Part shown: piece by piece, positions 1-64,000 of the stretch | Layout of the letters: every line of letters starts with the position of its first letter | How positions within the stretch are numbered: position 1 is the stretch's first letter | Origin: Stenotrophomonas maltophilia | Lineage (GTDB): Bacteria > Pseudomonadota > Gammaproteobacteria > Xanthomonadales > Xanthomonadaceae | Reading direction: 5' to 3' | NCBI RefSeq assembly: GCF_001676385.1 | Contig: NZ_LYVJ01000005.1 | Coordinates: 1 to 64,000, forward strand | Length of the DNA: 64,000 nt | Notes under the pieces: generated by a model | What the model was told of the DNA's origin: nothing | Databases searched by the model: none | Seen by the model: the letters and a program-made list of their open reading frames with translations, nothing else | Translations under genes and position numbers: made by a program

Positions 1-1110
<1,110 letters not shown>

Positions 1111-1141
1111 CACCCAAGGTGCCAGATCGGCAAGAGATAAG

Positions 1142-1160
1142 ATCCACGCCCTGCGTGGAT
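1142..1160. repeat. short hairpin repeat, atccacgc-NNN-gcgtggat type
   Basis: This is a perfect 8-bp stem (atccacgc / gcgtggat) with the loop cct. The same stem with other 3-base loops recurs at 12301-12319 (atg) and 59972-59990 (ttg). It is a dispersed REP-like sequence, probably of the GTAG/SMAG group or a relative. It lies between the IS110 element and the smeP terminator. Confidence 0.7.
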
Positions 1161-1170
1161 GGGCGTGCAT

Positions 1171-1212
1171 GGGGTCAGAGCCCTTTCCCCCGCGGGAAAG
1201 GGCTCTGACCCC
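1171..1212. terminator. 19-bp-arm perfect inverted repeat, probable smeOP terminator
   Basis: The arms ggggtcagagccctttccc (1171-1189) and its complement (1194-1212) enclose a 4-base loop. The hairpin begins 19 bases downstream of the smeP stop codon, where a terminator for smeOP is expected, but there is no clear U tract. The arm sequence resembles repeats I recall as common in xanthomonads, so it may be a dispersed element used as a terminator. Confidence 0.6.
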
Positions 1213-1231
1213 GATCGGACAACCCGGGGCA

Positions 1232-4200
1232 TCACGCCCCGGATTCGTCCGGCTTCACCCGGAACCACGCCGCGTAGAGCGCCGGCAGGAACACCAGGGT
1301 CAGCACCGTGCCCACGATCAGTCCGCCCATGATCGAGATTGCCATCGATCCGTAGAACGCGCTGCGCGACAGCGGGATCATCGCCAGCACGGCCGCCAGC
1401 GCGGTCAGCACGATCGGGCGGAAACGGCGCACCGTGGCATCGATGATCGAATGCCAGCGGTCATGCCCTGCATCGATGTCCTGCTGGATCTGGTCGATCA
1501 GGATCACCGAGTTGCGCATGATCATGCCCGCCAGCGCAATCGTGCCCAGCAGCGCCACGAAGCCGAACGGCGCGCGGAACAGCAGCAGGAACAGGGTCGC
1601 GCCGATGATGCCCAACGGTGCGGTCACCAGCACCATCGCCGCACGCGAGAAGCTGCGCAGCTGCAGCATCAGCAGTGTCGCCACCACCACCAGGAACAAC
1701 GGCATGCCCGCCTTGATCGAGTCCTGGCCACGCGCCGAATCCTCGACGGTGCCGCCGGTTTCCAGCAGATAGCCGCTGGGCAGCTCGGCACGGATGCCAT
1801 CGAGCGTCGGCAGGATCTGGTGCACCACATCCAGCGGCTGCATGCCATCGCTGATATCGGCGCGCACGGTGACTGTCGGCAGGCGGTTGCGGTGCCAGAC
1901 AATACCGTCCTCGAAGCCGTACTCCATCGTCGCCACCTGCGACAGCGTGATACTGCCGCCACTGGCGGTCGGCATCGACAGGCTGGACAGCAACTCCAGC
2001 CGGTCACGCTCATCGGCCGGGCCACGCAGCAGCATCTCGATCTGGCGGTTGCCTTCACGGTACACGCTCACCGACTGCCCCGCCAACGCACCGGCCAGGA
2101 ACTGGCTGACCTGTGCGCTGCTGACACCCAGCGCGCGGGCGCGCTCCTGGTCGATCACCAGGCGCACCACCTTGCTTGGCTCGCTCCAGTCCAGGTTGAC
2201 GTTCATCACATGCGGATTCTCGCGCACCTTGGCCTCGACCTGGCGCGCGATCGCCTGCACCTTCTCGATATGCTCGCCGGACACGCGCATCTGCACCGGG
2301 TAGCCCACGGGCGGACCGTTCTCCAGCCGGGTCACGCGCATCTGCACGTCCGGGAACTTCGGAACCACCTCGTGCAGCAGCCAGTCACGGGTGCTCTCGC
2401 GCGACTCGATGTCCTTGGCCAGCACCACGAACTGGGCGAAGTTGGTGGCCGGCAGCTGCTGGTCCAGGGGCAGGTAGAAGCGCGGCGAGCCGGTGCCCAC
2501 ATAGGACACGTAGTTGGCGATGCCGTTGTGGCCGGCCAGCAGCGCTTCAAGCTTCTCGGCCTGGGCCTGGGTCGAGCGCAACGACGCGCCCTCGGCCAGT
2601 TCGATATCCACCATCAATTCCGGCCGGGTCGAATCCGGGAAGAACTGCTGCGGCACGAAGCGGAACATCAACAGCGAGAACACGAACAGGCCGATGGTCG
2701 CCGCGATCACCCACCAGCGATGGCGCAGGCAGGCATCGAGGAAGCAGCGGAAACTGCGATAGAACGGGCGCTGGTATGGATCATGGTCGTGCCCATGCTG
2801 CGGCGGCGCGATCAGGTTGGCCAGCGCCGGAGAGCGGTCGGCCCACTGCTGGCGCCGGGCACGCCAGCGCGCAGACAGGCTGCCCAGCTTCGGCGGCTGC
2901 GGATTGAACAGATCCGGCAGCATCTTGTCGCCCAGGTACGGGATGAACAACACCGCGGCGATCCACGACACCACCAGCGCGATGGTCACCACCTGGAACA
3001 GCGAGCGGGTGTACTCACCGGTACTCGATGCCGCCGTGGCGATCGGCAGGAAGCCCGCGGCGGTAATCAGGGTGCCGGTCAACATCGGGAACGCGGTCGA
3101 TTCCCAGGCGAAGCTGGCCGCGCGCAGGCGGTCGTAACCCTGCTCCATCTTGGTGGCCATCATCTCCACCGCGATGATCGCATCGTCCACCAGCAGGCCC
3201 AGCGCCAGCACCAGCGCGCCCAGCGAGATCTTGTGCAGGCCGATATCGAAGTAGTGCATGACGAAGAACGTCATCGCCAGCACCAGCGGGATGGTCACGC
3301 CCACCACCAGGCCGGTGCGCAGGCCCAGCGAGAAGAAACTGACCAGCAACACGATCACCACCGCCTCGGTCAGCACCTGCACGAACTCGCCGACCGACTC
3401 CTCCACCGCCTGCGGCTGGTCGGAAACCTTGCGCAGCTGCATGCCGGCCGGCAGGGTCTTCTGCAGGCGGGCGAACTCGGCATCCAGATTGGCGCCGAGC
3501 TTGAGGATGTCACCGCCATCCTTCATCGCAACGGCCAGGCCGATCGCCTCTTCGCCCATGAAGCGCATTTTCGGCGAGGCCGGATCGGCGAAGCCACGCT
3601 TGACCTCGGCGATGTCGCCCAGGTGCACGGTGCGGTCGCCGGCCCGGATCGGGAACTGGCGGATCGCTTCGACGTCGTTGAACTGGCCGGTCACGCGCAG
3701 CTGCACGCGGTCGGTGGCGGTCTCGAAGAAGCTGGTGCCGGTGATCGCGTTCTGGTCAGCGAGCGCCTGCTGCACCTGCTGCATCGACACGCCCAGCGTG
3801 GCCAAGCGGGTGTTGGACAGCTCGATCCACACCTTCTCGTCCTGCAGGCCGACCAGGTCGATCTTGCCGACGTCGGGCACGCGCTGCAGTTCCAGCTGGA
3901 TGCGGTCGGCGTAGTCACGCATCACCGCATAGTCGAAACCCTTGCCGGTCAGCGCATAGATGTTGCCGTAGGTGTCGCCGAACTCATCGTTGAAGAACGG
4001 GCCGACTATCTCGCGCGGCAACGTCGGGCGGATGTCGCCCACGCGCTTGCGAACCTGGTACCAGAGGTCGGGAATCTGCCTGGAACGCAGGCTGTCGCGC
4101 GCCATGAAGATGACCTGAGATTCGCCCGGCCGCGAGTACGAACGGATGAATTCGTACTCGCCGGTGTTCATCAGGGCCTTCTCGATCGGCTCGGTCACCT

Positions 4201-4393
4201 GCCGGGAAACCTGCTCGGCCGTTGCACCTGGCCACAAGGTGCGCACCACCATTGCCTTGAAGGTGAACGGCGGATCCTCGGACTGGCCCAGGTGCTTGTA
4301 CGACCACGCACCGATCAGGGCGAAGGCGAGCATCGCGAACAGCACCAGCGGGCGATTGGCCAACGCCCATTCGGAAAGATTGAAGCGGCGCAC
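1232..4393 (-). CDS. smeP: RND multidrug efflux pump inner-membrane permease SmeP
   Basis: This 1053-residue protein is a proton-driven RND transporter of the inner membrane, and the length is normal for the family. Visible features are the first membrane segment after the N-terminal RFNLSEWALANRPLVLF, two large periplasmic loops, and the TM4 motif GLLVDDAIIAVEM with the proton-relay aspartates D403/D404. The start is GTG, with AAGGAG overlapping the smeO stop codon and only 4 bases between the genes, so translation is coupled to smeO. The divergent smeRo-pcm-tolC genes make this the SmeOP-TolCSm locus of S. maltophilia. That pump is reported to export several antibiotic classes, dyes, detergent and protonophore. 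The sequence resembles the AcrB/MexB superfamily but is closer to the branch with a short PPFTFKAMVV N-terminal motif. Confidence 0.93.
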   Translation of the reverse strand: MRRFNLSEWALANRPLVLFAMLAFALIGAWSYKHLGQSEDPPFTFKAMVVRTLWPGATAEQVSRQVTEPIEKALMNTGEYEFIRSYSRPGESQVIFMARDSLRSRQIPDLWYQVRKRVGDIRPTLPREIVGPFFNDEFGDTYGNIYALTGKGFDYAVMRDYADRIQLELQRVPDVGKIDLVGLQDEKVWIELSNTRLATLGVSMQQVQQALADQNAITGTSFFETATDRVQLRVTGQFNDVEAIRQFPIRAGDRTVHLGDIAEVKRGFADPASPKMRFMGEEAIGLAVAMKDGGDILKLGANLDAEFARLQKTLPAGMQLRKVSDQPQAVEESVGEFVQVLTEAVVIVLLVSFFSLGLRTGLVVGVTIPLVLAMTFFVMHYFDIGLHKISLGALVLALGLLVDDAIIAVEMMATKMEQGYDRLRAASFAWESTAFPMLTGTLITAAGFLPIATAASSTGEYTRSLFQVVTIALVVSWIAAVLFIPYLGDKMLPDLFNPQPPKLGSLSARWRARRQQWADRSPALANLIAPPQHGHDHDPYQRPFYRSFRCFLDACLRHRWWVIAATIGLFVFSLLMFRFVPQQFFPDSTRPELMVDIELAEGASLRSTQAQAEKLEALLAGHNGIANYVSYVGTGSPRFYLPLDQQLPATNFAQFVVLAKDIESRESTRDWLLHEVVPKFPDVQMRVTRLENGPPVGYPVQMRVSGEHIEKVQAIARQVEAKVRENPHVMNVNLDWSEPSKVVRLVIDQERARALGVSSAQVSQFLAGALAGQSVSVYREGNRQIEMLLRGPADERDRLELLSSLSMPTASGGSITLSQVATMEYGFEDGIVWHRNRLPTVTVRADISDGMQPLDVVHQILPTLDGIRAELPSGYLLETGGTVEDSARGQDSIKAGMPLFLVVVATLLMLQLRSFSRAAMVLVTAPLGIIGATLFLLLFRAPFGFVALLGTIALAGMIMRNSVILIDQIQQDIDAGHDRWHSIIDATVRRFRPIVLTALAAVLAMIPLSRSAFYGSMAISIMGGLIVGTVLTLVFLPALYAAWFRVKPDESGA

Positions 4394-4397
4394 CGGC

Positions 4398-5528
4398 TTA
4401 CTCCTTCGCCTTGGCAGCCGCCGCCGGCGCGGCGGGCTTCAGCACCGGGCGATTCTGCCGGTCAACCGCGATCACTGCCTGGCCGGCCCGCAGCAGGTGA
4501 CCGCCGGCGGCGACCACCCAATCCCCTGCGCTGACGCCGGACAACACCGGCACCGTCTCGCTGCCGTAGGTGCCGGTGGTGACCGGCGTAGCCTTCAGCG
4601 TGCTGCTGGCAGGATCAACCACCCACACGCTGGCAGCGCCGTTGGCCCCGCGCTGCAGTGCGCCGAGGGGCAGCTGCAGGGTGCCGTGGCGGCCGGCGCG
4701 GCTGTAGACGCGTGCGCTCTGCCCCAGTTCGACATCGGCCAGCGCATCGGCGGCCAGGCTGACCCGGGTGGCATAGGTGCGCGCCTGCGGATCGGCGGCA
4801 GCGGCGATTTCACGGATCGTGCCCGGCAGGCGCTGGCCCGGGCGGTTCCACAGCTCCACTTCGACCGGCTGGCCCACCGCATAGTCCCGGATGGTGGCCT
4901 CAGGCAGGTCGATCCGCACGTCGCGGCCACCGTCGGCGGCAAGGTTGAAGATGGTCTGGCCAGCGGACACCACCTGCCCGGCTTCCGCCTCGCGGCTGGC
5001 GATCACGCCATCGGCCGGCGCGCGCAGCTGCGCATAGCCGGCCTGGTTGCGCAGCACGTCCAGGTTGGCACGGGCAGCATTGGCCTGGCCCTGCGCGGCC
5101 TTGAAGGCGGCAGACTGCTGGTCCAGCTGGGAGCGGCTGACCAGCTGCTGGTCGGCCAGAACCTGGTAGCGCCGGAGGTCATCGCGGGCACGTACCAGGT
5201 CGGCCTCGGCCGCCGCCAGCTGCGCCTGCGAAGCGCGCGCCTGCAGCGCGAAGTCGGCCACGTCCAGTTCGGCCAGCACATCGCCCTTCTTCACCCGCTG
5301 GCCGGCATCGACGTGGCGCTTGACCAGGTTGCCGCCCACCCGGAACGACAACGGGCTTTCCTGGCGGGCGCGGACCGTGCCCGGGAACGCCGCTGGTGCC
5401 TGCCCGGCCTGCTCGCCGGGATGAACCACCAGGACCGGCACGGCCGCCTGCGGCGCCTGCTCCGGTCCCGAACAGGCTGCCAACGCAGCCACCCACACCA
5501 TACCGCCCATCCAGCGCACGATCTTCAT
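4398..5528 (-). CDS. smeO: RND efflux periplasmic adaptor (membrane fusion) lipoprotein SmeO
   Basis: This 376-residue membrane fusion protein links the SmeP permease to the outer-membrane channel. The N-terminus is a lipoprotein signal with lipobox LAAC (C19). The order is then: the first lipoyl half (RVGGNLVKRHVDAGQRVKKGDVLAELD), a helical hairpin rich in Ala, Gln and Arg (about 105-165), the second lipoyl half (LRAPADGVIASREAEAGQVV), a beta-barrel and a membrane-proximal domain. It is the first gene of the smeO-smeP unit. Its 5' region holds two repeats that could bind SmeRo. It may be tethered to the inner membrane by the lipid at C19, as in AcrA. Confidence 0.92.
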   Translation of the reverse strand: MKIVRWMGGMVWVAALAACSGPEQAPQAAVPVLVVHPGEQAGQAPAAFPGTVRARQESPLSFRVGGNLVKRHVDAGQRVKKGDVLAELDVADFALQARASQAQLAAAEADLVRARDDLRRYQVLADQQLVSRSQLDQQSAAFKAAQGQANAARANLDVLRNQAGYAQLRAPADGVIASREAEAGQVVSAGQTIFNLAADGGRDVRIDLPEATIRDYAVGQPVEVELWNRPGQRLPGTIREIAAAADPQARTYATRVSLAADALADVELGQSARVYSRAGRHGTLQLPLGALQRGANGAASVWVVDPASSTLKATPVTTGTYGSETVPVLSGVSAGDWVVAAGGHLLRAGQAVIAVDRQNRPVLKPAAPAAAAKAKE

Positions 5529-5594
5529 CGGTCAACGTCCTGATAACGCAGGGTTCCAACAAGGGGGAGCCGCGACTGCCGGCCCAATTTAATA

Positions 5595-5638
5595 AACCGG
5601 GCGGTATAGTATAAATATCGAACCGCTTGGTCTAGTAT
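5595..5638. promoter_or_regulatory. candidate SmeRo operators, two direct repeats in the smeO/smeRo divergent promoter
   Basis: Two 18-base direct repeats, aaccgggcggtatagtat (5595-5612) and aaccgcttggtctagtat (5621-5638), start 26 bases apart. They match at AACCG, GGT and TAGTAT. Each begins with a small inverted repeat (ACCG/CGGT and ACC/GGT), as expected for TetR-family operators. They fill the divergent promoter region just before the smeRo start, next to AT-rich stretches that could serve as -10 boxes for either side. Binding by SmeRo is inferred from position and symmetry. Confidence 0.55.
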
Positions 5639-5645
5639 TACGTCG

Positions 5646-6323
5646 ATGAGTTCTCCCACTTCCCGCAAGCCGCCGGCCAAGCCGGCGGCCAGGACCACTG
5701 GCCCCGGGCGCCCCAAGGACCTCGGCAAGCGCGCGGCAATCCTCGAGGCAGCCAAGGCCCTGTTCATCGAACAGGGCTACACCGGCGTGAGCATGGACAG
5801 CATCGCCGCCCAGGCCGGCGTCTCCAAGCTGACGGTGTACAGCCACTTCGGCGACAAGGAGACCCTGTTCTCCGAGGCCGTGCAGTCCAAATGCATCGAA
5901 ATGCTGCCCGACGCCCTGTTCGTGGCGGATGCGGACGGCCCGCTGCGCGACCAGCTGATCGGCATCGGCCTGGCCTTCTTCAAGCTGATCACCTCGGATG
6001 CAGCGATCTCGATCCAGCGGGTGATGATGGCTCCCGAGACCGACGAGCGCCTGCGCGAACTGTTCTGGAAGGCCGGTCCGGAGCGCACCTGCGAAGCGCT
6101 GGCCGAGTTCCTGCGCTCGCGCAGCGAGCGCGGCGAACTGGAGATCGCCGACTACGCACTGGCCGGCGAGCAGTTCCTGACCCTGGTCAAGGGCGAAGTG
6201 CACATGCATATGATGTGCGGCATGCCACTGTCACCGGTCGCCAGCGATCCTTCGGCCCACGTGGCCGCGAGCATCGACTTCTTCCTGCGCGCGTATGCGC
6301 CGCGGGGGGCCGGAACCGGCTGA
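5646..6323 (+). CDS. smeRo: TetR/AcrR-family regulator SmeRo
   Basis: This 225-residue regulator has an extended Pro/Lys-rich N-terminus (about 20 residues). A TetR helix-turn-helix follows (about 25-72: KRAAILEAAKALFIEQGY, then VSMDSIAAQAGVSKLTVYSHF). The C-terminal helical ligand-binding domain has the YfiR/AefR-like pattern VMMAPETDERLRELFW. It is divergent from smeOP and upstream of pcm and tolC. In S. maltophilia the corresponding gene heads the smeRo-pcm-tolC operon and represses the pump. The ATG at 5646 directly follows the candidate operators, so self-regulation is likely. Confidence 0.9.
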   Translation: MSSPTSRKPPAKPAARTTGPGRPKDLGKRAAILEAAKALFIEQGYTGVSMDSIAAQAGVSKLTVYSHFGDKETLFSEAVQSKCIEMLPDALFVADADGPLRDQLIGIGLAFFKLITSDAAISIQRVMMAPETDERLRELFWKAGPERTCEALAEFLRSRSERGELEIADYALAGEQFLTLVKGEVHMHMMCGMPLSPVASDPSAHVAASIDFFLRAYAPRGAGTG

Positions 6324-6354
6324 AACGGCAAACCTGAATGAACCGGAGGTCGCG

Positions 6355-6393
6355 ATGACTTCCGGCACTGCGATCCCGGCCCCCGGCAGCTGA
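6355..6393 (+). other. possible 12-codon leader ORF between smeRo and pcm
   Basis: The sequence ccggaggtcgcg followed by ATG gives a strong ribosome-binding site in front of a 12-codon frame (MTSGTAIPAPGS) that ends at TGA 6391-6393. It lies in the 139-base gap between smeRo and pcm. No function can be assigned. It may be chance or the remnant of a longer gene. Confidence 0.2.
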
Positions 6394-6462
6394 TGCTCTG
6401 GGCGCGCCGCCGGCCTCCGGCACCGGTAAAATGGCCGGCCCACTGCGCTGGATTTGAACCTC

Positions 6463-7110
6463 ATGACGATTGATTACGCCCACGCCCGCGAACTGATGGT
6501 GGAACAGCAGATCCGTCCCTGGGATGTGCTGGACATCAAGGTGCTCGACGTCCTGGCCCGCTTGCCGCGCGAGGCCTTTGTCGCCGACGCGCACCGGGCA
6601 CTGGCCTACGCCGATGTCGAACTGCCGATCGGCAATGGCCAGAAGATGATGAAGCCGGTCATCGAGGGCCGCACCCTGCAGGCGCTGGACCTGCAGCCGG
6701 GTGACGAGGTACTGGAAATCGGCACCGGCAGCGGCTTCCTGTCCGCCTGCATCGGCGCGCTGGCGCGCGACGTGCTGAGCCTGGAGATCGACCCGGAGCT
6801 GGCTGCGGCCGCGCGCGCTCGCCTGGACGCCTCGGGCCTCGGCACCAACATCCGGGTGGAGGTGGCAGACGCCCTCGCCTGGCAGACCGAACGCCGTTTC
6901 GACGTGATCTGTGTCACTGGCGCCGTGGACGTGGTGCCGTCACAGTTCGCATCGTGGCTGCGTCCGGGAGGGCGGCTGTTCGTGATCCATGGCCGCTCGC
7001 CGGCGATGGAGGCCCTGCTGGTCAAGGCCGACGGCGGCACCGAGTCCCTGTTCGAGACCGATATCGATTACCTGCGCGGTGCCGCCCCGGCACCCCAGTT
7101 CCACCTCTGA
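6463..7110 (+). CDS. pcm: protein-L-isoaspartate O-methyltransferase family protein Pcm
   Basis: This 215-residue SAM-dependent methyltransferase belongs to the PCMT family, which repairs isoaspartyl residues in aged proteins. Visible motifs are QQIRPWDVLD near the N-terminus, the family signature MMKPVIEGRTLQALDLQPGD, the glycine-rich SAM loop EIGTGSGFLSACIG and the acidic DVICVTGAV. The ATG at 6463 is chosen over a TTG three codons upstream. It sits between smeRo and tolC, and its stop is 16 bases before the tolC start, so the genes are co-transcribed. In S. maltophilia it is part of the smeRo-pcm-tolC operon, but a direct role in efflux is not obvious. Confidence 0.9.
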   Translation: MTIDYAHARELMVEQQIRPWDVLDIKVLDVLARLPREAFVADAHRALAYADVELPIGNGQKMMKPVIEGRTLQALDLQPGDEVLEIGTGSGFLSACIGALARDVLSLEIDPELAAAARARLDASGLGTNIRVEVADALAWQTERRFDVICVTGAVDVVPSQFASWLRPGGRLFVIHGRSPAMEALLVKADGGTESLFETDIDYLRGAAPAPQFHL

Positions 7111-7126
7111 GTCCAAGGAAGCCGCA

Positions 7127-8485
7127 ATGATCCGTCGATCCCTCGCTGTTGCGCTGGCCACTGCCCTGCTGCCGTTGTCCGCCCATGCCGCCGACCTGCT
7201 GCAGGTCTACGAGATGGCGCGCAACGGTGATCCGCAGCTGTCGGCCGCCGAATCGACCCGGCTGTATGACAAGGAAGGCGCCGTGCAGGCGCGCGCTGCC
7301 CTGTTGCCGCAGATCAACGGCCAGGCCACGCTCAACCGCACGCGCAGCGAGCCCGACGCCGACGCCAACTCCGGCTCGTTCACCAGCAAGCGCCGCAACT
7401 ATGCGATCGAAGGCAGCCAGACGCTGTTCAACTGGACCCAGATCAACAACCTGCGCTCGCAGCGCGAACTGAGCAAGGCGGCGGACTTCACCCTCGATTC
7501 GGCCAACGACAGCCTGATCGTGCGCACCTCGGCGGCCTACTTCAACGTGCTGGTGGCGATCGAATCGCTGAACGCCGCACAGACCAACGAAGCGGCCGCG
7601 AAGAAGCAGTTCGACTTCGCTGACAAGCGCCTGGAAGTGGGCCTGGCGCCGATCACCGACGTGCACGAAGCACGCGCCCAGTACGACCAGGCGCGTGCCA
7701 ACACCATCATTGCGCAGAACACCCTGGCCGATAACTACCAGGCCCTGACCGAGCTGACCGGCCAGCCGGTAACCAACCTGAAAGGCCTGCCAGCCGACTT
7801 CCGCCCGGAAGTGCCGGCCAACCGCGGCAACATCGATGAGCTGGTGCAGCAGGCCACCACCCAGAACCCGGCGCTGAAGGCGCAGGAACTGAAGGTCAGC
7901 GCCGCCGAGGCCGGTGTGCAGGCAGCCCGTGGTGGTCACTACCCGACGCTGTCGCTGGGTGGCAGCTGGGGCAAGAGCGCCACCTGGGGCGACAGCGTGG
8001 GCGCCGGTTCGCTGTCGCCGGACGCGCGCACCAACAGCATCGGGCTGACCCTGAGCGTGCCGATCTTCTCCGGTGGCGCCACCCAGTCCGGCGTGCGCCA
8101 GGCGCTGGCCCAACGCGACATCGCCCAGGACGGTTACGAGCAGCAGAAGCGCGCCCTGGACCGCAATACCCGCAATGCCTACCAGACCCTGGTGCAGGGT
8201 ATCAGCGAGGTGGAAGCCCGCCGCCTGGCCGTGGTCTCGGCACAGAGCGCCTATGACGCCTCGCAGGTCGGCCTGGAAGTCGGCACCCGTACCGTGCTGG
8301 ACGTGATCCAGAACCAGCGCATCCTGTTCTCGGCCCAGCTCGAATACGCCCAGGCCCGCTATACCTTCCTGCAGAACCGCCTGCTGCTGAGCCAGTCGCT
8401 GGGTGCCCTGGACGTGGCCGAACTGCAGGACATCAACCGCCTGCTGACCCAGGATGCCGGCAATCCGGCCACCAGCACGCGTTGA
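7127..8485 (+). CDS. tolC: TolC-family outer-membrane efflux channel TolCSm
   Basis: This 452-residue protein forms the outer-membrane exit duct for tripartite pumps and type I secretion. It has a cleavable signal peptide (about 1-21, ending AHA before ADLLQVYEMA). Two homologous outer-membrane-factor repeats follow, each with long amphipathic helices such as ETNEAAAKKQFDFADKRLEV and AVVSAQSAYDASQVGLEV. The length suits the family. The chosen ATG has AAGGAAG about 8 bases upstream; an upstream in-frame extension into pcm is not needed. A strong terminator follows. It probably serves SmeOP and other pumps. Confidence 0.94.
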   Translation: MIRRSLAVALATALLPLSAHAADLLQVYEMARNGDPQLSAAESTRLYDKEGAVQARAALLPQINGQATLNRTRSEPDADANSGSFTSKRRNYAIEGSQTLFNWTQINNLRSQRELSKAADFTLDSANDSLIVRTSAAYFNVLVAIESLNAAQTNEAAAKKQFDFADKRLEVGLAPITDVHEARAQYDQARANTIIAQNTLADNYQALTELTGQPVTNLKGLPADFRPEVPANRGNIDELVQQATTQNPALKAQELKVSAAEAGVQAARGGHYPTLSLGGSWGKSATWGDSVGAGSLSPDARTNSIGLTLSVPIFSGGATQSGVRQALAQRDIAQDGYEQQKRALDRNTRNAYQTLVQGISEVEARRLAVVSAQSAYDASQVGLEVGTRTVLDVIQNQRILFSAQLEYAQARYTFLQNRLLLSQSLGALDVAELQDINRLLTQDAGNPATSTR

Positions 8486-8510
8486 GCCCTGGTCCGGCCA
8501 GCCATGAAGA

Positions 8511-8538
8511 AGCCACCCGCAAGGGTGGCTTTTTTTTT
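8511..8538 (+). terminator. rho-independent terminator after tolC
   Basis: The stem agccaccc / gggtggct with loop gcaa is followed by a run of nine T residues, 25 bases past the tolC stop. It closes the smeRo-pcm-tolC unit. Confidence 0.92.
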
Positions 8539-8576
8539 GCCTGTGCGGTCGTCATGCCCCGCTGCACGCCAGGCCA

Positions 8577-9791
8577 TCAACCCGGCCAGGCGCGCAACCG
8601 CTCCGCCGCAGCCAGCAGGCACAGCACCACCGCCAGGGGCGCCAGCACCGGCATGCCGCGTGGTATGGGCGCAGGCGCGCGCAGTGCGGCCAGGCACAAC
8701 GCTGCCATCACCAGCAGGGTCACCGGGCCCGGCAACACCGGCAACGCCGCTGGCGGCACCCACAGCACCAGCGGCATCGCCAGCAGGACCAGCACGATGC
8801 CCCTCAGCCGCAGCCACAACCGGGGCGCGGTGCCCCACCCGGTCGGCCACAACTGCGTTGCCAGTTGCGCCCCCAACTGCAGCAGGACCAGCTGCAGCGC
8901 CATCAGTCCGGCCGCACCGCCCAGCGGCAGCAGCGGCAACATCCACTGCAGTTGCGGGTGGCCCTGCAATGCCATCGACAGGGGCCGTGTGCTGGCCAGC
9001 ACCGGGAACTCCACCAGGCCGGCCTGCACGGCGGCCAGCACGATCAGCGACAGCATGGCGATCAGCACGACCCGCGCCAGCACCAGCAGCTGTCGTGGCC
9101 GTGCCTGCTGACGCGGTTGGGGGAGGCCCAGCACCAATCCAACACTGGCGAAAACACCCAGCAATGGCACGCTGGCTGCCAATACACCGCCGATTCCGAA
9201 GCGATAGGGCGCGGTGGCCTCCGGCAGCCAAGGGACCCAGTGCGCGTAGTGCACGTGGCGGGCAGCCAGGGCCAGCAACAGAAGTCCCACGCCGACTTTC
9301 ACCGTCAACAACCCACATGCCATCAGCGCCACGCGACGTGCCGGCAGCAGCGTGACCACTCCCAGCAACAGCAGGCCTGCGGCGGCCACCGCCTGACCCG
9401 GCAGGCCCACGCCGGCATCCAGTCCGCACGTGGCCAGCGCAGCGTGTACATGGTCGACCGTGGACCACGCCACGCCGGCACTGGTTGCAAGCAGTTCCAG
9501 CAGCAGCGCCCAACCCATCAGGCGGGCGGGCCTGCTGCCCCAGCCGATGCGCAGCGCTCCCTGCAGGCCCCCGGCCCTCGGCAGGCGCTGGTCCAGGACG
9601 TGCAGGCAGCACAGCATCGGCATGGCACCCAGCGCCGCCAGCAGCAGGCTCAGCACGATGGCCGGTCCGGCCTGCGCGGCGGTGTGCTGGCCAACCAGCG
9701 CGACCACGCTGCCGCCCAGCAACAGGGTCAATGCCATCCCGGCGACGTGATCCATGCCCAGGCCGACGTCCCGGCCGCTGTCGCTGTCCAT
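8577..9791 (-). CDS. APC-superfamily amino acid permease-like membrane protein
   Basis: This 404-residue protein is very hydrophobic, with about 11-12 predicted membrane segments. It shows APC-type features: an early GLGMDHVAGMALTLLLGGSV helix with glycine-rich breaks and a second helix rich in Gly, Ala and Leu. It is slightly shorter than typical amino acid permeases (about 450) and the substrate cannot be read from the sequence. The start at 9791 is chosen because AAGGGAG lies about 6 bases upstream; longer in-frame starts add an arginine-rich, unlikely N-terminus. It stands alone between the tolC terminator and waaA, on the strand opposite to tolC. Confidence 0.7.
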   Translation of the reverse strand: MDSDSGRDVGLGMDHVAGMALTLLLGGSVVALVGQHTAAQAGPAIVLSLLLAALGAMPMLCCLHVLDQRLPRAGGLQGALRIGWGSRPARLMGWALLLELLATSAGVAWSTVDHVHAALATCGLDAGVGLPGQAVAAAGLLLLGVVTLLPARRVALMACGLLTVKVGVGLLLLALAARHVHYAHWVPWLPEATAPYRFGIGGVLAASVPLLGVFASVGLVLGLPQPRQQARPRQLLVLARVVLIAMLSLIVLAAVQAGLVEFPVLASTRPLSMALQGHPQLQWMLPLLPLGGAAGLMALQLVLLQLGAQLATQLWPTGWGTAPRLWLRLRGIVLVLLAMPLVLWVPPAALPVLPGPVTLLVMAALCLAALRAPAPIPRGMPVLAPLAVVLCLLAAAERLRAWPG

Positions 9792-10003
9792 CGCAAGCTC
9801 CCTTGATAGCCGCTCAAGCGCGGTCGACAGCAGGCTGGCAGGCCGCGCCCGCGGGCGATATCGGAATTGGCTGCACGCGTATCGCGATGTGACCACAGGC
9901 ACGCTGGAAGATGCACAGCCGGTCCCGCTGCGACACGAATCCGGTTGCTAAGCCGAATTGATGCAGTCGATCACGTCAGCTCTCATGCACCGCGCTGGCC
10001 ATC

Positions 10004-11302
10004 TCAGCTGAGCGGTGGTGGCAGGTGTGGCGCGACCAGCGCCAGCGTGCGCTGCAGGGCGCCACGCCCGTTGCTGACCAGGGTGCAGCCGGCCCGCGCC
10101 ATGTCCTCGCGCGCCTGCGCGTCGTCGAGCAGGTGCTGCAGCAGGTCACCGATCGCCTGCACGTCCTCGCCGATCAGCAACGCACCGGCTTCGCGCATGC
10201 GTCGCGAGATCTCGGCAAAGTTGTGCAGATGCGGGCCGGTCACGGCGGCAGTGCCCATCGCGGCCGGCTCCAGCAGGTTGTGGCCGCCAATTGGCTGCAG
10301 GCTGCCACCGACGAACGCCACCTGCGCGCAGGCGTAGAACGGCATCAACTCGCCCAGCGTGTCAATGACGAACACATCGGTTCCTGCCTCCGGCCACTGC
10401 GTCGCACGCCGCGTCGCCACGTTCCAACCCTGGTCGCGCGCCAGCGCTTCCACCTTCGGGAAGCGCTCGGGGTGCCGCGGCGCCCACAGCAGCAGGAGCC
10501 CCGGATGCTGCTGGCGCAGGCGCCGGTGCAGGTCGATCACCGCCTGTTCTTCACCATCGTGGGTACTGGCGGCGATCCACACCGGCCGCCGGGCGGGTAC
10601 GCGGGCATGGAACTGCTCGACAAAGCCCTGCACTTCCGGCGTGGCGATGTCGAACTTGAGGTTGCCCAGCGCCTGCACCTGCTCGGGAGCGGCGCCGAGC
10701 TGCACGAAGCGGTCGGCATCGTCCTGCGACTGCGCGGCCACGCAGGTGACCGTGCGCAACGCACGCCGGATCAGCGCCGCCAGCAGCCGGTAGCCGCGCA
10801 GCGAGCGGGCTGACAGGCGCGCATTGAGGATATAGACCGGGATGCGCCGGTCGCGGCAACCGAACAGCATGTTCGGCCACAGCTCGGTTTCCAGGATCAG
10901 CGCCAGGCTGGGCTGGAAGTGGCCGAGGAAGCGGTTGACGCTGCCCGGCACGTCGTAGGGCAGGTAGACATGGTCCAGCGCGTCCCCCCACAACGCACGC
11001 ACGCGCTCGGAGCCGGTCGGGGTGATGGTGGTGATGACCCAGCGGATGTCCGGGCGCTGCTGGCGCAGCGCATTGACCAGCGGAGCGGCCGCATTGACCT
11101 CCCCCACCGAGACCGCATGCAGCCAGACCCGCGGCTGGCAGGTCGGTTGCGGGTAGGAGGCATAGCGCTCGTCCCAGCGCCTGAAATACTCACGGACCCG
11201 GAAGCCGCGCCACACCAGGTGGTACACGGTGATCGGCAGCAGGACGTAGAGCACGGCCGAATACAGGCCGCGCAGGATCCATTCGACAGGGTCTTTACGC
11301 AT
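10004..11302 (-). CDS. waaA: 3-deoxy-D-manno-octulosonic acid (Kdo) transferase WaaA
   Basis: This 432-residue GT30 glycosyltransferase transfers Kdo from CMP-Kdo to lipid IVA, the first step of LPS core assembly, at the cytoplasmic face of the inner membrane. The N-terminus has a membrane anchor (LRGLYSAVLYVLLPITVYHL). Family motifs include WLHAVSVGEVNAA, ETELWPNML with the catalytic Glu, RLSARSLRGY, and the C-terminal FVGGSLQPIGGHNLLEPAA. The ATG at 11302 is chosen because the anchor starts soon after it; the longer frame begins in promoter-like sequence. It is divergent from lpxL, also a lipid A gene, with 60 bases between the starts. Confidence 0.93.
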   Translation of the reverse strand: MRKDPVEWILRGLYSAVLYVLLPITVYHLVWRGFRVREYFRRWDERYASYPQPTCQPRVWLHAVSVGEVNAAAPLVNALRQQRPDIRWVITTITPTGSERVRALWGDALDHVYLPYDVPGSVNRFLGHFQPSLALILETELWPNMLFGCRDRRIPVYILNARLSARSLRGYRLLAALIRRALRTVTCVAAQSQDDADRFVQLGAAPEQVQALGNLKFDIATPEVQGFVEQFHARVPARRPVWIAASTHDGEEQAVIDLHRRLRQQHPGLLLLWAPRHPERFPKVEALARDQGWNVATRRATQWPEAGTDVFVIDTLGELMPFYACAQVAFVGGSLQPIGGHNLLEPAAMGTAAVTGPHLHNFAEISRRMREAGALLIGEDVQAIGDLLQHLLDDAQAREDMARAGCTLVSNGRGALQRTLALVAPHLPPPLS

Positions 11303-11362
11303 GCGGCAAGGATACGGGAGCCCCTGGGGAAAGACACGCAACGGGGTTGGTAGAATGGAGCC

Positions 11363-12280
11363 ATGTCAGATGCCACCACCGCCGTCCGGCCGCCGCTGCG
11401 CAATCCTCGCAACTGGCCGATGTTCGCCGCCATGCTCGGCGCCTTCGCCATCGCCCGCCTGCCGTGGATGCTGCAGCGCGCACTGGGCCGGGGCGTCGGC
11501 TGGGTCAGTTGGCGCCTGCTCGGCAGCCGCCGCCGGGCCGCCGAGGTCAATCTGCGGCTGTGCTTCCCGGAGAAAGACGACGCCTGGCGCCAGCGCCTCG
11601 TGCGCGACAGCTTTGATGCACTGGGCGTGGGCGTGTTCGAGTGCATCCGTGCCTGGTGGGGCAGCATTGACCGCATCCGCCCGCAGGTGCAGATCGAAGG
11701 CCTGGAGCATCTGCGCCGGATGCAGGCCGAGGGCCGCGGCGTTCTGCTGGTGTCCGGCCATTTCATGACCCTGGAGATGTGCGGCCGCCTGCTGTGCGAC
11801 TACGTCGACCTGTCGGGCATGTACCGCAGGCACAAGAACCCGGTGTATGAGTGGGCGGTGAAGTTCGGCCGCCTGCGCTACGCCAAGGCGATGTTCGCCA
11901 ACGAGGACATCCGCGCGACCGTGCGCCACCTGAAGAAGGGCGGTTTCCTCTGGTACGCCCCCGACCAGGACATGCGCGGCAAGGACACCGTGTTCGTGCC
12001 CTTCTTCGGGCACACCGCATCGACCATCACCGCCACCCACCAGCTGGCACGGATGACCGGTTGCGCGGTGATCCCGTATTTCCACCGGCGCGAAGGCGGC
12101 AGGTACTTCCTGAAGATCGGCGCGCCGCTGGAGAACTTCCCCAGCGAGGATGTTGAAGCCGACACCACGCGGGTCAACCAGGCCATCGAAGCGATGGTGC
12201 GCGAGGCCCCCGACCAGTACCTTTGGATCCACCGGCGCTTCAAGCGCCAGCCGGGCGGCCGGAGTGATTTCTACAGGTAA
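11363..12280 (+). CDS. lpxL: lipid A acyltransferase (LpxL/HtrB family)
   Basis: This 305-residue inner-membrane acyltransferase adds a secondary acyl chain to Kdo2-lipid IVA. The catalytic HX4E motif is visible as SGHFMTLEM (H133, E138). Other conserved blocks are EVNLRLCFPE, the short MYRRHKNPVYEW and the YAPDQDMRGKDTVFVPFFG segment. The length is normal. It is divergent from waaA, so two consecutive Raetz-pathway steps share a promoter region. Whether it transfers laurate or another chain cannot be told from sequence. Confidence 0.92.
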   Translation: MSDATTAVRPPLRNPRNWPMFAAMLGAFAIARLPWMLQRALGRGVGWVSWRLLGSRRRAAEVNLRLCFPEKDDAWRQRLVRDSFDALGVGVFECIRAWWGSIDRIRPQVQIEGLEHLRRMQAEGRGVLLVSGHFMTLEMCGRLLCDYVDLSGMYRRHKNPVYEWAVKFGRLRYAKAMFANEDIRATVRHLKKGGFLWYAPDQDMRGKDTVFVPFFGHTASTITATHQLARMTGCAVIPYFHRREGGRYFLKIGAPLENFPSEDVEADTTRVNQAIEAMVREAPDQYLWIHRRFKRQPGGRSDFYR

Positions 12281-12300
12281 GGCTGGGACGGCAGGGCTCC

Positions 12301-12368
12301 ATCCACGCATGGCGTGGATTTGATGACGCGGAGCATTCTGAAGTAGACCCACGCCATGCGTGGATGCC
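12301..12368. repeat. pair of GTAG/SMAG-type palindromes
   Basis: The first hairpin is atccacgc-atg-gcgtggat (12301-12319). The second begins with GTAG at 12343 and reads gtagacccacgccatgcgtg onward to 12368. They lie head to head in the gap between the convergent lpxL and O-antigen-ligase genes. This arrangement matches SMAG dimers, which can act as transcript 3' ends. Confidence 0.7.
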
Positions 12369-12373
12369 GGTGC

Positions 12374-13705
12374 TCAGTCCGCGCGGATCGGCGCGTCCGG
12401 CTCGCGGGCCAACAGGCTGCCGGCGAACAACGCAGCCAGCAGCACGGTCAGGCCCCCCCAGAACGCGGAATAGAACGCGAGGTGGGTGTTGAGCGGGAAC
12501 ACGGTCACCGCCAGCGCCAGCATCGCCGGGCGTGCTCGGTCACGTGCGGCTGCCGGAGCGTAACGCCATGCCCGCCAGGCCTGCGCCACCGCCGCCAACC
12601 ACAGCAGCAGGCCCAGCACGCCGGTCTCGGCAAGGATTTCCAGCACGATCTGGTGGGCGTGCAGTGCCGGCTGATCGCCCCAGACGGCGGGACCCTCGTC
12701 GGCCACGCAGGCCGGATACGCATCGCGGAAGCCGCGCGCACCGACACCGTTCACCGGATGTTCCTCGATCATGCACACGGCCGCCTTCCAGATGCGCGCG
12801 CGCCCCGAAAGTGCCTCGTCAACACCCTGCGCGTCTTCGCTCCATGCCTGTGCCGTACGCGCGACACGCTCGCGCAGCTGCGGCACACCCGCTGCCAGGG
12901 TGGCAGTAGCCAGTGCCGCCACCAGCGCCAGCAGCAACAGCCGCGCCCAGCCGAACTGGCGCACGCCGCTGTAGGCCAGCACCAGCGCGAAGGTAATCCA
13001 TGAAGCCCGCGAACCGGCCAGCAGCAGCACGCATCCCAGGCCGGCGGCCGCCAGCCACCAGCCCGCATGGCCAAATCGCCGTGCTGCGGGCAGCAGCAGG
13101 AAGGGCGACAGGCTGGCCAGCACCTGGCCGAACTTCAGGTTGCACGGCCCGAGCGCCCCACTGAGGCGATCGGCCAGGGCGGCTTCGTCGGCCGGGCACA
13201 GTGCGTGCCCACTCACGGCCAGTTTCAGATGCTCCAGCGACCAGAACCACGGGCTGGTGCCAGCCAGCGCCTGCACCAGTGCGTCCAGCATCCACGCGCC
13301 GGTGATCAGCGCCAGGCCGCCGAAGGTCAGCCGTCTCCGCTCCGGCGTGGCCACCGCGATCGCCACCAGCCACATGAAGGGCAGGTAGCGCAGTCCGGCG
13401 GCGGCCTTGGTCCACGAGACCGAAGGGTCGACGGCATCGATGGCCGAGAACGCCTGCGGCAGCCAGTAGCCCAGGAACAGGATCGAGGCCAGCGCCCACG
13501 CCGCCGTGCTCAGCAGGTGCGGGCGGCGCTGCAGCCGGCGCATGACCATGCGCGCGGCAGCGTAGAGCGCGCCAAGCCCGAGCACGGTTTCGGCGATGCC
13601 CGGCAGCGGCCACATCGCTACATATGCCAGCACCCACCAGGGCGCCCAGCGCCCGGCACGATCTTCGCGCACAACCACGGCGGAATCAGCCAGCGAGGTC
13701 GGCAT
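12374..13705 (-). CDS. O-antigen ligase/polymerase-like membrane protein (Wzy_C)
   Basis: This 443-residue protein has about 10-12 membrane helices and a large periplasmic loop. The Wzy_C-type signature is visible: LLAGSRASWITF, then in the loop SGRARIWKAAVCMIEEHPVNGVG and the HAHQIVLEILAETGVLGLLL block typical of WaaL and RfaL ligases. Such proteins join undecaprenyl-linked O-antigen to lipid A-core or polymerise repeats. The ATG at 13705 overlaps the end of the upstream glycosyltransferase gene by 20 bases, so the two are translationally coupled. The longer open frame upstream overlaps that gene out of frame and is spurious. Confidence 0.82.
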   Translation of the reverse strand: MPTSLADSAVVVREDRAGRWAPWWVLAYVAMWPLPGIAETVLGLGALYAAARMVMRRLQRRPHLLSTAAWALASILFLGYWLPQAFSAIDAVDPSVSWTKAAAGLRYLPFMWLVAIAVATPERRRLTFGGLALITGAWMLDALVQALAGTSPWFWSLEHLKLAVSGHALCPADEAALADRLSGALGPCNLKFGQVLASLSPFLLLPAARRFGHAGWWLAAAGLGCVLLLAGSRASWITFALVLAYSGVRQFGWARLLLLALVAALATATLAAGVPQLRERVARTAQAWSEDAQGVDEALSGRARIWKAAVCMIEEHPVNGVGARGFRDAYPACVADEGPAVWGDQPALHAHQIVLEILAETGVLGLLLWLAAVAQAWRAWRYAPAAARDRARPAMLALAVTVFPLNTHLAFYSAFWGGLTVLLAALFAGSLLAREPDAPIRAD

Positions 13706-14801
13706 AGAGGCGGAGGGTATCGCGCTGCATGGCCTGCAGGGTAAACGGGATCCGGGCCGGCAGGGACGGCGGCTGCGCCAGCAGGGCCAGCGCACGTTCA
13801 CCCAGCGCACGCGCGTCGCCGAGCGGCACCGCGCCGCTGGGCTGCAGCTGCTGCAGCAGTTCGCCGACACCACCGTGGTCCCAGCCCAGCACCGGGCGGC
13901 CGACCGACAGCGCCTCGACGACGGTGCGGCCAAACGCTTCGGGCTTGTCCGACAGCTGCAGCACCAGATCGCTGGCCGCGTAGGCCTGGGCGATGCGTGC
14001 GGTAGGCGTGCTGATCTGCACGGCCTCGGCCACGCCCAGTGCCGCAGCCTGGCGGCGCAGGTCAGCCACGTAGGCCTCGCGCCCGGGCTCGTCGGTGCCC
14101 AGCATCCACAGCTGGGCAGGCACGCCGGCGGCACGCACGTCGGCCAGCAGGTGCAGCGCGTGGGCGTGACCCTTCAGCCGGGTGCCGCGCCCAGGCAGCA
14201 GCAGCAGCGGTCCTTCAACCTGGGCCAGCCAGGGATAATCGGCCGCCAAGGCAAGCCGCGGGCGACGGTCGGCACGCGCCACGCGTGGGAACTGGCCGAC
14301 ATCGACGCCCCGGGGAATGACCTGCAGCTTTTCTTCCGGCACCGTCGGATAGTGACGCTGCACGTAGGCGCGCACGGTATTGGACACGCAGATCACGCGT
14401 TCACCGCTGGTCATCACCGCGCTGTAGCGACTGGGCGAATTCAACCCGTGCACGGTAGTCACCCAATGCGGGCGCTGCGCGACGGGCATGGCACGGATCG
14501 CGTACAGGCCCAGCCAGGCCGGCAGCCGCGAACGGGCATGCACGATATCCGCGCCAACCTCGGCAAACAGCCTGCGCAGGGTCGGCAGATGGCGCAGGGT
14601 CAGCAGCGACTTGTGGCCGATGTCGAGCGTGAGGTGCTCGGCACCGCTATCGAGCAGCGGCTGCACCAGGCGGCCACCGGCGGAGACTACCAGCGCACGA
14701 TGGCCGGCAGCGACCAGGGCCGCAGCGATTTCCAGGGTCGAGCGCTCGACGCCGCCGGAGTGCAGCGCCGGCAGCAACTGCACCACGGTCAATCGGCGCA
14801 T
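13686..14801 (-). CDS. GT4-family glycosyltransferase, LPS or polysaccharide type
   Basis: This 371-residue GT-B enzyme is cytoplasmic. The N-terminal acceptor domain begins with VQLLPALHSGGVERSTLEIA, the usual GT4 glycine-rich loop. The C-terminal donor domain contains LLLLPGRGTRLKGH and the EX7E motif EAFGRTVVE. It transfers a sugar from a nucleotide donor, and the sugar cannot be predicted. It is coupled to the ligase-like gene downstream (20-base overlap) and close to waaA and lpxL, which suggests core or O-antigen assembly. The start has GGGAG about 6 bases upstream. Confidence 0.87.
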   Translation of the reverse strand: MRRLTVVQLLPALHSGGVERSTLEIAAALVAAGHRALVVSAGGRLVQPLLDSGAEHLTLDIGHKSLLTLRHLPTLRRLFAEVGADIVHARSRLPAWLGLYAIRAMPVAQRPHWVTTVHGLNSPSRYSAVMTSGERVICVSNTVRAYVQRHYPTVPEEKLQVIPRGVDVGQFPRVARADRRPRLALAADYPWLAQVEGPLLLLPGRGTRLKGHAHALHLLADVRAAGVPAQLWMLGTDEPGREAYVADLRRQAAALGVAEAVQISTPTARIAQAYAASDLVLQLSDKPEAFGRTVVEALSVGRPVLGWDHGGVGELLQQLQPSGAVPLGDARALGERALALLAQPPSLPARIPFTLQAMQRDTLRLYADLAG

Positions 14802-14817
14802 TGAAGGGAGCAGCCGT

Positions 14818-15015
14818 TCAGTCGGCCAGGACGAACACGGAACCGCAGTACGGGCACTGCGCTTCGCCGTTGGGCTCGTCTTCGATCGGCAGGTACACGC
14901 GCGGATGCGAATTCCACAGCGCCATTTCCGGGGTCGGGCAGCTCAGCGGGAGATCACTGCGATGCACGGTGTAGCGCTTCTCGGCGTTGGCGGGCGCGGT
15001 GGCGGTATGGCTCAT
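14818..15015 (-). CDS. small zinc-ribbon protein (zf-CHCC, NDUFS6-like)
   Basis: This 65-residue protein contains a C-x8-H ... C-x2-C pattern (LSCPTPEMALWNSHPRVYLP, then QCPYCGSVF) typical of zf-CHCC proteins related to the NDUFS6 subunit of complex I. Short bacterial members are widespread in proteobacteria, and their function is not settled. The ATG at 15015 is used because the longer frame codes a low-complexity Arg/Pro-rich stretch. It precedes the glycosyltransferase gene by 16 bases and is probably first in that unit. Confidence 0.8.
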   Translation of the reverse strand: MSHTATAPANAEKRYTVHRSDLPLSCPTPEMALWNSHPRVYLPIEDEPNGEAQCPYCGSVFVLAD

Positions 15016-15436
15016 GGCGGATGTCGATGCACGGGTTGCGAGGCCTGTAATTCTAGCACCCGGGCCAGCCGGGCATGGCGCCGCGCCGGCCCGGCCTGCG
15101 CACTTTCGCGGTGATCGCCACCGTGCGGCCCTGGGCTGCCGGGCCATGCAGCGGAAGAACTTCCCGGATCGATCCGCGCAGACCCGGCGAAAATCGGCCA
15201 TCGCGATATTTCCCGGGTTTGGATCGAACTAAATGGCACTTGCCAGCACATCGATGCTGTTGCAGGATCGGGCCGGGTCGCGCAACTCGGCCCCCCATCC
15301 GACCCGATCGCATGGCCCGCCCCCACCGGACCGGCATCGCCTCTTCCACTGCCACGTTGGCGGGCGGAGCGATGCTGCCCGTGGTGTCCGCCGATGCGGG
15401 TTCTGCCCGCCGCCAGCCCATCCGGGAGACCCTTGC
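15016..15436. other. divergent intergenic region before the GH92 gene
   Basis: This 421-base gap separates the minus-strand zinc-ribbon gene from the GH92 gene. It must hold both promoters. The AT-richest part is around 15206-15236, with cgatatttcccgggtttgga, and is a plausible promoter core. An in-frame 42-codon ORF (15312-15440) ends by overlapping the GH92 ATG as ATGA and could be a leader, but nothing else supports it. Confidence 0.4.
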
Positions 15437-18400
15437 ATGACCCTGTCCGATCCTCGCCGCGCCCTGCTTCCACTCGCGTTGGCCCTGGCCTGCGCGACTA
15501 CCGTGATGCCGGTGCTGGCACAGGGACTGCAGACCTCGTTCGAACCCGGTGAACCGGCCCCGTCGAAGGCCGCCGGCACGCTGCAGGTCACGATCGGCAG
15601 TGGCCCTGCGGCGCCCTACGCCGCCAAGCGCAACGTCGGCTACAGCGGCCTGCATGCATTGCGCTACAGCAGCACCGGCGGCAGCACGCGGCGCGAACTG
15701 TTCACGACCGACCTGCCCATCGAGGCCGATACCACCCTGTCGTGGCTGGTGCTGCCGGAAATCGTCGGCAAGGACACCGTGGCCTCGACCTATGTCTCGC
15801 TGGACCTGCTGCTGGACGACGGCAGCCGCGTTTCGGCCGGCGCTGCGCGGGACCAGCATGGGGTGGCCCTCGGCGCACGTGCACAGGGCGAATCGAAGAC
15901 ACTGTATCCCCAGCAATGGGCACGCAAGTCGGTGCGGCTGGGCGACGTACCCGCACTGAAGGGCCGCCGCGTGGTGGCGATCGAGCTGGAAGTGGCCAGT
16001 GCCGACGGTGCCGCGGTCTCCGGCTGGATCGACGACGTGCGCCTGGACAGCGTGCCGAGGCAGCAGCCGCAGCGTGTCTCCGACTGGGTACTGACCACCC
16101 GCGGCACCCAGGCCAACGGCACCTTCTCGCGCGGCAACAATTTCCCGGCCACGGCGGTGCCGCATGGCTTCAACTTCTGGACCCCGGTGACCGATGCCGG
16201 CGCGCTGAACTGGCTGTACCGCTGGAACGAGCAGAACGACGCACAGAACCGCCCGCAGTTGCAGGCGCTTGCGCTGAGCCACCAGCCCAGCCCGTGGATG
16301 GGCGACCGCCAGACCTTCCAGGTGATGCCCTCGGCCAGCCGTGGCGTGCCGGACGCCGACCGCCGCAAGCGCGCGCTGTCGTTCGACCGCCGCCATGAAA
16401 GCGCGCGTCCGTACCGCTACGACGTGCGTTTCGACAACGGGATCGCGGCCGCCATCGCACCGACCGACCATGCCGCGCTGTTCCGTTTCGATTTTCCCGA
16501 GGGCGGCGACGCCAACCTGCTGTTCGACAATGTCGATGCGCGTGGTGGCTTGACCCTGGACGCCGCCACGCAGACGCTGTCCGGCTACACCGATACCCGC
16601 AGCGGCCTGTCCAACGGCGCCAGCCGCATGTACGTGGTGGCCAGCTTCGACAAGCCCTGGCGCAGCAGCGGCCGCATCGGCACCGGTCGTCCGACCGGCT
16701 ACATCAAGTTCGATGCCGGCAGCGACCGGCGGGTGACGATGCGCATTGCCACCTCGCTGATTTCGGTGGAACAGGCGCGGCACAACCTGGCGCTGGAGAT
16801 CAGCGCCGCCGACACGCTGGAGAGCGTGGCCGGCCGGGCGCAGGATGCATGGGATGCACGCCTGTCCCGCTTCGACATCGGCGATGCCAGCGACGACCAG
16901 AAGACCACGCTGTATTCCAGCCTGTACCGGCTGTACCTCTACCCCAATTCCGGCCACGAGAATGCTGGCAGCGCGGCCGCGCCGGCCTGGCGCTACGCGA
17001 ACCAGGCCAGCGCCAGCGATGACAACACCGAGGGCAGCGAGAGCCGCAGCTTCACCGGCGTGCGTGATGGCAAGGTGTTCGTCAACAATGGCTTCTGGGA
17101 CACGTTCCGCACGACCTGGCCGGCCTATGCGCTGTTCACGCCCGACGATGCCGGCCAGCTGGTGCAGGGCTTCATCGAGCAGTACCGCGCCGGCGGCTGG
17201 ATCGCACGCTGGTCGTCGCCGGGCTACGCCGACCTGATGGTCGGTACCAGTTCGGACGTGGCCTTCGCCGATGCGTGGCTGAAGGGCATTGGCGGTTTCG
17301 ACCCGGCCGAGGCCTACGCCGCCGCGCTGAAGAATGCCACCGTGGTACCACCCGACCGCCATGTCGGCCGCAAGGGCATGGACCGCTCGACTTTCCGTGG
17401 CTATGCCAGCGCCGACGTGCATGAGGGCATGTCGTGGACGATGGAAGGCGCGCTCAACGATTTCGGCATCGCCAACATGGCCGATGCCCTGGCCAGGCGT
17501 GCGGCCTCGCCCGCTGCGCGCGAGCGCTACAGCACTGAGGCCGACTACTTCCGCTACCGCGCGGCCAGCTACGCGACGATGTTCGATCCGGCGGCCGGCT
17601 TCTTCCAGGGCCGCAACGCCGACGGCCGCTGGCGGGTGGACGCCAAGGATTACGACCCGCGGGTGTGGGGCCACGACTACACCGAATCCAACGGCTGGAC
17701 CTTCGCCTTCACCGCCGCGCACGATGGTGAAGGCCTCGCCGCGCTGTACGGTGGCCGCGACAAGCTGGCCGCCAAGCTGGATGCCTTCTTTGCCACGCCG
17801 GAAACCGCCGACCCGGCGCTGGCCGGCTCCTATGGCGGCACCATCCACGAGATGACCGAAGCGCGCGACGTGCGCATGGGCATGTACGCGCACAGCAACC
17901 AGCCGGCGCACCATATCCCGTGGATGTACCTGTACGCCGGGCAGCCGTGGAAGACCCAGCAGCACGTGCGCGAGATCCTGTCGCGGCTGTACGTCGGCAG
18001 CGAGATCGGCCAGGGCTATCCCGGCGACGAGGACAACGGCGAGGCCTCGGCGTGGTACGTGCTGGCCTCGCTGGGCCTGTACCCGCTGCGCATGGGCGCC
18101 CCGGAGTACGTGATCGGCTCGCCGGCATTCCGCCATGCGCGGGTGGAACTGCAGGGCGGCGCGGTGCTGACCGTGAACGCGGCCAACAATTCGCGCGAGA
18201 ACGTCTATGTGCAGTCGCTGAAGATCAACGGCAAGCCCTGGACGAAGACCTGGGTGCCGCACGACCTGATCGCCAAGGGCGCGACGCTGGACTTCGAAAT
18301 GGGGCCGCGGCCGTCGCGTTGGGGCAGCGGTGTGGACGATGTACCGCGCTCGTTGACCGCGCGCGGCCAGCGCCCGCAGCTGCTGCACGACCTGCTCGGC

Positions 18401-18781
18401 AGCGGCGCAAAGGCGACGCTGGCCGATGGCCGCGCCCTGCCGGCGCTGGTCGATGACGATGCGGCCACCACCCTCGGCCTGGGCGCTGGCGCAACCATCG
18501 CGCTGACCGGCCTGGGCGACGGCACGCCGACGATATACACGCTGACCAGCGGCGACGGCCGCATCCAGGGCGGCCAATGGACGCTGGAAGCGCGCAACGG
18601 CAGCGGCCGCTGGAGCGTGCTGGACCAGCGCAGCGGCGAGGACTTCGAATCCGCCCGCCAGACGCGTCCGTTCCGCATCGCCCATCCCGGCCGCTACAAC
18701 GAGTACCGCCTGCGCCTGGGGGCGCCCGGGCGCCTGTCGCTGGCGGAGATCGAGCTGCTGGCCGCCGGCGCCGCACGATGA
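15437..18781 (+). CDS. GH92-family alpha-mannosidase, secreted
   Basis: This 1114-residue protein has a signal peptide (about 1-29). An N-terminal beta domain binds the glycan side, followed by the GH92 (alpha/alpha)6 catalytic domain. Signature blocks are NNGFWDTFRTTWPAYALF, RSTFRGYASADVHEGMSWT, GGTIHEMTEARDVRMG (around residue 803, the acid Glu) and GYPGDEDNGEASAWYVLASL (around 863, the catalytic base Asp). GH92 enzymes are Ca2+-dependent exo-alpha-mannosidases acting on alpha-1,2- and related linkages of N-glycans. The C-terminal 130 residues look like a galactose-binding (F5/8 type C) domain. The start has GGGAGACC upstream. The ATGA overlap couples it to the next gene. Confidence 0.92.
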   Translation: MTLSDPRRALLPLALALACATTVMPVLAQGLQTSFEPGEPAPSKAAGTLQVTIGSGPAAPYAAKRNVGYSGLHALRYSSTGGSTRRELFTTDLPIEADTTLSWLVLPEIVGKDTVASTYVSLDLLLDDGSRVSAGAARDQHGVALGARAQGESKTLYPQQWARKSVRLGDVPALKGRRVVAIELEVASADGAAVSGWIDDVRLDSVPRQQPQRVSDWVLTTRGTQANGTFSRGNNFPATAVPHGFNFWTPVTDAGALNWLYRWNEQNDAQNRPQLQALALSHQPSPWMGDRQTFQVMPSASRGVPDADRRKRALSFDRRHESARPYRYDVRFDNGIAAAIAPTDHAALFRFDFPEGGDANLLFDNVDARGGLTLDAATQTLSGYTDTRSGLSNGASRMYVVASFDKPWRSSGRIGTGRPTGYIKFDAGSDRRVTMRIATSLISVEQARHNLALEISAADTLESVAGRAQDAWDARLSRFDIGDASDDQKTTLYSSLYRLYLYPNSGHENAGSAAAPAWRYANQASASDDNTEGSESRSFTGVRDGKVFVNNGFWDTFRTTWPAYALFTPDDAGQLVQGFIEQYRAGGWIARWSSPGYADLMVGTSSDVAFADAWLKGIGGFDPAEAYAAALKNATVVPPDRHVGRKGMDRSTFRGYASADVHEGMSWTMEGALNDFGIANMADALARRAASPAARERYSTEADYFRYRAASYATMFDPAAGFFQGRNADGRWRVDAKDYDPRVWGHDYTESNGWTFAFTAAHDGEGLAALYGGRDKLAAKLDAFFATPETADPALAGSYGGTIHEMTEARDVRMGMYAHSNQPAHHIPWMYLYAGQPWKTQQHVREILSRLYVGSEIGQGYPGDEDNGEASAWYVLASLGLYPLRMGAPEYVIGSPAFRHARVELQGGAVLTVNAANNSRENVYVQSLKINGKPWTKTWVPHDLIAKGATLDFEMGPRPSRWGSGVDDVPRSLTARGQRPQLLHDLLGSGAKATLADGRALPALVDDDAATTLGLGAGATIALTGLGDGTPTIYTLTSGDGRIQGGQWTLEARNGSGRWSVLDQRSGEDFESARQTRPFRIAHPGRYNEYRLRLGAPGRLSLAEIELLAAGAAR

Positions 18782-19521
18782 ACACCCTGCGCTGCCGCCT
18801 GTTGCCGCTGGCCCTGCTGGGCCTGTCCTTCTCCAGTGCCGGCCAGGCCCCGGCATTCGATGCATCGCTGACGCGTGGCGGGGTGACACTGGACTATCGG
18901 GACGCCGGAGCCGTCCTCGCCACGCCGCAACGCAGGCGCATGCTCGATGCGTTCTTCCACGCCTATCTCCGCCAACGCGCTGACTTCCATCCGGCGGCAC
19001 CGTCGACGGTGCGCATCGTGATCGATCCGGCCTACACCGGCATCGCCTTCGTCGGCGACAAGGACCAGGCCGCAACGATCACCATCAACCCGGGCTGGTT
19101 GGCGCAGCACCCGGACGATATCGACCTGGTCACCCATGAAGCCATGCACATCGTGCAGGGCTATCCCGGCTACGGCGATGCACGCGTACCGGGCTGGCTG
19201 GTGGAAGGCATCGCCGACTACGCACGCGATCGCTACGGCCTGGACAATGCCGCTGCCGGATGGGCACTGCCGGGCAAGGTCGAGAAGGGACAGAATTTCG
19301 ACAGCGGCTACCGGGTCACCGCTGCGTTCCTGAAATGGGCCGAGGCGGAACATCCGGGCCTGGTGCTGGCACTGGACAAGGCCCTGCGCGACGGCCGCTA
19401 TGCACCCGCGCTGTGGCAGGTGCACACCGGCAAGGCATTGCCGGCGCTGTGGGCGCAGTATGCGAAGCCGCGCTCGGAGGCACCGCCATCGGCGCCGGCA
19501 CGCCGCGGCAAGCCGCGCTGA
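18778..19521 (+). CDS. secreted basic-secretory-protein family metallopeptidase
   Basis: This 247-residue secreted protein has a signal peptide (about 1-22). The Zn-binding motif HEAMH is seen at 120-124 (H120, E121, H124), followed by WLVEGIADYARDRYG, where E143 may be another ligand. This pattern matches the plant basic secretory protein family, thought to be metallopeptidases. The ATG overlaps the GH92 stop as ATGA, so the two are translationally coupled and probably act together on glycoproteins outside the cytoplasm. Peptidase activity is inferred from the motif. Confidence 0.82.
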   Translation: MNTLRCRLLPLALLGLSFSSAGQAPAFDASLTRGGVTLDYRDAGAVLATPQRRRMLDAFFHAYLRQRADFHPAAPSTVRIVIDPAYTGIAFVGDKDQAATITINPGWLAQHPDDIDLVTHEAMHIVQGYPGYGDARVPGWLVEGIADYARDRYGLDNAAAGWALPGKVEKGQNFDSGYRVTAAFLKWAEAEHPGLVLALDKALRDGRYAPALWQVHTGKALPALWAQYAKPRSEAPPSAPARRGKPR

Positions 19522-19970
19522 CCCCCACGCACCACGCATTCGCCGGGCGTGGCCCGGCACTCCCGCGTCGTAGCCTCAGCGAGACTGCACGAAACCGGCG
19601 TACAGCGCGAACAGTTGCTGGAAGTACCGCCGCGTCACTCGATTGCGCATGACACCCTCGCCAGTGAGAAAGTGGTCGGGCCCAGGGTGGGAAGGCCGGT
19701 CCGGTTCCTTCCCACGGCCGGGCCGCGTGGGTGTATTGGGCCGTGGCGGCGTTGCAGGCGAATGACCGGCCTGCGTAGCGCGTGTGGCAGGTTCGGCGGC
19801 CATTGCGGCAAATGAAAACACCGGGCAATGCCCGGTGTCTTCATTTGTGCCGACGTCCAACCGCGCCAGCGCCATCATTCTTCCGACCAGGAGCCCCTTC
19901 TTGTTGAAGGGGCGCGCCGAAGGCGGGGGTAGAGGAAGAATGCGTGGGCAGCGGAAGCGGGAAAGAAGGC
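19522..19970. other. intergenic region between convergent BSP and maeB genes
   Basis: This 449-base gap contains one strong hairpin (19812-19846) and a weaker stem gcccctt / aaggggc at 19890-19912. Several short open frames on both strands have no ribosome-binding site or recognisable content. I see no gene. Confidence 0.6.
19812..19846. terminator. bidirectional hairpin with 16-bp arms
   Basis: The arms aatgaaaacaccgggc and gcccggtgtcttcatt pair with one mismatch around loop aat. Both flanks are AT-rich, and the core ccgggcaatgcccgg resembles the terminator at 38525. It can end transcription from both the BSP gene and maeB. Confidence 0.7.
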
Positions 19971-22262
19971 TTATGCCTTCTTTTCCGCTTCCAGCTGCTT
20001 CCTGATCTGCGCGTCGACTGCAGCAATCGCCGTCATGTTGAGGATCCGGCGCGAGGTCGCGCTGGTGGTCAGGATGTGCACCGGCTTGTTCACGCCCATC
20101 AGGATCGGGCCGATCGCAACACCGTCGGTGAACACGCGCACCAGGTTGTAGGCGATGTTGGCAGCCTCCAGGTTCGGCAGCACGAACAGGTTGGCGCGGC
20201 CCTGCAGGGTCGAGCCCGGCAGCAGCTTCTGGCGCAGCGCTTCATCCCACGCGGTGTCGCCCTGCATTTCGCCGTCCACGTTCAGGCGCGGGTTGCGCTT
20301 GAGCAGCAGCTCGCGCACCTGGCGCATCTTCAGCGCATCCTTCGAATCATGGCTGCCGAAGTTGGAGTGCGACAGCAGCGCCACCTTCGGCTCGATGCCG
20401 AACAGCTTCATGCGGTAAGCCGCCTGCAGGGTCGCTTCGCACAGCTGCTCGGCGGTGGGATCTTCCTGCACGTGGGTATCGACGAAGAAGAACACGCCCT
20501 GCTGGTTGATCACGCCGGTCATCGCCGAGGTCGAGGTGACCTTCGGCTCCAGCGGCAGCACGCTACGCACGTAGCCCAGCTTCTTGTGGAAGCGGCCGAC
20601 GATGCCGGTCAGCATCGCATCGGCTTCGCCACGGGCGACCATCACCGCCGCGATCAGGGTCGGGCGCGAGCGCATCAGGTTCTTCGCCGCGGCCACGGTC
20701 ACGCCACGACGGCCGGTCAGGCCGTGGTAGTACTGCCAGTACTCGTTGAAGCGCGGATCATCATTGATGTTGGTGACTTCGACGTTCTCGCCGATCTTCA
20801 GGCGCAGGCCGAGGCGCTCGATGCGCGACTCGATCACTTCCGGGCGGCCGATCAGGATCGGGTGCGCCAGGCCGTCATCGACCACGTTCTGCACCGCCTG
20901 CAGCACCACTTCCTCTTCGCCCTCAGCGTAGACCACCCGCTGCTTGTCGCTGCGCGCGCGGTCGTAGACCGGCTTCATCATCAGGCTGGTGCGGTAGACG
21001 AACTGGGCCAGCTTGTCGCGGTACGCGCCCATGTCCTCGATCGGGCGCGAGGCCACGCCCGAATCCATCGCGGCCTGGGCCACGGCGGCCGACAGCTCAA
21101 CCAGCAGGCGGCGATCGAACGGGCGTGGGATCAGGTATTCACGGCCAAAGCTCGGCGTGTCGCCGCCGTAGGCCGACCCCATGTCGGTGGCGGCACGGCG
21201 GGCCAGTGCGGCGATGGCGCGCACGCAGGCGATCTTCATTTCCTCGTTGATCGCCGTGGCGCCCACGTCCAGCGCGCCACGGAACAGGTACGGGAAGCAC
21301 AGCACGTTGTTGACCTGGTTCGGATAGTCCGAACGGCCGGTGCCGATGATCGCGTCCGGGCGCGCCGCGCGCGCCACTTCCGGCATGATTTCCGGGGTCG
21401 GGTTGGCCAGGGCGAAGATCACCGGGTCCGGTGCCATGGTCTTGACCATCTCGGCGGTCAGGATGCCCGGTGCCGACAGGCCCAGGAAGATGTCGGCGCC
21501 GTCGACGATCTCGGCCAGGGTGCGCTTGTCGGTGTCGCGCGCATAGCGCTTCTTTTCCGGGTCCAGGTCGGTACGGCCGGTGTGGATCACGCCCTCGCGG
21601 TCGAAGGCCAGGATGTTCTCCGGCTTCAGGCCCAGCTGCACCAGCATGTTCACGCAGGAAACGCCGGCCGCGCCCATGCCCGTGGTCGCCAGCTTCACTT
21701 CCTCGATCTTCTTGCCGGTGATCGCCATCGCGTTGAGCACGGCCGCGCCGACGATGATCGCCGTGCCGTGCTGGTCGTCATGGAACACCGGGATCTTCAT
21801 GCGCTCGCGCAGCTTGCGCTCGACCACGAAGCACTCCGGTGCCTTGATGTCTTCCAGGTTGATGCCGCCGAAGGTCGGCTCCAGCGAAGCGATGATGTCC
21901 ACCAGCTTGTCCGGGTCGGTCTCGTCGACTTCGATGTCGAACACATCGATGCCGGCGAACTTCTGGAACAGCACGCCCTTGCCTTCCATCACCGGCTTGC
22001 CGGCCAGTGCGCCGATGTTGCCCAGTCCCAGCACCGCGGTGCCGTTGGAGATCACCGCCACCAGGTTGCCGCGGGCGGTCAGCTCGCTGGCCTGCTGCGG
22101 GTCGGCCTTGATCGCTTCACAGGCATACGCCACGCCCGGCGAATACGCCAGCGACAGGTCGCGCTGGGTCAGCATCGGCTTGGTCGCAGAGACCTTGATC
22201 TTGCCCGGCGGGGACATCCGGTGGTAATCGAGGGCGGCCTGTTTGAAATCTTCGTTGGACAT
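19971..22262 (-). CDS. maeB: NADP-dependent malic enzyme with phosphotransacetylase-like domain
   Basis: This 763-residue cytoplasmic enzyme decarboxylates malate to pyruvate with NADP+. The N-terminal malic domain shows [27 protein letters not shown] and [18 protein letters not shown]. The NAD(P) domain has [15 protein letters not shown], and metal ligands lie in [13 protein letters not shown]. From about 430 onward a PTA-like domain ([29 protein letters not shown]) gives the MaeB architecture. This domain usually regulates by acetyl-CoA and does not act as a true transacetylase. It lies next to dctA, so malate taken up can be turned into pyruvate and NADPH. Confidence 0.94.
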
Positions 22263-22492
22263 CGACGTTGGTTACATGAATGGGCAAGAGGGACAGGGGA
22301 TGATACCCCCGTTGGAGCGTCGGGACCTGTCGCTATCCTGTCGCAACCATGCTGCGACCGCACAATAGACCGCCATACGCGAGAGTATCCGGATGCCAGC
22401 TTCGGCGCCGTCCGTGACAATCCCGGGACGCCCTGAAACACCGCGGGGCCGTGCCACTGGCGTGACCGGCCCCGCAGCACCACACAAGTGGA

Positions 22493-23836
22493 TCAGCCCT
22501 TGGCCGGCAGCGCCTCAGGCAGCGAATCGACCGGCGGCGGCAACTCGCTTTCACGACCGTCCAGCGCCAGCTGCAGGCGGTTGTGGTCCAGCGCGCCTTC
22601 CCAGCGCGAGACCACCACGGTGGCCACCGCGTTGCCGATGAAGTTGGTCAGCGAGCGGCATTCGCTCATGAAGCGGTCCACGCCCAGGATCAGCGCCATG
22701 CCGGCCACCGGCACTTCCGGCACCACCGCCAGCGTCGCCGCCAGGGTGATGAAACCGGCACCGGTCACGCCGGCCGCCCCCTTGGAGCTGAGCATGGCGA
22801 CCAGCAGCAGCGCGATCTGGTGACCCAGGGTCAGTTCGGTGTTGGTGGCCTGGGCGATGAACAGTGCCGCCAAGGTCATGTAGATGTTGGTGCCATCCAG
22901 GTTGAACGAGTAACCGGTCGGTACCACCAGGCCCACCACCGACTTGCTGCAGCCGGCGCGTTCCATCTTCTCCATCAGCGATGGCAGCGCGGATTCGGAC
23001 GAGGAGGTCCCCAGCACCAGCAGCAGCTCGGCCTTCAGGTAGCGCGCCAGCTTGAACACCGAGAAGCCGCACAGGCGGCAGACCACGCCCAGGATCACCG
23101 CCACGAACAGGAAGGCGGTGAGGTAGAACGAACCGACCAGCCACGCCAGGTTGACCAGCGAACCCACGCCGTACTTGCCGATGGTGAAGGCGATCGCACC
23201 GAAGGCACCGATCGGGGCCGCCTTCATCAGGATGTGCACCAGCTTGAACACCGGGGCGACCAGCGCTTCCAGGAAGTTCAGCACCGGCTTGCCCTTCTCG
23301 CCCACCGAGGCCAGCGCGACGCCGAACAGCACCGCCACGAACAGCACCTGCAGGATGTTGCCGTCGACGAAGGCGCTGATCAGCGTCTTGGGAATGATGT
23401 CCATCAGGAAGCCGACCAGGGTCAGCTCATGCGACTTCTTGACGTAGTTGTTGACGTCGGTCTGGTCCAGGTCGAGCGGATTGATGTTCATGCCCGCGCC
23501 GGGCTGCACCACGTGCGCCACGATCATGCCTACCACCAGCGCCAGCGTGGAGAAGAACAGGAAATACACCATCGCCTTGATGAACACCCGGCCCACGGTG
23601 CGCAGGTGGGTCATTCCCGCGATGCCGGTGACGATGGTCAGGAAGATCACCGGCGCGATGATCATCTTCACCAGGTTGATGAAGGCGTCGCCCAGCGGCT
23701 TCATCTTCGCGCCGAGCAGCGGTTCATAGTGGCCCAGGATGGCACCCAGGATGATCGCCACGATCACCTGGACGTACAGCTGGCGATAGATCGGCAACGG
23801 CTTTGCAGGCACCGGTGCTGCGGTCGGGATGTGCAT
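22493..23836 (-). CDS. dctA: C4-dicarboxylate:cation symporter DctA
   Basis: This 447-residue DAACS-family symporter brings succinate, fumarate and malate into the cell. Conserved blocks include [20 protein letters not shown], the serine-rich re-entrant loop [32 protein letters not shown] and [20 protein letters not shown]. The start is the ATG at 23836 with GGAG 7 bases upstream. The divergent porin is likely the outer-membrane entry, and the hybrid kinase downstream of that porin is likely the sensor. maeB follows on the same strand, 230 bases away. Confidence 0.94.
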
Positions 23837-24171
23837 GGCGGACTCCGGAAGGGGCGTTTTCAGGCACGTACGGGCCCGGGACTGCACGGGAACCGTTACC
23901 GTGGAAACTGCTCGCAGGCCCTGCGCAGCACGCGCAGGGGGTGCGACCAATGGACGCCTTTGTACGCGCCGGGCACGCCGGCGCAGATAACCTATTGGTA
24001 CTAGCCCCCCGGTTCAGGTGAGCGTGGTGCCTACACTGGCGCCACACCGCCCGACCACGGGATGGCCGGTGGCCCAGGCTGAACGGCCGGGCACGTTCTT
24101 CCTGCAAAAGTTCCGGCCGCAGCGGCCGTTGTTGTCCTGTCCACACGCAATCCGAGAGAGCCGCACCCACC
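23837..24171. promoter_or_regulatory. divergent control region of dctA and porin
   Basis: This 335-base region holds both promoters. The notable motif cctattggtactagcccccc at 23991-24010 is AT-rich then C-rich, and sits about 155 bases from the dctA start and 160 from the porin start. It could bind the LuxR-type regulator encoded at 28506-29156. The pairing is inferred from position only. No clean sigma-54 promoter was found. Confidence 0.4.
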
Positions 24172-25341
24172 ATGCGCCCGATTCCCCCCCTGCTGGCCCT
24201 GTCGCTGGCCGCCCTTCCCGCCCTCGCCTCTGCTGCCGACTTCGACAACTGGCCGACCCGGTACACCTTCGGCGATGGCACCGAGCTGGCGGCCACCGCC
24301 AACATTGCCTACGACTACAACGATTTTTCGTCGGGCAGCGGCCTGGAGGACGATGACGCAGTGCGCCGCAAGGAATTCGGCGCAACGCTGAAAAAGAAGG
24401 GCGTCTACGATGCGATGGTCTACTACGACTTCCAGGCCGACACCTGGCTGGACGTGTTCGTGCGCCTGGAGAGCAAGGCCTTGTTCGGGCGCGACGTCGG
24501 CCGCTTCCGCTTCGGTTACATGAAGACCCCGGTCGGCCTGGATGCGAACACCTCCTCGCGTGCCGGCAGCTTCCTGGAAACTTCGCTGCCGGTGCAGGCC
24601 TTCTACGAAGGCCGCCGTACCGGCGTGGAGTGGGTGCTGGAGCGCCCGCAGTACCTGCTGCAGGCCGGTGCCTATGGCGGCAAGGACCTGCAGGGTGACA
24701 ACCCCGGCACCACCCAGGCCGCGCGTGCGGTGTGGACGCCGGTGAAGGCGCCGGGTGACGTGATCCACCTGGGCCTGGCCTATTCGCAGGAGAACCCGCG
24801 CGGCTACCGCGATGGCCGCGACGTGCACCACGAGGCCAGCGCCCGCCTGCGCGCCCGCCCGGAAGCCGGCCTGACCGACATCCGCTACGTCGATTCGGGC
24901 GCGCTGGCCACCGCCGACCAGATCCGCCGCACCGGCCTGGAAGGCATCTGGATCCGTGGCCCGTTCTCGCTGCAGGCCGAAGCCCTGCGCGCCACGGTCA
25001 CCCGCCATGACGGCAAGCCCGACTACACCGGCAGCGGCCAGTACGCGATGGCCAGCTGGGTGCTGACCGGCGAATCGCGCCCGTACAACGCTGGCGCAGT
25101 GGCCAACATCAAGCCCGCGCACGATTACGGTGCGGTGGAACTGGTCGCCCGTTACAGTCGCCTCGACCTGGACGATGGCAGCATCCTCGGCGGCCGCCAG
25201 CACGACCTGACCTTGGGCGCGAACTGGTACCTGACCAGCCACTTCAAGTTCCAGGCCAACTACGTGAAGGTCGACGCCAGCCGTCGTGGCGTGCACAGCA
25301 CGCCGGAGATCTTCGAACTTCGCGCACAGATGCACTTCTGA
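24172..25341 (+). CDS. OprP/OprO-type outer-membrane porin
   Basis: This 389-residue protein has a signal peptide (about 1-22, ALASA/ADF). A chain of amphipathic beta strands follows (for example FRFGYMKTPVGLDANTSSRA and WVLTGESRPYN, typical of the phosphate-selective porin O/P family), ending in QMHF with the terminal Phe that BamA recognises. The real substrate is not fixed by family membership. Beside dctA it probably passes organic anions. A 65-base gap separates it from the hybrid kinase, so they may be co-transcribed. Confidence 0.88.
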   Translation: MRPIPPLLALSLAALPALASAADFDNWPTRYTFGDGTELAATANIAYDYNDFSSGSGLEDDDAVRRKEFGATLKKKGVYDAMVYYDFQADTWLDVFVRLESKALFGRDVGRFRFGYMKTPVGLDANTSSRAGSFLETSLPVQAFYEGRRTGVEWVLERPQYLLQAGAYGGKDLQGDNPGTTQAARAVWTPVKAPGDVIHLGLAYSQENPRGYRDGRDVHHEASARLRARPEAGLTDIRYVDSGALATADQIRRTGLEGIWIRGPFSLQAEALRATVTRHDGKPDYTGSGQYAMASWVLTGESRPYNAGAVANIKPAHDYGAVELVARYSRLDLDDGSILGGRQHDLTLGANWYLTSHFKFQANYVKVDASRRGVHSTPEIFELRAQMHF

Positions 25342-25406
25342 CCCTTCCACGTCAAGCCCCGGCGGGCGTGCACGCCACGCCCGCCGGCCCTGCGTAGACT
25401 GCCGCC

Positions 25407-28049
25407 ATGTACTGGCTCAGCCGCCACCGGATGCTGTTGCTGACGATCCTGGTGATGGTCGGTGGCACCATGCTGTGCGCGGTCGCCGCCGGCCACTACG
25501 CCTGGCGGCGCGCGCTCGGCGAGGAAAGCAGCCAGGTGCAACGCCAGCTGCAACTGTATGGCCAGGGCCTGCAACAGCGCATCGACCGCTTCGGCACCCT
25601 GCCCCAGGTCCTGGCACTGGATCCGGACCTGCTGCATGCGCTGCGCGTAGCGCCCTCGGCGGCCGAACGGCAACGGCTGAACCTCAAGCTGCAACGGGCC
25701 AACGAAGTCACGCGTGCCTCGACCCTGACCCTGGTCGGCCACGACGGCGTGGCGGTGGCGGCCAGCAACTGGGACCAGCCGACCAGCAATGTCGGCGAGA
25801 ACTACAGCTACCGCCCCTACTACCGCCAGGCACTGGCCAGCGGCCGTGGCCGCTTCTATGGCATCGGCATGACCACCGGCGTGCCCGGCTACTACCTGTC
25901 GCAGGCCATCGAGGATGACGGCAAGCGGCTCGGTGTGGTGGTGATCAAGGTCGAGCTGTCCGCGCTGGAACAGGAATGGTTGAGCAGTCCGGACGTGGTG
26001 CTGGCCAGCGACGACCACGACGTGGTGTTCCTGGCCAACCGTGACAGCTGGCGCTACCGGCTGCTGCGTCCACTGGGTGCCGGTGAGCGCCGCGAAATGC
26101 TCGACGCCCGCCAGTACGCCGACCGCGCATTGCAGCCGCTGCGCGCACGCACCGAAGACGTGCTGGCCGACGGCGGCCGCATGGTGCGGCTGCTGGATCC
26201 GGCGTTGCCGCAACCCATGTTGTGGCAAAGCCTGCCGCTGCCGGCCGAAGGCTGGAACCTGCACCTGCTGCATGACGCCGGCAGCGCCATCGCCGCCGGT
26301 CGCGCGGCCGCACTCACCGGCGGTGCCGCGTGGCTGGCCCTGGGCTTCCTGGTGCTGTTCGTGCAGCAGCGCCGGCGCCTGGCCAAGCACCGCCTGCGCA
26401 GCCGCCGCGAACTGGAAACCCTGCTCAAGCAGCATGCCCAGGAGCTGCGCACCGCGCAGGACGGCCTGCTGCAGGCCGCTACGGCCGCCGACAGCGGCCT
26501 CAGCCGCAGCCTCGAGCACCTGCCGCAGGGCGTGGTGGTGATCGACCGGGAGTTGCGCTTGGTCGCATGGAACTCCCGCTACCTGGAGCTGTTCCGTTTC
26601 CCGCCGGACCTGGTGCGCGTCGGGCGGCCGATCGAAGACCTGTTCCGCTTCAATGCTCGCCGCGGCCTGCTCGGCCCCGGCCCGATAGACGAGGCCATCG
26701 AGCGTCGCCTCAATCATCTGCGCAGCGGCCGCCCGCACATGCGCGAGAGCGAGAAGGACGACGGCACGGTGCTGGAGATCCGCGGCAATCCGCTACCCGA
26801 TGGTGGTTTTGTCACCAGTTACGCCGACATCACCAGCTACAAGAACGCGGCGCGCGAACTGCGCTCGCTGGCCGACGCGCTGGAGCATCGCGTCGCCGAG
26901 CGCACCCGCGACCTGGATGAAGCGCGCCGCGAGGCCGAACAGGCCAACCGCTACAAGACCCGCTTCGTCGCTTCGGCAGTGCACGACCTGCTGCAGCCGC
27001 TCAATGCCGCGCGCATGTTCGTGTCCGTGCTGCGCGGCAAGCTGGGCGACCCGGCGCAACAGCAGACTGCCGACCACATCGACGCCGCATTGGCGGCGCA
27101 GGATGCGATCCTCAACAGCCTGCTGGACATCGCGCGGCTGGAATCAGGCAGCCTGCCCACGCGCGTGCAGGCCTTCCGGCTGGGCCCCCTGCTGCAGACG
27201 CTGGCGCGCGAGTTCGGCATCGCCGCGCAATCACGCGGGCTGGTGGTGGACTGGGTCGATACCGATGCGGTGGTGGTCAGCGATGAAGCACTGCTGCGCC
27301 GCATCCTGCAGAATTTCCTGTCCAACGCGCTGCGCTACAGCGAACGCGGCCGCGTGCTGCTTGGTTGCCGTCGCCGCGATGGACGGCTGTGGATCGAGGT
27401 ACACGATCAGGGTCCCGGCATTCCCGATGCGCTGCAGGGCGAAATCTTCGAGGAGTTCCGCCGCCTGCACGACGGCCAGCAACGCGGTGCCGGCCTCGGC
27501 CTGGCCATTGTCGATCGCATCGGTCGCCTGCTCGGCCACCCGATCCGGCTGCGCTCGCGGCTGGGCCAGGGCAGCGTGTTCGCGGTGGGCGTGCCATTCG
27601 GTGAAGCCAGCGCGATTCCTACGACTGCGCCCGCGCCGGTGCTGGTGCAGGAACCGGCTGCGGACAATCCCCTGCGCGGGCGCCGGGTGTGGGTGATCGA
27701 CGACGATCCGCACGTGTGCGCGGCCAGCCGCGCGCTCCTCGAGCGCTGGGGCTGCGAGGTGACGCTGGCCGATGGCCCGCAGGCGGCCTTGCAGTTTGCC
27801 GCGACGGCAACAGTGCCGGAGCTGGTATTGCTGGATGTGCGCATGGGCGACCACCATGGGCCGGTGCTGTACGAGGCATTGGCCGAGCTGTGGCAGGCAC
27901 GCCCGCCGGTGGTACTGGTCACCGCCGAGCGCGACGCGGGGCTGCGCGAGATGGCCGCCGGGCGCGGCTGGGGAATGATGGCCAAGCCGGTGAAGCCACC
28001 GGCGCTGCGGGCGCTGATGAGTCAGTTGCTGGTGCGGCATCGCGGGTAG
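25407..28049 (+). CDS. hybrid sensor histidine kinase with dCache-like, PAS and receiver domains
   Basis: This 880-residue inner-membrane sensor has a first membrane helix at about 9-30. A periplasmic region of about 270 residues resembles the DctB-type dCache fold (VGENYSYRPYYRQALASGRG, then GYYLSQAI). A second helix lies near 300. A cytoplasmic PAS domain (about 370-480, LEHLPQGVVVIDRELRLVAWN) and a coiled coil follow. Next come HisKA with H526 in ASAVHDLLQPLNAARMF, a HATPase with GAGLGLAIVDRIG, and a C-terminal receiver with phospho-acceptor D810 (LLDVRMG). The partner is probably the LuxR regulator encoded convergently. The ligand is likely a C4-dicarboxylate, given the DctB-like domain and the neighbouring dctA. 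The stop codon is in a palindrome arm. Confidence 0.9.
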   Translation: MYWLSRHRMLLLTILVMVGGTMLCAVAAGHYAWRRALGEESSQVQRQLQLYGQGLQQRIDRFGTLPQVLALDPDLLHALRVAPSAAERQRLNLKLQRANEVTRASTLTLVGHDGVAVAASNWDQPTSNVGENYSYRPYYRQALASGRGRFYGIGMTTGVPGYYLSQAIEDDGKRLGVVVIKVELSALEQEWLSSPDVVLASDDHDVVFLANRDSWRYRLLRPLGAGERREMLDARQYADRALQPLRARTEDVLADGGRMVRLLDPALPQPMLWQSLPLPAEGWNLHLLHDAGSAIAAGRAAALTGGAAWLALGFLVLFVQQRRRLAKHRLRSRRELETLLKQHAQELRTAQDGLLQAATAADSGLSRSLEHLPQGVVVIDRELRLVAWNSRYLELFRFPPDLVRVGRPIEDLFRFNARRGLLGPGPIDEAIERRLNHLRSGRPHMRESEKDDGTVLEIRGNPLPDGGFVTSYADITSYKNAARELRSLADALEHRVAERTRDLDEARREAEQANRYKTRFVASAVHDLLQPLNAARMFVSVLRGKLGDPAQQQTADHIDAALAAQDAILNSLLDIARLESGSLPTRVQAFRLGPLLQTLAREFGIAAQSRGLVVDWVDTDAVVVSDEALLRRILQNFLSNALRYSERGRVLLGCRRRDGRLWIEVHDQGPGIPDALQGEIFEEFRRLHDGQQRGAGLGLAIVDRIGRLLGHPIRLRSRLGQGSVFAVGVPFGEASAIPTTAPAPVLVQEPAADNPLRGRRVWVIDDDPHVCAASRALLERWGCEVTLADGPQAALQFAATATVPELVLLDVRMGDHHGPVLYEALAELWQARPPVVLVTAERDAGLREMAAGRGWGMMAKPVKPPALRALMSQLLVRHRG

Positions 28050-28118
28050 TTTCCAGCCAACGGCGCAGCCCCTCGTGGGTGGTGTCTGGTTGGTCGTGGA
28101 AAGCAAAAGCCGTGGGTG

Positions 28119-28222
28119 GGCCGGTCGGGTTGGGTGCGCGGGGGACGCCGTGAATCCGTCCCTGGAGGCTTGGCAGCCGCATCCATGCGGCTGACACCCC
28201 CGCGCACCCAACCCGACCGGCC
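28119..28222. repeat. variable-arm hairpin element, copy A
   Basis: Perfect 26-bp arms (28119-28144 and 28197-28222) enclose a 52-base loop. The loop starts acgccgtgaatccgtccctg and contains the small hairpin cagccgcatccatgcggctg. The loop matches copy B at about three quarters of positions, while the arms do not. See copies at 38380 and 38615. Confidence 0.85.
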
Positions 28223-28299
28223 TCCGACAGATTTCGGTGGCCTGCACCCACGGAGAAGAAAATAAGATCAAAAGCGGGTCGCGCGCTGCGCTTGCTCGT

Positions 28300-28367
28300 G
28301 TAGAGCCGAGCCCATGCTCGGCTTCACGGACCGGCCAGAAAGCAGCCGAGCGTGGGCTCGGCTCTAC
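28300..28367. repeat. SMAG (GTAG-ended) palindrome dimer
   Basis: A unit gtagagccgagcccatgctc (from 28300) faces an inverted copy ending ggctcggctctac at 28367. This head-to-head layout is the innermost part of the palindromic cassette. Confidence 0.85.
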
Positions 28368-28505
28368 AAAAAGCGGCCTGTCAGGCTGCCTTTGCTTTTG
28401 ATCTTCTTTTCTCTTCCGTGGGTGGACGTGCACGGAACCTGCCCGGCCTCACCCATGAACTGCTCTACGTGTCCACCCACGAGGGGCGGCGCCGTTGGCT
28501 GGAAA

Positions 28506-29156
28506 CTACAGTCCAGCGCCCGCGTCGCCTTCCGGCTCCAGCGCCTTCACCAGCACCGCTGCCTGCGTTCGGCTATGGCACTCGAGCTTCTTCAGGATCG
28601 CGGTGACATGCACCTTCACCGTGTTCTCGGCCAGCCCCAGCGTATAGGCAATCTGCTTGTTGAGCAGGCCATCGGCCAGGCACAGCAGCACCCGGAACTG
28701 CTGCGGGGTCAGCTGCGCCAGGCGGCTGGCCAGCAGCGCGTCGGCCTCGGACCGTTCAGCGGCCATCGCCGGGAACCACAGGCCTCCATCGAGCACCACC
28801 TGCACCGCCTCGCCAATGGTCTCGGCCGGGGCCGACTTCGGGATGAATCCGGCGGCACCGAACTGCTGGGCGCGGCGGATCACGCGCGGGTGGTCATTGG
28901 ACGAAAGGATCACCACCGGGATGTCCGGATGCGCGCCGCGCACATGCAGCAGTGCAGAGAAACCATGCGCGCCCGGCATGGTGAGGTCGAGCAGCACCAG
29001 GTCCACGTCCGGATGGGCATCCAGGGCCTCGGCGAGCGCCTCGGCACTCGCCACCTCGCGCACCTGCGCCAGCGGCAGGCTCTGCCGCAGCGACTGCACC
29101 ACCGCCGAACGCAGCAACGGATGGTCATCGGCAATCAGGATGGTGTATTCGCTCAT
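28506..29156 (-). CDS. NarL/LuxR-family response regulator
   Basis: This 216-residue two-component regulator has a receiver domain (1-120; D10 and D11 acidic pocket, phospho-acceptor D57 in LVLLDLTMPG, K in IPKSAP). A LuxR-type helix-turn-helix follows (about 147-205, LTPQQFRVLLCLADGLLNKQ and AENTVKVHVTAILKKL). The ATG at 29156 begins the receiver directly; the longer frame is not supported. It ends convergently with the hybrid kinase, which lacks its own output domain and is a good partner. The gene also follows the binding-protein gene by 28 bases and could be part of that operon. Confidence 0.9.
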   Translation of the reverse strand: MSEYTILIADDHPLLRSAVVQSLRQSLPLAQVREVASAEALAEALDAHPDVDLVLLDLTMPGAHGFSALLHVRGAHPDIPVVILSSNDHPRVIRRAQQFGAAGFIPKSAPAETIGEAVQVVLDGGLWFPAMAAERSEADALLASRLAQLTPQQFRVLLCLADGLLNKQIAYTLGLAENTVKVHVTAILKKLECHSRTQAAVLVKALEPEGDAGAGL

Positions 29157-29184
29157 GCGGCCATTGTACGGGCGGGCCGCCGCC

Positions 29185-30240
29185 TCAGCGCCCCGCGGGC
29201 TCCACGCTGCTGCGCCAGGCGTCGAGGAACTGGCGGCGCTTGAGTGCGTCCAGATACACCAGCAGGCCCGGTCCGAGCTGGATCGGGCGGCGACTGCGGC
29301 CCGGCGCACCGTCATCGTGCGTGCTGCCGGTCACGATCGGCATCAACCGCGCCTCACGCGACAGTACCTGCTGGCCGCGGGGCGACAACAGGTAATCGAG
29401 GAAACGGCGCGCCTCCTGCGGGTGTGGCCCGGTGCGCGGAATCACCGCAGTCCGCAGCACCACCAGCGTGTAGTCCTCCGGCTCGACGATCGCCAGCGGC
29501 GCGCCGGCGTCGATGCGCGCCTGTGCATAGGAACCAAGGACGTTGTAGACCAGCGACAGCTGGCCGCTGGCAACCTGGTCCAGCAGCACACCGGTGCGCT
29601 CCTCGCGCACCACGTCATTGTCGCCGAGCGCGCCCAGCAGTGCGCCGGCGATGCTGCCGCGCTGCGCGTCCTGGGTGGCCAGCAGGTAACCGACACTGCT
29701 GCGCTCGATGTCATAAGTACCGACCCTGCCACGCAGTGGTGCGCCTTCGGCACGCAGGCGATCCAGCAGCTGGCGCCGCGTATGCGGTACTTCCGCCGCA
29801 GGCAGTGCACGGGTGTTGTAGACCATCACCACCGGCTCATAGCTGATGCCGAACGCCTCGCTGCGCCACTGCGCCCATGCCGGCAACGCGGCAGTCTGCG
29901 CCGAGCGGTGCGGCACCGCATGGCCGTCGTTGACCAGCTTGGTCTGCAGGTCCATGCCACTGGAGATCAGCAGGTCCGGCGAAGCAGGACCGTGGCGGTC
30001 ATGCAGGTAACGTGCGTACAGGTCCTGGGTGATGATGTCTTCATAGATGACCTCGGTGCCCGGATGCAGGCGCTGGTAGTCGGCGATCACCACCGCGAAT
30101 ACCTCGATGTCGGTGGTGCCATGGATGCGCAGCTGTGCGGTGGCTTTGCCCTGGGCGGGGAAGCGGCGCACATCACCGGGCGCGGCCAGTACCGGCAGGG
30201 CCAACAACAGGGCAAAAGCCACTGCGAACAATCGGATCAT
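29185..30240 (-). CDS. periplasmic substrate-binding protein linked to a TctDE-like two-component system
   Basis: This 351-residue protein has a signal peptide (about 1-19, LPVLAA). Its fold resembles iron(III)/AfuA-type periplasmic binding proteins (LRIHGTTDIEVFAVVIADYQ, VIYEDIITQDLYARYL, VVMVYNTRALPA, PEDYTLVVLRTAVIPRTGPH). There is no ABC permease or ATPase gene nearby. Its ATG overlaps the kinase stop by 4 bases (ATGA), so it is translationally coupled to the sensor. This points to a ligand-presenting co-sensor in the periplasm and away from a transport function. The ligand is probably a carboxylate such as citrate, judged from the divergent transporter genes. Confidence 0.82.
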   Translation of the reverse strand: MIRLFAVAFALLLALPVLAAPGDVRRFPAQGKATAQLRIHGTTDIEVFAVVIADYQRLHPGTEVIYEDIITQDLYARYLHDRHGPASPDLLISSGMDLQTKLVNDGHAVPHRSAQTAALPAWAQWRSEAFGISYEPVVMVYNTRALPAAEVPHTRRQLLDRLRAEGAPLRGRVGTYDIERSSVGYLLATQDAQRGSIAGALLGALGDNDVVREERTGVLLDQVASGQLSLVYNVLGSYAQARIDAGAPLAIVEPEDYTLVVLRTAVIPRTGPHPQEARRFLDYLLSPRGQQVLSREARLMPIVTGSTHDDGAPGRSRRPIQLGPGLLVYLDALKRRQFLDAWRSSVEPAGR

Positions 30241-31628
30241 GGGCTGCTCCGGGGCAGGCGGACGGTGGCGATCAACCCGCCCTGCGGGCGGTTGCTCAGG
30301 TCGATGCGTCCACCGTGGCTGTCGACCACGCGCTTGACGATGGCCAGGCCAAGGCCGGCCCCCCCCGACGGTGCGCCTTCGCCGCGGGCGAAGCGCTCGA
30401 ACACGCGTTCGGCGTCCGCAGGCGCGATGCCGGCGCCGTGGTCGGCAATGGTCAGCACGGCCTGCCCGCCCTCCACGGTCAGCGCGATCTGCAGAGGGCC
30501 CTCGCCGCCGTACTTCAGTGCATTGTCGACCAGGTTCTTGATCGCCTCGCGCAACAGCAACGCATCGCCATGCACCTGTACCGGTTCGGCGGTCATCGCC
30601 AATTGCACGCGCGGTGCTGGACCGGCCTGCGGCAGGACGTCATGCAGGGCCTGGTGCACGGTCTCGGCCAGGTCCACCGCGACGAACCGCTGCAGATGCG
30701 AACGATGGATCACGCTGGCATCGCTGAGCAGCTGGTTGAGCAACCGGCTCATGTGGGTGGCGTTGCGCTCGATCGCCTGCAGGCTGCGCCGCATGTCTTC
30801 CGGATCATCATCATCCAGCGCCAGCTGCGCCTGCGCGCGCAGCGCCGCCAGTGGCGTGCGCATCTGGTGTGCAGCCTCGGCCATGAACGCGCGCAGCGTT
30901 TCGTTGCTGCTGGACAGCCGTTCCATGAAGCGGTTCAGCGCCGCCACCATCTGGTCCATCTCGCGTGGCACGTGCGCATCCAACGGCTTCAGGTCGGAAG
31001 GCTCACGCCGCGACAACTCGCGCTCCACACGCACCAGCGGCCGGAACGCGCGATGCACGCCGAAGGCGACCAGTGCCAGCAGCAGGCCGGACAACACGCC
31101 GATTGCCAGCAGCGCGCGGTTGACCATGTCCTGCGCGACGGCCTCGCGCGCGCGGCGGGTCTGCCCCACCTGCACCTGCACCTCGCCCTGCGCCGAGGCG
31201 GCGGCGAAGCTGCGGCTGACCACCACGAAGCGCACCTTCTCACCGCTGTACACCGCATCGAACAGTTGCGGATTCGCACCGGGCCGGCGCGGCGGTGCCG
31301 GCAGGTCACCGTAGCCGGTGATCAGGTTGCCGCGGCTGTCGGCCACGCGATAGAACACGCGGTCCTCAGGTGCCATCGCCAGCAGGTCCAGCGCGGCATA
31401 GGGCAGGTCGACCTGCCACTGGCCATCGACCAGGGCCACCGAATCGCCGATGGACAGCGCCGAGGACACCAGCAGGTGGTCATAGGAGCGGTTTGCAGCG
31501 CGCTGGCCATAATCGCGCGCGGCGAACAGCAGGGCGACCGCGAACACCGCCAGCAACGCCCCGAGGTAAAGCAGCAGCGTGCGCCGCAGCGAGCCTGGCG
31601 CGGCATTCGCGACACGCGTGTCAACCAT
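30237..31628 (-). CDS. TctE-like sensor histidine kinase
   Basis: This 463-residue inner-membrane kinase has two membrane helices (about 15-37 and 165-190) flanking a periplasmic domain of about 125 residues, as in TctE (tricarboxylate sensing). A HAMP segment follows. HisKA carries H254 in MAEAAHQMRTPLAALRAQ, and the HATPase contains NLVDNALKYGG and GGAGLGLAIVKRVVDSHGG. The start at 31628 overlaps the regulator stop by 8 bases (ATGGTTGA). Upstream in-frame ATGs at 31634 and 31646 are alternatives. Its stop overlaps the binding-protein gene, giving the order regulator-kinase-binding protein in one message. Confidence 0.88.
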   Translation of the reverse strand: MVDTRVANAAPGSLRRTLLLYLGALLAVFAVALLFAARDYGQRAANRSYDHLLVSSALSIGDSVALVDGQWQVDLPYAALDLLAMAPEDRVFYRVADSRGNLITGYGDLPAPPRRPGANPQLFDAVYSGEKVRFVVVSRSFAAASAQGEVQVQVGQTRRAREAVAQDMVNRALLAIGVLSGLLLALVAFGVHRAFRPLVRVERELSRREPSDLKPLDAHVPREMDQMVAALNRFMERLSSSNETLRAFMAEAAHQMRTPLAALRAQAQLALDDDDPEDMRRSLQAIERNATHMSRLLNQLLSDASVIHRSHLQRFVAVDLAETVHQALHDVLPQAGPAPRVQLAMTAEPVQVHGDALLLREAIKNLVDNALKYGGEGPLQIALTVEGGQAVLTIADHGAGIAPADAERVFERFARGEGAPSGGAGLGLAIVKRVVDSHGGRIDLSNRPQGGLIATVRLPRSSP

Positions 31629-32310
31629 CGGCATCGGAGCCGCCATTGCTGGCTTCCAGCAGGTAGCCGACGCCGCGCACCGTGGTGATGCGCAGCGGTG
31701 CGCCGGCAAGCTTCCTTCTCAGGCGGCCGACGTACAGCTCGATGGCATTCGGTCCCGCCTCATCATCGAAGCCGAACAGCCTATTGCCGATCTCATCCTT
31801 GCCTACCACCTGGCCGAGTCGGCCGACCAGGATCTCAAGCAACCGGTACTCCCGGTTGGGGAGTTCGATCGGCTCGCCATCGAGGCTGACCCGGCGCGCG
31901 GCATTGTCGAACTGGAAGCTGCCGATCTGCACCACTTCGCTGGCCTGGCCGCGTGCACGCCGCAGCAGCACGCGGCAGCGCGCCTCGAACTCGCGGAAAT
32001 CGAACGGCTTGCCAAGATAGTCGTCGGCGCCGACGTCCAGTGCCTGCACCCGGTCTTCGATGCCATCGCGTGCGGTCAGCATCAGCACGGGCGTGCTGTC
32101 GCCACGTTCGCGCATGCCAGCCAGTACCTGCAGGCCGTCGAGCTTGGGCAGGCCGATATCCAGCACCACCAGGTCGAAGCTCTGGTAGCGCAGCACGCTG
32201 GCCGCCGCCAGGCCATCGGCCTGCCAGTCCACGGCATGCCCGCTGCGGCGCATGCGACGGATGATCGCATCGGCCAGATCCGGATTGTCTTCGACCAGCA
32301 GCAGGCGCAT
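31621..32310 (-). CDS. TctD-like OmpR-family response regulator
   Basis: This 229-residue protein pairs a receiver domain (phospho-acceptor Asp in VVLDIGLPKLDG, conserved LTARDGIEDRV and GKPFDF) with a C-terminal winged helix (IELPNREYRLLEILV, NAIELYVGRLRRKL, RTVRGVGYLLE without the first R). The ATG at 32310 is used; a GTG two codons upstream is possible. It is first in the operon with the TctE-like kinase and the binding protein, and divergent from the porin-CitMHS genes 206 bases away, its probable target. Confidence 0.9.
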   Translation of the reverse strand: MRLLLVEDNPDLADAIIRRMRRSGHAVDWQADGLAAASVLRYQSFDLVVLDIGLPKLDGLQVLAGMRERGDSTPVLMLTARDGIEDRVQALDVGADDYLGKPFDFREFEARCRVLLRRARGQASEVVQIGSFQFDNAARRVSLDGEPIELPNREYRLLEILVGRLGQVVGKDEIGNRLFGFDDEAGPNAIELYVGRLRRKLAGAPLRITTVRGVGYLLEASNGGSDADG

Positions 32311-32516
32311 GGGCACAACGGTGGGAGGGGAAGCGAATGCTACCGCATGGCGCGTGGCCAGCCCCGGGGCATGGTCCGGGCGGCAGAACGAAGCCGTTTA
32401 CGCTGCACCGCACAAACCGCTGACAGGACGATGACAGCTACGGCAACCCAGACTGCGGCCACGCACCGTCCGGTGCCCACGATTGCCGCGCGCCTGGCGT
32501 GCACCTGGGAGGGTTT

Positions 32517-33692
32517 GTGGAATTCACGTTTGCCTGGCGGCGTCCTGCCGCCATGATGGCGCTGGCGGTCCTGTCGGCGCCGGCCTTTGCCGCCGAAGAC
32601 GACCGTCCGGTCACGGCCGCCCTTGGGGGCCGCCTGCACCTGGACTTCGCCACCTTCGACAACGACAACCGCGGTGCCCCGAACAAGGACGACACCGAGA
32701 TCCGCCGTGCGTGGCTGGACGTGTCGGGCAAGTTCTTCGTGGTCGACTACAAGCTGGAAGCCGACTTCTCCGGCGACCGCGTCGAGGCCAAGGACGTGTA
32801 CCTGGCGCGCAGCTTCGGCAAGGCCGGCAAGCTGACCGTCGGCCAGTTCAAGCAGTACTTCTCGCTGGATGACCGCACCAGTTCCAACTACGGCAGCTTC
32901 CTCGAGCGCGGCAACGCCGGCACCACGCTGGCTCCGCTGTACCGCCTGGGCGCATCGTGGCAGGCCAATCCGGGCGACGTCACCTGGGCCGCCAGCATCT
33001 ACAGCCTGGAGAGCATCGACGCCTGGCAGGTGAAGGGCCGTGCCGCCGGTGGCCGCGTTACCTGGGCGCCCTCTCCCAGCGACGGCGACGTGCTGCACCT
33101 GGGCCTGTCACTGGCCCGCGAGGCGTATGACAACCCCGGTGCCAACGGCGTACCGGCGCTGCGGATCCGCCCGCGCCCGGCGGGCCACCTGTCCGACAAC
33201 ATCCGCCTGACCCTGGTCGACTTTTCCACCGGCCGCGACACCGACGTCAACAAGTGGTCGCTGGAATACGCGCAGGTGCGCGGCCCGCTGTCGTGGCAGG
33301 GCGAGTTCAGTGGCGCCACCTTCGATGATGGGGCCCAGCGCGGCGACGTGATGGCGGCCTACGGCATGCTCAGCTGGTTCGTCACCGGCGAAAGCCGCGC
33401 GTACGACCGCAAGACCGGCCGCTTCGCGCGCGTGAAGGACATCCGCCACAAGGCGGGTGCCTTCGAAGTGGCGCTGCGCTACGACCAGATGCGGGGCGCG
33501 CAGCACCTGGATGGCGCGCCGGACCTGCGCCGCGGCAGCACCGAAGCGTGGACGCTGGGCGGCAACTGGTACCTGCGCGACAACCTGCGCTTCATGCTCA
33601 ACGTGATCGAAAGCCGCAACCGCGACCGCCTGGCCGGGGTCACGGTGGACCGCACGCGGGCGGTCACCGGCCGCCTGCAGTACGACTTCTAG
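32517..33692 (+). CDS. OprP/OprO-type outer-membrane porin of the citrate cluster
   Basis: This 391-residue protein has a signal peptide ending APAFA before AEDDRP. Beta-barrel strands follow, with the phosphate-selective porin O/P pattern (KLEADFSGDRVEAKDVYLAR, KLTVGQFKQYFSLDDRTSSN, WFVTGESRAYD), ending in RLQYDF. A GTG at 32517 is chosen as start because GGGAGGG lies 4-10 bases upstream; GTG 32499 and an internal ATG are alternatives. It is the first gene of a unit with the CitMHS transporter and the SDR, and probably lets tricarboxylates cross the outer membrane. Confidence 0.85.
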   Translation: MEFTFAWRRPAAMMALAVLSAPAFAAEDDRPVTAALGGRLHLDFATFDNDNRGAPNKDDTEIRRAWLDVSGKFFVVDYKLEADFSGDRVEAKDVYLARSFGKAGKLTVGQFKQYFSLDDRTSSNYGSFLERGNAGTTLAPLYRLGASWQANPGDVTWAASIYSLESIDAWQVKGRAAGGRVTWAPSPSDGDVLHLGLSLAREAYDNPGANGVPALRIRPRPAGHLSDNIRLTLVDFSTGRDTDVNKWSLEYAQVRGPLSWQGEFSGATFDDGAQRGDVMAAYGMLSWFVTGESRAYDRKTGRFARVKDIRHKAGAFEVALRYDQMRGAQHLDGAPDLRRGSTEAWTLGGNWYLRDNLRFMLNVIESRNRDRLAGVTVDRTRAVTGRLQYDF

Positions 33693-33766
33693 GCCTGAAA
33701 CTCCGGGCGCGCGCCGCCCGCGACCCTTCCACTCCCCCACGTCCTGTTTTCGCAAGGAGTCCGCAG

Positions 33767-35098
33767 ATGATGCTGAGCATCCTCGGCTTTGGCATGGTCA
33801 TTACGTTCATGTACTTGATCATGAGCAAACGCCTGTCGCCGCTCGTCGCCCTGATCACCATCCCCATCCTGTTCGCGCTGATCGGCGGCTTCGGCGCCGG
33901 CATCGACGAAATGATGCTGGAAGGCATCAAGAAGATCGCGCCGACCGGCGTGATGCTGATGTTCGCCATCCTCTACTTCGGGGTGATGATCGACGCCGGC
34001 CTGTTCGATCCGCTGGTGCGGGTCATCCTGCGCTTCGTCAAGGGCGATCCGATGAAGATCGTGCTGGGCACGGCGGTGCTGGCGATGCTGATCTCGCTCG
34101 ACGGCGACGGCTCGACCACCTACATGATCACCGTATCGGCGATGCTGCCGCTGTACCAGCGGCTTGGCATGAACGCGCTGAACATGACCTGCGTGACCAT
34201 CCTCGCCGGTGGCGTGATGAACCTGACCCCGTGGGGCGGCCCGACCGCACGCGCCGCCACCGCGCTGCATGTGGACCCGGCCGATGTGTTCGTGCCGCTG
34301 ATTCCGTCGATGGTGATCGCCTGCGCCGGCGTGTTGCTGCTGGCCTGGTACCTGGGGCTGAAGGAACGCCGCCGCCTCGGCGTGGTGACGCTGCCCAAGG
34401 GTGGCAGCTGGATGGACAACAGCGTGTCCGATGACAGCAGCCCGCTGCCAACCGTCGAGGACGCCGAAGACATCAAGCGGCCGAAGCTGCTGTGGGTGAA
34501 CCTGGCACTGACCCTCGCACTGATGACCGCGCTTATCATCGGCGTGCTGCCGATGCCAGTGCTGTTCATGGTCGGCTTCGCCGTGGCCCTGGTGATCAAC
34601 TACCCGAACCTGGCCGAGCAGCGCCGCCGCGTGGTCAACCATGCCGGCAACGTGCTGTCGGTGGTCTCGCTGATCTTCGCCGCCGGCATCTTCACCGGCA
34701 TCCTCAACAACACCGGCATGGTCGAGGCGATGTCGCACAGCTTCCTGGCGATCATTCCGGATTCGTGGGGCCCGTACCTTGCGGTCATCACGGCGGTAGC
34801 CTCGATGCCGTTCACCTTCTTCATGTCCAACGATGCGTTCTACTTCGGCGTGCTGCCGATCCTGTCCGAAGCCGCCGGCAACTACGGCATCACTCCGGTG
34901 GAAATGGCACGCGCGTCGCTGGCCGGCCAGCCGGTGCACCTGCTCAGCCCGCTGGTGCCGTCCACCTACCTGCTGGTGGGCCTGGCCAAGGTCGAATTCG
35001 CCGACCACCAGAAGTTCACTCTGAAGTGGGCCATCGCCATCTCGATGCTGCTGATGGTCGGCAGCCTGCTGTTCGGCCTGTATCCGCTCACCGCCTGA
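33767..35098 (+). CDS. CitMHS-family citrate (metal-citrate) transporter
   Basis: This 443-residue protein has about 12 membrane helices. Family blocks are MIDAGLFDPLVRVILRFVKG, SLDGDGSTTYMITVSAMLPL, LAGGVMNLTPWGGPTARAAT and LASMPFTFFMSNDAFYFGVL-like (here ASMPFTFFMSNDAFYFGVLP). CitMHS proteins import citrate complexed with Mg2+ or Ca2+ using protons. The start has AAGGAG 10 bases upstream. It lies 74 bases after the porin and 24 bases before the SDR gene, opposite the TctDE-like genes, which fits citrate-induced uptake. Confidence 0.9.
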   Translation: MMLSILGFGMVITFMYLIMSKRLSPLVALITIPILFALIGGFGAGIDEMMLEGIKKIAPTGVMLMFAILYFGVMIDAGLFDPLVRVILRFVKGDPMKIVLGTAVLAMLISLDGDGSTTYMITVSAMLPLYQRLGMNALNMTCVTILAGGVMNLTPWGGPTARAATALHVDPADVFVPLIPSMVIACAGVLLLAWYLGLKERRRLGVVTLPKGGSWMDNSVSDDSSPLPTVEDAEDIKRPKLLWVNLALTLALMTALIIGVLPMPVLFMVGFAVALVINYPNLAEQRRRVVNHAGNVLSVVSLIFAAGIFTGILNNTGMVEAMSHSFLAIIPDSWGPYLAVITAVASMPFTFFMSNDAFYFGVLPILSEAAGNYGITPVEMARASLAGQPVHLLSPLVPSTYLLVGLAKVEFADHQKFTLKWAIAISMLLMVGSLLFGLYPLTA

Positions 35099-35122
35099 CC
35101 CCTTCCCGAGGAACCTTCTGCA

Positions 35123-35863
35123 ATGACGCTTCGAATCGCTTACGTCACCAGCGGCATGGGCAGTGTCGGCACTGCCATCTGCCAGAGCCTGGCCCGCAGC
35201 GGCCACACCGTGGTCGCCGGCTGCGCGCCGAACTCGCCGCGCAAGGCCAACTGGCTGCGCGAGCAGCGCGAACAGGGCTTTGACTTCATCGCCTCCGAGG
35301 GCAATGCCACCGACTGGGCCTCGACCAGTGCCGCGTTCGCCAAGGTGCGCGCCGAGGTCGGTGAAGTGGATGTGCTGGTCAACAACTCCGGCGGCAGCCG
35401 CGACCTGCTGTTCCGGCAGATGACCGTGGAGGACTGGAATGCAGTAATCGCCTCCAACCTCAATGCACTGTTCAACCTGACCAAGCAGGTGGTCGATGGC
35501 ATGGCCACGCGGGGCTGGGGCCGCATCATCAACATCGGCTCGGTCAGCGCGCACAAGGGCCAGATCGGCCAGGTCAACTACGCCACCGCCAAAGCGGCGA
35601 TGCATGGCTTCAGCCGTGCCCTGGCCGCCGAAGTGGCGTCGCGCGGGGTCACCGTCAACACGCTGTCGCCGGGCTACATCGCCAGCCAGGCGATCAGCAG
35701 TTTCCCGCCGGACGTGCTGGACCGTCTGGCCGCCTCGGTACCAGTGCGCCGGCTCGGCCGTCCGGAAGAAGTGGCCGGCCTGTGTGCATGGCTGGCGTCC
35801 GACGATGCCTCCTATGTGACCGGTGCGGATTATCCGGTCAACGGTGGCCTGTACATGGGATAG
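35123..35863 (+). CDS. phbB: short-chain dehydrogenase, acetoacetyl-CoA reductase-like
   Basis: This 246-residue Rossmann enzyme has the N-terminal TSGMGSVGTAIC nucleotide loop, NNSGGSRDLLF, IGSVSAHKGQIGQVNYATAK with the catalytic Ser and the YxxxK pair, and the C-terminal VTGADYPVNGGLYMG. These match the PhbB/FabG branch that reduces acetoacetyl-CoA with NADPH. No phbA or phbC lies nearby, so a role in polyhydroxybutyrate synthesis is not shown. It is probably co-transcribed with the citrate transporter (24-base gap) and may handle surplus reducing power or an unrelated substrate. Confidence 0.78.
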   Translation: MTLRIAYVTSGMGSVGTAICQSLARSGHTVVAGCAPNSPRKANWLREQREQGFDFIASEGNATDWASTSAAFAKVRAEVGEVDVLVNNSGGSRDLLFRQMTVEDWNAVIASNLNALFNLTKQVVDGMATRGWGRIINIGSVSAHKGQIGQVNYATAKAAMHGFSRALAAEVASRGVTVNTLSPGYIASQAISSFPPDVLDRLAASVPVRRLGRPEEVAGLCAWLASDDASYVTGADYPVNGGLYMG

Positions 35864-35880
35864 ACCGCATCCGCGCAGGG

Positions 35881-35913
35881 CATGGATCCACGCACCTCCC
35901 CCGGTGGATCCAT
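35881..35913. terminator. hairpin after the SDR gene
   Basis: The stem catggatccac / gtggatccatg (11 bp, 11-base loop) begins 17 bases past the SDR stop. It has no T tract. It also contains the atccac sequence seen in the dispersed hairpins, so it may be a repeat acting as a transcript end. Confidence 0.5.
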
Positions 35914-36031
35914 GCCATGCGCGCATTGCGGCGCTCGCTGGAGCCCGTAAAGAAGGTTTCATGTTCCGTTCGCATAGTGGCCATGCACCGCGCATCCATG
36001 CCGGTGACCACTCCCAATGCAACGGATCCCC

Positions 36032-38332
36032 ATGCAGACCCGACACCTGACCCTCGCCGTGGCGATCGCGCTTTCCGCCGCCACCAGCGCACATGCCGCT
36101 TCCGCGGCTGACACCGCCACCACCAGCGCAGACGCCACGCTGAGCGCGCAGACGCTGGATACCGTCTCCGTGATCGGCCAGGGCGAGACCCGTCAGGTAC
36201 AGCGCATCACGGCGGTCGACAAGCAGGTGCTGCCGCCGGGGACCAGCGGCCAGAAGATCCTCGACCGCCTGCCCGGCGTGTCGGTGCAGTCCAACGATGC
36301 CTTCGGTGCCAATGAGGAATCGCAGACCATCAGCCTGCGCGGTTTCGACAAGAGCCGCCTCGGCTACACGCTGGACGGCATCCCACTGGGTGACAACAGC
36401 TACGGCAACTACAACGGCCTGAGCATCGCCCGCGCGATCATCGCCGAGAACCTGGCCGGCGCCGAACTGTCGCAGGGCATCGGCTCGCTGGGCGTGGCCT
36501 CGACCAGCAACCTGGGCGGCACCATCCAGTATTTCTCGATGGATCCCTCCACCGAATTCGGTGGCCGCGCCAGCGTCACCGTCGGCGACAACAACCAGCG
36601 CCGCGGCTACCTGCGTGTGGATACCGGCGACCTCAACGGCTTCTCGGCCTACGTGTCCGGCGTGCACCAGGACCAGGACATGTGGGCCGCGCCCTACCAG
36701 AACCAGACCACCCGCCAGTTCAACGCCAAGGCGGTGTGGAATGTCGGCGAGCACCGCTTCGGTGCGTTCGTGGCCACCTCGCGCGCCAGCCAGGCCAACT
36801 ACGCCTATCTGTCCAAGGACATGCTGGCACGTGGCCTGGGCTATGACTGGAACATCTATGCGCCGGACTGGGACCGCGCCGTCGCCGCCGCGTACTGTGC
36901 GCCGGGCACCTACAACAAGGCGCGCTGCGCCTTCAGCGGCGGCGTCAACAGTATCGACGATGCGTACTACCAGAGCCGTGCGCTGCGTGACGACAACCTG
37001 TACTCGGTCGATGCCGACCTGCGCCTGGGCGAGCAGGGCCGGCTGAAGCTGCTGGCCTATCACCACGACAACCGTGGCCAGGGCCACTGGTGGGCGCCGG
37101 GCCAGCCGTCCTATCCGGGGACCGACAGGATGCTGCCGATCTCGATCCGCAGCACCAACTACACGATCAACCGCGATGGACTGACCGCGGCACTGTCGTG
37201 GACGGTGGGCATCCACGAGCTGGAAGCCGGCTTGTGGTACGAGCAGAACGACCATAATGTCTCGCGCAATTTCTATTACATCAGCGGCCCGTTCCTGGAC
37301 GACCTGTACCTGAAGAACCCGGACCGCCTGCTGTTCAACCAGGACTTCGACATCCGCACGCGCCAGTTCTACGTGCAGGACCGCATGCGCTTCCTGGACC
37401 AGCGGCTGACCGTGGACGTGGGCATCAAGAGTCCCAACACGCGCATGCGCGCCACCGCCAACCCGGGCGTGGAAACCCGCATCGCCTCGGGCACGCTGAC
37501 CGCCAAGGAATCGGTGCTGCCGCAGCTGGGCGTGGGCTTCAGGCTCAACGCCAACAATGAACTGTTCGCCTCGTACGCCGAGAACATCGCCGCCTTCGTC
37601 GGCGGTGGCAGCGGCGGCCCGCTGCAGGTGTCGCCCGAATCGTTCGCCGCCAGCGCCGGGCTGGAGCCGGAGAAGTCCAAGAGCCTGGAAGCCGGCTTCC
37701 GCACCTTCGGCGAGAAGTACCAGGCGTCGATCGCGGCCTACAACGTGACGTTCGACAATCGCCTGCTGTCACTGAACCCGTGCTCGAGCATCGAAGTCGG
37801 CACGCGTCCGGAGTGCGTGACACGCTTCATCAACGTCGGTTCGGTGAAGAGCCACGGTGCGGAACTGACCTTCATCCTCAAGCCGATCGACGGCCTGCAG
37901 TGGTACAACGCACTGTCCTGGAACAAGACCACCTACGAGGATGACTACACCTCGGGCGGTGCTATCGTGCCGGTGGCCGGCAAGATCACGGTGGATACGC
38001 CGCAGCGCATGGCTTCCAGTGAAATCAGCTGGAACCGCGACGGTTTCTTCGCCAGCCTGCGTGCCAAGTACACCGGCAAGCGCTACTACACCTACACCAA
38101 CGACCAGTCGGTGCCGGGCGTGACCACCTTCGACGCCGGTGCGGGCTACGACTTCGGCCCGGGCCTGGGCCTGCGCAACGTGCGGGTGTCGTTGAATGCG
38201 ACCAACCTGACCAACAAGCGCTACGCCGGCCAGCTGAGTTCGTTCGCACCGACCGATCCGAAGGGCACGCGCTATGCGATCCATGCCAGTGCACCGCGGC
38301 AGCTGTTCATGACGGTGGCGGCGGAGTTCTAA
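36032..38332 (+). CDS. TonB-dependent outer-membrane receptor
   Basis: This 766-residue receptor has a signal peptide (about 1-22, TSAHA), a TonB-box region (about LDTVSVIGQGE), a plug domain (about 50-165: KILDRLPGVSVQSNDAFGAN, ISLRGFDKSRLGYTLDGIPL) and a 22-strand barrel ending MTVAAEF. It has no N-terminal signalling extension, so it does not feed a sigma factor. A start at 36017 is possible; both have weak ribosome sites. It follows the citrate genes after a 168-base gap with a hairpin and so may be separately transcribed. A ferric-citrate or other siderophore ligand is a guess from position. Confidence 0.87.
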   Translation: MQTRHLTLAVAIALSAATSAHAASAADTATTSADATLSAQTLDTVSVIGQGETRQVQRITAVDKQVLPPGTSGQKILDRLPGVSVQSNDAFGANEESQTISLRGFDKSRLGYTLDGIPLGDNSYGNYNGLSIARAIIAENLAGAELSQGIGSLGVASTSNLGGTIQYFSMDPSTEFGGRASVTVGDNNQRRGYLRVDTGDLNGFSAYVSGVHQDQDMWAAPYQNQTTRQFNAKAVWNVGEHRFGAFVATSRASQANYAYLSKDMLARGLGYDWNIYAPDWDRAVAAAYCAPGTYNKARCAFSGGVNSIDDAYYQSRALRDDNLYSVDADLRLGEQGRLKLLAYHHDNRGQGHWWAPGQPSYPGTDRMLPISIRSTNYTINRDGLTAALSWTVGIHELEAGLWYEQNDHNVSRNFYYISGPFLDDLYLKNPDRLLFNQDFDIRTRQFYVQDRMRFLDQRLTVDVGIKSPNTRMRATANPGVETRIASGTLTAKESVLPQLGVGFRLNANNELFASYAENIAAFVGGGSGGPLQVSPESFAASAGLEPEKSKSLEAGFRTFGEKYQASIAAYNVTFDNRLLSLNPCSSIEVGTRPECVTRFINVGSVKSHGAELTFILKPIDGLQWYNALSWNKTTYEDDYTSGGAIVPVAGKITVDTPQRMASSEISWNRDGFFASLRAKYTGKRYYTYTNDQSVPGVTTFDAGAGYDFGPGLGLRNVRVSLNATNLTNKRYAGQLSSFAPTDPKGTRYAIHASAPRQLFMTVAAEF

Positions 38333-38379
38333 ATCGAAAGCGGGCGCTGCGGCGCGTTGATTGTTCCTGCATGGCGTGG

Positions 38380-38473
38380 GTAGGCAGGCCCATGCAGGAC
38401 ACGCCGTAAACCCATCCATGGGGGCTCGATCGGCGCATCCATGCGCCTCACGGTCCTGCATGGGCCTGCCTAC
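38380..38473. repeat. variable-arm hairpin element, copy B
   Basis: Perfect 21-bp arms run from gtaggcaggcccatgcagga (38380 on) to the matching 38453-38473 and end in GTAG/CTAC. They enclose a 52-base loop starting acgccgtaaacccatccatg. The loop is the same length as in copy A and matches it at about 39 of 52 positions, while the arms differ. Confidence 0.85.
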
Positions 38474-38524
38474 CCCCGCTGGAGAGTTCCCCGCGCCGGC
38501 GCGGAGGCAATGGAAAGCAAGAGC

Positions 38525-38563
38525 AAAAGCAAAGAGCCGGGCATTGCCCGGCTCTTTGCTTTT
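38525..38563. terminator. strong bidirectional terminator after the TonB-dependent receptor
   Basis: Perfect 18-bp arms (aaaagcaaagagccgggc and its complement) have the loop att. The stem ends in an A-run on one side and a T-run on the other, so it should work in both directions. Confidence 0.85.
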
Positions 38564-38614
38564 CAAGCGCAATCCCTCTGGTGGACCTGCTACCGCGCCC
38601 GCAGAAAACTGTCT

Positions 38615-38720
38615 GGAGGAGGCGGGGCACCCTGGCCAGGACCGTTGGCGCCATGGAGGGCGCCATCGAGCACCATGGAGGGGCTTTTGCGTGTCCTGGC
38701 CAGGGTGCCCCGCCTCCTCC
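38615..38720. repeat. variable-arm hairpin element, copy C (inverted)
   Basis: Perfect 28-bp arms (38615-38642 and 38693-38720) enclose a 50-base loop. Read on the minus strand, the loop starts acgcaaaagcccctccatgg and lines up with the loops of copies A and B. The arms share only aggac next to the loop with copy B. It ends 42 bases from the stop of the DUF1704 gene. Confidence 0.85.
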
Positions 38721-38762
38721 CCACCGATAGCAGGCAGGCGCTGGAGGATCCGCCAACGCCTT

Positions 38763-40016
38763 TCATTCCGGCGCCAGCTGGTCCATCCGTATCCGGTTGG
38801 CGAACAGCGAGAACGCCAGCATGCCCGCCAGCCCGTTCGCCCGGCTCACCCAGTGCGGCAGCCAGCGCGGCGGCTTCAGTACCCCCGCCTCGAACAACGG
38901 CGCGAAGGCCAGCGCATCGGTCAGGCTCATCTTGCCGGCGAACAACCAGCGGCAGACCTGCAGGCGGTCCTCGGCCAGCATGTGGCGGAAGAAGGTATGC
39001 ACCGAAACCAGCCCGCGCAGGTATACCGTGTCCTTGGTGAACGCCAGTCCGCCACCGGGAGGCACGCCACGGAAAACCCGCTGTGCCGAGGCGAAGCTCT
39101 CCTCCGGGTTCTGCCCGGCGTCGCAGAAGTAGCGGAAGACGTCGAGGAAGTCCGCGCCTTCGCGCGCCATCGCGATCGCCTCGGTGCGCAGGCTGATGCG
39201 CTTCAGGCGCTCGATGTCGATGCTGCCGGTGATCTGCTCGGCGAACGTCGCAAGCCCTTCCTGGGTCGCCGTCACCCGCGGCGATGACAGTGCCAGGCTC
39301 GGCAACACCGGTTGTTCGCGGCCGTTCAATGCGGTGAGCGAATGCACCAGCGCTTCGTGGTGGAACAGCTGCGCGCGATCGTAGGCACTGAAGCGTGCGC
39401 TGGTGCGCAGGCGGATGCGGGTCGGGCCGGCAGCAGCCTTGGACACCAGTTCGGGGTCCAGCTGCACCTGGATGATGCGCGATTCGAAGAACGCGTCCAG
39501 ATCATTCTGCAGCTGCAGCTGCAGGGCGATGGCCGAGACCGGCACCTGCTCTTCCGGGGCCAGCAGCTCGTGGTCCAGCTCGGCGGCGATCTGGATGAAG
39601 TGGCGCGCCGCGTCCCGCGTGCTCGGGCCGTTACCCGGCAGCGGCTGCTCGGGCGCGCCGAACAGCTGCACCGAACAGGTGTCGACGGCGGCAGTGCCCA
39701 GCCCTTCCAGCAGCTGCGCGGCCAGGTCCCAGCTCTGCGCAGACTGCTGCACGTAGTGGCCCAGCGGATGACTGTCGTCGCAGTCGGCGGCGATCGCCGC
39801 CAGTGCACGCCGCTCCTCGCTGAAATCGAGTCGCGGGTAGTCCACTTTCGGCAGTGCCGGCTGCCCGCGTGCCACGCTGTCCAGGAACGGGGCCTGCACG
39901 GTCGCCGGCCAACTGGTCAGGCCCAGCAGGCGGATGCCTCCCACGGCCTCGACCAGGCGCGCATCGAGCGCCGCATGGTGGGCCACTTCACGGTCCAGCG
40001 TCGCGGTCGGTTCCAT
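38763..40016 (-). CDS. DUF1704 family protein (QEGLA motif), putative zinc metallopeptidase
   Basis: This 417-residue protein is of the DUF1704 family, named in bacteria for its QEGLA motif, seen here as TQEGLATFAE (Q252-A256). An HExxxH sequence, HEALVH (H220, E221, H225), lies just upstream. This arrangement is that of the eukaryotic MATCAP carboxypeptidases, where HExxxH plus a later Glu bind zinc. The database label about flavohemoglobin expression has little behind it. The ATG at 40016 is chosen; the longer frame reads through a SMAG repeat. It ends against the hairpin elements at 38.6 kb. Confidence 0.8.
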   Translation of the reverse strand: MEPTATLDREVAHHAALDARLVEAVGGIRLLGLTSWPATVQAPFLDSVARGQPALPKVDYPRLDFSEERRALAAIAADCDDSHPLGHYVQQSAQSWDLAAQLLEGLGTAAVDTCSVQLFGAPEQPLPGNGPSTRDAARHFIQIAAELDHELLAPEEQVPVSAIALQLQLQNDLDAFFESRIIQVQLDPELVSKAAAGPTRIRLRTSARFSAYDRAQLFHHEALVHSLTALNGREQPVLPSLALSSPRVTATQEGLATFAEQITGSIDIERLKRISLRTEAIAMAREGADFLDVFRYFCDAGQNPEESFASAQRVFRGVPPGGGLAFTKDTVYLRGLVSVHTFFRHMLAEDRLQVCRWLFAGKMSLTDALAFAPLFEAGVLKPPRWLPHWVSRANGLAGMLAFSLFANRIRMDQLAPE

Positions 40017-40059
40017 GCGCGGACTATACGCCCTGCCGTGCCCGGCGCAGTGCGCCACC

Positions 40060-40135
40060 GCCCGAGCATCGGCTCGGGCGCTACAGGAAATGATTCCACC
40101 GCGGACCAGGTGTAGAGCCGAGCCCATGCTCGGCT
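40060..40135. repeat. SMAG (GTAG-ended) palindrome pair
   Basis: The inverted copy gcccgagcatcggctcgggc ending CTAC at 40084 faces gtagagccgagcccatgctc from 40112. It lies between the DUF1704 and rsgA genes, which run in the same direction. Confidence 0.85.
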
Positions 40136-40141
40136 GCCGTG

Positions 40142-41242
40142 TTACCGCCTACGCGGCTTTCCGGCCGGGCGGAACTGCTGGCCCTTGCCCTTCCTGCCAC
40201 CGCGCTCCTGCGCGGTCTCGGCCTGGCGAACCGCCAGCTTGGCGGCAGCGGCGGCCACTTCTTCCTTCAGCTTGAAGTAGTTCTGCAGGCGGCTCTCTTC
40301 GATCTCGCCGGCATCGATCGCCGCGCGCACCGCGCAGCCCGGTTCCTGGTGGTGCGAGCAGTCGCGGAAGCGGCACTGCTCGGCCAGCGCTTCGATATCG
40401 GCGAAGCCACCTTCGGACAATGTCTCTTCACCGGTCGGCTTCAGCTCGCGCATGCCCGGCGTATCGATCAGGCAGGCGCCGGTCGGCAGCGGCATCAGCG
40501 CACGGTGCGTGGTGGTGTGGCGACCGCGTGAATCGTTGGCACGCACCGCATTGGTCTTCATCCGTTGCTCGCCCAGCAGCGTGTTGGTCAGCGTGGACTT
40601 GCCGGCACCGGAGGAACCGACCAGCACCACCGTGCGGCCGGGGCCCAGCCACGGCTGCAGCACCGCCACGCTGTTGGCATCCAGGCCGTTGATCGCATGC
40701 AGGGCAATGCCCTGCATCTCCAGCTCTTCCAGCACCGCCAGCGCATCCTCGCTGTACTCGGTCTGGTCGGCCTTGGTCAGCACCACCACCGGTTCGGCAC
40801 CACCACCGCCGACCAGCAGCAGGTAGCGTTCGATGCGGCGCGGATTGAAGTCGGCATCCAGGCCGCAGACGATGAACACCGTGTCGATGTTCGCCGCGAT
40901 CACCTGCTGGTGGTAATGCTCCCCGGCCGCACCGCGCTTGATCGCGGTGCGCCGCGGCAGCAACGCGGCGATGCGGACGCCGTCCAGCAGCACCCAGTCG
41001 CCCACCGCCGGCCGCTCGTGGCTGGGGAAGCGCGGGCGCTGCCATTCCGGCAGCGACTCGGCCTTGATCGACGCGTCGGGGCCGTCGGCCACCACGTAAT
41101 GCGTGCGATGTTGTTCGATCACCCGCGCCGGGCGGGCCTGCGGGTGAGCCGCCATCACAGCCTGCCAGTCGGCCTGCTGCGGCGGTCCAGGCCAGGGCCA
41201 GCCAATGGTCTGCAGGGCGGTGAAATCGGGGATCTGGGTCAT
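40142..41242 (-). CDS. rsgA: ribosome small-subunit-dependent GTPase RsgA
   Basis: This 366-residue GTPase helps the last maturation steps of the 30S subunit. It has the circularly permuted motif order of the family: G4 (VVLTKAD) before G1 (GSSGAGKSTLTNTLLG) and G3 (IDTPGMREL). An N-terminal OB-like domain precedes it, and a C-terminal zinc knuckle (CRFRDCSHHQEPGCAV) and a basic tail (GRKGKGQQFRPAGKPRRR) follow. The ATG at 41242 begins MTQIPDFTALQTIGW, a common start in the long RsgA branch. It is divergent from alaA. Confidence 0.95.
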   Translation of the reverse strand: MTQIPDFTALQTIGWPWPGPPQQADWQAVMAAHPQARPARVIEQHRTHYVVADGPDASIKAESLPEWQRPRFPSHERPAVGDWVLLDGVRIAALLPRRTAIKRGAAGEHYHQQVIAANIDTVFIVCGLDADFNPRRIERYLLLVGGGGAEPVVVLTKADQTEYSEDALAVLEELEMQGIALHAINGLDANSVAVLQPWLGPGRTVVLVGSSGAGKSTLTNTLLGEQRMKTNAVRANDSRGRHTTTHRALMPLPTGACLIDTPGMRELKPTGEETLSEGGFADIEALAEQCRFRDCSHHQEPGCAVRAAIDAGEIEESRLQNYFKLKEEVAAAAAKLAVRQAETAQERGGRKGKGQQFRPAGKPRRR

Positions 41243-41339
41243 CGCCGCCATTCTACCTGTGCCAGCGCCCTGCCCGCCCGGCGGCGACGGCGCCGCGCCT
41301 TGCCATGCACTGCAGCAATTCCGGTAGGATGGAAGCCCC

Positions 41340-42638
41340 ATGCCCATTGACGGCCCAGTTCCCATGTCCACCCCCTCGCCCAAGCCCCTGGCCATCCGCG
41401 AGCGCCTTTCCGAAGTGCGCTACGAAATCCGCGGAGAACTGGCGCGGCGAGCCCGGGAGCTGGAGGCGCAGGGCCGCAAGCTGATCAAGCTCAACATCGG
41501 CAACCCGGGCAACTTCGGGTTCCGCGCGCCCGAGCACCTGCAGCGCGCGATCGCCGACGACATGGGCCGCACCGACCCGTACACCCACCAGCAGGGCCTG
41601 CCGGTGGCACGCGAGGCCATCGCCGGTTACTACGCCCGCCGTGGCGCACCGGATGCACATCCGGACCGCGTATTCGTCGGCAACGGCGTCAGCGAACTGA
41701 TCGACCTGTCGCTGCGCGCCTTGCTCAACCCGGGCGATGAAGTGCTGGTGCCGTCGCCCGACTACCCGCTGTGGTCGGCCTCGACCATCCTCAACGACGG
41801 CCGCCCGGTGTACTACCGCTGCGCCGCCGAGAACGGCTTCCAGCCGGACCCGAGCGAGATCGAGACGCTGGTGTCGTCACGCACCCGCGCCCTCGTACTG
41901 ATCAACCCGAACAACCCCAGCGGTGCCAGCTACCCGCGCGAACTGCTGGAGCGCGTGGTCGAGATTGCACGACGCCACAACCTGCTGTTGCTGGTCGACG
42001 AGATCTACGACCAGATCCTGTACGACGATGCGGTGTTCCAGCCGGTCGCGCCGCTGGCCGGCGATCATCCGTGCCTGACCTTCAGCGGCCTGAGCAAGGT
42101 GCACCGTGCCTGCGGCTGGCGCGTGGGTTGGGCCCATCTCAGTGGTGACGACGCGCGCCTGGGCGACTTCCGCGCCGCGCTGGACCTGCTGGGCGCGCTG
42201 CGCCTGTGCGCCAACGTGCCTGGCCAGTACGCCATCGAGGCCGCAGTGAACGGCCCGGACACTATCTCCGGACTGTGCACCCCGGGTGGCCGCCTGTATG
42301 AAACCCGGCGCGCGGTGATCGAGGCCTGCGAGGCCAGTGAACACCTGTCGCTGGTCGCGCCGGCCGGCGCGCTGTACGCGTTCCCGGCGGTGGTCGGTGC
42401 CGCCGCCAAGGGTTTCGACGACCACGACTTCGCGCTGGACCTGATGAACAACGAGGGCGTGCTGGTGGTACCGGGCTCCAGCTTCAACGTGCCGTACCGC
42501 CATCATTTCCGCGTGACCCTGCTGCCGGAGGCCTCGGTGATGCGCGATGTGTTCGCCCGCATCGACCGCGTGCTGGCGCGCCGTGCCGAGGACGCCACCA
42601 AGGTCGTGCCGCTGAAGCCACGCCGTTCGGTGGCCTGA
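41340..42638 (+). CDS. alaA: PLP-dependent aminotransferase, AlaA-like (glutamate-pyruvate)
   Basis: This 432-residue fold-type I aminotransferase has IKLNIGNPGNFGF near the N-terminus, INPNNPSGASYP, VDEIYDQILYD and the PLP lysine in FSGLSKVHRACGWRVGWA. The ending, with SSFNVPYRHHFRVTLLPE, suits E. coli AlaA, which makes alanine from pyruvate and glutamate. The ATG at 41340 has GGAAG 4 bases upstream; the ATG at 41364 is an alternative. It starts a three-gene run with the SGNH esterase (3-base gap) and the methyltransferase. Confidence 0.88.
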   Translation: MPIDGPVPMSTPSPKPLAIRERLSEVRYEIRGELARRARELEAQGRKLIKLNIGNPGNFGFRAPEHLQRAIADDMGRTDPYTHQQGLPVAREAIAGYYARRGAPDAHPDRVFVGNGVSELIDLSLRALLNPGDEVLVPSPDYPLWSASTILNDGRPVYYRCAAENGFQPDPSEIETLVSSRTRALVLINPNNPSGASYPRELLERVVEIARRHNLLLLVDEIYDQILYDDAVFQPVAPLAGDHPCLTFSGLSKVHRACGWRVGWAHLSGDDARLGDFRAALDLLGALRLCANVPGQYAIEAAVNGPDTISGLCTPGGRLYETRRAVIEACEASEHLSLVAPAGALYAFPAVVGAAAKGFDDHDFALDLMNNEGVLVVPGSSFNVPYRHHFRVTLLPEASVMRDVFARIDRVLARRAEDATKVVPLKPRRSVA

Positions 42639-42641
42639 GCT

Positions 42642-43259
42642 GTGGCGCTGTCCTACCTGGCGCTGGGCGACTCGTACACCATTGGTGAAGCCGTTGCCCT
42701 TGAAGGCCGCTGGCCGCACCAGTTGGCCGCCGCGCTGCGCGCGCAGGGCATCGACCTGGCCGATCCGCAGACCATTGCCACCACCGGCTGGACCACCGAC
42801 GAACTGGACGCCGGCATCGACAAGGCTGCACCGCGGGGCCCGTTCGATTTCGTCACCCTGCTGATCGGCGTCAACAACCAGTACCGTGGCCGCCCGCTGG
42901 ACGAGTACCGCGTCCAGTTCCAGGCCCTGCTGCAGCGGGCGGTCGGCCTTGCCGGTGGCCAACCAGGGCGTGTGCTGGTGCTGTCCTTCCCCGATTGGGG
43001 CGCAACCCCGTTCGGTATCGGCAGCGGCCGTGACCTGGCCGCGATCGAGATCGAGACCGACGAGTTCAACGCGGCCGCCGAGGTCATCAGCACCCAGCAG
43101 GGCGTGGCCTTCGTCGACATCACCGACATCAGCCGTGATCAGGGTGACAACCCGGCGATGATCGCCGAAGACGGCCTGCATCCGTCGGCGCGGATGTACG
43201 CATTGTGGAGCGCCCGCGCACTGCCGGTCGCCGCGCACCTGCTTGGCGGAACGGACTGA
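42642..43259 (+). CDS. SGNH/GDSL-family hydrolase
   Basis: This 205-residue esterase-type protein has block I ALGDSYTIGE (Ser nucleophile S11), block III GVNNQYRGR and block V DGLHPS with the Asp-His pair. No signal peptide is seen, so it is probably cytoplasmic. The start is GTG, 3 bases after the alaA stop, and relies on coupling since no clear ribosome site is present. The substrate is unknown. Confidence 0.86.
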   Translation: MALSYLALGDSYTIGEAVALEGRWPHQLAAALRAQGIDLADPQTIATTGWTTDELDAGIDKAAPRGPFDFVTLLIGVNNQYRGRPLDEYRVQFQALLQRAVGLAGGQPGRVLVLSFPDWGATPFGIGSGRDLAAIEIETDEFNAAAEVISTQQGVAFVDITDISRDQGDNPAMIAEDGLHPSARMYALWSARALPVAAHLLGGTD

Positions 43260-43263
43260 GGCG

Positions 43264-43983
43264 ATGGACGGCACGCCACGGAACGGCTCGCCCCTGCCCT
43301 GCACTCCCTTGGCCGCACCGCAGGCCCGTGCGATCGCCGAGGCATTCCGCCCCGCACACGCCTGGGCCAGCCGCCGCGACTACTACTACACCCGCAGCAA
43401 GCTGGGCAGCGACCCGCTGTATGACGGCGTGCTGCAGCACCTGCCTGGCGACGGGCAACCCGTGCTGGACCTGGGCTGCGGGCTGGGCCTGTTCGCCCAC
43501 GTGCTGCGCCAGCGCGGTGGCTCCCAGCCCTACCTGGGCGTGGACGTGGATGCCGGCAAGATTGCCCGTGCGCAGCGTGCCGCCGCCGGCCTGCCCGCTG
43601 TGCGTTTCGACTGCCTGGACGTGCAGGCGCCGCTGCCTGCGCAGGCCGGGCATGTGCTGCTGCTGGATGTGCTGCAGTACCTGGATGCCGGCCCACAGCA
43701 GGCGCTGCTGCGCGCGGCCAGTGCACGGGTAGCCCGCGGTGGCCGCCTGCTGCTGCGCACGCCGCTGGCTACCGGCGATGGCCGCGACCGCACTACCCGG
43801 GTGGCGGACCGGCTGGCCTGGCTGATCGGCTGGATGGGCACCCGCCCCCGTCATTACCCGGATCCGCAGGCGCTGCAGGCAACGCTGGTCGAAGCCGGAT
43901 TACAGGTGACGCCACCCCGGCCGCTGCACGGGCGTACCCCCTTCAACAGCTGGCTGCTGGTGGCCGAACGCCCTGCGCTGTAA
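43264..43983 (+). CDS. class I SAM-dependent methyltransferase
   Basis: This 239-residue protein shows the SAM loop VLDLGCGLGLFAHVL, the acidic GVDVDAGK and HVLLLDVLQYLD, as expected for a class I fold. The N-terminal 40 residues are rich in Pro and Ala. The ATG lies 4 bases after the esterase stop. A hydrophobic or acyl substrate is plausible but cannot be deduced. Confidence 0.85.
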   Translation: MDGTPRNGSPLPCTPLAAPQARAIAEAFRPAHAWASRRDYYYTRSKLGSDPLYDGVLQHLPGDGQPVLDLGCGLGLFAHVLRQRGGSQPYLGVDVDAGKIARAQRAAAGLPAVRFDCLDVQAPLPAQAGHVLLLDVLQYLDAGPQQALLRAASARVARGGRLLLRTPLATGDGRDRTTRVADRLAWLIGWMGTRPRHYPDPQALQATLVEAGLQVTPPRPLHGRTPFNSWLLVAERPAL

Positions 43984-44013
43984 TGCTGGGCCCTTCCGGT
44001 GCTGCGCACCGCC

Positions 44014-44077
44014 GCCCGAGCGTCGGCTCGGGCGCTACGGAAAGGTCTCCCCTCGTAGAGCCGAGCCCACGCTCGGC
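44014..44077. repeat. SMAG (GTAG-ended) palindrome pair
   Basis: The unit gcccgagcgtcggctcgggc ending CTAC at 44038 faces a second unit that begins GTAG at 44055. It lies between the convergent methyltransferase and polysaccharide deacetylase genes. Confidence 0.85.
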
Positions 44078-44102
44078 CGCTCCCCGCGGCCCGGACCAGG
44101 CG

Positions 44103-44882
44103 CTACGTGACCGGCAGCCGCGCATTCAGCCCTCGCTCGTCCAGCGCCTGCAGCACGCGCTCGATGATCGCCAGGTTGTGGCCATGGGCAGCACCTTCGT
44201 GCAACAGCACGATGGCCCCCGGGCGCAGGTCGGGCAGCAGCCGCGCCAGCACGCCGTCCGGGGTGCAGCCGACACCGTCGAAGCCACGGGCACTCCAGCC
44301 AACCCGGACCAACCCCAGCCGCTTCAACACCGGCGCCACGAACGGATTGGTCATGCCCACCACCGAGCGGTACCAGCGCACCGGGCGGCCACTCATGGCC
44401 TGCAGCGCCTGCTGGCAGCCCTCGATCTCGGCGCGCATGGCTGCCGGGCCCAGCCGCCAGAAGCGCGCCTGTGGATGGCTGTGGCTGTGGTTGCCCAGGT
44501 CGTGGCCGCGGCGCAGGATCTCCTGGACCAGCTCCGGCTGCGCCAGCGCCCGCTCGCCGACCAGGAAGAACGTGGCACGTGCCTGGTGGCGATCCAGCAG
44601 ATCGAGCACGGCCCGGGTCTCCGGGCCGGGACCGTCATCGATGGTCAACCAGACGCTGTTGCCGGCCTCCGGTACCCGGCTCAGCACCGGTGCGTAGAAG
44701 TGGCTGTTGGGCAGGAACACCGGCACCAGGAAGAGCGCGTGGCTGGCCACCATCAGCGGCAACCCCCAATGCCAACCGGCCAGTACCCAGACCAGGATCA
44801 CGCCGAGCTGCGACGCCACCAGCCAGGGCAGCCAGCGCCAGGGCCGGGTCGGGATGCGATGCAATGTTCCTGCGTTGCTCAT
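44103..44882 (-). CDS. polysaccharide deacetylase family protein, membrane-anchored
   Basis: This 259-residue protein has two N-terminal hydrophobic segments (about 18-40 and 44-60). A NodB domain follows with motif 1 LTIDDGPGPET (metal Asp), motif 2 HSHSHP (H-x3-H) and the C-terminal IVLLHEGAAHGHN. The family removes acetyl groups from sugar polymers such as chitooligosaccharide or peptidoglycan. The start is uncertain: the ATG at 44882 has GGGGG directly before it, and the ATG at 44897 is an alternative. It is divergent from grxD. Confidence 0.85.
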   Translation of the reverse strand: MSNAGTLHRIPTRPWRWLPWLVASQLGVILVWVLAGWHWGLPLMVASHALFLVPVFLPNSHFYAPVLSRVPEAGNSVWLTIDDGPGPETRAVLDLLDRHQARATFFLVGERALAQPELVQEILRRGHDLGNHSHSHPQARFWRLGPAAMRAEIEGCQQALQAMSGRPVRWYRSVVGMTNPFVAPVLKRLGLVRVGWSARGFDGVGCTPDGVLARLLPDLRPGAIVLLHEGAAHGHNLAIIERVLQALDERGLNARLPVT

Positions 44883-44941
44883 CCCCCATGATGCCATGAG
44901 GGGTAGAATCGATGGTTCGAATTCCCGGAACCCCGACGTCC

Positions 44942-45868
44942 ATGTCCCTCGATCCCGCCCTGCGTTCGCGCATCGAATCCATCCTCAACGCCAACCGCGT
45001 CGTGCTGTTCATGAAGGGCCAGCCGTCGATGCCGCAGTGCGGTTTCTCGGCCAAGGCCGTAGGCGCGCTGCAGGACCTTGGCGTCGAGTTCGCCCATGTC
45101 AACGTGCTGGCCGACCAGGAAATCCGTGAAGGCATCAAGGCCTATGGCGACTGGCCCACCATCCCGCAGCTGTACATCGACGGCGAACTGGTCGGCGGCA
45201 GCGACATCGTGCTGCAGATGGCCGCCAGCGGCGAACTGAGCAACGTGCTCGGCCTGCCGGCGCCGGACCGTACGCCGCCGAGCATCACCGTGACCCCGGC
45301 CGCCGTGGAAATGCTCAAGGGTGCATTGGCCGATGCTCCGGGCGCCGCCCTGCAGCTGACCATCGATGCCCGCTTCCAGCCGAACTTCCAGCTGGCCCCG
45401 CACGACGAAGGCGCCATCGCCGCCGAGTCCAACGGCCTGCGCGTGCAGTTCGACCTGGCCAGCGCCCGTCGCGCCAACGGCATCACCATCGACTGGGTGG
45501 ACGACATCCGCGGCAAGGGCCTGGCCATCGACAACCCGAACGCGCCCAAGCCGGTGCAGGAAATCAGCGTGCGCGATGCCGACGACCTGGTGCGCGCCGG
45601 CAACATCACCCTGGTGGACGTGCGCCCGGCCGACGAGCGCGAGATCGCTGCAGTGGGCGTGCCGTTCAAGACCTTCGACGGCAACGGTCGCGCCGCGCTG
45701 GAGGCGCTGCCCAAGGACACCGCGCTGGCCTTCATGTGCCACCACGGTGGCCGCAGCGCGCAGGCTGCCGAACAGTTCCGTGCGCTGGGCTTCACCAAGG
45801 TGTTCAACGTCACCGGCGGCATCAATGCCTGGTCGGAAGACGTCGACAACGGCGTGCCGAAGTACTGA
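44942..45868 (+). CDS. grxD: Grx4-type monothiol glutaredoxin fused to IscA-like and rhodanese domains
   Basis: This 308-residue protein has three domains. Residues 1-105 are a monothiol glutaredoxin with MPQCGFSAKAV (C33), the CGFS motif that holds a [2Fe-2S] cluster with glutathione. About 112-205 is an A-type carrier (HesB/IscA-like) domain, TVTPAAVEMLKGALADAPGA, GLRVQFDLASARRANGITID. About 215-308 is a rhodanese domain with active-site CHHGGRSA (C266). These are the only two cysteines in the protein, so the middle domain has lost all cluster ligands. It is presumably involved in Fe-S or sulfur trafficking. The gene ends 8 bases before the long inverted repeat at 45877. Confidence 0.9.
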   Translation: MSLDPALRSRIESILNANRVVLFMKGQPSMPQCGFSAKAVGALQDLGVEFAHVNVLADQEIREGIKAYGDWPTIPQLYIDGELVGGSDIVLQMAASGELSNVLGLPAPDRTPPSITVTPAAVEMLKGALADAPGAALQLTIDARFQPNFQLAPHDEGAIAAESNGLRVQFDLASARRANGITIDWVDDIRGKGLAIDNPNAPKPVQEISVRDADDLVRAGNITLVDVRPADEREIAAVGVPFKTFDGNGRAALEALPKDTALAFMCHHGGRSAQAAEQFRALGFTKVFNVTGGINAWSEDVDNGVPKY

Positions 45869-45876
45869 TCGGCACC

Positions 45877-45945
45877 GAAAAAGGGGACGGAGGGGATTAA
45901 GTCGTTTATGCCACAAACGACTTAATCCCCTCCGTCCCCTTTTTC
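45877..45945. terminator. perfect 31-bp-arm inverted repeat between convergent genes
   Basis: The arms 45877-45907 and 45915-45945 pair perfectly around the loop atgccac. The outer ends are gaaaaagggg and ccccttttt, so each strand has a T run after the stem, as in a bidirectional terminator. The arms include ggggacggaggggattaagt, a sequence I recall as dispersed in xanthomonad genomes. It touches the stop codon of the DUF924 gene. Confidence 0.85.
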
Positions 45946-46485
45946 TTAGCCGGCGAATCCGCCTTCGGCCAGGTAATCCAGTTCTTCCGGCGTCGGGATG
46001 CGGCCCAGCACGGCGTTACGGTGCGGGAAACGGCCAAAGCGGCGGATGATGTCGCGGTGCAGTTCGGCGTACTGCAGGTATTCCTTATCCCCCAGCACGT
46101 CGAACATGGCCACCGAGCGGTCCTGGTCCAGCGGGTCCTCGGAATGCTCGAACGGCAGGTAGATGAACGCGCGCAGCTTCGGCACCAGCTGCAGGTCCAG
46201 GCCTTCCTCGATGGCGCGCATGGCGTAATGCCGGGCCAGGCCATCGGTAGCGTAGGAATGGGCGGTGCCACGGAAGCAGTTGCGCGGGAACTGGTCCAGC
46301 AGCAGCATCAGCGCCAGTGCACCCTCTGCACTGCCCAGCCAATGCTCGCGCGCGCGCGACGCCGCAGTGTAGTGCTCATCCAGGAACAACCGGCGGAACT
46401 GCGCGTCGAACGCATCGTCGCGGGCGAACCACTTCGCAGGGCCCGCCTCCTTCCAGAATTCCACCACCTGCGCGGCAACGTCCAT
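45946..46485 (-). CDS. DUF924 family protein
   Basis: This 179-residue protein belongs to DUF924, a TPR-like helical family of unknown role. Blocks such as VVEFWKEAGPAKWFARDDAF, LLDQFPRNCFRGTAHSYATD and YLPFEHSEDPLDQ are typical. The ATG at 46485 has GGGGAG 8 bases upstream. It is convergent with grxD across the inverted repeat and 43 bases downstream of the AMP nucleosidase gene, so may be co-transcribed with it. Confidence 0.85.
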   Translation of the reverse strand: MDVAAQVVEFWKEAGPAKWFARDDAFDAQFRRLFLDEHYTAASRAREHWLGSAEGALALMLLLDQFPRNCFRGTAHSYATDGLARHYAMRAIEEGLDLQLVPKLRAFIYLPFEHSEDPLDQDRSVAMFDVLGDKEYLQYAELHRDIIRRFGRFPHRNAVLGRIPTPEELDYLAEGGFAG

Positions 46486-46528
46486 CACCTACTCCCCAGG
46501 GCCGGCGCGCCGCGCCAGGCCATCATCA

Positions 46529-47305
46529 TCATTCGTCAAAGCGCAGGTGGCGGACCGACTTGCCGTTGCGCCGGATAAGCTTAAGCGCCTCGATACCGAT
46601 CTGGATATGGTTTTCCACGAAGCGGGAGCTGACCTTGGCATCGGAGGCCTCGGTCTTGACCCCGTCGGGGATCATCGGCTGGTCCGACACCAGCAGCAGC
46701 GCACCGCTGGGGATATGGTTGGCGAAGCCAGCGGCGAACACGGTGGCGGTCTCCATGTCGATGGCCATGCAGCGCATCGCCCGCAGCCGTTCCTTGAAGG
46801 CCTCGTCGTGCTCCCAGACACGGCGGTTGGTCGTGTAGACCGTACCGGTCCAGTAATCATGGCCGAGGTCGCGGATCATGGTCGAGACCGCTCGCTGCAG
46901 CGCGAACGCCGGCAGGGCCGGCACTTCCGGCGGCAGGTAGTCGCCCGAGGTGCCTTCACCCCGGATCGCGGCAATCGGCAGCACCAGGTCGCCCAGCTGG
47001 TTCTTGCGCTTGAGACCACCGCATTTGCCGAGGAACAGCACCGCCTTGGGCATCACCGCCGACAGCAGGTCCATGATGATCGCGGCATTCGGGCTGCCCA
47101 TGCCGAAGTTGATCAGGGTGATGCCGTCGATGGTGGCGCTGGCCATGGGCCGGTCCAGCCCGACGACGGGGGCACCGGTCAATGCGGAAAACGTATGCAG
47201 GTAGCCCAGGAAGTTGGTCAGCAGGATGTGTTGGCCGAACTGGTCCAAGGGTACGCCGGTATAACGCGGCAGCCAGTTGTCGACGATGTCCTGCTTGGTC
47301 TTCAT
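46529..47305 (-). CDS. amn: AMP nucleosidase family protein
   Basis: This 258-residue protein is of the nucleoside phosphorylase superfamily. The blocks GKCGGLKRKNQLGDLVLPIA, RGEGTSGDYLPPEVPALP and CMAIDMETATVFAAGFANH match the catalytic half of AMP nucleosidases, which split AMP to adenine and ribose 5-phosphate. It lacks the N-terminal domain of the longer E. coli Amn (484 residues), as usual for the short Xanthomonas form. The ATG at 47305 follows a weak GGATTCC. It should be considered AMP nucleosidase-like until tested. Confidence 0.85.
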   Translation of the reverse strand: MKTKQDIVDNWLPRYTGVPLDQFGQHILLTNFLGYLHTFSALTGAPVVGLDRPMASATIDGITLINFGMGSPNAAIIMDLLSAVMPKAVLFLGKCGGLKRKNQLGDLVLPIAAIRGEGTSGDYLPPEVPALPAFALQRAVSTMIRDLGHDYWTGTVYTTNRRVWEHDEAFKERLRAMRCMAIDMETATVFAAGFANHIPSGALLLVSDQPMIPDGVKTEASDAKVSSRFVENHIQIGIEALKLIRRNGKSVRHLRFDE

Positions 47306-47379
47306 GGGAATCCGGTACGCCGTGGGGTGGCCATTGTAGGCGCGTGCCGCCCGGCCCACACCTGGGTGCACAACGCAGA

Positions 47380-47403
47380 AGGGGCGGCCCTGCGGCCGCC
47401 CCT
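47380..47403. terminator. hairpin downstream of the autotransporter gene
   Basis: The stem aggggcggcc / ggccgcccct with loop ctgc lies 27 bases past the autotransporter stop on the minus strand. The T tract is weak. Confidence 0.65.
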
Positions 47404-47430
47404 CTTGGTTTCCCTGCGGGAACCGGTGGC

Positions 47431-50400
47431 TTAGAAGCGCACCGACCAGCGCAGGTTGGCACCGTGGTCGCGGCTTTCGTCGCCGAACTGGCCGCTGTAG
47501 CCCAGTTCCAGCTGCTGCTTGGCGGTCAGCCAGGCCGACAGGCCCAGTTCGGCCACCACCGCGCTGTCGGCGATGGGTGCACCGTTGACCACGAAGCGGT
47601 CACCGCCGCTGGCAAAGCCCAGGCGGGCCGCCGGGTTGCGGTCGCCGCTGGCGTGGCGGTACGCCACCGCACCGCGCACGTGCAACCAGCTGTCCTGCTG
47701 GAACGAGGCCTTCAGGCCCTTGTCGAAACGCACGCCGGCCGTGGCCAGGGTGGTGCGCACGTCATCCACCGAACCCTGCAGGGCCGCAGCACCGCCACGC
47801 TCGTTCACGCGCTTGGTGTCCACTTCCACGCGGGCCACCTGCAGGTACGGCTCCAGGCCGGCCTCGCGACCGCCGAAGCGGTAGGCCGCTTCGATGAAGG
47901 CCTGGCGGGTACGCGCGTCGTAACGGGCGCTCAGGGTGTCGCTGTAACCGGCGAACGCCAGCTCACGGGTGCTGTCCACCTCATGTTCGCTCCATGCCAG
48001 GCCGCCACGCAGGCCGAAACCGCCCCAGTTGTGGCTGGCGTAGGCGCCGAAGTGGGTGTTGTCCACCTTCGACTTGGCACGGCGGCCTTCGCCCTGCTTC
48101 ACGTCGGTGCGGCCGGTACCGGCCAGCACGCCCACCTGCCAGCCGCCGAACTCGCGGTCGGCACCGACCAGCAGGCCGTTGCTGTTGGCCTCAGTGCGGG
48201 CGGTGTTGGTGTTGCCGTCCAGGGTGGTGCTGCCGGCCAGGGCCTGCACCCACACGCCGGTAGCGTCGCCGCCTTCGGCACCCGGCGCAGCGGCACCGGC
48301 GCGGCGGGCCAGCGCGGCATCACGCACGTAGCGGCTGCCTTCCAGCAGGGCCACGCTGGTGGCGGCGTGCAGTTCGCCGCTCAGGCTGTCCAGTGCGCTG
48401 CCCACCTGTTCCGGGAACAGCATGGTCAGCGGACGCGGCAGGCCCTGGTTGACCGCCAGGCCGTCGGCCACGGTGGCCACGGCCAGCTGGTTGGCGGTGG
48501 TGGCCGAGGTAGCCAGCGCGTTGCCGCGGGTCACCTCGATGCGCGCACCAGCGGCGGTGTAGGCCAGGCTGAACTGCATGAAGGGCGAGAAGGCGCTGAA
48601 ATCGGTGGCAGCGAACTGACCGTTCACGCCGCCGTCGGCCTGGATGAAGTTGAACTGCTCGCCCAGGTAGTAGATGCCCGGTTCCGGCAGCGCCACCAGG
48701 GTGCCGCCGAGGGTGGCGGTACCGGTCACGTGCAGCTGGTCGCTGCGGCTGCCCGGGGCCACTTCGGCCTGGTACACGCCGGTGGCGGTCTGCACGTAAT
48801 CACCGTTGATGGTGAGCGTACCGATGGAGTTGCCCGGGGCGATGATGCCGGCCACGGTGGTGTCTCCCAGCTGGCCCACGCCCTTCAGCATGCCCTTTTC
48901 ACCCACGAAGGTGCTGCCACCGGTCTGCACGCCGTTGAACGACACCACGCCGCCGGTGACGGTCAGGTCCGAGCCGTCCAGCACACCGGTGGTGGTGATG
49001 CGGCTGCTGCCGCCCAGACTGTTCAGCGCGGTGTTCTGCAGGGTGCCGTTCAGCAGGAAGGTACCACCGGTCACGTCCACGGCGCTGGTCAGCGTGTTCA
49101 CGCCGTCCAGTTCCAGCACGCCTTCGCGCACCACCGCGCCGTTGAAGCTGTTGTCGCCGCTCAGGCGCAGCCAGCCGATGCCGCTCTTGGTCAGCTTGCC
49201 CGGGCCGCCGATGTCATTGGTCCAGTCGTCCCATGCATCGCCTTCCCACACCTTCAGGCCGCCGGCCTTCTGGTTCATCACCACGTCGGTGTCCACGCGC
49301 AGCGAGCCGTAGCCTTCGACGGCCGCGGCCAGGTTCATCAGGCCCCAGCCGTAGACATCGTCCACGCCTTCGGCGCCCAGGTCGGTGGCGGTGGTCAGCA
49401 GCACATCGCGCACCTGCGCGCTGTCCAGGTAGGGGAAGCGCTCGAACAGCAGGCCCAGCGCGCCGGTGACGTGCGGGGCGGCCATGGACGTGCCGCTCAG
49501 TTCCTCGTAATCGGACGACGGGGTCTGGCTGATGATGTCCACCACCAGGTTGCCGTTGTCATCATAGAAATCACCTTCGATCACCGAATCGGGACCGTAC
49601 ACGGTCGAGTTGATGTTCGAGCCGGGCGCGGCGAGGCACCAGTTCGCCGCCAGGCCACAGCGCATCGAGCGGTTGCTCAGCTCCAGGTCTTGATTGACGT
49701 TGACCACGGCCAGCCAGTACGGCTCGATGTCGGCGATGGCGCGCGGCAGCGAGGCATACATGCCGGCAATCGGCGCTTCTTCCGGCGAAGTGTTGGGCGA
49801 ATCGGTGTTGCCAGCGGCCCAGACCTGGATCAGGCCGCTGCTGCGCGAACCTTCGGCCATCGCAGCCAGGCTGGCGGCGAACACCGGGTGCGACTGGTAC
49901 ATGTCCAGGTCTTCAGCGGTGGTCGGCTCGTTGGTCAGGCCCCAGCTGTGGTTGATGGCGCGCACACCCTGTTCGTTCATCTGCGCGTACAGCTGCGGGT
50001 AGATCGAATCGTCGGCCTGGATGGCGGCGATGGTCTGCTCGTCCAGATACAGGGCCCCGCCGATGTTCACCACCGACAGATAGGTGGCGCTGTTGGAGAA
50101 CAGGCGGGCCACGCTCAGGTCGGCACCGAAGGCAACACCGTGGGTGCCGTTGCCATCACGGTTGGCGGCGATGGTGCCCGACACGTGGGTACCGTGCACG
50201 TTGTAGCTAAGGCCTTCGTAGAAGCCATTGCGCTCCAGCAGATCGGCATAGTCCGGGTCGAGCAGCTGGTAGGACACGGCCACCTGGTCACCGTCGCTGG
50301 CGAAGCAGGCGTCCGGGCCACTCAGCACTTCGCGCGCGCACAGGCTGCCATCGGCCAGCACGTCGGCCAGATGGATGCTGCGGTGGTTCTTGCCGGCGAA

Positions 50401-50817
50401 CTCGTCGTGGTCCAGGCCGGTGCCGCTGTCGAACACGCCCAGGCGGATGCCGGTGCCAGTCAGGCCGCGTGCGTAGGCCACATCGGCGTTGATCGCCTGC
50501 AGGCCCCAGTCACTGTTGAACTCGTTGGTGCGCCAGCTGGCGGCATCACCCGGCTTGCCCATGATGGGTTCCGGATCGACTTCCACATCGGCGGCGGCGA
50601 CGGTCAGCGACGGCGAAGCGGTGACGACCGGTGCGGCAAACGCGGCCTGCAGGCTGCGCTGGAACTGGTAACGCGACAGGGCGTCTACGTTGCTGTCCTG
50701 GGCCAGCGCCGGCACGGCGGCGGCCATCAGCAGCGAGCCAACAATGGCCGAGGCCAGGGGGGAGGGGAGGATGGAGCGGCGGGAAGCGGTGGAACGGTAC
50801 GACGGGAAGACAGTCAT
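47431..50817 (-). CDS. subtilisin-like autotransporter serine protease
   Basis: This 1128-residue autotransporter (type Va) has a long signal peptide (about 1-40, ending AVPALAQ). The S8 protease domain (about 100-490) has the catalytic triad D130 (GVFDSGTG), H208 (NVHGTHVSG) and S444 (GTSMAAPHV), with N337 at the oxyanion hole. A beta-helix passenger stretch (about 520-760) has repeats such as GGTFLLNGTLQN. The C-terminal 12-strand translocator begins near GVWVQALAGST and ends WSVRF with the terminal Phe. It should be displayed on or released from the surface. Related S. maltophilia proteases are virulence factors, but this exact one is not identified here. Confidence 0.93.
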   Translation of the reverse strand: MTVFPSYRSTASRRSILPSPLASAIVGSLLMAAAVPALAQDSNVDALSRYQFQRSLQAAFAAPVVTASPSLTVAAADVEVDPEPIMGKPGDAASWRTNEFNSDWGLQAINADVAYARGLTGTGIRLGVFDSGTGLDHDEFAGKNHRSIHLADVLADGSLCAREVLSGPDACFASDGDQVAVSYQLLDPDYADLLERNGFYEGLSYNVHGTHVSGTIAANRDGNGTHGVAFGADLSVARLFSNSATYLSVVNIGGALYLDEQTIAAIQADDSIYPQLYAQMNEQGVRAINHSWGLTNEPTTAEDLDMYQSHPVFAASLAAMAEGSRSSGLIQVWAAGNTDSPNTSPEEAPIAGMYASLPRAIADIEPYWLAVVNVNQDLELSNRSMRCGLAANWCLAAPGSNINSTVYGPDSVIEGDFYDDNGNLVVDIISQTPSSDYEELSGTSMAAPHVTGALGLLFERFPYLDSAQVRDVLLTTATDLGAEGVDDVYGWGLMNLAAAVEGYGSLRVDTDVVMNQKAGGLKVWEGDAWDDWTNDIGGPGKLTKSGIGWLRLSGDNSFNGAVVREGVLELDGVNTLTSAVDVTGGTFLLNGTLQNTALNSLGGSSRITTTGVLDGSDLTVTGGVVSFNGVQTGGSTFVGEKGMLKGVGQLGDTTVAGIIAPGNSIGTLTINGDYVQTATGVYQAEVAPGSRSDQLHVTGTATLGGTLVALPEPGIYYLGEQFNFIQADGGVNGQFAATDFSAFSPFMQFSLAYTAAGARIEVTRGNALATSATTANQLAVATVADGLAVNQGLPRPLTMLFPEQVGSALDSLSGELHAATSVALLEGSRYVRDAALARRAGAAAPGAEGGDATGVWVQALAGSTTLDGNTNTARTEANSNGLLVGADREFGGWQVGVLAGTGRTDVKQGEGRRAKSKVDNTHFGAYASHNWGGFGLRGGLAWSEHEVDSTRELAFAGYSDTLSARYDARTRQAFIEAAYRFGGREAGLEPYLQVARVEVDTKRVNERGGAAALQGSVDDVRTTLATAGVRFDKGLKASFQQDSWLHVRGAVAYRHASGDRNPAARLGFASGGDRFVVNGAPIADSAVVAELGLSAWLTAKQQLELGYSGQFGDESRDHGANLRWSVRF

Positions 50818-51073
50818 CTGCAGTTACGTCCTTGATTCCATGGAATATTTCAGGTGCAGCTCCGTCATGGAGCAGTGGAAAAAACACCTCGCGGCGGATC
50901 AGCGCGCGCTAACCCACCGGGTAGTAGCGGCAGGCATCACAGAAAATTAATACTTGATTCACGATTTCTGTATAGGGAAATTCCCACCCCACGGCCCCTG
51001 CCCAAGGTCACTTGGCAAGTGGCATCGACGACAGATAGCGTCGCTGAATTCACTCGTGGGGTTGGGGATCCGC

Positions 51074-52482
<1,409 letters not shown>

Positions 52483-52483
<1 letters not shown>

Positions 52484-53766
52484 TGGTGGTGTTCAGGCAA
52501 TTGGCGCAGTCTGCCGCGAAGCGCAGCCGGGCTTGGCTTGGCTCTACGGCCATGTTGCTGGCCTGCATCTGCGCATCCGCACAGGCGCAGGACCTGCTGG
52601 TGCGCAACGCGACGGTGCATACCGCCAGCGCGCGCGGCAGCCTGCAGGGCACCGACGTGCTGGTGCAGGACGGCATCATCCGCGCAGTCGGCCCCGGCCT
52701 GTCCGCCCCGGCCGGAGCAACCGTGGTCGAGGCCGGGGGCCGGCCGCTGACCCCGGCGTTGTTCGGTGGCATCACCGAGATCGGCGTCGAGGAGGTCTCA
52801 GGCGAATCGAGTACGGTCGACAGCACGCTGAAGATCGGCGAACAGCCGTTGCGCCCGGAGTTCGATGTCACCCTGGCCTATAACCCGGCCTCGGTGCTGA
52901 TCCCGGTAACACGACTGGAAGGCATCGGCTTCACTGCGCTGGGCGCGGCGACCGGTGGTGGCTTCGTGGCCGGGCAGGGGGGCGTGATGCGGCTGGACGG
53001 CAGCGCCGACCCGATCGGACCGCGCGCGTTGTTCCTGCGCATCGGCGCCGGCGCCTCCGAACTGACCGGTCACTCGCGTGCGGCACAATGGATGCTGCTG
53101 CAGCAGATGGTGGACGAGGCACGTGGCCAGGTGGGCGCGGACTCCCCCCATGCGCTGCTGACCCCGGCCGGGCGGCGCACGCTCAGCCGCTATCTGGCCG
53201 GCCAGGGCCGCCTCGTGGTAGAAGTGGACCGCGCCGCCGACATCCGCCAGCTGCTGCGCTGGTCCGCGCGCGAGAAGGCCAGGATCGCCATCGCCGGCGC
53301 CAGCGAGGCATGGCAGGTTGCCCCGGAACTGGCGGCTGCCCAGGTGCCGGTGTTCGTCGATGTACTGGCCAACCTGCCGGCCAGCTTCGACCAGATCGGC
53401 GCGACCCTGGAAAACGCGGCGCGCCTGCGTCGCGCGGGTGTACCGGTCTCCTTCATGCAACGCGGCGACGCCAGCCACAACGCACGCAAGATGCGCCAGC
53501 TGGCAGGCAATGCGGTGGCCAACGGACTGCCGTGGGCCGACGGCCTGGCTGGGTTGACCCGGGTGCCGGCACAGGCGTTCGGTGTGGCCAACCAGATCGG
53601 CAGCATCGAGCCGGGCAAGCGCGCCGACCTGGTGCTGTGGGAAGGCGATCCATTGGATGTGGAGCACTATGCCGAACAGGTCTGGCTGGGCGGCCGCGCA
53701 TTGCCGATGCGCTCGCGCCAGACCGAACTGCGCGACCGCTACCTGCAGCGCAACGCGCAGCCCTGA
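52483..53766 (+). CDS. amidohydrolase-like protein with degenerate metal site
   Basis: This 427-residue protein has a signal peptide (about 14-36, ending AQAQ). It shares the composite domain and barrel with the preceding amidohydrolase (LLVRNATVHTASARGS, SIEPGKRADLVLWEGDP). At the position of the HxH motif it reads LTPALFGGITEIGVEE. The second His region reads VVEVDRAADIRQL and the HSD segment reads QRGDAS, so most metal ligands are gone. It probably acts as a non-catalytic partner of the upstream enzyme. The start ATG overlaps the previous TGA by one base. Confidence 0.85.
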
Positions 53767-53786
53767 CTGCAAACGAGGAGCCGCCG

Positions 53787-54419
53787 ATGGCCACGCTGCG
53801 CTGGTACTTCGACTTCATTTCGCCGTACGCCTACCTGCACTGGCAGAAGCTGAAGCAGCTGCCCCGGTTTTCCGGGATCCAGCCGCTGCCGATCGCCCTG
53901 GGTGCCGTGCTGCACCATCTGGGCAACCTTGGCCCGGCCGAGATTCCGGCCAAACGCCGCTTCATCTACCGCCAGTTGCTGTGGACTGCACAGGCCGAGG
54001 GGACGCCCCTGCGCTTCCCCCCGGCCCACCCGTTCAATCCGTTGCCGGCGCTGCGCCTGTGCCTGGCTGCAGGTGCCGGGGCGCAGGCGGTGGATGTGCT
54101 GTTCAACTGGATCTGGCACGAGGGCAATGCCGGGGACAGCCCCGAGGCCCTGCAGGGCGTGGGTGCACGGCTGGGCATTGACGATGTCGCCACGGCCATC
54201 GCCGCGCCCGCGGTCAAGGAACAGCTGCGACGCAATACCGAAGCGGCAATCGGCGCCGGGGTGTTCGGCGTACCCACCCTGGCCATCGATGACGAACTGT
54301 TCTGGGGCAATGACGCGCACCCGCTGATGGCTGCGGTGCTGGCCGACCCGGGACTGCTGCTGCAGCCCGAATGGCAGCGCCTGGCGCAGCTGCCGGTGGC
54401 CGTGCAGCGCAGTCGCTGA
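53787..54419 (+). CDS. 2-hydroxychromene-2-carboxylate isomerase family protein (DsbA-like fold)
   Basis: This 210-residue thioredoxin-fold protein resembles HCCA isomerase and kappa-class GST: RWYFDFISPYAYLHWQKL at the start (Ser for the usual Cys), NPLPALRLCLAAG and GVFGVPTLAIDDELFWGNDAH at the cis-Pro region. The family isomerises hydroxychromene carboxylate with glutathione in naphthalene catabolism, and most bacterial members act on unknown substrates. The ATG has CGAGGAG 7 bases upstream. The gap to the amidohydrolase gene is 20 bases. Confidence 0.85.
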   Translation: MATLRWYFDFISPYAYLHWQKLKQLPRFSGIQPLPIALGAVLHHLGNLGPAEIPAKRRFIYRQLLWTAQAEGTPLRFPPAHPFNPLPALRLCLAAGAGAQAVDVLFNWIWHEGNAGDSPEALQGVGARLGIDDVATAIAAPAVKEQLRRNTEAAIGAGVFGVPTLAIDDELFWGNDAHPLMAAVLADPGLLLQPEWQRLAQLPVAVQRSR

Positions 54420-54511
54420 ACAGGGCATGCGCGTTTCCCTCGCGCGCGGGGTCCGGTTCTGGGATAGTTTTCACATTTCCGAATTACAACCGCCCTGGAG
54501 GGGAGCTGCGG

Positions 54512-55453
54512 ATGCGCATCGGAATCGTCGTCGACTCTGCCTGCGACCTGCCGCAGGACTTCATTGCCGAGCACAACATCGTGCTGCTGCCGATCACTGT
54601 GCGGATCGGCGAAGCCGTGCTGGCCGATCACCGCGATGAGCAGGCCACTCTGAGCTTCCTGCACGCGCACGTGGCCGAGCACGGCGCCGAAGCGGAAACC
54701 ATCCCCTTCAGCGTCAACCAGATCCGCGATCTCTTCCTGCAGCAGCTGGTGATCGATTACGACCACGTGTTCTGCATGACCCTCACCAAGACCCGCAGCC
54801 CGATCCATGACAACGCGCTGCAGGCCAGCTTCGCCATCCTCAACGACTACAAGCCGGTGCGGCAGGCGGCGGGCTACAACTCGCCGTTCGCGCTGCGCGT
54901 GATCGATACCCAGAACCTGTTCGCGGCGCAGGCAGTGACCGCCGTGGAGGCGGTACGCCTGCGTGACAGCGGTGCCAGCGTGCAGCAGATCCGCGAGCGC
55001 CTGGAAGCACTGGCCGGCAACGTGCACGGTTACATGGTGACCCGTGATCTGTACTACATGCGTGCACGCGCACGGCACAAGGGCGACCGCAGCGTCGGCC
55101 TGCTCAGCGCCGCGCTGGGCAGCGCACTGGACATCAAGCCGGTGCTGCACGGTTACCGTGGCGGGACGAGGCCGGTGGCCAGGATCAAGGGCTTCGACAA
55201 TGCCGTGCAGAAGCTGTTCTCGGTAGCCGGCCAGCGCGTGCGTGCCGGCCTGATGACCCCGACCCTGTGCGTCAGCTATGGAGGCGAACTGGATGAACTG
55301 CGTGCCCTGCCCGGCTACGCCCCGCTGAAGGAAGTCTGCGCCACCCATGGCGTCGCCGTATACGAATCGGTGATGAGCCTGACCGGCATGGTCAACGTCG
55401 GCAAGGGCGCGGTCACCCTGGGCTTTGCCGATGGCGCGCATCGGTTCGAGTGA
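54512..55453 (+). CDS. DegV family protein (fatty acid binding)
   Basis: This 313-residue protein starts GIVVDSACDLPQDFI, and the domain holds TVRIGEAVLADH, MTLTKTRSP and IDTQNLFAAQA, which match the DegV family. DegV proteins (FakB in Gram-positives) bind a fatty acid for the FakA kinase. No fakA is visible here, so another role is possible. The ATG has GGAGGGGAG 6-14 bases upstream. Confidence 0.88.
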   Translation: MRIGIVVDSACDLPQDFIAEHNIVLLPITVRIGEAVLADHRDEQATLSFLHAHVAEHGAEAETIPFSVNQIRDLFLQQLVIDYDHVFCMTLTKTRSPIHDNALQASFAILNDYKPVRQAAGYNSPFALRVIDTQNLFAAQAVTAVEAVRLRDSGASVQQIRERLEALAGNVHGYMVTRDLYYMRARARHKGDRSVGLLSAALGSALDIKPVLHGYRGGTRPVARIKGFDNAVQKLFSVAGQRVRAGLMTPTLCVSYGGELDELRALPGYAPLKEVCATHGVAVYESVMSLTGMVNVGKGAVTLGFADGAHRFE

Positions 55454-55515
55454 GGCGCGTACACAAGCATTCCACCGCCGCTATGCCAGCCTTGCCGCAT
55501 TTCAAGGAGAACACC

Positions 55516-55854
55516 ATGCCTGCGCAGTACCACATCAGCCTGCCCGACCCGTCCAAGGCCCGCGGCAACGATCCTGACCTGTCCTTCCATTCGCAGGGCG
55601 CGGCCGGCTTCGCCGAAGAGCTGCAGGAGGCCCTGCGCAGCGGCACGCTGTTCGAGCGCTGGAAGGCCAAGCAGCCCGACCCCGATGCAGTGGAACCGCA
55701 GTGGGGCGTGACCGATCCGGACGCCACCGTGACCGGCGAGCAGAAGGACCTGCGCATCAACCTGGTGGCCACCACCCGCATCGACAGCGACGTGTTCAAG
55801 CAGCGCCTGCGCCTGCTGGCCGGCAGCCACTGGGAACTGCGCGATGTGCGTTGA
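55516..55854 (+). CDS. small conserved protein of unknown function
   Basis: This 112-residue protein is acidic with no signal peptide or membrane segment. Visible patterns are ISLPDPSKARGNDPDLSFHS, ALRSGTLFERWKAKQPDPDA and RINLVATTRIDSDVFKQRLR. I do not recognise a family. The ATG has AAGGAG 6-11 bases upstream, and the coding pattern is good, so it is a real gene. It follows degV after 62 bases. Confidence 0.78.
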   Translation: MPAQYHISLPDPSKARGNDPDLSFHSQGAAGFAEELQEALRSGTLFERWKAKQPDPDAVEPQWGVTDPDATVTGEQKDLRINLVATTRIDSDVFKQRLRLLAGSHWELRDVR

Positions 55855-55867
55855 GGCCACGCTCCGG

Positions 55868-55890
55868 TAGATGCCAACCTCGGTTGGCGC
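55868..55890. repeat. SMAG (GTAG-ended) repeat
   Basis: The unit gtagatgccaacctcggttg begins at GTAG 55868 with the palindrome gccaacc / ggttggc. It lies 13 bases after the stop of the small unknown gene and may end its transcript. Confidence 0.75.
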
Positions 55891-56011
55891 TCTGCAGCGC
55901 TCATGTGGCTGGCACATTGGCCGGATGGAAAAGGCGCATCCCCCGCCTCGGCATGCGCGGCGAGAAGAAGCCACGCGATGCCCGACGCCGGCTCCGCTGC
56001 CTTGAACCGGC

Positions 56012-57376
56012 CTAGCGGCCCTCCCGCCCGGCCTGTACGGCCGGCGCTGGGACTGGCATCGCCTGCCCGTACTTCGCGTCCAGCACATCACCGTGGATGA
56101 AGTCCACCATCATCTGCAAGTAGCCGGATGGCTGCCGGGTCGAAACGCGCTCGCCTGACGCGCTGTGCTCGAACTCGTACATGCCATGGTCAGCCTCCGC
56201 AAAGACCGCTGTGGTGACCGGGCGACGCTGTGCCTGCAGCAGAGCCAGCCGCCTCAGCGTTTCCTGCGGCGGGGCATCGCGATCCTGCCCACCGAAGATC
56301 CACAGTTGCGGCACCTGCAGATGGGTCAGTACCGGCATGGGGTCGTAGTGCGCCGGTACGCCCTCCAGCAGCTTCGGCCCCTGCACACGCAGGGTCGCTT
56401 CCGGCGTCGACAGCAGGTAGCCGGTGATGTTGCCGCGCAATGCCGGATACCACGGCGCTTCCTGGTAGCGTTGCTTGACCGTGGCCAGCACGTCGAAGCC
56501 CTCCGTGAAGTCACTCTCGACGATGGCCGCCACCGCATCGGCGATCTCCATGGCCTGCGCAGTGGCTTCAGGTCCCTGCCCGGCCCGCCGCATATCGAAG
56601 GCGATGGCTTCGCGATCCTCCTCCAGCGGCGACACCGCCAGGCCGAAACTGACGACGATGAAATCGACCGGCTCGATACGGGCGGCCAGCGGCGCCACCC
56701 AGCCGCCCTGGCTGCCGGCCTGGTATCCCACCCTGCCAGCGCGCGCACCGGCCAGCCGGCGTGCCTCGCGCGTGGCCAGGATCAGATCGTTGGCCAGGGT
56801 CAGGTAATTCTGCGTATACCGGCCGCCGGAACGGCCAGTGCCCCGTTTGTCATAGGCGAATACCGCGATGCCCGCGCTGGCGAACTCGCGCTGGAGCGAA
56901 TAGCTGCGCAACGCCGAATGGCTTTCGGCACCGTGCACCAGCACCACCAACGGTACCACCGCCTCGCCAGGCGGAAGGGTCAGCCGCCCCTGCAGCATGG
57001 CGCCTGCCCCAGCGAAACGGGTCTCGACCTGGAGCAGCGGCACGCGCTGCCCGTCCAGCGCATCGAAGCGGATATGGCCCTTGTTGCAGTCGGGAAAGCT
57101 CAGCGTGTGCCCGTCCGCACGACCGGTCCAGCCGCGCGTACTTGACCATGACGCCTCATCCCGCCGCTGCAGCGCACCGGTGCGGCCATCCGGGGCACGC
57201 CAGCGCAGCGCGTCGCCCTCCCCTTCCGCGACATCCAGCAGGCTGCCATCCGCCAACCGGTAGCTGCCGACCTCGCAGCGATCAGCCACTGGCGCGGCGG
57301 CGGCCAATGCCGCCGGCAGCCCGCCGCCAAACCCGCTCGCTGTGACGATCAGCAGCAGGATGCCGCACCTGTACAT
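56012..57376 (-). CDS. secreted alpha/beta hydrolase
   Basis: This 454-residue protein has a signal peptide (about 1-26). An N-terminal beta domain of about 110 residues precedes an alpha/beta hydrolase fold with the oxyanion region VVLVHGAESHS, AGIAVFAYDKRGTGRSGG, nucleophile elbow GYQAGSQGGWVAP, a C-terminal Asp in WIFGGQDRDAP and His in ADHGMYEF. It is the general type of secreted acyl-peptide or ester hydrolase. The substrate is unknown. It starts 110 bases downstream of the diguanylate cyclase stop, on the same strand. Confidence 0.87.
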   Translation of the reverse strand: MYRCGILLLIVTASGFGGGLPAALAAAAPVADRCEVGSYRLADGSLLDVAEGEGDALRWRAPDGRTGALQRRDEASWSSTRGWTGRADGHTLSFPDCNKGHIRFDALDGQRVPLLQVETRFAGAGAMLQGRLTLPPGEAVVPLVVLVHGAESHSALRSYSLQREFASAGIAVFAYDKRGTGRSGGRYTQNYLTLANDLILATREARRLAGARAGRVGYQAGSQGGWVAPLAARIEPVDFIVVSFGLAVSPLEEDREAIAFDMRRAGQGPEATAQAMEIADAVAAIVESDFTEGFDVLATVKQRYQEAPWYPALRGNITGYLLSTPEATLRVQGPKLLEGVPAHYDPMPVLTHLQVPQLWIFGGQDRDAPPQETLRRLALLQAQRRPVTTAVFAEADHGMYEFEHSASGERVSTRQPSGYLQMMVDFIHGDVLDAKYGQAMPVPAPAVQAGREGR

Positions 57377-57487
57377 GCCATGCCCTCTTTCGCTCGACGC
57401 CGGTGCAGCATGGAACTACGCCGCGCCCGCTGCAGCAGCCAAGCGATGAAACGCCGCTGGGGCTGACGAAGCCGGGGACCTCCGCGC

Positions 57488-58903
57488 CTAGATGCAGGCC
57501 GCGCTCTCATGCACGACCACCCGGTTGCGCCCGCCACGCTTGGCGGCATAAAGCGCGGCATCGGCCTCGGCCAGCAATTGGTCCGCATTGGCCCTCGCCG
57601 GTGGATGCAGGAAGCCCACGCCGACACTGATGCTCACGCGCCCCTCCGGCAGAACCAGCGCCGCCACCGCCTGGCGCAGGCGTTCGGCCAGGGCCAGCAC
57701 GCCCTCCAGGGCAGTACCCGGCACGATGACCGCGAACTCCTCGCCGCCATAACGCGCCACGCTGTCGGCCGCCCGGCCGGCAGTAGCCTGCAGCAGCGCA
57801 GCGACCGCCCGCAGGCAGCGGTCACCGGCGGGGTGGCCGTGCGCATCATTGAAGGCCTTGAAGTGATCGATGTCGACCAGCAGCAACGCCAGTCCGGTGC
57901 CATTGCGCCGGGCCCGGTTCCATTCCGCCTGCAGCACGGCGTCGAACTGCCGGCGGTTGGCCACGCCGGTCAGGCCATCCTGCCTTGCGAGCTGGTCGAG
58001 CGCTGCCTGCCGTTCCATCAGATCGGTCTGCAGCAGGACACTGCGCAGGCCGAAGCCCAGTGTCGCCACCACGAAGCCTGCGACGGCCAGCGCGCGTGCA
58101 TGGTCGACCACCAGGGTACCCACCACCAGCAGCAGCAACGGCAGGATCATCGGGCCTGCGGCCTGCACCGTACGTACCAGCCGGGGATGCGGTCCTGTGC
58201 CCGTCGCCGGTGCGCGGCCCACGGCCAGCACGGCCAGCAGCAGGAACGGCAGATCGATCAGCAGATCATTGAGGGCGCCGAACGACTGTTCGGACGTGTA
58301 GTGGTTGATGTAGTACGCCACCAGCAGATAGGCCAGTGCGTACGCCGCCAGCGCGCGGAAGAAGCTGCGCCGCTCGGGTGCCTCGCCGGCCAGCCAGCGC
58401 ACCACCGCAAAACCGGCGATGCACAGGTTCTGGATGTCGAACATGCGTTGCATGTTGGACATGGCGTAGCGGTCGACTTCGACGTGTTCAGCGAACGAGC
58501 GGGTGTGCACGAAGAACAGCACACCCAGCAGTGCCGCCATCACTGCGTCGATCAGGCTGATGTTCAATTGCTCACGGCGTGCGCGGGCGAGGATGAACAC
58601 CAGGGGCACGCCGTACAGCACGTACAGCAGCAGGCTGGCCTGCGGGGTGAAATCCGCGCGGCCGACACCCAGCGCGTCCACCATGTTCAGGCCCATGCCA
58701 CCGGCCCACAGCAGCAATGCCATCGCGGTCGCACGCCAGCCCAACGCAGCGCGGTCGCGGCGGGCCCGGTACAGGCAGGCCACAGCCGCCAGCAGCGGCG
58801 CAGCGGTCAGGAACACGAACGAGCCCAGGCCGGCCGGACCGGGCCACAGGATTACGACCACTCCATGGCACAACACATACAGCAGCGCCAGCACTACCGG
58901 CAT
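57488..58903 (-). CDS. membrane diguanylate cyclase (GGDEF)
   Basis: This 471-residue inner-membrane protein has about 8-9 helices in residues 1-300. A GGDEF domain follows with the active site GGEEF at 386-390, RAAD (R377-D380) as the inhibitory site, and QLARQDGLTGVANRRQFDAV at its start. It makes cyclic di-GMP, which usually promotes biofilm growth and reduces motility. Activity and product feedback inhibition are both likely from these motifs. The ATG at 58903 has GGGGGAAG 4-11 bases upstream. Confidence 0.92.
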   Translation of the reverse strand: MPVVLALLYVLCHGVVVILWPGPAGLGSFVFLTAAPLLAAVACLYRARRDRAALGWRATAMALLLWAGGMGLNMVDALGVGRADFTPQASLLLYVLYGVPLVFILARARREQLNISLIDAVMAALLGVLFFVHTRSFAEHVEVDRYAMSNMQRMFDIQNLCIAGFAVVRWLAGEAPERRSFFRALAAYALAYLLVAYYINHYTSEQSFGALNDLLIDLPFLLLAVLAVGRAPATGTGPHPRLVRTVQAAGPMILPLLLLVVGTLVVDHARALAVAGFVVATLGFGLRSVLLQTDLMERQAALDQLARQDGLTGVANRRQFDAVLQAEWNRARRNGTGLALLLVDIDHFKAFNDAHGHPAGDRCLRAVAALLQATAGRAADSVARYGGEEFAVIVPGTALEGVLALAERLRQAVAALVLPEGRVSISVGVGFLHPPARANADQLLAEADAALYAAKRGGRNRVVVHESAACI

Positions 58904-59043
58904 GCTTCCCCCAATCCGCAAGGCCGTACGGCCGCACCATAGCGCGGAGCGGTACCACGAGGGTGTGACCCACACCCGAAAAGCGGTGCACAACCGCAGA
59001 GCCAGGCCCAGGCTCGGCGGTCATCCGGGCGCAGGCTCAAGGG

Positions 59044-59070
59044 AGAGCCCAGCGTGGGCTCCGCTCTACA
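59044..59070. repeat. degenerate SMAG repeat
   Basis: The sequence agagcccagcgtgggctccg ending ctctac resembles the inverted SMAG half-unit seen at 28344-28367 but has lost one arm. It lies directly downstream of fghA. Confidence 0.55.
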
Positions 59071-59075
59071 GGGAG

Positions 59076-59906
59076 TCAGTCCTTCAGCGCGCGGGCGTGG
59101 TGGGCGATGTGCTCGCCGATGAAGCTGGCGATGAAGTAGTAGCTGTGGTCGTAGCCGGGCTGCAGGCGCAGGGTCAGTGGATGGCCGGCGGCGATGCAGG
59201 CCTGCTGCAGGCGCTGCGGCTGCAGCTGGACCTGCAGGAACTCATCGGCTTCACCCTGGTCGACCAGCAGCGGCAGGCGCTCGCCTGCCGTGGTGATCAG
59301 TTCGCAGGCATCCCACTGCGCCCAGTCGGCGGGGTTGTCCCCCAGGTAGGCGGTGAACGCTTTCTGCCCCCATGGCACCTGGCTGGGTGCAGCGATCGGC
59401 GAGAACGCAGATACGCTGCGGTAGCGCCCGGGGTTGCGCAGCGCGATCACCAGCGCACCGTGGCCGCCCATCGAGTGGCCACTGAGGGCACGTGCAGCGG
59501 TCACGGGGAAGTTCGCTTCGATCAGCGCCGGCAGCTCCTGCGCCACATAGTCATGCATGCGGTAGTGCTTCGCCCAGGGCGCGCGGGTGGCATTGAGGTA
59601 GAACCCCGCCCCCTTGCCGAGGTCGTAGCCTTCGGCATCGGCCACGTCGTCACCGCGCGGGCTGGTATCGGGCGCGACGATGATCACACCGTGTTCGGCC
59701 GCATAGCGCTGCGCGCCCGCTTTGGTGATGAAATTCTGCTCGGTGCAGGTCAGCCCGCTCAGCCAGTACAGCACCGGCAGCTTCTGGGTTGCCGCCTGCG
59801 GCGGCAGGTACACGGCGAACTGCATGGCGCAGCCCAGCGTGGTCGAATGATGCCGGTAGACGTCCTGCCATCCGCCGGAACAGGCGCGGTGTTCGATGCA
59901 TTCCAT
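59076..59906 (-). CDS. fghA: S-formylglutathione hydrolase
   Basis: This 276-residue esterase hydrolyses S-formylglutathione to formate and glutathione, the last step of formaldehyde detoxification. The nucleophile is S145 in SGHSMGGHGALV. Other family marks are YWLSGLTCTEQNFITKAGAQ, VAPDTSPRGDDV, GFYLNATRAPWAKHYRM, VDQGEADEFL and GYDHSYYFI. The ATG at 59906 has AGGAGAG 7-13 bases upstream. It belongs to the frmR-frmA-yqcC-fghA unit; a repeat lies between it and yqcC. Confidence 0.94.
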   Translation of the reverse strand: MECIEHRACSGGWQDVYRHHSTTLGCAMQFAVYLPPQAATQKLPVLYWLSGLTCTEQNFITKAGAQRYAAEHGVIIVAPDTSPRGDDVADAEGYDLGKGAGFYLNATRAPWAKHYRMHDYVAQELPALIEANFPVTAARALSGHSMGGHGALVIALRNPGRYRSVSAFSPIAAPSQVPWGQKAFTAYLGDNPADWAQWDACELITTAGERLPLLVDQGEADEFLQVQLQPQRLQQACIAAGHPLTLRLQPGYDHSYYFIASFIGEHIAHHARALKD

Positions 59907-59947
59907 GGGGCTCTCCTGCGTGGCGCTTGCGCGCACACGCGCTTTTG

Positions 59948-59991
59948 GTAGATGCCGGCCCTGGCCGGCCTATCCACGCTTGGCGTGGATC
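59948..59991. repeat. SMAG unit joined to an atccacgc hairpin, overlapping the yqcC 3' end
   Basis: A unit gtagatgccggccctggccg (from GTAG 59948) is followed by atccacgc-ttg-gcgtggat (59972-59990). The latter hairpin codes the last residues of yqcC (IHAKRG and TAG stop on the minus strand). The repeat lies within the frm operon, between yqcC and fghA. Confidence 0.8.
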
Positions 59992-60326
59992 CCTTTGTTG
60001 ATCAGTTCATCCAGCTGCGACAGCAGGCGCAGCAACGGCTCGACACCGGGCTGGCCATCGAGGTTGCGATACGCCGCCACGGCCACAGTGCTGCGCGAAG
60101 GCCATTGGCCCTCGGCACGCGCTTCGTGCAGGCGCGGCAGGAATACCTGGGCCAGCCAGTGCTCGAACGGCATCTCGTCGATGCCGAACGGCGAATCCAC
60201 CGCGCGCGGTGGCCCCACCTCGCCCTCGACCCAGCCCAGCGCGCGCAGCGCCTGCTCGATCGGGTCGACCAGGGCCGCGCGCGGATCCTCCGCGTGCGGC
60301 CTGCGCAGGGCATCGAGCCAGCCCAC
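59970..60326 (-). CDS. yqcC: YqcC family protein (DUF446)
   Basis: This 118-residue protein is of the YqcC/DUF446 family, with the central SPFGIDEMPFEHWLAQVFLP and a C-terminal helical stretch PLLRLLSQLDELI. YqcC is small, cytoplasmic and of unknown function; in E. coli it neighbours truC. Here it lies 8 bases after the frmA stop, so is almost surely co-transcribed with it. The last residues, GIHAKRG, come from a dispersed hairpin. Confidence 0.82.
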   Translation of the reverse strand: MGWLDALRRPHAEDPRAALVDPIEQALRALGWVEGEVGPPRAVDSPFGIDEMPFEHWLAQVFLPRLHEARAEGQWPSRSTVAVAAYRNLDGQPGVEPLLRLLSQLDELINKGIHAKRG

Positions 60327-60334
60327 GCCGCGGC

Positions 60335-61784
<1,450 letters not shown>

Positions 61785-61803
61785 GGCGAGGCCACCCAGG
61801 AAC

Positions 61804-61822
61804 TATACTGGGGGATAGTATA
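61804..61822. promoter_or_regulatory. FrmR operator overlapping the frm promoter
   Basis: The sequence tatactgggggatagtata has 6-bp inverted arms (tatact / agtata) around a G tract, the typical site of CsoR/RcnR-family repressors. It lies 20-38 bases upstream of the frmR ATG. On the minus strand tatact also fits a -10 box, so binding would block RNA polymerase. Confidence 0.8.
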
Positions 61823-62066
61823 CACAGCGTGCCGTGGAGCTCAATCGACGTCGCTCGATCGAACGCCCTCAGCTGCCGACCCGGCGACGTTCGCCTCTCC
61901 GTTCACCGCCGATCCGGAACAGGTCGAGCGCAGCGGCGATAGCGCGCCGGCCAGGCTTGGGCACGGCACCTGTTGCGGCGAGGAAGGCGGGCTTGATGAC
62001 CCGGTCGCAGGCCGACCGCGCGATGGGCCGGAGCACGGCTGATGGCCGCGCTCCGACCGACGTGGA

Positions 62067-62744
62067 TCAGGCCTCTTCGCGTACGTAGGCGAACGACTCG
62101 TCCAACCGCTCGAAGCCGATCACTTCAGCGACGATGTCCTGGGCGTCGTCGTCGCTGATGTCTCCTTCCTCAATGTCCTCGACGCGGGCGAACAGCCGCT
62201 GCAACGCCGCGTACTGGTCGTCGCGCAGGAACGGCTGGTGGCTCTGCAGCCAGCGCTGCAGGTTCCCGGCCAGCTCGCCGTGCGAAAGCAGCGAGTAGGG
62301 TGGCTCATATTCGGCAACCGCTTCGACCATCTTGCGGAAGAGGAAATCCTGGTAGTTGGCGGCCAGCACATCGGCACGGTCGTCGTCATGCCACACCAGC
62401 ACGACTGGCGGCTCGGCGAAACCGGGCGCGTTGCTCCAGAAACAGTAGCTGTCGCCCGCGCCGGTCCGCGCGAACGGCAGCAGCTGCAGGTCGGGGCGCA
62501 GGGGATTGTAGTGGTCTTCGGCAGTCAGCTCCTGCCACGCCTCGAGCAGCTCATCGAGTTCCAGGGGTTCATAGTCCTGGGCGTACAACAGCACTGGCGG
62601 ATCTGCCTGCAGCGTCGGGAACACCACCTCGGACCATTCCGGATGGGGGGCGCCCCAGCTCAACCGTCCGGCCTCATGCAGCTGCTTGAACAACGGCGGG
62701 AAAGACTGGCCGGTGGCCTGTTCGATGGCAGATAGCGTGCTCAT
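62067..62744 (-). CDS. SMI1/KNR4 family protein
   Basis: This 225-residue acidic protein starts with STLSAIEQATGQSFPPLFKQ, the SMI1/KNR4 N-terminal helix, and contains YCFWSNAPGFAEPPVVLVWH and YQDFLFRKMVEAVAEYEPP, as in the family. Bacterial members include immunity proteins for polymorphic toxins. No toxin gene is next to it, so this function is not shown. The ATG at 62744 is used; an upstream in-frame ATG would add residues of no clear type. The 282-base gap before frmR holds no recognised gene other than the frmR promoter. Confidence 0.8.
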   Translation of the reverse strand: MSTLSAIEQATGQSFPPLFKQLHEAGRLSWGAPHPEWSEVVFPTLQADPPVLLYAQDYEPLELDELLEAWQELTAEDHYNPLRPDLQLLPFARTGAGDSYCFWSNAPGFAEPPVVLVWHDDDRADVLAANYQDFLFRKMVEAVAEYEPPYSLLSHGELAGNLQRWLQSHQPFLRDDQYAALQRLFARVEDIEEGDISDDDAQDIVAEVIGFERLDESFAYVREEA

Positions 62745-62841
62745 GGATGTCCTTGTCGACAGAGGTCGCACAGCTTGCCCGAATTCCCGCAGAAGATGAA
62801 CCGGCAGCTGCTGGCGGCGGGACTAGACTGCGGGCCACCGG

Positions 62842-63276
62842 ATGCCGCCAATCACAGCCATGGACTCCACTGCCTGCAGCTTCATCGCCAATATCGACGT
62901 CCCCGACCTGCCCGCCGCCGAAGCGTTCTACGTGGCCGCGTTTGGATTGCGCGTCGGCCGCCGGCTCGGTACCGGCGCGGTGGAGCTGCTGGGTGGACCG
63001 ACGCCGCTGTACCTGCTGCAGAACGTCGCCGGCAGCGCCGCCACCGACGACGGCGACGTGCGCGACTACGAGCGCCACTGGACGCCGCTGCACCTGGACT
63101 GGGTAGTGGATGACATCAAGGCCGCGCTGGTTCGTGCGGTCGCGGCCGGGGCGACGGTCGAGCAGCCCGTGCGCGATCGCCGCTGGGGGCGCATCGCCGC
63201 GCTGGCCGATCCGTTCGGGCATGGTTTCTGCCTGATCCAGTTCAGTGGCGATGGCTACGATGCACTGGTGACATGA
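62842..63276 (+). CDS. VOC (glyoxalase/bleomycin resistance) family protein
   Basis: This 144-residue protein has the two beta-alpha-beta-beta-beta repeats of the VOC fold: FIANIDVPDLPAAEAFYVAA, GAVELLGGPTPLYLL, and HLDWVVDDIKAALVRAVAAG with ADPFGHGFCLIQF. The substrate is unknown. Start sites at 62842 and 62860 are both possible. The gene runs in the opposite direction to the SMI1 gene. Confidence 0.85.
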   Translation: MPPITAMDSTACSFIANIDVPDLPAAEAFYVAAFGLRVGRRLGTGAVELLGGPTPLYLLQNVAGSAATDDGDVRDYERHWTPLHLDWVVDDIKAALVRAVAAGATVEQPVRDRRWGRIAALADPFGHGFCLIQFSGDGYDALVT

Positions 63277-63325
63277 GCGATGGCGGTTGCCGGCCGTTGG
63301 TCGGCACTGCAGCCCCCAACCGCAA

Positions 63326-64000
63326 CTACTCCCGCAACATATCCACGAACGCACGCAACGCGCCCGGCATCTGCCGCTGCCTGGGGTAGTAAAGCGCGAA
63401 GCCGGCGAATGGCTCGCTCCAGTCTTCCAGCACCGCCACCATCTGCCCCGATTCGATGTACGGCCTTGCGGTGTCTTCCAGCACATAGGCCAGGCCGATG
63501 CCATCGAGCACCGCCCGCACGACCGTGCCCTGCTCGCCCAGGGTCAGCCGCCCGGGCACGTCGATTTCCAGCGCCTGTCCATCGCGTTCGAACTGCCACT
63601 TGTACAGGTGCCCGCTGGCGAAGCGGAAGCGGATGCACTCGTGCATGGCCAGGTCGCGCGGATGCTGCGGTGCCGGCCGCCGCCGCAGGTAGTCCGGCGA
63701 GCCGACGATCAGCCCGCGCAGCGGCGGCCCCATCGGCACCGCCACCATGTCCTCCGGCACGAACTCGTGCAGGCGTACGCCGGCGTCGTAGCCCTCGGCG
63801 ACGATATCGACCAGGCCATCGTTCTCGGTCAGCTCAACGCGCACGTCGGGGTGGGCGCGCAGGAAGTGCGCCAGGCGGGGTCCCAGTTGGGTCGGTACCG
63901 CCGCACGGGTGGCATTGATGCGCAGCAGGCCGGCCGGAGCGGCGCGGAACTGGTTCATCTCTTCCAGCGCATCGTGCACCTGCCCCAACGCGGGCTGCAG
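63326..64000 (-). CDS. LysR-family transcriptional regulator (5' end beyond window)
   Basis: The visible 224 codons are the C-terminal part of a LysR regulator: the linker helix ALGQVHDALEEMNQFR, then the substrate-binding domain from GLLRINATRAAVPTQLGPRL through LTLGEQGTVVRAVLDGIGLA and WSEPFAGFALYYPRQRQMPG to the stop at 63326. The N-terminal helix-turn-helix lies outside the window. The protein resembles the subgroup of CrgA-like regulators with short C-terminal tails. It is convergent with the VOC gene. Confidence 0.85.
   Translation of the reverse strand: MQPALGQVHDALEEMNQFRAAPAGLLRINATRAAVPTQLGPRLAHFLRAHPDVRVELTENDGLVDIVAEGYDAGVRLHEFVPEDMVAVPMGPPLRGLIVGSPDYLRRRPAPQHPRDLAMHECIRFRFASGHLYKWQFERDGQALEIDVPGRLTLGEQGTVVRAVLDGIGLAYVLEDTARPYIESGQMVAVLEDWSEPFAGFALYYPRQRQMPGALRAFVDMLRE

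What the first reader, a model, noticed from the sequence alone, without database searches (positions are those of the whole stretch)
28119..38720. Hairpin family with conserved loop but different perfectly paired arms (three copies)
Copies at 28119-28222, 38380-38473 and 38615-38720 have loops of 52, 52 and 50 bases that align (A and B match at about 39 of 52 positions). The arms of 26, 21 and 28 bp are perfect within each copy and largely unrelated between copies. Independent drift should have broken pairing. Something must restore the match, such as template-switch repair, copying of one arm from the other, or insertion of the loop unit into pre-existing palindromes. I recall similar sequences as common in xanthomonads but know no accepted name or mechanism.
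Basis: partly seen in the sequence, partly recalled or inferred. Interest (0 to 1): 0.75.

Follow-up and report, generated by a model that had tools for sequence, protein, structure and literature searches.

The report
Mobile hairpins with self-mending arms
A small repeated DNA hairpin, related to one described in Yersinia, sits at about a hundred places in this bacterium; its tip is conserved across a large class of bacteria while its stem drifts freely, apparently because DNA copying keeps re-matching the two sides.

Summary
The three hairpins are real: arms of 26, 23 and 28 bp are perfect, and the A and B loops match at 39 of 52 positions. C carries the loop on the other strand. The genome holds 98 covariance-model matches. 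About half of the copies checked have flawless inner arms (34 of 69), and many arms fall into recurrent classes. The core occurs in 54 of 198 genomes of the family and in other Gammaproteobacteria. It matches the printed core of YPAL/RU-2, a miniature insertion sequence of Yersinia, and Rfam Ysr224 below threshold. So a described relative exists. In orthologous copies 33 arm changes are paired on both sides where about 0.9 are expected by chance, and two copies have an inverted loop. Arm matching plus spacer inversion is the published signature of template switching, which I favour. Selection on RNA, and insertion into existing palindromes, remain rivals. That these are mobile RsmA/CsrA-binding RNAs is open and untested.

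The parts
28119..28144 (+). copy A, 5' arm (26 bp, perfect)
28145..28196 (-). copy A, core (52 nt); CANGGANG octamers on the minus strand at 28157-28164 and 28180-28187
   Evidence: CM match C5:28131-28210 minus, 97 bits
28197..28222 (+). copy A, 3' arm
38378..38400 (+). copy B, 5' arm (23 bp, perfect)
38401..38452 (-). copy B, core (52 nt); CANGGANG octamers on the minus strand at 38413-38420 and 38436-38443
   Evidence: CM match C5:38387-38466 minus, 98.3 bits
38453..38475 (+). copy B, 3' arm
38615..38642 (+). copy C, arm (28 bp, perfect)
38643..38692 (+). copy C, diverged core (50 nt); CANGGANG octamers on the plus strand at 38652-38659 and 38674-38681
   Evidence: CM match C5:38629-38706 plus, 71.4 bits
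38693..38720 (+). copy C, arm
28050..28082 (+). left outer inverted repeat of the intergenic module that holds copy A
28473..28505 (-). right outer inverted repeat of that module (1 mismatch in 33)
38525..38563 (.). terminator-like perfect hairpin between B and C; recognisable, not always perfect, in the 26 aligned orthologous loci

Best explanation
These are copies of a dispersed, non-coding palindromic element whose conserved part is a roughly 50-nt core forming a three-way junction, the same core as in YPAL/RU-2 of Yersinia (shown by sequence). The arms are part of the element and are copied with it (shown for the recurrent classes), but their sequence is nearly free. After a base changes in one arm, the other arm is often rewritten to match, most likely by polymerase template switching between the arms during replication (inferred). 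The same process sometimes copies through the loop and inverts it (inversions shown; mechanism inferred). The core stays constant because it is under some selection, perhaps for spread or for an RNA role (inferred). Copies often lie as facing pairs inside larger intergenic modules that also carry other palindromes.
For: Same core and fold: RNAalifold on 51 diverse copies shows both-sided changes in 24 of 28 pairs. Paired arm changes: 33 versus 0.94 expected, with 85 unpaired; example L178/L179, two paired changes and no unpaired arm or loop change. Transversions are 12 of 33 paired changes, near the share among flank substitutions (122 of 330 and 133 of 337). Loop inversion at L086 (arms unchanged) and L070 (C-type arms, two mismatches). 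One search found 1 inverted of 165 orthologous copies (L086; L070 is not in its set). Of 4 paralogous copies it flagged, the two at the ends of contigs C6 and C13 (L019, L042) look like one more inverted loop; the other two (L217, L036) look like false flags. Template switching homogenises arms and inverts spacers (PMC8604942, abstract and one section); it can create and maintain hairpins (PMC8794818, abstract with introduction and one section). YPAL core match: local score 47 for copy B against a maximum of 24 in 300 shuffles; A 34 against 23; C 26 against 24.
Against: No event was watched; recombination between the arms, or import of a whole hairpin from another strain, could give the same patterns. 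About half of own-genome copies and 21 of 25 from G014 carry at least one inner mismatch, and outside the family 1-4 mismatches are common, so correction is slow or weak in some genomes. Template-switching inverted repeats in yeast have short spacers; here the spacer is about 52 nt. The 64% transitions among paired changes is also close to the 61% reported for instantaneous compensatory changes in rRNA stems, so that ratio does not separate DNA repair from RNA selection. Inversion is rare.
Confidence: 0.58

Rival explanations
1. Selection on RNA keeps the stem: the element is transcribed and single-arm mutations are compensated by second mutations.
For: 24 of 28 pairs covary. Own-genome copies that follow a same-strand gene lie 30-124 nt after its stop in 40 of 42 cases. 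Rfam Ysr224, a Yersinia sRNA, shares the core. A review says YPAL might influence stability of upstream transcripts. Half-way states such as L065 exist.
Against: On the other strand this would be a G.U excess, but C.C (12) also exceeds G.G (3), so it looks like a base asymmetry rather than wobble tolerance; flank G>A and C>T rates per site are about equal, and in the mini-hairpin stems the skew runs the other way (G.T 8, A.C 3 over 11 pairs, the two outermost P3 pairs left out). Loop inversions are not predicted.
Confidence: 0.25
2. The core inserts into existing perfect palindromes such as terminators, so each copy's arms are simply its target.
For: YPAL targets span or adjoin dyad symmetry (PMC2229807, passages). 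Other repeats sit inside the tips of the mini-hairpins P2 and P3. At the L018 site 18 of 20 fetched relatives lack a recognisable core; by eye at least 8 of them (L385, L386, L389, L391, L392, L396, L400, L402) have a short perfect hairpin that differs between species.
Against: Arms recur in classes together with the core. At one orthologous site arms differ between species with the core in place. L393, L394, L395 and L397 show no such hairpin (by eye). I found no filled and empty pair for the core itself.
Confidence: 0.12
3. Ectopic recombination or gene conversion between copies, or import from other strains, swaps whole hairpins.
For: The upstream B site carries three arm types and the downstream C site at least three; the A module occurs in both orientations.
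Against: It moves paired variants but does not create them; paired single-site changes occur at unique-arm sites such as L018.
Confidence: 0.1

Closest known systems
YPAL / RU-2 (Yersinia palindromic sequence)
   Same: Core sequence and order of the two GGA mini-hairpins; intergenic; many copies.
   Different: YPAL is about 168 bp with an internal imperfect inverted repeat; in the printed copy only 6 bp next to the core pair without a break. Here 98-106 bp hairpins with long arms, often in facing pairs. The review lists YPAL only from Yersinia and Erwinia carotovora.
Rfam Ysr224 (RF02770)
   Different: 36.4 bits against a gathering score of 70; arms differ.
REP elements (GTAG/CGTC-tagged) and REPINs
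   Same: Intergenic palindromes, facing pairs, many copies.
   Different: REPs are 20-40 bp with a tag (start of abstract; passages); these are about 100 bp and I see no constant tag.
Csr/Rsm sRNAs
   Same: GGA in hairpin loops, often CANGGANG.
   Different: No transcript or binding shown; no Rfam family over its gathering score in the 8 loci searched, only 31 sub-threshold matches.

Membership tests
YPAL / RU-2 | core sequence | tested here: met
   against the sequence printed in PMC2759123 Table 1b; clear for A and B, marginal for C (26 against 24)
YPAL / RU-2 | about 168-bp unit | tested here: not met
   the three window hairpins are 98-106 bp with full arms; local alignment covers little beyond the core
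YPAL / RU-2 | target duplications of 3-26 bp | tested here: inconclusive
   no filled and empty pair found for the core
YPAL / RU-2 | insertion just downstream of stop codons (recalled from De Gregorio 2006, not held) | tested here: inconclusive
   42 of 68 own-genome copies with a called upstream gene follow a same-strand gene
REP | 20-40 bp stem with GTAG or CGTC tag | tested here: not met
   size and alignment
REP | RAYT transposase association | not tested
   no search made
Csr/Rsm-binding RNA | GGA in apical loops | tested here: met
   two CANGGANG in 123 of 130 distinct loops; GGA in the P3 region in 105 of 107 CM matches, but the full octamer there in only 82 of 107
Csr/Rsm-binding RNA | CsrA/RsmA in the host | tested here: met
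   91 of 91 genus genomes, including genomes without the element, so it does not discriminate
Csr/Rsm-binding RNA | transcription of the GGA strand and binding | not testable with these tools
   no expression data; Ysr224 runs on the opposite strand
Template-switch inverted repeat | arm homogenisation and spacer inversion | tested here: met
   pattern only, no event observed

The most novel reading that the evidence does not exclude
A mobile palindrome that spread through the Gammaproteobacteria as a carrier of paired RsmA/CsrA binding hairpins: up to about a hundred copies per genome act as dispersed decoys or local sites for the global regulator, and template switching frees the stem from sequence constraint. 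(Odds lowered from 0.18 to 0.16 after counting the full octamer in P3 in only 52 of 75 matches outside Xanthomonas.)
Probability: 0.16. Interest if true: 0.82.

Novelty: new variant of a known kind. Interest (0 to 1): 0.55.

Why it matters
It links a repeat known from Yersinia to a class-wide family and offers many natural copies in which arm correction and loop inversion can be counted, a chance to measure template switching in wild bacteria. It also gives a caution: strong covariation in a stem need not mean RNA selection. If the GGA loops bind RsmA, a mobile element would be rewiring a global regulator.

Tried and rejected
Wobble test for RNA selection: at first the A.C excess (collapsed events 70 to 20) looked like selection on the GGA strand; transversions show the same direction (C.C 12, G.G 3) and the mini-hairpin stems the opposite one, so I dropped it as evidence. 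Promoter or terminator motif beside the element: flanks printed, nothing convincing by eye. Strand relative to genes is mixed (my own codon-based gene caller). First crude gene calling was replaced. Empty site for the whole module in 15 relatives: in the 12 fetched sequences that one search printed or searched (two of the 14 fetched, L415 and L417, were not looked at) I saw no clean empty site. Papers looked at without use: PMC5193452, PMC5864184 and PMC2267715 (passages; the last lists YPAL as a Y. pestis family). Dropped rows: 13 of the 80 listed loci (Stenotrophomonas and one close relative) were left out, as were 38 further stretches that one search counted but did not list; 67 of its 107 matches were laid out. 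Caveats: my finder uses a motif containing the P2 TCC (up to 3 mismatches) and demands 13 of 18 paired bases, so P2 conservation and pairing are partly built in; P3 is outside the motif. Clusters were limited to small arm distance, so arm rates are biased low.

Full report
OBSERVATION. The three hairpins are present and far beyond chance. A (28119-28222), B (38378-38475) and C (38615-38720) have perfect arms of 26, 23 and 28 bp. The A and B loops match at 39 of 52 positions; C's loop is homologous on the opposite strand. B and C thus form a facing pair, with a terminator-like hairpin between them at 38525-38563. Across the genome perfection is common but not the rule: 34 of 69 distinct copies have no mismatch in the inner 20 pairs, 22 have one and 13 have more; in G032 it is 17 of 38, in G014 only 4 of 25.

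HOW MANY. A loop pattern found 69 places in the own genome with up to 3 mismatches, against 1 for the reversed control. A covariance model built from 51 copies found 98 matches at E 0.001 or better, of which 84 score above 60 bits. In the genus 50 of 61 genomes have pattern matches with up to 2 mismatches, up to 130 in one; 11 have none and four of the 50 (G012, G018, G020, G050) have only one or two. In the family 54 of 198 genomes and 16 of 54 genera match. In a draw of 398 genomes of the phylum 30 match at E 1e-5; all 30 are of the same class, but the answer does not show how many of the other 368 lie outside it. The model gave 107 matches in the 78 loci put to it: 67 of the 80 listed loci plus 11 comEA loci.

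ANATOMY. RNAalifold on 51 copies finds 28 pairs, 24 with both-sided changes. Two CANGGANG octamers are present in 123 of 130 distinct loops. In P2 the two N positions vary while the other six are kept in 129-130 of 130; in P3 all eight positions are nearly constant. The two GGA triplets have 20 nt between them. Among 107 model matches GGA is in the P3 region in 105 (75 of the 75 outside my Xanthomonas set), though the full octamer is there in only 52 of those 75; P3 was not part of the pattern that fetched the named loci, but it is part of the model. CANGGANG apical hexaloops are described as high-affinity CsrA/RsmE sites, with an optimal spacing of 18 nt (PMC4894983, passages; PMC4353343, passages).

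ARMS. In the own genome 60 copies were laid out with arms. Several classes recur, differing inside a class by paired changes; others look unique. Of 67 model matches laid out, most from other genera, 51 have arms of 20 bp or more; only 8 of those 51 are without a mismatch, and 11 of the 16 short ones (the arm was chosen to maximise pairing, so this is generous). In orthologous copies at four sites 19 clusters gave 140 tree edges, with 33 paired Watson-Crick changes and 85 unpaired; even scatter gives 0.94 paired. Examples: L178 and L179 differ by two paired changes with no unpaired arm change and identical loops; L064 and L066 carry a paired change of which L065 shows the half-way state. Paired changes are 21 transitions and 12 transversions. 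The transversion share (36%) is like that of flank substitutions (37% and 39%), but rRNA stems show a similar 61% transitions among instantaneous paired changes, so this does not decide.

INVERSIONS. At the B/C site L086 has the Z-type upstream arms, fully paired, with the loop inverted, and L070 has C-type arms with two mismatches and the loop inverted. A systematic check found 1 inverted of 165 orthologous copies, L086; L070 is not among them, because the finder misses diverged cores. Among 146 paralogous copies it flagged 4 with the conserved flank on the wrong side; the two at the ends of contigs C6 and C13 (L019, L042), with near-identical surroundings, look real, the other two do not. 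At the A site the module of about 456 bp, bounded by 33-bp inverted repeats (28050-28082 and 28473-28505), occurs in both orientations between strains (read by eye: L099 against L106).

NESTING. The core's mini-hairpins are themselves targets: L087, L088, L107, L110, L416 and the own-genome L034/L035 carry other palindromic DNA in the P3 tip, and L413 and L416 in the P2 tip. Compared with L408, which has the same arms, the insert in the own copy lies between GGCGCC and CCATGGCGCC of P3, with no obvious target duplication. At the L018 site 18 of 20 fetched relatives lack a recognisable core; by eye at least 8 of these show a short perfect hairpin with its own sequence and at least 4 show none. 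This keeps alive the idea that such units settle in hairpins, but no filled and empty pair was found for the core.

WHAT IT IS. The RU-2/YPAL sequence printed by Delihas (PMC2759123, passages) contains the same core: copy B aligns with score 47 against a shuffle maximum of 24, A 34 against 23, C only 26 against 24. Rfam Ysr224 also contains it, below the gathering score (36.4 against 70). The review (PMC2229807, passages) says YPAL makes target duplications of 3-26 bp, goes to dyad symmetries and might influence transcript stability. The primary paper (De Gregorio 2006) is not held. Searches for a description outside Yersinia/Erwinia listed none that I recognised; only open-licence papers are held and I saw mostly listings. 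This is membership of a core family, not identity with YPAL: unit length and arm structure differ and target duplication was not shown.

MECHANISM. Shown: matched and changing arms, paired changes, loop inversions, a conserved core. Inferred: template switching between the arms. Abraham and Hazkani-Covo (PMC8604942, abstract and one section) report that such switching homogenises arms and inverts spacers in yeast; Monttinen and Loytynoja (PMC8794818, abstract with introduction and one section) that it can create and maintain hairpins. Against: the spacer here is long, many copies are imperfect, no event was observed, and recombination is not excluded.

FUNCTION OF THE CORE. Open. Placement is mixed: of 71 own-genome copies 42 follow a same-strand gene, 26 face the start of an opposite-strand gene, 2 have no called upstream gene and 1 lies inside a called gene. 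The GGA strand is therefore often antisense to the adjacent gene, and Ysr224 lies on the other strand, which weakens the RsmA reading. RsmA is present in 91 of 91 genus genomes, including some without the element.

Noticed in passing
L034, L035, L087, L088, L107, L110, L413, L416: Other palindromic sequences of roughly 80 bp are inserted in the tips of the core's mini-hairpins P2 and P3.
   Followed up: partly
L405:726-1250: A composite unit of about 525 bp (facing pair plus flanks ending in GCAGGGCTGCGCCCTGC-like palindromes) recurs with about the same ends at dozens of other places in 15 relatives.
   Followed up: partly
G469:C1:94430-95646; L241:1060-1646: Arrays of the element with regular spacing, about 227 bp (six same-strand copies) and 293 bp (three copies).
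   Followed up: no
window 28299-28368 and 12300-12366: Further long near-perfect hairpins; the first has arms beginning TGTAGAGCCGAGCC and resembles the SMAG repeats of Stenotrophomonas (recalled, not tested).
   Followed up: no
Unexplained.
   Followed up: partly
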